From NCBI GenBank assembly GCA_030705745.1, contig JAUZPT010000008.1, forward strand, positions 1 through 23,133: 23,133 nt of DNA, read 5' to 3'. Shown piece after piece: positions 1-23,133 of this stretch. The notes beneath the pieces are model-generated. The model searched no databases. It was given only the letters and a program-made list of their open reading frames with translations, and had not been told where the DNA came from. Positions within the stretch are counted from its first letter, which is position 1. Every line of letters begins with the position of its first letter. A program made the translations under genes and the position numbers. Source of the DNA: Bacillota bacterium (GTDB taxonomy: Bacteria; Bacillota; Bacilli; Bacillales; Cytobacillaceae).

Positions 1-123
1 GATTTCCATTTTTTCATGTCTTTGCAAATAAAATTGTCCTTTTTCCCGCTGTGACTAATTTTGTTTTGATAGCGGATTTAAGACTTCTAATAACGAAACT
101 GTATCCCTTAGATATTTTCGGCA
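1..123. other. left flank outside the rpsI-end repeat
   Basis: No convincing complete gene is visible here. On the minus strand an ATG at 17-15 opens a frame that runs off the window edge after about five codons (M-K-K-W-K). It could be the start of the gene that originally followed rpsI, but its ribosome binding site is poor and it is too short to identify. Confidence 0.3.
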
Positions 124-153
124 AAAAAAGACCCCCAACCAAAATGGTTGAGA
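123..153 (-). terminator. displaced rpsI terminator, now downstream of the MFS gene
   Basis: On the minus strand a GC-rich stem (CUCAACC paired with GGUUGGG, one U-G pair, loop AUUUU) is followed by a run of seven U (top-strand A 123-129). It is the same hairpin as the terminator downstream of intact rpsI. In its present place it would end transcription coming through the MFS transporter gene. Confidence 0.8.
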
Positions 154-209
154 GCCTTTGGAGTATTGAGAATTAACGTTTTGAGAACTGAGGCGCACGA
201 CGGGCACCT
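124..209 (-). repeat. detached copy of the rpsI 3' end (att-like direct repeat, left)
   Basis: This 86-base stretch matches 8448-8533 at 82 positions; the mismatches are at 161, 165, 170 and 203. Read on the minus strand it encodes the last 11 residues of ribosomal protein S9 ([11 protein letters not shown]), then TAA at 175-173, then the rpsI terminator. Identity stops abruptly at 210, where the rest of rpsI is absent. The one coding mismatch is synonymous (GCC for GCT). It is a gene-end duplication of the kind left when an element integrates site-specifically into the 3' end of a gene and restores that gene with its own copy. That reading is an inference, but the duplication itself is seen directly. 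Confidence 0.95.
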
Positions 210-236
210 ATCTTATTCCAAATGGTTATCTTCATT

Positions 237-1499
237 TTATCCGGATGATGCATGGGACTTCAGCCGAAATTCATAAGTACGAAATATTCTCCCATATAAA
301 TATGCAAAACTAATTTGTAAACCGGAGGCTATGTAAAAAGGCATGGCAAGTGAACCTAAACCAAAAAGATAACCACTGATATATGGGCCAACCGAAATTG
401 GAAAACGCATGGACAGGGAATTAATACTTGACGCAAAACCGCGTCTCCTGTCGCGTGTCAAGCTCACGCTAAGTGCTTGCTGTGCTCCTTGTGTACCACG
501 GTTTAGTGCTGTTCGTATCATATAAAAGATAGATGCAAGTATATAACTCGATAATAATGGCATTAGTATCAAAAGCATGCTTGCAATAAATCGAACTACC
601 ACAATTGATCGAATGGTTCCATGTTTTCGGGATAATTTTGCCTGTAAAAGCGAGGTGACACCTGTGGCGAAAAAGGTTAAAGCTAACGTGCCCCCGATTT
701 GAGTAGTGCTTGCTCCAAATTTAGCTGCAAACCAATAAGACATCATTGGTCCCGTCAATCCAATAGCAATCCCGTTCAAGACATTAATGGCCGCAAGTTT
801 GAAAACCGCTGAATTTTCCTTATTCAATATTTCTTTTTCTAAAATTCCGGTTACTTCTTTCCTACTATATAAAGACTCTCCCTCATTAATAGTAAAAATA
901 ATAAGGGCGGTGACAAGATATAAAATAAAAACAATAAAGAAAGAGAACCGATAGGATGTTGCTCCGAATGGAAACCCCTTCCATAATGCTGCTGATCCAG
1001 CCATAACCGCACCTGCCGCCATTCCAAAAAAGCTTAGAGCATTATTCAAACTATATACCTTACCCCGATTTTCTGTAAGAATGAAAGTTGCAAGCCATGC
1101 TTGCTCTGCAGGTGCACACGGACTCGGAGAACCAGCATCAGCTTTCCCAAAACCTGAAAATGTAATCGCTAAAAATAATATAAGAAAGTCTGTAGAAAAA
1201 ACTCCGACTAAGGCACATCCTGAGGTTAAAAATTCATAAAAAAGAATAAACGGTTTTCTTCCAAATCGGTCGCTATATATGCCTATGACAGGTGATAGCA
1301 CGACTCCAAGCAACCCCCCCGATGCAAGGACACTGCCAATTGCAGCAGTACTCCATCCCAATGCATGGAGATAAAGTGCCAAATCAACTACTAGCATACC
1401 TTGTCCAATGCTTCGCAAGGTATTAACAAGCATTAACTTTTTAGCCTGCATAGGGATTTGTGCATCTGAAGCATGACTCTTAGTAAGTTTCCTTTTCAA
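237..1499 (-). CDS. MFS transporter of the PQQ island, possible PQQ exporter
   Basis: The gene encodes a 420-residue, strongly hydrophobic protein with the length and hydrophobic pattern of a 12-helix major facilitator. The family's motif A between helices 2 and 3 is present (DRFGRKP, about residues 77-83). The start is TTG at 1499, preceded by an in-frame TAA two codons upstream and by a GGGTGTGA ribosome binding site. A consensus -10 (TATAAT, 1528-1533) lies just upstream, although no good -35 is visible. A hairpin terminator separates it from pqqE, so it may be transcribed alone. Its position inside the repeats beside the PQQ genes suggests export or uptake of PQQ or of the dehydrogenase substrate or product, but the sequence does not show the substrate. 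Confidence 0.85.
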   Translation of the reverse strand: MKRKLTKSHASDAQIPMQAKKLMLVNTLRSIGQGMLVVDLALYLHALGWSTAAIGSVLASGGLLGVVLSPVIGIYSDRFGRKPFILFYEFLTSGCALVGVFSTDFLILFLAITFSGFGKADAGSPSPCAPAEQAWLATFILTENRGKVYSLNNALSFFGMAAGAVMAGSAALWKGFPFGATSYRFSFFIVFILYLVTALIIFTINEGESLYSRKEVTGILEKEILNKENSAVFKLAAINVLNGIAIGLTGPMMSYWFAAKFGASTTQIGGTLALTFFATGVTSLLQAKLSRKHGTIRSIVVVRFIASMLLILMPLLSSYILASIFYMIRTALNRGTQGAQQALSVSLTRDRRRGFASSINSLSMRFPISVGPYISGYLFGLGSLAMPFYIASGLQISFAYLYGRIFRTYEFRLKSHASSG

Positions 1500-1618
1500 T
1501 ATTTATCACACCCTTTCATAGTACATTATTATAAGGAATTCCATTACTTCCAGGTATTCAAAGATCTTTTTTATAGTTCCAATTTCAAAGCTATTTATGC
1601 AAATAATTTTCTCCGAAC

Positions 1619-1656
1619 AAAAAAAGTGCCAAAATAGGCAGAATCCTAAATGGCAC
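1619..1656 (-). terminator. Rho-independent terminator after pqqE
   Basis: On the minus strand GTGCCA pairs with TGGCAC, with a second inner stem TAGG/CCTA, followed by seven T (top-strand A 1619-1625). It lies 20 bases after the pqqE stop and would end the pqqA-E unit. A shorter A-run on the other side makes it possibly bidirectional. Confidence 0.8.
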
Positions 1657-1675
1657 AAAAATTAAAAGCTTATTT

Positions 1676-2830
1676 TTATTTCTTTATCATGCTTTTAGAT
1701 GAAGGTTTTTCTAGAAGAAATTTTCGATAGATCAAAGGTGCGATTATTTCTTTGGCAGGTTTGTTGTTTATATCATGTACGGCCGCTTCAATTAGGTGAT
1801 GATCCGGTGACCACTCACAAACTGGATCCGTAGCAGATGCATTTCTCGTTAAAGCAAAAGCCTGGCAACGGCAGCCCCCTCCATCTTCATGACGAAGATC
1901 ACAAGAACTGCAAGGTTCTGGCATCCATTCTTCTCCACGGAAGTTGTTAAATGACTTCGATTCGTACCAAATTTGTTTCAGTGAAGACTTACGGGCATTC
2001 TCAAATGTAAGATCCTTAATTATTCCTGCTGTAGGACAAGGCAGAACATCCCCATTTGGGGCTACTGTTAATCCAATTGTACCCCAGCCGCCCATACAAG
2101 GCTTTGGAGTAGATGCATAATAATCAGGAATAACCCAAATAATTTCCATTTCTCTTTGAAGCCGCTCTTTAGCAGCAATATAGATTTTATTTGCCCTTTT
2201 GATTTGTTCTCGGCTTGGCAATAACCGTTCTCGATTGCGCAATGCCCAGTTATAATATTGTGCATTTGCCAGTTCCAATCGTTCAGCTCCCAATTCCTCT
2301 GCAAGCTGAATAATCTCCTGTATTTGATCAATATTCATTCGATGTATTACAACATTTAATGATAAATGCAATTCAGCATTTTTTACCGCTTTAACAGCTT
2401 CTAGTTTCTTCTCAAACGCTTTATATCCTCCGATTACATTGGAAAGCCTTGCTTCGGCTGCCTGGAAGCTTATCTGTACATTTGCTAACCCGGCCAACTT
2501 TAGTTGATGTACCTTTTCCTCCGATAATCCAATACCGCTTGTAATAAGATTCGAGTACATCTCTAACGAATTGGCATGACGGATTAACGTTTCCAAGTCG
2601 TCACGTAAAAGGGGCTCCCCTCCAGAAAAGTGAACTTCTACTACTCCCAATTCGGCAGCTTCCTTCAAAACACGGCACCAATCTTCCGTTGCCAACTCCT
2701 CTTTCTCAAGTGTTAACTCTAAAGGGTTGGAACAATATGGACAATGCAAAGGACAACGATGTGTCAACTCTGCAAGAATCGAATATGGAGCTCCGATGGT
2801 ATTGCTGCTAATTCGCTTCGATTGTGTCAT
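1676..2830 (-). CDS. pqqE: PqqE, PqqA peptide cyclase (radical SAM/SPASM)
   Basis: In this family the enzyme uses S-adenosylmethionine and iron-sulfur clusters to form the carbon-carbon bond between the conserved Glu and Tyr of PqqA, the first step of PQQ synthesis. The 384-residue protein shows the radical SAM cysteines CxxxCxxC (C26, C30, C33), a GGEP motif at 70-73, and a C-terminal SPASM region with cysteines at 245, 265, 307, 310, 320, 322 and 338 for auxiliary clusters. Length fits the family. The ATG at 2830 lies inside the end of pqqD (23-base overlap), so translation is probably coupled, in keeping with PqqE acting on the PqqA-PqqD complex. Confidence 0.95.
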   Translation of the reverse strand: MTQSKRISSNTIGAPYSILAELTHRCPLHCPYCSNPLELTLEKEELATEDWCRVLKEAAELGVVEVHFSGGEPLLRDDLETLIRHANSLEMYSNLITSGIGLSEEKVHQLKLAGLANVQISFQAAEARLSNVIGGYKAFEKKLEAVKAVKNAELHLSLNVVIHRMNIDQIQEIIQLAEELGAERLELANAQYYNWALRNRERLLPSREQIKRANKIYIAAKERLQREMEIIWVIPDYYASTPKPCMGGWGTIGLTVAPNGDVLPCPTAGIIKDLTFENARKSSLKQIWYESKSFNNFRGEEWMPEPCSSCDLRHEDGGGCRCQAFALTRNASATDPVCEWSPDHHLIEAAVHDINNKPAKEIIAPLIYRKFLLEKPSSKSMIKK

Positions 2831-3137
2831 GATTAGGGATCACCACCCATCCTTGATCCACCATTTCTTGCAGAAAATCTAAAATATCAGCCTCCATTGT
2901 TTTCAATTCAGGCAATGGCTCTGTTTCCATTAATTCGGTGCCTGTCTGCAAAGAATCTCTAATTCTTTCAACTATTGTTTTCACCGCTAGTCTTCCATCA
3001 CATAGAATAAGGATAGAGGCGGCGGTTTCGTTCATGACCACAACCTTTTCCGGTAACAGAAGGAGATGCTTTCCTCTCACTTTATCAAATTTAAGTCGTC
3101 CTTTTGCAGCAAGCTTAGGGTAGCTATTAACTAAAAT
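2808..3137 (-). CDS. pqqD: PqqD, PqqA chaperone, probable ATT start
   Basis: PqqD is a small winged-helix peptide-binding protein that presents PqqA to PqqE. The typical core is clear: KFDKVRGKHLLLLPE, then MNETAA, then LCDG. The first standard start codon in frame (GTG, 3080) would cut through that core at KVRGK. Family-like sequence (YPKLAAKGRLKFD) continues upstream to an in-frame TGA at 3140-3138, and the stretch between contains no ATG, GTG, TTG or CTG. The codon just after the TGA is ATT (3137-3135), with GGTGGTGGAG immediately upstream. I therefore place the start at ATT, giving 109 residues. The gene identity is secure; the start is an inference. Confidence 0.85.
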   Translation of the reverse strand: MLVNSYPKLAAKGRLKFDKVRGKHLLLLPEKVVVMNETAASILILCDGRLAVKTIVERIRDSLQTGTELMETEPLPELKTMEADILDFLQEMVDQGWVVIPNHDTIEAN

Positions 3138-3184
3138 TCACTCCACCACCAATCCCTTTTTTCTTATAAGTAAGGAACCATCGA

Positions 3185-3922
3185 TTACGCATTTAGCGGG
3201 AAAGCTTTTTCAATAGCATCAAGCTGCACCCATAACACATCACATTTAAAACGTAATGCTTCTACCGCTTTTTGTTGCTCCTTAGTGGTATGACAATAAG
3301 ACAACACCAGCTTTAAAGCAGTATTCGAATCACGGGGGGCTTGAGTCAAACGGTTTTGGAAATATTCAAAACCAGTGCTGTCAATCCAAGGATACAATCG
3401 CTCCATTACCTTCATTCTCTTAAAAATAAGGTCAGGGGAAAACAACTCTGTTAACGAAGAGGCAACTGCCTCGATCCACGGTTTTGTTCGCGCAAAGTTT
3501 ACATAAGCATCCACCGCAAAACGAACACCTGGTACGACTCTTTCCTCTTGTACAATTTCTTCCCTAGTTAAACCAACAGCTTCTCCCAGTCTGAGCCACG
3601 CCTCAATACCGCCATCTTGACCATGTGTGCCGTCATGGTCAATAATACGCCCAATCCATTCACGCCGTAATTCTCGGGATGGCAAGATTGAAAGAATTGC
3701 GGCATCTTTAATCGGAACTGACTTCTGGTAGTAGTATCTGTTCGCAACCCAGCCTTGAATTTGCTCCCGACTCAAGACTCCTTCATGCATCTTTATATGA
3801 AAGGGATGTTTATCATGATAATAGGAACGGCCAACATCCTTTAAACGTTCAGTAAATTCATCTTGTGACCAAATCTCTTCCTGATGTTCTTCTCTACTGA
3901 CTGACATATTTTTTCCCCGCAT
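3185..3922 (-). CDS. pqqC: PqqC, pyrroloquinoline-quinone synthase
   Basis: PqqC catalyses the last step, ring closure and oxygen-dependent oxidation to PQQ, without a metal; it has the haem-oxygenase-like helical fold. The 245-residue product shows family motifs YHDKHPFHIKMHEG (35-48), NRYYYQKSVPIKDAAILS (61-78) and DHDG (95-98). Three starts are possible: GTG at 3928, which overlaps the pqqB stop, ATG at 3922 and ATG at 3907. I prefer 3922 because GGAGGTG, embedded in the last codons of pqqB, sits 5 bases upstream. The gene lies 4 bases past the pqqB stop, so the two are translationally linked. Roughly 47 bases separate it from pqqD. Confidence 0.95.
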   Translation of the reverse strand: MRGKNMSVSREEHQEEIWSQDEFTERLKDVGRSYYHDKHPFHIKMHEGVLSREQIQGWVANRYYYQKSVPIKDAAILSILPSRELRREWIGRIIDHDGTHGQDGGIEAWLRLGEAVGLTREEIVQEERVVPGVRFAVDAYVNFARTKPWIEAVASSLTELFSPDLIFKRMKVMERLYPWIDSTGFEYFQNRLTQAPRDSNTALKLVLSYCHTTKEQQKAVEALRFKCDVLWVQLDAIEKAFPLNA

Positions 3923-3924
3923 GA

Positions 3925-4857
3925 TCACACCTCCACTTCCATGCCATCAAAAGCAACTTCAAATCCCATTCTCTCTAATGAATTTCTTTCCATGGAACCT
4001 TTTTTCAAAATGGGGTTGCTATTGTTAATGTGTATCAAGATTTTCCGCTCAGCTGGAAACGCCGCTAACTTTTCCGCTGTCCCTCCACTTCCGCCGATTG
4101 GCAAATGTCCCATATTTCGCGCATCACGCTTCGTTGCACCCATCTGTACCAATTCATCCTCTGCCCAAAAAGTACCATCTACCATTAAAATATCTGCTTT
4201 CATTAAGCTTTCTTCTACAGAAGGGGTTATCTCTTCCAGTGTAGGGAAGTATGCAAGACACTTGCCAGTTTTCTTATTATGGAGAACCAACCCGACCTCC
4301 CAAATATCTGACAGATGAAACTCCTCTTTTTTCCATTTTGTATATAGCGGTGGTTTCCTTGAAACAGGAACTGTCTCAACGATTATTGTTTCCTCGTAAT
4401 CTTCACCAGAAGGTCCTATCTGTTGCAAACATTCAGGGAAAAGAGACTTCCATTGCCAAGAACAATAGCTTTGTAACATAGGAAATACTGGAAAGGAGGA
4501 ATGCAAGGTTTTTCGTACATTTTCTGTTCCATAAATGGTTAAACAAGAGCCTTCTCTTAGTGATAATAACCCGATTGTATGATCAAGCTCAGCATCCGTT
4601 AAAATAACTCCTGCTAAAGGGGTTTCTCTTATACCAGGGCCAGCATGCAGGGAAGGATAGGACTCGATTTGTTGGTGAGCGTCAGGGCCAGCATTTATAA
4701 GATACCAATCCCTTTCATTTGCACTTATTGCAAGAGAAGATTGTAACAATGGTCGAAATGCTTCATTACCTTTGCGAACCTCTCTACAATTTATACATGC
4801 ACAGTTCCACTGTGGAAATCCTCCCCCTGCCGCTGTTCCTAAGACTCTAATTCGAAT
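3925..4857 (-). CDS. pqqB: PqqB, MBL-fold oxidoreductase of PQQ synthesis, probable ATT start
   Basis: PqqB is a metallo-beta-lactamase-fold protein of PQQ synthesis, reported as an iron-dependent hydroxylase acting on the Glu-Tyr intermediate. Starting at the first standard codon (TTG, 4749) would lose the conserved N-terminus. The frame continues upstream with RIRVLGTAAGGGFPQW and the cysteine motif NCACINC (C19, C21, C24), then reaches an in-frame TGA at 4866-4864. The only plausible initiator between is ATT at 4857-4855, with AAAGGA ten bases upstream. This gives 310 residues, normal for the family. Later motifs are DAELDH (88-93) and HINNSNPIL near the end. It overlaps the preceding small membrane-protein gene by 19 bases. 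The gene call is secure; the start codon is an inference. Confidence 0.9.
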   Translation of the reverse strand: MRIRVLGTAAGGGFPQWNCACINCREVRKGNEAFRPLLQSSLAISANERDWYLINAGPDAHQQIESYPSLHAGPGIRETPLAGVILTDAELDHTIGLLSLREGSCLTIYGTENVRKTLHSSFPVFPMLQSYCSWQWKSLFPECLQQIGPSGEDYEETIIVETVPVSRKPPLYTKWKKEEFHLSDIWEVGLVLHNKKTGKCLAYFPTLEEITPSVEESLMKADILMVDGTFWAEDELVQMGATKRDARNMGHLPIGGSGGTAEKLAAFPAERKILIHINNSNPILKKGSMERNSLERMGFEVAFDGMEVEV

Positions 4858-5081
4858 ATGGGCTCATTCCTTTCCCCTGTTGACTTCGTTTGGCTAACTT
4901 CTCGAGATTTCCCCACAAGCCTTCCAACTTGCCATCCAATTACCACATTGGAGATACCCATTAAGGAATATAATAAATAATCTCCGATTGGTTCAGGGGT
5001 TAGTAGATCCACGCCTAACCATAAGCCTGTTGTAGCAGCCCCAATAACCACACCCAGCACGGATATTAAATAACGATTCAT
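4839..5081 (-). CDS. small two-helix membrane protein in the pqq operon
   Basis: I do not recognise this 80-residue protein. It has two hydrophobic segments, about residues 4-28 and 33-57, separated by a short acidic turn (DLLTPEPIGD), followed by a polar, charged tail. ATG at 5081 is preceded by AGGTGGTGAA, the same type of site used by pqqA. It lies between pqqA and pqqB and overlaps pqqB by 19 bases, so it is co-translated with the pathway. The overlap and good ribosome binding site support a real gene. A role in anchoring the pathway at the membrane or in PqqA or PQQ handling is only a guess from position. Confidence 0.75.
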   Translation of the reverse strand: MNRYLISVLGVVIGAATTGLWLGVDLLTPEPIGDYLLYSLMGISNVVIGWQVGRLVGKSREVSQTKSTGERNEPIFELES

Positions 5082-5136
5082 TCATTTCACCACCTCTTTG
5101 TTTTGTTAAACCTATTTATAGCATGCGATACCCATG

Positions 5137-5211
5137 CTATTTTCCAACATAAGCGTACATTGTCACCTCAGAAGATGTATTAATCACTTTATATTCAGGT
5201 TTCTTCCACAT
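5137..5211 (-). CDS. pqqA: PqqA, precursor peptide of PQQ
   Basis: A 24-codon frame starts at ATG 5211 and ends with TAG at 5139-5137. It begins MWKKP, as in well-known PqqA peptides, and contains EVTMY with Glu15 and Tyr19 at the conserved spacing (E-x-x-x-Y). These are the two residues whose side chains become PQQ. Upstream is the ribosome binding site AAAGGTGG, 8 bases from the ATG. It is the first gene of the unit pqqA, small membrane gene, pqqB-C-D-E. The residues after Tyr19 (AYVGK) would be removed during maturation, but no dedicated peptidase gene is seen here. Confidence 0.95.
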   Translation of the reverse strand: MWKKPEYKVINTSSEVTMYAYVGK

Positions 5212-5352
5212 ATTAGTCACCACCTTTCATGACACCAACAATTGTGAAAATAGTTCTTAGGGGTGTCTGATTTTCCCTTTCTAAATAATCTTATGTAGGT
5301 GGTTTCCTCGAAATAACCGGAAATTTGACTGGAAGTTGTCCTAAGCGTACGG

Positions 5353-5382
5353 ATTATTGCAATTAATTACAAAAAGGGACAA
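5353..5382 (-). promoter_or_regulatory. candidate promoter for pqqA
   Basis: Minus strand: TTGTCC (5377-5382) and AATAAT (5353-5358) are separated by 18 bases. It would give a leader of about 135 bases before pqqA. The -35 is weak and overlaps the 3' arm of a hairpin, so this is tentative. Confidence 0.3.
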
Positions 5383-5416
5383 GGTGGTAGAGATACTTGT
5401 CACACCTCGCTTGTCC
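5371..5416 (-). terminator. terminator-like hairpin upstream of pqqA
   Basis: On the minus strand GGACAAG and GGTG (separated by a CGA bulge) pair with CACCTTGTCC, an 11-pair stem followed by five T (top-strand A 5371-5375). The loop contains a second GACAAG that could pair with the same 3' arm, giving a competing shorter hairpin. It may be a second terminator in series or a regulatory structure. Confidence 0.45.
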
Positions 5417-5424
5417 GTGAATGA

Positions 5425-5459
5425 ATTAAAAATAACCTGAGCCTATCGAAGCCCAGGTT
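5425..5459 (-). terminator. terminator after the dehydrogenase/lipoprotein unit
   Basis: Minus strand: AACCTGGGC pairs with GCTCAGGTT (nine pairs, one G-U), eight-base loop, then ATTTTTAA. It lies about 175 bases after the lipoprotein stop and before pqqA, so it would separate the two transcription units of the island. Confidence 0.65.
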
Positions 5460-5633
5460 GTTGCATTCATTTATTTATAAAAGCCTCATTTGAACATGAT
5501 CATTTATTTCTTTTGAGAAAGCGGACCCTTAACTTCCAATTACAAAAGTTGTTAATTAAATATCTAATCAAAAGATTAATCTCGTACCATTTTAAAAGAT
5601 GATAGGGATGCTTTTAATGTTTCATCAACTATA

Positions 5634-6104
5634 TCAATTCTCAGCGTTATTAAGGATAAATCTAACTGTCCATTCGCCCTTTTGATTCAATATCCCATGT
5701 GTTTTAAATGTCATATGAGGAGTTTCAGGTCTGTAATGCTGTAGTTGTGCTTCTATCGTTCCTTTATATTCGTTATTACTTACTTTCTTATACGAATCGG
5801 AATTTTCACGAACTAATGTATGTCCAATCCAAATATGAGGACTTTCCATCAGACTCGTGGCATGCGGATTAACTTGAATATTCGAATTGGAATGTATCGT
5901 ATAATACAGCCTAATGTTTTGACCGGAGTTTACGATGGAGTAGCCAGTTATTGTTAGTTTGATTCCGTTATCTTCGATTGAACCTAAGCCCTGATTTGAT
6001 TGGGATTCGGCACTGACCAAAGTAGGGGAGGCACAGCCAAAGAGCAAGCAAATTAATATGGCGACACCAATGAATCGCACGTTATATTTCGATAGGTTCC
6101 TCAT
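5634..6104 (-). CDS. small lipoprotein of unknown function
   Basis: The 156-residue product starts with basic residues and a hydrophobic stretch (11-22) ending in a lipobox LFGC, so Cys24 should be lipid-modified and the protein anchored outside the membrane. The remainder looks like one beta-rich domain (for example LTITGYSIVNSGQNIRLYY and WTVRFILNN). I do not recognise the family. It lies downstream of the PQQ dehydrogenase in the same orientation, about 150 bases away, with its own candidate promoter. A role as partner of the dehydrogenase, such as assembly or electron transfer, is conceivable but has no motif support: no haem-binding CxxCH and no clear copper site. Confidence 0.75.
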   Translation of the reverse strand: MRNLSKYNVRFIGVAILICLLFGCASPTLVSAESQSNQGLGSIEDNGIKLTITGYSIVNSGQNIRLYYTIHSNSNIQVNPHATSLMESPHIWIGHTLVRENSDSYKKVSNNEYKGTIEAQLQHYRPETPHMTFKTHGILNQKGEWTVRFILNNAEN

Positions 6105-6144
6105 TTTACCACCATCCTTATTTTTCGTTTATATGTTTCAACAC

Positions 6145-6174
6145 TTTATATAGTTTTTTTTATAAATGAAACAA
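6145..6174 (-). promoter_or_regulatory. candidate promoter for the lipoprotein gene
   Basis: Minus strand: TTGTTT (6169-6174), 18-base spacer containing eight consecutive A, and TATAAA (6145-6150), 40 bases upstream of the ATG at 6104. Between it and the dehydrogenase stop are two small hairpins (GCCTC/GAGGC at 6223-6239 and GAGTCC/GGACTC near 6178-6203) without good T-tracts. Confidence 0.4.
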
Positions 6175-6254
6175 TCTGAGTCCGAATGAAGAGATTGGAC
6201 TCGGACTGCTTCGAGAAAACTGGCCTCTATTATGGAGGCATCCTTACGTACACA

Positions 6255-8189
6255 TTATTTCATTTTAGATAACCATTCTGCTAGCGCTTCTGCATCTGCA
6301 CCTTTAGCTAGGCCAGCCGGCATACGATCACCGCCGTTTAAGATTTGATTCAATATGGCTTCTTTTGACATCGATTTACCGATGTGTTGAAGATTTGGAG
6401 CCGTTGCGCCCTGAAGGTTACCCCCATGACAAGAAACACAACTACTTTTGTAAACTTTTACCGGATCGACACTGACAGTTTTGTCGGCTTCCCCTTGTAA
6501 TTTTGCATTTTGATTAGGGGCTGGGATAGGTTCCTTACCACCGAGTCCATAAACCACAACCCTTGTCCCACCAGTAATCACCGCAACATATTGTTTGCCG
6601 TCAACCATATAAATGGCGGGCGCCATTTTAATTTGTTTTCCCCCACTTTTCATGCTCCATAATACATTCCCTTTTTTAATATCGAGAGCATTCACCGTTC
6701 CGTCCAATTCCCCGTAAAAAGCAAGACCGGAAGCAGTACTTGTAAATCCCCCATACATCGGATCGTCGGTATTGATTTGATAAACTTTTTTCCCTGTATT
6801 AATGTCAATAGCTGTAATGGTACCAGAAGTATCAACATTTGCTGGTAAAGGAAGTATCTTCGTACCAGGGAAGGTATTGTTATCTTTCTCAATCTCTTTC
6901 CGATCTTTTGCTGCTAACATTAAATTCGGGCTATTAATACCAGGAATAAGCACAAAGTTGGTTTCAGGATCATAAGTCTCCGGGGCAAAGCTTTCTCCAC
7001 CTGGCGTACCCGGCCATTGAAGCTTAACTTTATTCGGATCACTTGGTGGTTTTGAATGTTGAATTTTTACAAACGGTACACCATCATATATTGTTTTTCC
7101 AGTTTTGGCATCCCATGCATACCATTTTCCATTCTTTCCGCCTTCAACAACGATTTTCCTCACGTTACCACTAACCTTGGCATTGAGAACCATCGGTGTG
7201 GCAGCAGCATCATAATCCCAAACATCGTGATTAACTTCGGAGGATGCCCACTTTAATTTCCCCGTTTTACTGTCCAAAGCGACGATAGAATCCGTATATG
7301 GATTTTCCCCTTTTCTATCATCATCGTTAAAGTCAGGGGCTGGATTCCCCACTGCAAAATACATCATATCAGTATCTGGATCGAACGACATCGGTGTCCA
7401 TACGGAGCCCCCGCCAGTATATTTACCCTTCACCCAGCCTTTTCCTCTTTCAGGAACGGTCCAAAACGGTTCTTTCCAGAGTGGTTCGAGGCTATCTGCT
7501 TTAAACGCCATAACGAAGCCTCGCGTACCATTATCACCACCGCTGCTTCCAACGTAAATGTTGCCATCATAATACATTGGAGCCGAAGATTCATAGTATC
7601 GGTTTTCTAATTTAATGGAAGGAACATAATCCCAAAAGTTGACCATTTTAATTAGTTTTCCGGTTTTCGCATCAAGTTTGGCCAGCCGATTGTCTATCAT
7701 CAAGACATATACATTTCCATTGGCCACAGCAACACCTCTACTTGCCACATTGGATTGCCATGGCAAACTATTAAGATGATCAAGTACTGTCTTAGGAGGT
7801 GTCCATGCCCAAAGTTTCTTTCCACTTCCGGCATCGATTGCAAATACATGATTTTTAGCACTAGTCACATACAGGACCCCGTTTTGTACGACAGGGAAAT
7901 CCTCTTGTAAATTCGGAACATCCTTATTCCATTCCAAGATATCCTGTTGCCATACAATCCCCATTTTTTTCACATTATCTTTTGTAATCTTTTGATAGGG
8001 TACATGTCGGGTATGTTGAAGGTCATAACCCCAATTTGGGAATCCTGTCTCCTTCACCACATTTACCTGGTTAGATTTCTTGGTTTTTTCCTCTTTATTT
8101 GCTTTGTTCTGTTTATTATTCGTTTGACAACCAACAATGACAATACTGGCAAGCAAAACCGAACCTGTTACCTTTAAAAAGCTCTTCAC
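6255..8189 (-). CDS. lipid-anchored PQQ dehydrogenase with C-terminal cytochrome c domain
   Basis: The 644-residue protein is a quinohaemoprotein. Residues 1-21 form a lipoprotein signal (lipobox IVGC, Cys21). Residues about 50-550 form the eight-bladed propeller with repeated tryptophan-docking motifs (such as DSKTGKLKW). Residues about 575-640 form a cytochrome c domain with CVSCH (584-588) and a likely axial Met623. By alignment to methanol dehydrogenases, Trp264 stacks on PQQ, Asn282 and Asp325 (in HDVWDYD) match metal and catalytic residues, and Lys352 replaces the PQQ-contacting Arg. Asp327, two residues after the catalytic Asp, is the position associated with lanthanide enzymes. Oddities: Asp219 stands where the metal-binding Glu is expected, and the vicinal Cys-Cys pair is replaced by Gln145-Ser146. 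GTG start with AAGGAGGG upstream. Substrate unknown, probably an alcohol or aldehyde. Confidence 0.9.
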   Translation of the reverse strand: MKSFLKVTGSVLLASIVIVGCQTNNKQNKANKEEKTKKSNQVNVVKETGFPNWGYDLQHTRHVPYQKITKDNVKKMGIVWQQDILEWNKDVPNLQEDFPVVQNGVLYVTSAKNHVFAIDAGSGKKLWAWTPPKTVLDHLNSLPWQSNVASRGVAVANGNVYVLMIDNRLAKLDAKTGKLIKMVNFWDYVPSIKLENRYYESSAPMYYDGNIYVGSSGGDNGTRGFVMAFKADSLEPLWKEPFWTVPERGKGWVKGKYTGGGSVWTPMSFDPDTDMMYFAVGNPAPDFNDDDRKGENPYTDSIVALDSKTGKLKWASSEVNHDVWDYDAAATPMVLNAKVSGNVRKIVVEGGKNGKWYAWDAKTGKTIYDGVPFVKIQHSKPPSDPNKVKLQWPGTPGGESFAPETYDPETNFVLIPGINSPNLMLAAKDRKEIEKDNNTFPGTKILPLPANVDTSGTITAIDINTGKKVYQINTDDPMYGGFTSTASGLAFYGELDGTVNALDIKKGNVLWSMKSGGKQIKMAPAIYMVDGKQYVAVITGGTRVVVYGLGGKEPIPAPNQNAKLQGEADKTVSVDPVKVYKSSCVSCHGGNLQGATAPNLQHIGKSMSKEAILNQILNGGDRMPAGLAKGADAEALAEWLSKMK

Positions 8190-8447
8190 GAAAATACCCT
8201 CCTTACATTATGAAGTATTAATATTTGGTGAATTCTGATGATGCACTGTTCAAATTTAGGTCTATTGCCTCCTTAAGACAAGCTTATTTTTATAAGAACA
8301 ATGGTATAATTGCCCAAAACATGATTAACTATGCAAGTTGTGACTAATCCTTCCTTCCCTTTTGTTGGAAATGTGAGTGATATGCTGGATTACACTAAAT
8401 TCTTCCGAGTTATCCACACCTGTAAAATTTATAATTTTCCAGACGAT
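8190..8447. other. upstream region of the dehydrogenase, inside the right island edge
   Basis: No gene is supported here. It contains a candidate promoter at 8289-8317, an orphan AAGGAGG at about 8269-8275 with no start codon after it, a sequence matching the DnaA-box consensus TTATCCACA (8410-8418, plus strand), and a short AT palindrome (AAAATT-TAT-AATTTT) next to it. The edge of the rpsI-end repeat is at 8448. Confidence 0.6.
8289..8317 (-). promoter_or_regulatory. candidate promoter for the PQQ dehydrogenase
   Basis: Minus strand: TTGGGC (8312-8317), 17-base spacer, TATAAA (8289-8294). It would give a leader of about 90 bases. The -35 is weak; the call rests on the -10, the spacing and the position. 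Confidence 0.35.
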
Positions 8448-8478
8448 AAAAAAGACCCCCAACCAAAATGGTTGAGAG
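8448..8478 (-). terminator. Rho-independent terminator of rplM-rpsI
   Basis: Minus strand: stem CUCAACC/GGUUGGG with loop AUUUU and six T (top-strand A 8448-8453), about 20 bases after the rpsI stop. It ends the ribosomal block before the island genes. Confidence 0.85.
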
Positions 8479-8533
8479 CCTTTGAAGTGTTGATAATTAA
8501 CGTTTTGAGAACTGAGGCGCACGACGAGCACCT
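8448..8533 (-). repeat. rpsI 3' end, att-like direct repeat (right)
   Basis: This is the partner of 124-209: last codons of intact rpsI, stop codon, and terminator. The identity runs from the terminator T-tract into the coding sequence and stops at 8534, within codon Lys119 of rpsI. If the island integrated by recombination in the gene end, this copy may have arrived with the island and now completes the host gene. Confidence 0.95.
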
Positions 8534-8889
8534 TTAAGACCGTATTTTTTACGTTCTTTCATACGTGCATCACGAGTCAATAGACCTGCGCGCTTTAATG
8601 TTGGACGGAATTCTGGATCAGCTTGAAGTAACGCACGAGCGATACCGTGGCGGATTGCGCCAGCTTGACCAGTGTATCCTCCACCGCTTACGTTTACAAG
8701 AATGTCGTAAGAACCAAGAGTTTCAGTAGCAACCAATGGTTGTTTAACAACTTCACGTAACGCTTCGAATGGGATATAGTTTGTAATTTCACGATCGTTA
8801 ATTAGAATGTTTCCAGTGCCGGGAACTAAACGTACGCGAGCAACTGAACTTTTACGACGACCAGTACCAATGTATTGAACTTGTGCCAA
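8497..8889 (-). CDS. rpsI: 30S ribosomal protein S9
   Basis: The gene encodes 130 residues starting [13 protein letters not shown] and ending with the family's basic tail, PQFSKR, which reaches the P site of the 30S subunit. Length is standard for Bacillus S9. It is the second gene of the rplM-rpsI unit, with AAGGAGG before its ATG. Its final 11 codons are duplicated at the far end of the PQQ island. The residues encoded by that part are the same in both copies, so the protein is unaffected. Confidence 0.98.
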
Positions 8890-8910
8890 GTTAATACCCT
8901 CCTTTAAGAA

Positions 8911-9348
8911 TTATCCGCGAAGTTCGTAAACTTCCGGTTGTTGTGCTTGGTGCGGATGTTCGCTGCCAGCATACACGTGTAATTTTCTGAACATTTGACG
9001 GCCAAGAGAGTTCTTTGGAAGCATGCCTTTGATAGCAAGCTCAAGCATTCTCTCAGGGTAGTTTGTACGCATTTCCAAAGCAGTTCTTGTTCTTAAACCA
9101 CCTGGGTGCATTGTGTGACGGTAGTAGATCTTGTCAGTTAATTTCTTACCAGTTAAGTGAATCTTTGAAGCGTTGATGATGATAACATTATCACCAGTGT
9201 CAACATTAGGTGTAAAAGTTGGTTTATGTTTACCACGTAGGATTGATGCAACTTCACTTGTAAGACGACCTAAAGTCTTGCCTTCAGCATCAATCACGTA
9301 CCATTTACGCTCAATATTATTTGCATTTGCCATAAACGTTGTACGCAT
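8911..9348 (-). CDS. rplM: 50S ribosomal protein L13
   Basis: The 145-residue L13 protein has the family core [14 protein letters not shown] and ends PEVYELRG, the normal Bacillus length. It is an early-assembling large-subunit protein. ATG at 9348 with GGAGGG upstream; a second ATG (Met6) is possible but would be shorter than relatives. It has its own promoter and a long structured leader, unlike the genes upstream, consistent with feedback control by L13. Confidence 0.98.
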
Positions 9349-9533
9349 GAGTTTCCCTCCTAATTAAATCCAAAAAGATAGTTATAATTCGCGCTTTTCA
9401 TATGAGCATCCATGGTTCCATTCTGTTCCGGGAATGAAGGCTGGATGTCTATCTGCGCTTAGTTTTCTGTTCATATATTTTTAATCACGATGAAGACTTT
9501 CCGGGGCTTTATCGTGGGGATAAAATACATACA
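9349..9533 (-). promoter_or_regulatory. L13 leader, candidate autoregulatory RNA
   Basis: An untranslated leader of about 185 bases lies between the promoter and rplM. On the minus strand it folds into a first hairpin CACGAT/ATCGTG (9486-9516) holding the GCCCCGGAAAGUC loop, and a second long arm with CATCCA/TGGATG and GCGC/GCGC. A third pairing, AGATAG (9449-9454) with CTATCT (9376-9381), is directly followed by five T, so it could act as a terminator competing with the second arm. Position and shape fit the known L13 leader family of low-GC Gram-positives, in which L13 binds its own mRNA. I assign it by context and folding, not by a covariance search. Confidence 0.7.
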
Positions 9534-9539
9534 TATGCT

Positions 9540-9568
9540 ATAATATATCCTTAGCTCATATATGTCAA
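9540..9568 (-). promoter_or_regulatory. sigma-A promoter of rplM-rpsI
   Basis: Minus strand: perfect -35 TTGACA (9563-9568), 17-base spacer, -10 TATTAT (9540-9545, five of six). It is the best promoter in the window and lies between truA and the L13 leader. Confidence 0.85.
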
Positions 9569-9637
9569 GAAAATGTTACACCAGGTTTAGTTGTTTTAAA
9601 TATTTTTTTTGAAAAGCATATTAAATTGACCGAAGAA

Positions 9638-10375
9638 TTAATACATTACTTTCCATAAATACAAACCATGGGCAGGCGCTGTCTTGCCCGCGTAACGGCG
9701 GTCTTTTTTTTCGAGAATAAAAGCCATTTCCTCAGGCGTGCGAGCCCCAGTGCCCACCTCCAGCAGTGTCCCGGTCAGTATTCGCACCATATTATACAAA
9801 AATCCATTTCCGACAAATTTTAAAATGAGCAAATTGCCTTCAAACGAAAAATCGATTTCTTCGATTGTCCGGATTTTATCCACTACCTCTGTCTTCGCAG
9901 AACAGAAGCTCGTAAAATCATGCGTCCCCTTTAAAAACACGCTAGCCTGTTCCATTGCATTCACATTAACCGAAAAGGGATACTGATAGGCATAATTCCG
10001 CATAAAAGGATCACGGTTCGATGATAACTGAAGATAATAGCGATATTCTTTACCAACTGCATCAAAACGCGCATGAAAACCATCGACTGCATCTTCCACA
10101 GTGAGGATCGAGACATCTGCAGGCAATAGCGAATTGAGAGCTATCACCCACTTGTCATTAGGTATATTTAGCGGCGAATCAAAGTGAATGACTTGCCCCT
10201 TCGCATGCACCCCGGCATCCGTTCTGCCAGAACCCGTAACTTTTACATCCCGGCCCTTATGCAGCTTTGCCAGGACAGCTTCCACTTCTCCCTGAACCGT
10301 CCGTTTATTCGGCTGCACCTGATATCCGAAAAATCCTGTTCCGTCATACGAAAGGACACATTTATATCTCTGCAT
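9638..10375 (-). CDS. truA: tRNA pseudouridine(38-40) synthase TruA
   Basis: TruA converts uridines 38-40 in the anticodon arm of many tRNAs to pseudouridine. The 245-residue product has the catalytic motif GRTDAGVHA with Asp53, and the N-terminal LSYDGTGFFGYQ typical of the family. The ATG at 10375 lies 12 bases after the ecfT stop, so it is co-transcribed with the ECF transporter genes, the usual Bacillus arrangement. Confidence 0.97.
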   Translation of the reverse strand: MQRYKCVLSYDGTGFFGYQVQPNKRTVQGEVEAVLAKLHKGRDVKVTGSGRTDAGVHAKGQVIHFDSPLNIPNDKWVIALNSLLPADVSILTVEDAVDGFHARFDAVGKEYRYYLQLSSNRDPFMRNYAYQYPFSVNVNAMEQASVFLKGTHDFTSFCSAKTEVVDKIRTIEEIDFSFEGNLLILKFVGNGFLYNMVRILTGTLLEVGTGARTPEEMAFILEKKDRRYAGKTAPAHGLYLWKVMY

Positions 10376-10387
10376 ATAATAGCTCCA

Positions 10388-11182
10388 TTATGATCGTAAT
10401 AAAAACAATAATAGCGTTACTGCCAATAAGACGAACAGCAACAATGTATCCACTGGCTTCCAGTCCAATTGGCGGTACTTCGTGCGGCCTTCACCGCCCC
10501 TGTATCCTCTTGCCTCCATGGCAATCGCCAAATCCTCAGCACGTTTAAATGAACTTACAAACAAAGGTATCAACAATGGAATAACCGCCTTTATGCGTTC
10601 CTTTATTGGACCTCCGGCAAATTCAACTCCGCGGGCTATTTGTGCTTTCATGATTTTATCTGTTTCTTCCATCAAGGTAGGAATGAATCTTAAAGAAATC
10701 GACATCATCAAGGCCATTTCATGAACGGGAAAATGAATTTTTTTCAAAGGATTCAACAGAGTTTCCAACCCATCCGTAATTTCAATCGGTGTCGTCGTTA
10801 ACGTCAATAACGATGTCATTAAGATTAAAAAGAAAAACCTCACGGAGATAAATATCCCTTGTCGTATTCCTTCTTCATAGATTTTTACCGGTCCATATTC
10901 GAACACTAATGCCCCTTCTTTTGTAAAAAACAATTGCAGCAACATAGTGAATACCACAAGCCATAAAACTGGTTTTAATCCTTCATATAAAAATCGGAAA
11001 GGTATTTTCGAAAAAGCCAGCATCATGAACGTATATAACCCGATAAGAGCATATGTCATGGCATTATTGGCTAAGAAAACCACGCACACAAATAAAAAAA
11101 CGAGGAGAATTTTAGCCCGGGGGTCCATCCGATGGATCAATGAATCAGCGGGTACATAGCGCCCAAATATCATCTTTTCCAT
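10388..11182 (-). CDS. ecfT: ECF transporter transmembrane subunit EcfT
   Basis: This is the shared membrane subunit of energy-coupling factor vitamin transporters, linking the two ATPases to exchangeable substrate-binding proteins. The 264-residue protein has several hydrophobic segments and the two coupling-helix motifs with Ala-Arg-Gly (IARGVEF and EARGYRG) that contact EcfA1 and EcfA2. ATG at 11182 overlaps the end of ecfA2 by one base (TAATG arrangement), indicating coupled translation. Confidence 0.97.
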   Translation of the reverse strand: MEKMIFGRYVPADSLIHRMDPRAKILLVFLFVCVVFLANNAMTYALIGLYTFMMLAFSKIPFRFLYEGLKPVLWLVVFTMLLQLFFTKEGALVFEYGPVKIYEEGIRQGIFISVRFFFLILMTSLLTLTTTPIEITDGLETLLNPLKKIHFPVHEMALMMSISLRFIPTLMEETDKIMKAQIARGVEFAGGPIKERIKAVIPLLIPLFVSSFKRAEDLAIAMEARGYRGGEGRTKYRQLDWKPVDTLLLFVLLAVTLLLFLLRS

Positions 11183-12051
11183 TATGTCCTTCCCCCCCTC
11201 TGGAAATGTTCTACTACAGCATCAGACAATTGATCAATCGTCAAAAAAGTTTGTCCGAGCTTATAGCCTAACTTATTTTCCAGCTTCAGCTGAAATTTCA
11301 CTACCTCGGGTACATCCAGCCCCAACTCAACAAGTCCTTCAGATGAAGAAAAGATTTCCTCAGGAGTACCGCGTTTAATAAGCTTGCCTTGATGCATAAT
11401 AGCAATTTGGTCAGCGTAACGCGCGGCATCTTCCATACTGTGTGTTACGAGTACGGTGGAGAGATTTCGTTCTTTATGAAGCGAATAAAACATATCCATA
11501 ATTTCCTTGCGTCCACGAGGATCCAGACCAGCAGTAGGCTCGTCCAAAACAATCACGTCAGGCCCCATGGCTAGCACTCCAGCAATGGCCACCCGGCGCA
11601 TTTGTCCGCCCGACAAATCAAAAGGAGACTTTTCTAAAATATCTTCCGATAGTCCAACCTGCTTGAGTGCTTGTCGCGCTCTAAGTTTCGCTTCCTCTTC
11701 TGGGACTCCAAAATTTAGCGGACCAAAACAAATATCTTTTTCAACGGTTTCCTCAAATAATTGATGCTCAGGAAACTGAAAAACAATACCGACCCTTTGG
11801 CGGATCTCTTTTAGGTTTTTTTCTTTTTTCTTTGCTCTAATTTGTCTATTTCCAATGTTGACAATTCCGCCTGTCGGTTGCAAAAGCGCGTTTAAATGCT
11901 GCAATACGGTTGACTTCCCTGAACCGGTATGGCCAATGATTGCTAAATAAACACCTTGTGGAATGTCTAAAGTGACATCCTGGATAGCAAGTCTCTCGAA
12001 CGGTGAATTAACTTGATAGCGGTATTCTACTTGCTGTAATGAGATATCCAT
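11182..12051 (-). CDS. ecfA2: ECF transporter ATP-binding subunit EcfA2
   Basis: A 289-residue ABC ATPase with Walker [11 protein letters not shown]-loop [11 protein letters not shown], signature LSGGQMRR and Walker B VIVLDEPT followed by the switch His in VTHSM. It pairs with EcfA1 to power the ECF module. ATG at 12051 lies inside the end of ecfA1 (25-base overlap); its ribosome binding site is weak, so translation probably depends on ecfA1. Confidence 0.97.
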
Positions 12052-12866
12052 AGCTCAGTCACCAACTCGTCTTCCGTTAAATAGTATTTTGACAAATCCA
12101 GCCCACGTTTACGGAATGCTTTGCCCATCTTCACTGAAAAAGGAATGTCCAAGCCTAAAGCAATTAATTCTTCATCCATTTGAAAAATTTCTTCAGGAGT
12201 ACCTTCCCTGAAAAGTTGGCCTTTATTCATTACAATGATCCGGTCTGCCTTTGAAGCTTCTTCCAAATCATGTGTAATCGAAATAACGGTCATATCCGAT
12301 TCTTTTTTTAACGTTCTTACAGTTTCTAAAACTTCTTCTCGCCCACGCGGGTCGAGCATCGATGTCGCTTCGTCCAAAATAATGATTGCCGGTCTTAATG
12401 CCAAAACCCCAGCGATTGCAACGCGTTGTTTTTGGCCACCGGATAGATGGTGCGGCTCTTGATCAAGAAATTGTTCCATCTTTACTTTCTTCAAAGAATC
12501 TTCTACCCGCTTAACCATTTCTTCACGGGGTATACCGTTATTTTCTAAACCAAAAGCCACATCATCCTGAACTGTCGACCCTACAAACTGATTATCAGGG
12601 TTTTGAAAAACCATTCCAATTTTCCTGCGAATATCCCATACTGACTCTTCATTCAGCTGTATGTTTCCAACTGTTATGCTCCCGTCCTTAGGAAACTGCA
12701 AACCGTTTAAAAGCTTCGCCATCGTTGATTTTCCTGAACCATTATGTCCAACAATTGCCAGCCACTCGCCTTCATTTATATCAAACGAAACATTTTTAAG
12801 CGCAAAATCTTCTTGGGAATCGTATTGAAAAGAAACATTTTCTAATTTTACGATTGGTGTTTTCAA
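12027..12866 (-). CDS. ecfA1: ECF transporter ATP-binding subunit EcfA1
   Basis: An ABC ATPase with Walker [11 protein letters not shown]-loop [10 protein letters not shown], signature LSGGQKQR, Walker B IIILDEAT and switch His in ITHDL. The frame is open to a GTG at 12884, but that codon has no ribosome binding site. TTG at 12866 has GAGAGGGG eight bases upstream and gives 279 residues, matching relatives, so I use it. It heads the ecfA1-ecfA2-ecfT-truA unit and is separated from rplQ by two terminator-like structures. Confidence 0.92.
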
Positions 12867-12931
12867 TGATTTAACCCCTCTCACCTATGCTGAACTTTCT
12901 CTGCTATGCTCATATTTTACCTTATAAATAG

Positions 12932-13018
12932 AAAAAAAGCCTGCACCTCTCCCCCTGGCAGATCAAAATAAATCTGCAGTCAAAAGGGAATTCCTTAAAA
13001 GAAATGGGAGGAGGTGCA
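12932..13018 (-). terminator. long inverted repeat with T-tract upstream of ecfA1
   Basis: On the minus strand TGCACCT-C-CTCCC (13018-13006) pairs with GGGAG-AGGTGCA (12953-12942), twelve pairs with one bulged C, followed after GGC by seven T. The enclosed 50 bases form two smaller hairpins: a palindrome around GGAATTCC and GCAGAT/ATCTGC. It can act as a terminator or as a conditional attenuator ahead of the ECF operon; a small inserted repeat element is another possibility. Confidence 0.6.
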
Positions 13019-13141
13019 TGAGCTAGACGAGACGTAATCAGAGGTTTTACCAAAAATACTTATTGGCCTTCTGGAATAACATCACGCTCATCGTAACGCT
13101 CTTTTTGGCTTGGTTCTTTGAATATTCAATTACCGATACAG

Positions 13142-13185
13142 AAAAAGGGCAGAGAACAAGTTTGTTCTAAACTGTCCGCGCCCTT
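13142..13185 (-). terminator. terminator-like hairpin after rplQ
   Basis: Minus strand: GGGC pairs with GCCC around an inner AGAACA/TGTTCT stem, with an asymmetric internal loop, followed by five T. It lies about 20 bases after the rplQ stop and probably ends, at least partly, the S10-spc-alpha transcript. Confidence 0.6.
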
Positions 13186-13203
13186 GTTGTCTGTAAAAAG
13201 ATA

Positions 13204-13566
13204 TTAAACTAACTCGATAATTACCATTGGAGCTGCATCGCCGCGGCGAGGTCCAAGTTTCATAATACGAGTGTATCCACCTTGGCGCTCTTGGTAACGA
13301 GGAGCGATATCAGTGAATAATTTTTGTAATGCACTTTCTCCGCTTTCCACGTTAGCAACTTCATTACGAACATAAGATGCAGCTTGACGGCGAGCGTGTA
13401 AGTCACCGCGTTTGCCTAGAGTGATCATTTTTTCAACAGTAACACGAATTTCTTTTGCACGAGTTTCTGTTGTTTGAATGCGCTCATTGATTAGTAAGTC
13501 TGTTGTTAAATCGCGAAGCATAGCTTTACGCTGTGCACTTGTGCGTCCTAACTTTCTGTATGCCAT
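13204..13566 (-). CDS. rplQ: 50S ribosomal protein L17
   Basis: The 120-residue L17 starts [20 protein letters not shown] and ends MVIIELV, full Bacillus length. It is a large-subunit protein near the exit tunnel and the last gene of the long ribosomal cluster. ATG at 13566 with AGGAGGG upstream; it follows rpoA by about 80 bases. Confidence 0.98.
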
Positions 13567-13649
13567 GAAGGGTTCCCTCCTTTGTTGAAGTCATAAATCG
13601 CCTTTCTCAAGCTTTCAAGAATGGGCAAGGTTAATCAGTGATTAACGCC

Positions 13650-14594
13650 TCAGTCATCCTTACGTAAGCCTAATCCAAGCTCTTCTAATTTAGCCTTCAC
13701 TTCTTCAAGTGATTTACGGCCTAAGTTACGAACTTTCATCATATCTTCTTCAGTCTTGTTTGCCAATTCCTGAACAGTATTGATTCCAGCGCGTTTTAAA
13801 CAGTTATAAGAACGAACAGAAAGATCAAGTTCTTCAATAGTCATTTCCAAAACTTTTTCTTTTTGGTCTTCTTCTTTTTCAATCATGATTTCCGCATTTT
13901 GAGCTTCATCAGTTAAACCAACGAAAATATTCAAATGCTCAGTCAAAATCTTAGATCCGAGAGCGATCGCTTCTTTCGGACCAGTGCTTCCATCAGTCCA
14001 GACGTCCAGCGTCAGCTTATCGTAATTTGTCATTTGACCTACACGTGTATTTTCAATTTGATAAATAACACGGGAAACCGGTGTGTAAATCGAGTCGATT
14101 GGAATTACTCCAATTGGCTGATCCTCACGCTTGTTTTGGTCAGCAGGTGTGTAGCCGCGGCCACGCTTAGCGGTTAAACGCATACGAAGATGACCGTTTG
14201 ATCCTAAAGTGGCAATATGAAGATCCGGATTTAAGATTTCAATGTCACTATCGTGCGTTATGTTCCCTGCCTTAACAACGCCTTCACCCTGAACATCAAT
14301 TTCAAGCGTCTTCTCTTCGTCAGAGTAGATTTTCAAAGCCAACTTTTTAATGTTTAGTATGATGGATGTAACATCCTCTACGACGCCTTCAATTGTTGAG
14401 AACTCATGCAGTACCCCATCAATCTGGATCGATGTAACAGCGGCACCTGGGAGTGAAGATAATAGGATACGACGTAAGGAGTTACCCAAAGTGGTACCAT
14501 ATCCACGCTCAAGTGGCTCTACGACAAACTTTCCGTATTTGGCATCATCGCTGATCTCAACCGTTTCAATTTTTGGTTTTTCTATTTCGATCAT
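13650..14594 (-). CDS. rpoA: RNA polymerase alpha subunit
   Basis: The alpha subunit forms the dimer that nucleates RNA polymerase assembly. In the 314 residues the N-terminal assembly domain (about 1-230, with [15 protein letters not shown]) is followed by an acidic linker and the C-terminal DNA- and regulator-binding domain (about 245-314, including [11 protein letters not shown] and [12 protein letters not shown]). A TTG at 14597 directly precedes the ATG at 14594; I choose the ATG because it reproduces the usual [10 protein letters not shown] start and spacing to AAGGAGGG suits it. Confidence 0.98.
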
Positions 14595-14771
14595 CAAATA
14601 TACCCTCCTTCAAAACGTCGAAACCTCGGCCAGGCATTTGTACTAACCGAAATTCCCCCATGTATACGTTCCCGTTTTGTGCACAACAACTGGAATAACT
14701 TCACTGTATAATGTTCAAAAATTAGTATCATATCCCATTATAGACATTGATACAAATTCTATACAGGAAAA

Positions 14772-15161
<390 letters not shown>

Positions 15162-15185
15162 TTAAAAGAGTACCTCCTTTACCGA

Positions 15186-15551
15186 TTATTTCTTCTTGTT
15201 CGCAACAGTCTTACGAGGACCTTTACGAGTACGAGCATTGTTTTTCGTGTTTTGTCCGCGAACCGGTAATCCACGACGATGACGCAATCCACGATAGCAG
15301 CCAATTTCCATTAAACGTTTAATGTTAAGGGAAATTTCGCGTCGCAAGTCACCTTCAACTTTTAATTTGTCGATGCTTTCACGGATTTTATTTAACTCGT
15401 CTTCAGTTAAATCACGCACACGTGTATCTTCAGAAACACCAGCTTCTGCAAGAATTTTTTGTGCAGTGTTCTTGCCAATACCATAAATGTAAGTCAAAGA
15501 GATAACTACACGTTTTTCACGTGGAATATCTACACCAGCAATACGTGCCAT
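15186..15551 (-). CDS. rpsM: 30S ribosomal protein S13
   Basis: S13 sits in the head of the small subunit and contacts tRNA and the large subunit. The frame is open to a TTG at 15572, but that codon lies within the ribosome binding site AAGGAGGTG; the ATG at 15551 gives [10 protein letters not shown] and 121 residues, the standard length. The C-terminal basic tail ([15 protein letters not shown]) is intact. Confidence 0.97.
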
Positions 15552-15574
15552 AAATGAGCGCACCTCCTTCAATA

Positions 15575-15930
<356 letters not shown>

Positions 15931-15944
<14 letters not shown>

Positions 15945-16257
15945 CGAACTCGTCTCCCTTCTCTTTTTCAGATAGGCGTTCATTCAAAAACTTCGTTAGT
16001 GCAAAACGAAGTTTTCCGTTCGTTACACGACCTGTATCGATAATACTGTTTTGAACTTCAGGAGATACTTGATCAAATAAACGGAGGTGTTGAATGTTTT
16101 TTTTCTTGGGGCAATCAAACTTTCGTTTATCACCGTCTGCAAGAAATACAAACCTTTCATCAGCCAACCTTACTATTATAGCACATTGACCAGCATCCCG
16201 TCCTCTGGAAATAACAACAAATTGTCCTATCCTTGGACCTGAATCGGAATCGATCAT
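15931..16257 (-). CDS. KOW-domain (L14e-like) RNA-binding protein
   Basis: A 108-residue protein with an N-terminal KOW-type beta fold ([20 protein letters not shown], about 10-29) as in archaeal and eukaryotic L14e, then a basic middle ([14 protein letters not shown]) and a charged tail. Bacillus genomes carry such a gene between map and infA; its role is not settled, and RNA or ribosome binding is inferred from the fold. A GTG at 16266 lies in the ribosome binding site; ATG at 16257 with AGGTGG upstream is the better start. Confidence 0.9.
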
Positions 16258-16272
16258 GGAAACCACCTATTT

Positions 16273-17018
16273 TCAAGCTTTTGTTAAAATTTCAAAGCCT
16301 GTTTCGGTAATTGCGATCGTATGCTCAAAATGGGCACATACCTTTCCGTCGACTGTCACAACCGTCCAGTCGTCAGCCAACGTTTTCACATAACGAGTTC
16401 CTGCATTCACCATTGGTTCGATTGCCAGTACCATTCCAGGCTTAAGCTGTGGACCTTTATTGGGTGGACCGTAGTGAGGAATTTGAGGCTCCTCATGCAA
16501 GTCTTGCCCTATACCATGCCCAACATACTCGCGTACAACAGAAAATCCATTTGCCTCCACGTAGCTTTGAATCTTATGGGAGATATTTGAGAGACGCTCG
16601 CCTGGTTTTGCTTCATTCAGGCCTTGAAAAAGTGATTCTTCCGTCACATCCAAAAGACGCTGAGTTTCTACATCAATCTTCCCAACTGCATAAGTCCACG
16701 CGGAATCACCATGGTAGCCTTTATATTTTGCACCGATATCAATACTAATAATATCGCCCTCATTGAGGACACGGTCACCAGGTATACCATGAACAAGTTC
16801 ATTGTTCACTGAGGCACAGATACTGCCGCGAAAACCATTATACCCTTTAAACGAAGGAATTGCATCATGTTTAGAAATGAATTCTTCTGCAATCCGATCA
16901 AGTTCCTTTGTCGTTACCCCTGGAGTAATATGTTTCTTTAACTCCTGATGGGTAAGGGCTACAATACGTCCGGCTTCACGCATAATCTCAATTTCTCGTG
17001 GGGTTTTGCAAATGATCA

Positions 17019-17019
<1 letters not shown>
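16273..17019 (-). CDS. map: methionine aminopeptidase, type I
   Basis: Removes the initiator methionine from new proteins. The 248 residues contain the five metal ligands of the pita-bread fold: Asp94, Asp105, His168, Glu201 and Glu232, plus catalytic His77. There is no N-terminal extension. The ATG overlaps the adk stop by one base (TAATG), so the two are translationally coupled; this linkage inside the spc cluster is standard in Bacillus. Confidence 0.98.
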
Positions 17020-17681
<662 letters not shown>

Positions 17682-17687
17682 TCAGGG

Positions 17688-17724
17688 TTAAAAATTGGTT
17701 TTAGGGGACAGATCCCCCAAAACC
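17688..17724 (-). terminator. terminator-like hairpin between secY and adk
   Basis: On the minus strand GGTTTTGGGGGA pairs with TCCCCTAAAACC, twelve pairs including one G-U, four-base loop, then AATTTTTAA. It starts two bases after the secY stop. It may be a partial terminator, a processing site or an mRNA stabiliser, since adk and map downstream are essential and must still be expressed. Confidence 0.6.
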
Positions 17725-17726
17725 GT

Positions 17727-19022
17727 TTATTTGATGAAACCTTTGTAATGGCGTTTCACTAATTGAGCTTCCAATTGCTTCATTGTGTCAAGGGCAACAC
17801 CCACGACAATCAACAAACTTGTTCCGCCTATTTGAGCTGTTGGCGGCAGGTTAGCAATTTTAATGAAGATAACTGGAAGAACTGCGATGGCAGCCAAGAA
17901 TAAAGATCCCACAAATGTTAAGCGGTACAATACTCGCGTCAAGTATTCCTGAGTGCTTTTGCCAGGACGGATACCCGGAATATAACCGCTCTGCTTTTGC
18001 AAGTTTTCAGCAGCCTGTTCAGGATTCACCTGGATAAAAGCATAAAAATATGAGAACGCGATAATAAGTGCCGCATATAAAACCATCCCTATCGGATGGG
18101 TATAATCAAAGATGTTTTGAATCCAAAGCGTCACATTGTTTTGTGGAAAAAACGTTGCGATCGTTTTAGGAGTAACAATAAACGAAACAGCGAAAATTAC
18201 AGGAATTACACCAGCAGCGTTTACTTTCAACGGCATATGGGTAGATTGTCCTCCAACAGGATTACGTCCTGCAACAACACGTTTTGCGTATTGAATCGGA
18301 ATTTTACGATTTGCCTGTTGGATAAAAATAACACCAACAACAATCGCAACAACAGCAAGAAATATTAATAGAACTGTTAAGATACGCAAGAATAATGCAT
18401 CACCCGCATTTTCAAATTGCTGTACATAAATCTGATTTACCACGTTTGGTATACCAGCAACGATACCTGCAAAAATGATAATGGAGATTCCGTTTCCAAC
18501 ACCTTTAGAGGTGATTTGTTCACCGAGCCACATCAAGAACGACGTGCCTGCAGTTAAAACAGTTGCAATTAGTAAGTACGTACTAATTCCTGCATGTTCA
18601 ATTAGTTGGCCACCAGCCAGATTATTAAACCCGTATGACATGCCGAAAGCCTGGATAAATCCAAGCACAACAGTAAAGTAGCGGGTAAACTGAGCTAGCT
18701 TGCGGCGTCCTGCATCCCCTTGCTTTGACCATTCCGTAAATTTAGGCACAACATCCATTTGCAACAATTGAATGATGATGGATGCTGTAATGTACGGCAT
18801 AATGCCCATTGCAAAAATAGAGAATTTCTTAAGAGCGCCACCGCCAAATGTATTCAAAACACCGAATACGCTGAGTTTGTCTTGAGCACCCAGAATATCG
18901 GCATTTACATTCGGTACCGGAATAAAAGTACCTAGACGAAAGACCACTAACATCATTAATGTGAAAAGGATCTTACTTCTTATATCACCGACGCGCATAA
19001 AATTGGAGATTGTCCGGAACAT
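17727..19022 (-). CDS. secY: preprotein translocase subunit SecY
   Basis: The channel of the Sec protein export system. The 431 residues carry about ten hydrophobic segments, the N-terminal SecY start (FRTISNFMRVGDIRSKILFT), the loop with GGQSTHMPLKVN and the cytosolic loop YIPGIRPGKST. Length is that of Bacillus SecY. The ATG at 19022 overlaps the rplO stop by one base. Confidence 0.98.
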   Translation of the reverse strand: MFRTISNFMRVGDIRSKILFTLMMLVVFRLGTFIPVPNVNADILGAQDKLSVFGVLNTFGGGALKKFSIFAMGIMPYITASIIIQLLQMDVVPKFTEWSKQGDAGRRKLAQFTRYFTVVLGFIQAFGMSYGFNNLAGGQLIEHAGISTYLLIATVLTAGTSFLMWLGEQITSKGVGNGISIIIFAGIVAGIPNVVNQIYVQQFENAGDALFLRILTVLLIFLAVVAIVVGVIFIQQANRKIPIQYAKRVVAGRNPVGGQSTHMPLKVNAAGVIPVIFAVSFIVTPKTIATFFPQNNVTLWIQNIFDYTHPIGMVLYAALIIAFSYFYAFIQVNPEQAAENLQKQSGYIPGIRPGKSTQEYLTRVLYRLTFVGSLFLAAIAVLPVIFIKIANLPPTAQIGGTSLLIVVGVALDTMKQLEAQLVKRHYKGFIK

Positions 19023-19462
19023 TAGATCACCTCAGTATTTCCGCCAGCAGCTTCGATAGCTTCTTTGGCAGCAGAGGAGAATTTTTGAGCTTTAACAGTC
19101 AATTTTTTCTCTAAGTTTCCTTTTGCAAGAATTTTGATTCCTGCTCTTTCGTTGCTAACAACGCCTGATTCGATAAGAAGTTCTGGAGTAACTTCTGTAC
19201 CATCTTCAAAACGGTTTAATGTATCAAGGTTAACAATCGCATATTCTTTGCGGTTGATGTTTGTAAATCCGCGCTTTGGAAGTCGACGGAATAAAGGTGT
19301 TTGACCACCCTCAAATCCAAGACGAACACCGCCGCCGGAACGGGCATTTTGTCCTTTATGACCTTTACCGGCTGTTTTGCCTTGGCCAGAACCGATACCA
19401 CGTCCTAAACGTTTACGTTCTTTACGAGCACCTTCTGCAGGTTTTAACTCATGAAGTTTCAT
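19022..19462 (-). CDS. rplO: 50S ribosomal protein L15
   Basis: The 146-residue L15 begins [14 protein letters not shown] and has the glycine-rich, basic N-terminal half ([19 protein letters not shown]) and the conserved [24 protein letters not shown] precedes the ATG at 19462. It is directly upstream of, and coupled to, secY. Confidence 0.98.
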
Positions 19463-19495
19463 TTGGGCACCTCCTTATGAAAGAGAAGAATCAAA

Positions 19496-19678
19496 TTATT
19501 GTTCTTTAACCGTTACAAGATGAGCAACTTTGTTGATCATGCCGCGAGTAGCAGCATTATCTTGTTGTTCAACTGTTTGGTTTACTTTGCGTAAGCCTAA
19601 GGCTTTAACTGTTTCGCGTTGGTCTTGAGGACGACCAATCACGCTGCGAGTGAGGGTAATTTCAAGTTTGTTTGCCAT
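19496..19678 (-). CDS. rpmD: 50S ribosomal protein L30
   Basis: A 60-residue L30 ([28 protein letters not shown]), the short bacterial form, in its usual place between rpsE and rplO. AGGGGGG precedes the ATG. Confidence 0.97.
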
Positions 19679-19692
19679 TAGATTTCCCCCCC

Positions 19693-20193
19693 TTATCCTA
19701 ACAGTTCTTCTACTGATTTACCGCGTAATTTTGCTACGTCTTCAGCACGTTTTAATTGAGTGATACCAGCAATCGTTGCGCGAACCATGTTAATTGGTGT
19801 GTTTGTTCCTAATGATTTAGACAGGATGTCGGAAACACCTGCTAATTCTAGAACAGCACGAACCGGTCCACCTGCGATAACTCCTGTACCTTCAGAAGCA
19901 GGCTTAAGAAGGATTTCTCCTGCACCAAAACGTCCGATTACCAAGTGAGGAATTGTAGTTCCTACCATCGGCACTTCAACGAGGTTTTTCTTAGCATCTT
20001 CGATTGCTTTACGGATCGCATCTGGTACTTCTTGAGCTTTACCAGTACCGAAACCGACATGACCGTTTTTATCGCCAACGACTACAAGAGCCGTGAAACG
20101 AAAACGACGTCCACCTTTAACAACTTTAGCTACACGGTTAACGGTAACTACGCGTTCTTCAAGTTCGAGTTTGTTTGGATCAATACGACGCAT
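19693..20193 (-). CDS. rpsE: 30S ribosomal protein S5
   Basis: S5 helps maintain decoding accuracy and lines the mRNA entry. The frame is open to 20301, overlapping rplR, but the family start [15 protein letters not shown] begins at ATG 20193, with CAGGAGGG upstream; this gives the standard 166 residues. The double-stranded RNA-binding domain ([16 protein letters not shown]) and the C-terminal GKSVEELLG are intact. Confidence 0.98.
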
Positions 20194-20215
20194 CTTTTTG
20201 TGTCCCTCCTGTCTT

Positions 20216-20578
20216 TTAAAATTGTAAGCCGTTCGCACGAGCTGCATCAGCCAATGCTTTGATGCGGCCATGGTAAAGGTATCCTCCACGGTCAAAAACA
20301 ATGGATGAAACGCCTTTTTCTACCGCACGTTTAGCGATTAATTCTCCAACCTTTTGCGCAGCTTCAAGGTTTTTTGAAGATTCAAGAGTTAATTCTTTAT
20401 CTTGAGTAGAAGCACTAGCTAAAGTGACTCCATTCATGTCATCGATTAATTGAGCATAAATGTGTTGGTTTGAACGAAACACATTTAGACGTGGACGAGC
20501 TGAAGTTCCGCTAAGTTTCGCACGAACGCGAGCATGTCTCTTCTTGCGAGTAGCGTTTTTATCAAGCTTCGTAATCAT
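20216..20578 (-). CDS. rplR: 50S ribosomal protein L18
   Basis: A 120-residue L18 with the 5S rRNA-binding sequence ([22 protein letters not shown]) and C-terminal [20 protein letters not shown]. Ordinary length and position between rplF and rpsE; GGAGTGA site upstream of the ATG. Confidence 0.98.
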
Positions 20579-20610
20579 TTACGTCACTCCTTTCGTTTAC
20601 CTATGCGGCA

Positions 20611-21147
20611 TTACTTACCAGTTTTACCTTCTTTGCGACGCACGAATTCGCCTTCGTAACGAATACCTTTACCTTTGTAAGGCTCAGGAGGACGTACTCC
20701 GCGAATGTAGGCAGCCAAAGCGCCAACGCGCTCTTTGTCAGTACCTTTAATAACGATTTTAGTATTAACAGGTACTTCTACTTCGATCCCTTGTTCAGGT
20801 TCGATTTCAACCGGGTGAGAGTAACCTACGTTTAGAACAAGCTTAGTACCTTGCTTTTGAGCACGGTAACCAACCCCGATTAGTTCTAAACCTCTTTCAA
20901 AACCTTTGGAAACACCTTCAACCATATTAGCAAGAACCGCACGTGTTGTACCGTGCAATGCGCGGTGTTCTTTCGCTTCAGATGGACGAGCAATGTTTAC
21001 AACGTTTTCTTCGATCTTGATTTCCATATCCGGATTAAAAGTACGAGTAAGTTCGCCTTTAGGTCCTTTAACAGTAACAGTATTATTATCTAAAGTAATC
21101 GTTACTCCAGTTGGAATTTCGATTGGTTTTTTTCCTACGCGAGACAT
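20611..21147 (-). CDS. rplF: 50S ribosomal protein L6
   Basis: The 178-residue L6 begins [15 protein letters not shown] and ends with the rRNA-binding region [14 protein letters not shown] and a basic tail. It has the duplicated alpha-beta fold of the family and lies between rpsH and rplR. GGAGGTG precedes the ATG at 21147. Confidence 0.98.
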
Positions 21148-21178
21148 TTAGTGCACCTCCATTCATTCAGAAACTCTA

Positions 21179-21577
21179 TTACCAAACGTAACCGAGGACT
21201 TCTCCACCGATTTGTTTTGCACGAGCTTCTTTGTCAGTTATAACACCTTGTGAAGTTGATACTAGTGCGATACCAAGACCATTCAGTACGCGAGGTACGT
21301 CAGTAGATTTAGCGTAAACACGAAGACCAGGCTTGCTGATGCGTTTAAGACCAGTGATAACACGTTCGTTATTTGCACCGTATTTTAAGAAGATACGGAT
21401 GATACCTTGTTTGTTGTCTTCGATATATTCAACATCACGAACGAAACCTTCACGCTTTAAAATCTCAGCGATTTCTTTTTTCATGTTAGAAGCAGGCACT
21501 TCTAACTTTTCGTGACGAACCATGTTCGCATTTCGAATGCGAGTGAGCATATCCGCAATTGGATCTGTCATGACCAT
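21179..21577 (-). CDS. rpsH: 30S ribosomal protein S8
   Basis: The 132-residue S8 begins [17 protein letters not shown] and ends with the conserved [14 protein letters not shown] and GGEVLGYVW. It binds helix 21 of 16S rRNA and in some bacteria is the translational repressor of this cluster. GGAGG lies upstream of the ATG. Confidence 0.98.
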
Positions 21578-21606
21578 TATTTTTACCTCCTTCCCAAACT
21601 TGGGTT

Positions 21607-21807
<201 letters not shown>

Positions 21808-21818
21808 CTATTTAGCGA

Positions 21819-22358
21819 TTACTTTTGGAAAGGCATACCGATTTGAGTTAAAAGCTCACGAGCTTCCTCATCAGTATTAGCAGTAGTAACAATAACGATA
21901 TCCATTCCGCGAACTTTGTTTACTTTATCGTAATCAATTTCAGGGAAGATTAATTGTTCTTTAACACCAAGAGTGTAGTTACCGCGTCCGTCAAATGCTT
22001 TTTTGGAAACACCACGGAAGTCACGTACACGTGGAAGTGATACAGAAACTAATTTATCTAGGAATTCGTACATGCGAGTACCACGAAGGGTTACTTTTGC
22101 ACCGATTGGCATTCCTTCACGAAGACGGAAACCAGCGATCGATTTTTTCGCGCGTGTAACGACAGGTTTTTGTCCTGTAATTGTCGCAAGTTCTTCGACA
22201 GCATTGTCAAGTGCTTTTGCATTTGCAACAGCATCACCAACACCCATGTTAAGAACGATTTTCTCGATCTTAGGTACTTGCATTACTGATTCATAGTTGA
22301 ACTTGCTCACAAGAGCAGGAGAAATTTCTTTTAAGAATTTTTCTTTGAGGCGGTTCAT
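21819..22358 (-). CDS. rplE: 50S ribosomal protein L5
   Basis: L5 binds 5S rRNA and contacts the P-site tRNA. Two ATG codons are adjacent; the second, at 22358, gives MNRLKEKF and 179 residues as in Bacillus relatives and has the better spacing (7 bases) to GGGAGG. Motifs [20 protein letters not shown] and [17 protein letters not shown] are present. Confidence 0.98.
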
Positions 22359-22384
22359 CATGTTACCTCCCTTCTGTTATGAAC

Positions 22385-22693
22385 TTATTTATCTAAAACT
22401 TCACCGGATTTTGCAACGCGTACTTTCTTGCCATCAACCGTCTTTGAACCTACACGAGTCGGCTTTCCAGACTTTGGATCGATAGGCATAACGTTTGATA
22501 CATGAACAGGTGCCTCTTGGCTATTAATGCCGCCCTGCGGATTCGCTTGAGAAGGCTTAGAGTGTTTTTTCACGATGTTTACGCCTTCTACTAGTACACG
22601 GCTTTGTTTAGGATAAGCAGCCAGGATCGTTCCTGTTTTGCCTTTATCCTTACCAGAGATGACCATTACTTTGTCACCTTTTTTAACATGCAT
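22385..22693 (-). CDS. rplX: 50S ribosomal protein L24
   Basis: A 102-residue L24 with an N-terminal KOW motif ([18 protein letters not shown]) and the conserved [13 protein letters not shown]. It is an assembly-initiating large-subunit protein. AAGGAGG precedes the ATG. Confidence 0.98.
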
Positions 22694-22728
22694 CTGTGTG
22701 CACCTCCTTAAAGGCCATTGAATTTAAA

Positions 22729-23124
<396 letters not shown>

Positions 23125-23133
23125 TTAATCCGA

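Follow-up and report, generated by a model that had tools for sequence, protein, structure and literature searches.

A PQQ island with a truncated second rpsI end in the variable interval between rpsI and ybaK

The stretch of DNA analyzed in this report (the window, 23,133 nucleotides) is the entire contig C545 of genome G000 and contains a PQQ gene cluster that lies between two copies of the rpsI 3' end. Such an arrangement raises the question whether the repeat is the scar of a site-specific integration and, if not, by which route the cluster reached this position. The genome consists of 566 contigs and is 85.68% complete with 4.9% contamination.

A repeat search of the window yielded a direct repeat of 86 nt with 95% identity (124–209 and 8448–8533). 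The next-longest direct repeat among the 20 repeat families listed has 32 nt and 72% identity. On recount, 82 of 86 bases are identical with mismatches at positions 161, 165, 170 and 203. Both copies comprise the last 11 codons, the stop codon and the terminator of rpsI in the same orientation. They give the same translation and the sole coding mismatch (203) is synonymous. Thus, the repeat at both ends of the 8.2-kb PQQ segment is real, and its coordinates, orientation, identity and single silent coding difference are as described in an earlier sequence-only reading of this DNA. That reading had also proposed an insertion beside rpsI that leaves the gene functional. Indeed, rpsI is complete and keeps its own end. 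The segment between the copies (210–8447) has a length of 8238 bp. The features are as follows.

1–123, no strand assigned: outer flank; 1–26 are identical to bases immediately before ybaK on another contig of this genome, C132
124–209, minus strand: outer copy of the rpsI 3' end; the att core is incomplete at its start and there is no right arm (repeat search, recount)
210–236, minus strand: right junction spacer; its first bases are common to G001, where a ybaK fragment comes next (sequence comparison)
237–1499, minus strand: MFS transporter (PF07690)
1676–2830, minus strand: pqqE (TIGR02109)
2808–3080, minus strand: pqqD (PF05402; TIGR03859 2 bits under its cut-off)
3185–3928, minus strand: pqqC (TIGR02111)
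3925–4857, minus strand: pqqB, 310 aa, apparently with an ATT start inferred from the frame (TIGR02108)
4839–5081, minus strand: 80-aa protein, no family; the 3' end of the gene overlaps the start of pqqB
5137–5211, minus strand: pqqA candidate, MWKKPEYKVINTSSEVTMYAYVGK (pattern search, translation)
5634–6104, minus strand: lipoprotein-like protein, 156 aa, no family; conserved beside the dehydrogenase in other loci
6255–8189, minus strand: PQQ-type alcohol dehydrogenase with a C-terminal cytochrome c domain and the motif WDYD (PF01011, PF13442; TIGR03075 below its cut-off)
8448–8533, minus strand: inner copy, formed by the last 11 codons, stop codon and terminator of rpsI itself (repeat search, recount)
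8497–8889, minus strand: rpsI, complete (ORF list)

Gene content of the island

Read from rpsI, the island encodes the dehydrogenase, the lipoprotein-like protein, PqqA, the 80-aa protein, PqqB, PqqC, PqqD, PqqE and the MFS transporter. All of pqqA to pqqE are present. PqqB, PqqC and PqqE score above the NCBIfam cut-offs and PqqD above that of Pfam, whereas pqqA was recognized by a pattern search, which gave a candidate before pqqB in each of 22 loci. The family profile search assigned MFS, Radical_SAM/SPASM (PqqE), PqqD, TENA/PQQC, Lactamase_B_2 (PqqB) and PQQ propeller plus cytochrome c families to the eight larger ORFs of the segment, two of which match no family. No recombinase or transposase family is found among these eight ORFs, in agreement with the earlier statement that no recombinase lies between the repeats. 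With a precursor, maturation enzymes, a transporter and an oxidizing enzyme that has its own cytochrome c domain, the block looks self-sufficient. The fused cytochrome c domain scores nearest to c551/c550 models, below their cut-offs.

The dehydrogenase of the island probably uses PQQ. An extra aspartate, as in WDYD, is a mark of lanthanide-dependent alcohol dehydrogenases. In the alignment, this second aspartate is present two places after the catalytic aspartate of the WD pair. The WDYD of the window's enzyme aligns with WDYD of the XoxF structure 4mae and with WDFD of 6zcv and 6zcw; WDYT is found at this motif in 8gy2 and 1kb0. WDYD is conserved in 20 of the 21 best homologues (Bacillaceae-type loci) and the exception, a protein of G075, is only 31% identical. 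By motif, the enzyme is a predicted lanthanide-type PQQ alcohol dehydrogenase.

L078, L079, L080, L083, L086, G009 and G158 encode a second type of PQQ dehydrogenase (~61–63% identical) together with a divergent lipoprotein-like gene, either in addition to the window's type or in its place. The start of pqqB is unusual as well. There is no ATG, GTG or TTG between the in-frame stop codon and the GGGFPQW motif in 22 of 22 loci, and all 22 have ATT at the expected start (4855–4857 of the window, minus strand) behind a GAAAGGA-like site. Apparently, pqqB has a conserved AUU start codon that overlaps the preceding gene.

Variation between rpsI and ybaK and transfer of PQQ loci

The genus sample comprises four genomes (G000, which holds the window, G001, G002 and G003). 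In G001, a single contig of 4.9 Mb, the order is rpsI, island, rpsI end, ybaK and cwlD. The two copies are 92.9% identical over 85 aligned bases and 89.9% over 99 in another alignment. In G002 and G003, rpsI and its terminator are directly followed by ybaK. Both have a single rpsI end and no match to pqqC. Thus, the empty site that had been suggested for close relatives exists in two of the four genomes. A further repeat copy and a recombinase had been sought beyond the outer copy. In G001, ybaK and cwlD are followed within the 18.7 kb beyond it by a salA-like gene and an rRNA/tRNA region. No integrase was noticed by eye among the ORFs listed there, and no tandem element was seen next to the island. 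The G001 genome adds a single further match to the repeat (26 bp).

The outer flank (1–123) is matched in 2 of 193 family genomes, namely in G000 itself, where contig C132 also matches, and by one weak hit of 37 bp. Positions 1–26 are identical to positions 4810–4835 of C132 (L181), just upstream of ybaK, after which the sequences differ. Since these 26 bases equal the stretch upstream of ybaK, the outer flank is most likely the ybaK side. Past the shared bases, C132 leads to a gene with a histidine-kinase ATPase domain instead of the side of the PQQ island. This could reflect polymorphism of the site within the population or a mixed bin. Beyond the repeat, the outer flanks of the window and G001 show no similarity.

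The interval between rpsI and ybaK is variable in other genomes, too. Twenty further genomes were taken, regardless of repeat number, from a similarity-ordered list, which is not a random sample. In 19 of these, both genes are located in one stretch at a distance of 0.7–17 kb, exceeding 1 kb in 18 of the 19. Neither a second rpsI end nor an rpsI-type integrase was found in any of these 19 stretches. Therefore, the interval varies without them, and repeats and integrases mark only some of the variable intervals.

A 141-bp query with the repeat, for which the best five candidates per genome were scored, was matched in 147 of 151 family genomes, at least 28 of them with two or more matches. In some genomes, multiple matches are terminators or lie in distant places only. 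In selected stretches from the family, a tyrosine recombinase is located beside rpsI and an rpsI end at the far side. The recombinases of G134, G076 and G061 contain Phage_integrase and the arm-binding domain Arm-DNA-bind_4 (Pfam). The cargo includes HsdM and HsdR in the G076 element and YcaO and nitroreductase domains in a unit of G061 (Pfam). The cargo of G134 and G079 is coat-like by eye only, and one such protein tested matched no family. G061 has a tandem arrangement consisting of rpsI, an integrase element, an rpsI end, the YcaO unit without integrase, another rpsI end and later ybaK. By eye, a similar-looking YcaO unit lies behind an integrase in G016 and without one in G158. The YcaO/nitroreductase unit is seen at rpsI in three genera, with and without integrase (L057 3689–9186, L164 5305–10829 and L174 2661–8156; families were tested in L057 only).

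The right ends of the integrase elements share TTGACCACATTCTGACCAC, followed about 100–150 bases on by TTTCTTCATATT and ATGAAAGAACG. The latter is the start of the att core in the rpsI end. GACCAC repeats are also present after the rpsI terminator at the left ends. Some PQQ copies adjoin comparable ends. L077 (Heyndrickxia sporothermodurans, the species name as given in its sequence record) has a canonical-looking att right end after the MFS gene, and L082 and L087 have att-like ends before their dehydrogenase. Thus, integrase elements have handled PQQ copies.

A PqqC close to that of the window (E≤1e-60) is encoded in 18 of 193 family genomes. A PqqC scan of a species-level genome set found 40 loci, 13 of which belong to Bacillaceae or Fictibacillaceae (L077–L089). 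Among 22 distinct PQQ loci, nine follow immediately on an intact rpsI (window, G001, G009, G121, L078, L083–L086) and four adjoin an rpsI end without the intact gene (L077, L081, L082, L087). At the remaining nine no rpsI end was detected (L079, L080, L088, L089, G194, G158, G105, G112, G075), which speaks against a strict link between PQQ and rpsI. The same site is occupied in several genera. H. camelliae and FJAT-49736 have the PQQ genes in the interval from rpsI to ybaK but no second rpsI end, and G121 has a terminator-like copy only (~38 bp, 94.7%) after the MFS gene.

On the complete chromosome of L082 (Neobacillus sp. SuZ13), the PQQ block and an rpsI end are located at ~2.98 Mb and secY at 0.14 Mb. 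This displaced block is flanked by a direct repeat of 694 bp with 92% identity (4383–5062 and 15031–15721) formed by an AAA-ATPase-like gene, and a core-like sequence lies next to it. The PQQ block of L087 starts 2.6 kb from a contig end; it may not be displaced but stand in tandem behind an element located at rpsI. Directly before its att-like right end and PQQ block there are 24 tRNA genes in a row (109–2322), which may be element cargo or an ordinary tRNA cluster.

Trees of PqqBCE and SecY were compared and constrained groupings were subjected to AU tests. In the PqqBCE tree, the window, G001 and H. sporothermodurans group together (support 100/100) with FJAT-49736 next (96/99). In the SecY tree, on the other hand, FJAT-49736 groups with H. 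camelliae (100/100). The AU tests reject a single clade of the three Heyndrickxia-type loci (p = 1.5e-46), a clade of the Heyndrickxia type with Fictibacillus (p = 2.2e-8) and the grouping of the N. cucumis/drentensis species group with L081 (p = 2.6e-42). The right half of the island, compared per 300 bp, is 91–98% identical to G001 and 86–96% to H. sporothermodurans, whereas the secY DNA of the window is 84.1% identical to G001 and 69.8% to H. camelliae. Because the trees conflict and the identity of the right half is far above that of secY, the island is laterally acquired, in agreement with the earlier reading. The G001 island is a mosaic. Its dehydrogenase part is 87–96% identical to Neobacillus cucumis; its pqq-MFS part is 85–96% identical to H. 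sporothermodurans and only ~57–76% to N. cucumis. Homologous recombination of segments would be the readiest cause.

A search with the MFS protein in 397 sampled genomes of the order gave hits in 11 genomes at E≤1e-120. One of these is G000 itself and the other ten matches are 61–72% identical; no donor with the exact junction was found among them. A plasmid route was considered and rejected; all 17 PLSDB matches are Gram-negative, 66–70% identical and cover at most 4% of the query.

The right junction and the origin of the island

The outer copy of the window begins at AGGTGC, 29 bases into the att core, and that of G001 27 bases in. Where relatives have an integrase next to rpsI, their far copy starts 27–29 bases further upstream (ATGAAAGAACG...) and follows the shared right arm. 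No right arm is present in the ~370 bases before the outer copy of the window or before that of G001. For a Macrococcus island with the same target, whose att site measures 61 bp, strand exchange is described to take place in the initial 8 bases (PMC5341023). Judged by position, the part missing from the window's outer copy would be the strand-exchange part.

In G001, the 46 nt between the MFS gene and the outer copy match the start of a Heyndrickxia-type ybaK (40/46 in H. camelliae and 38/46 in FJAT-49736). The 23 other ybaK starts compared, among them the own ybaK of G001 (28/46), reach at most 30/46, and the best match elsewhere in that 12.5-kb locus is 28/46. The window and G001 share bases up to CATTTGGAA at the right junction, including the junction base. 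The junction of the window could be derived from a G001-like junction by small deletions. Each outer copy is closer to the rpsI end of its own genome (95.3% in the window, 92.9% in G001) than the outer copies are to each other (89.5%). This would be expected if later crossovers fell within the repeat; gene conversion would fit equally well.

The repeat is not a clean att pair, since the outer copy lacks the core start and the right arm, no recombinase is present in the island and a foreign ybaK fragment is found at the G001 junction. Thus, the earlier interpretation as a scar of site-specific integration is not supported. Mobilization in trans, which had been offered as an explanation for the missing recombinase, would with an integrase of this type lack a normal attR because the outer copy starts inside the core without an arm. 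In addition, none of the four genus genomes has a match to the rpsI-type integrase at E≤1e-40 (best ten candidates per genome scored). The other suggestion, a remnant of a larger element, is possible because the PQQ copies in L077, L082 and L087 adjoin att-like ends.

The segment is best explained as a metabolic island that was acquired horizontally and occupies the variable region from the core gene rpsI to the core gene ybaK. For its arrival, a donor segment rpsI-PQQ-ybaK with homologous recombination at the left end and an illegitimate join at the right end is somewhat favored. Heyndrickxia-like DNA with PQQ genes between rpsI and ybaK would have entered the lineage of the window and G001. 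On the left side, the donor segment would have been joined by homologous recombination. On the right side, a short non-homologous join would have connected donor ybaK at about codon 15 to recipient rpsI at about codon 120, with ~3 shared bp, and so would have left the second rpsI 3' end. Later spread between lineages may have occurred by homologous recombination, with homology provided by the flanking core genes and the repeat. In the deeper history, rpsI-specific tyrosine-recombinase elements beside PQQ may first have brought these genes to the site. Support for this reading comes from the bare sites of G002 and G003, the tree conflict, the high identity of the right half, the mosaic of G001 and its Heyndrickxia-type ybaK fragment, the position of the PQQ genes in H. 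camelliae and FJAT-49736, the likeness of each outer copy to the rpsI end of its own genome, the intervals that vary without integrase and the integrase-less hotspots described elsewhere (PMC5635113). Several observations count against it. L077, which is closest in PQQ sequence besides the window/G001 pair, carries an att-like right end, and such ends precede the dehydrogenase in L082 and L087. No donor with the exact junction was found in the search, and the unlike outer flanks of the window and G001 are not explained by a single shared event alone.

The same att-like ends speak for an integrase origin, the next candidate and a tentative one. PQQ would have arrived as, or beside, an rpsI-specific tyrosine-recombinase element and the copies would be attL and attR. 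Later deletions would have removed the integrase, the right arm and the beginning of the right core, so that a CIME-like remnant was left. Integrase elements of such a design exist at rpsI in the family, an integrase-less unit stands in tandem with an integrase-bearing one in G061, and CIMEs at rpsI in tandem with ICEs or IMEs are described (PMC7563491). However, the outer copies of both the window and G001 are devoid of core start and arm, the foreign ybaK fragment is positioned exactly at the G001 junction and the integrase is unmatched in the four genus genomes under the threshold given above. Somewhat less probable is a recombinase-free cassette rpsI-PQQ-rpsI' that docks via RecA at the conserved end of the essential rpsI gene in Bacillaceae recipients and needs an integrase only for the first entry. 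If true, a predicted lanthanide-type oxidation module would be shuttled together with its own cofactor between Gram-positive families.

The remaining explanations have far less weight. A local duplication is improbable. In this case, a tandem or slippage event would have copied the rpsI end independently of how PQQ arrived, and an insertion or rearrangement of PQQ or its neighbors would have come later. The terminator-like copy of G121 shows that gene-end copies can arise or decay in parts, but the window and G001 have the junction base and the bases left of it in common, and G002 and G003 have one rpsI end each. An old rpsI-PQQ-ybaK locus that was inherited vertically and lost many times would account for the nine loci directly behind an intact rpsI in several genera. 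This explanation is very unlikely in view of the tree conflict with its three rejected groupings, the island identity far above that of secY and the presence of pqqC in just 18 of 193 family genomes. Even less credible is an assembly artefact of the metagenome bin. The contig does end 123 bp past the outer copy, and C132 shares the last 26 bp before it runs into the histidine-kinase-like gene, but the arrangement recurs in the one-contig genome G001.

Relation to known systems

The 3' end of rpsI is a described integration site in Firmicutes (PMC2858755, PMC5357655, PMC7563491, PMC5341023), and rpsI-associated integrases in Bacillus are noted in the Macrococcus paper (PMC5341023). The first two and the last of these sources support the earlier remark on integrative elements at this gene. 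As in Macrococcus McRImecD (PMC5341023), the E. faecium esp PAI (PMC2858755) and streptococcal ICEs/IMEs (PMC5357655), the insertion is at the rpsI 3' end with the gene intact, and the far-side direct repeat includes the rpsI end. These elements are described with a tyrosine integrase and, where shown, with transfer or circularization, whereas the island has no integrase, a truncated outer copy and PQQ cargo. Accordingly, it shares with rpsI-specific integrative elements the insertion at the rpsI end and lacks the integrase, the complete core and the right arm.

The island resembles a CIME as described in PMC7563491 in that cargo, with no gene for recombination or transfer, occupies a target of integrative elements. 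The att sites are retained in a CIME according to that source, whereas part of the core and the arm are absent from the outer copy here, and no tandem element was seen beside the island of G001. As for the derivation of a CIME from an ICE or IME by deletion, att-like ends are seen beside other PQQ copies only.

Integrase-less hotspots with recombination at the flanking core genes have been described (PMC5635113). The present interval is similar in that what lies between this pair of core genes varies (18 of 19 intervals above 1 kb), in most cases with no integrase, and the mosaic island of G001 is a sign of homologous recombination. In contrast to these hotspots as described there, a direct repeat and a fragment of a foreign gene are kept at one end. 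In homology-facilitated illegitimate recombination (PMC3240628), incoming DNA is joined homologously at one end and illegitimately at the other. That source describes it from laboratory transfer, whereas here it is inferred from a single natural junction.

Judged by title, none of the open-access papers among the matches listed deals with a PQQ module at rpsI, in line with the earlier statement that none was known. Thus, the hotspot is already known, while the PQQ cargo and this junction are new within the literature searched. The island adds a complete cofactor-plus-enzyme module to the known cargo of the rpsI hotspot, and PQQ cargo crosses between families of Bacillota and has been passed among soil-type bacteria. 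A gene-end direct repeat is usually taken for the mark of an integrase, but here a homologous/illegitimate join seems the better explanation. The sequence reveals the donor type, the breakpoint and the mosaic switch, which makes the model testable.

Copies of the rpsI end are also carried by mobile DNA of other hosts. In Listeria phage vB_LmoS_188, 81 bp of the rpsI end are located next to an integrase (L180, 3501–3581), and the Peribacillus simplex plasmid pSHB26 holds a copy of the rpsI end (L179, 9001–9076).
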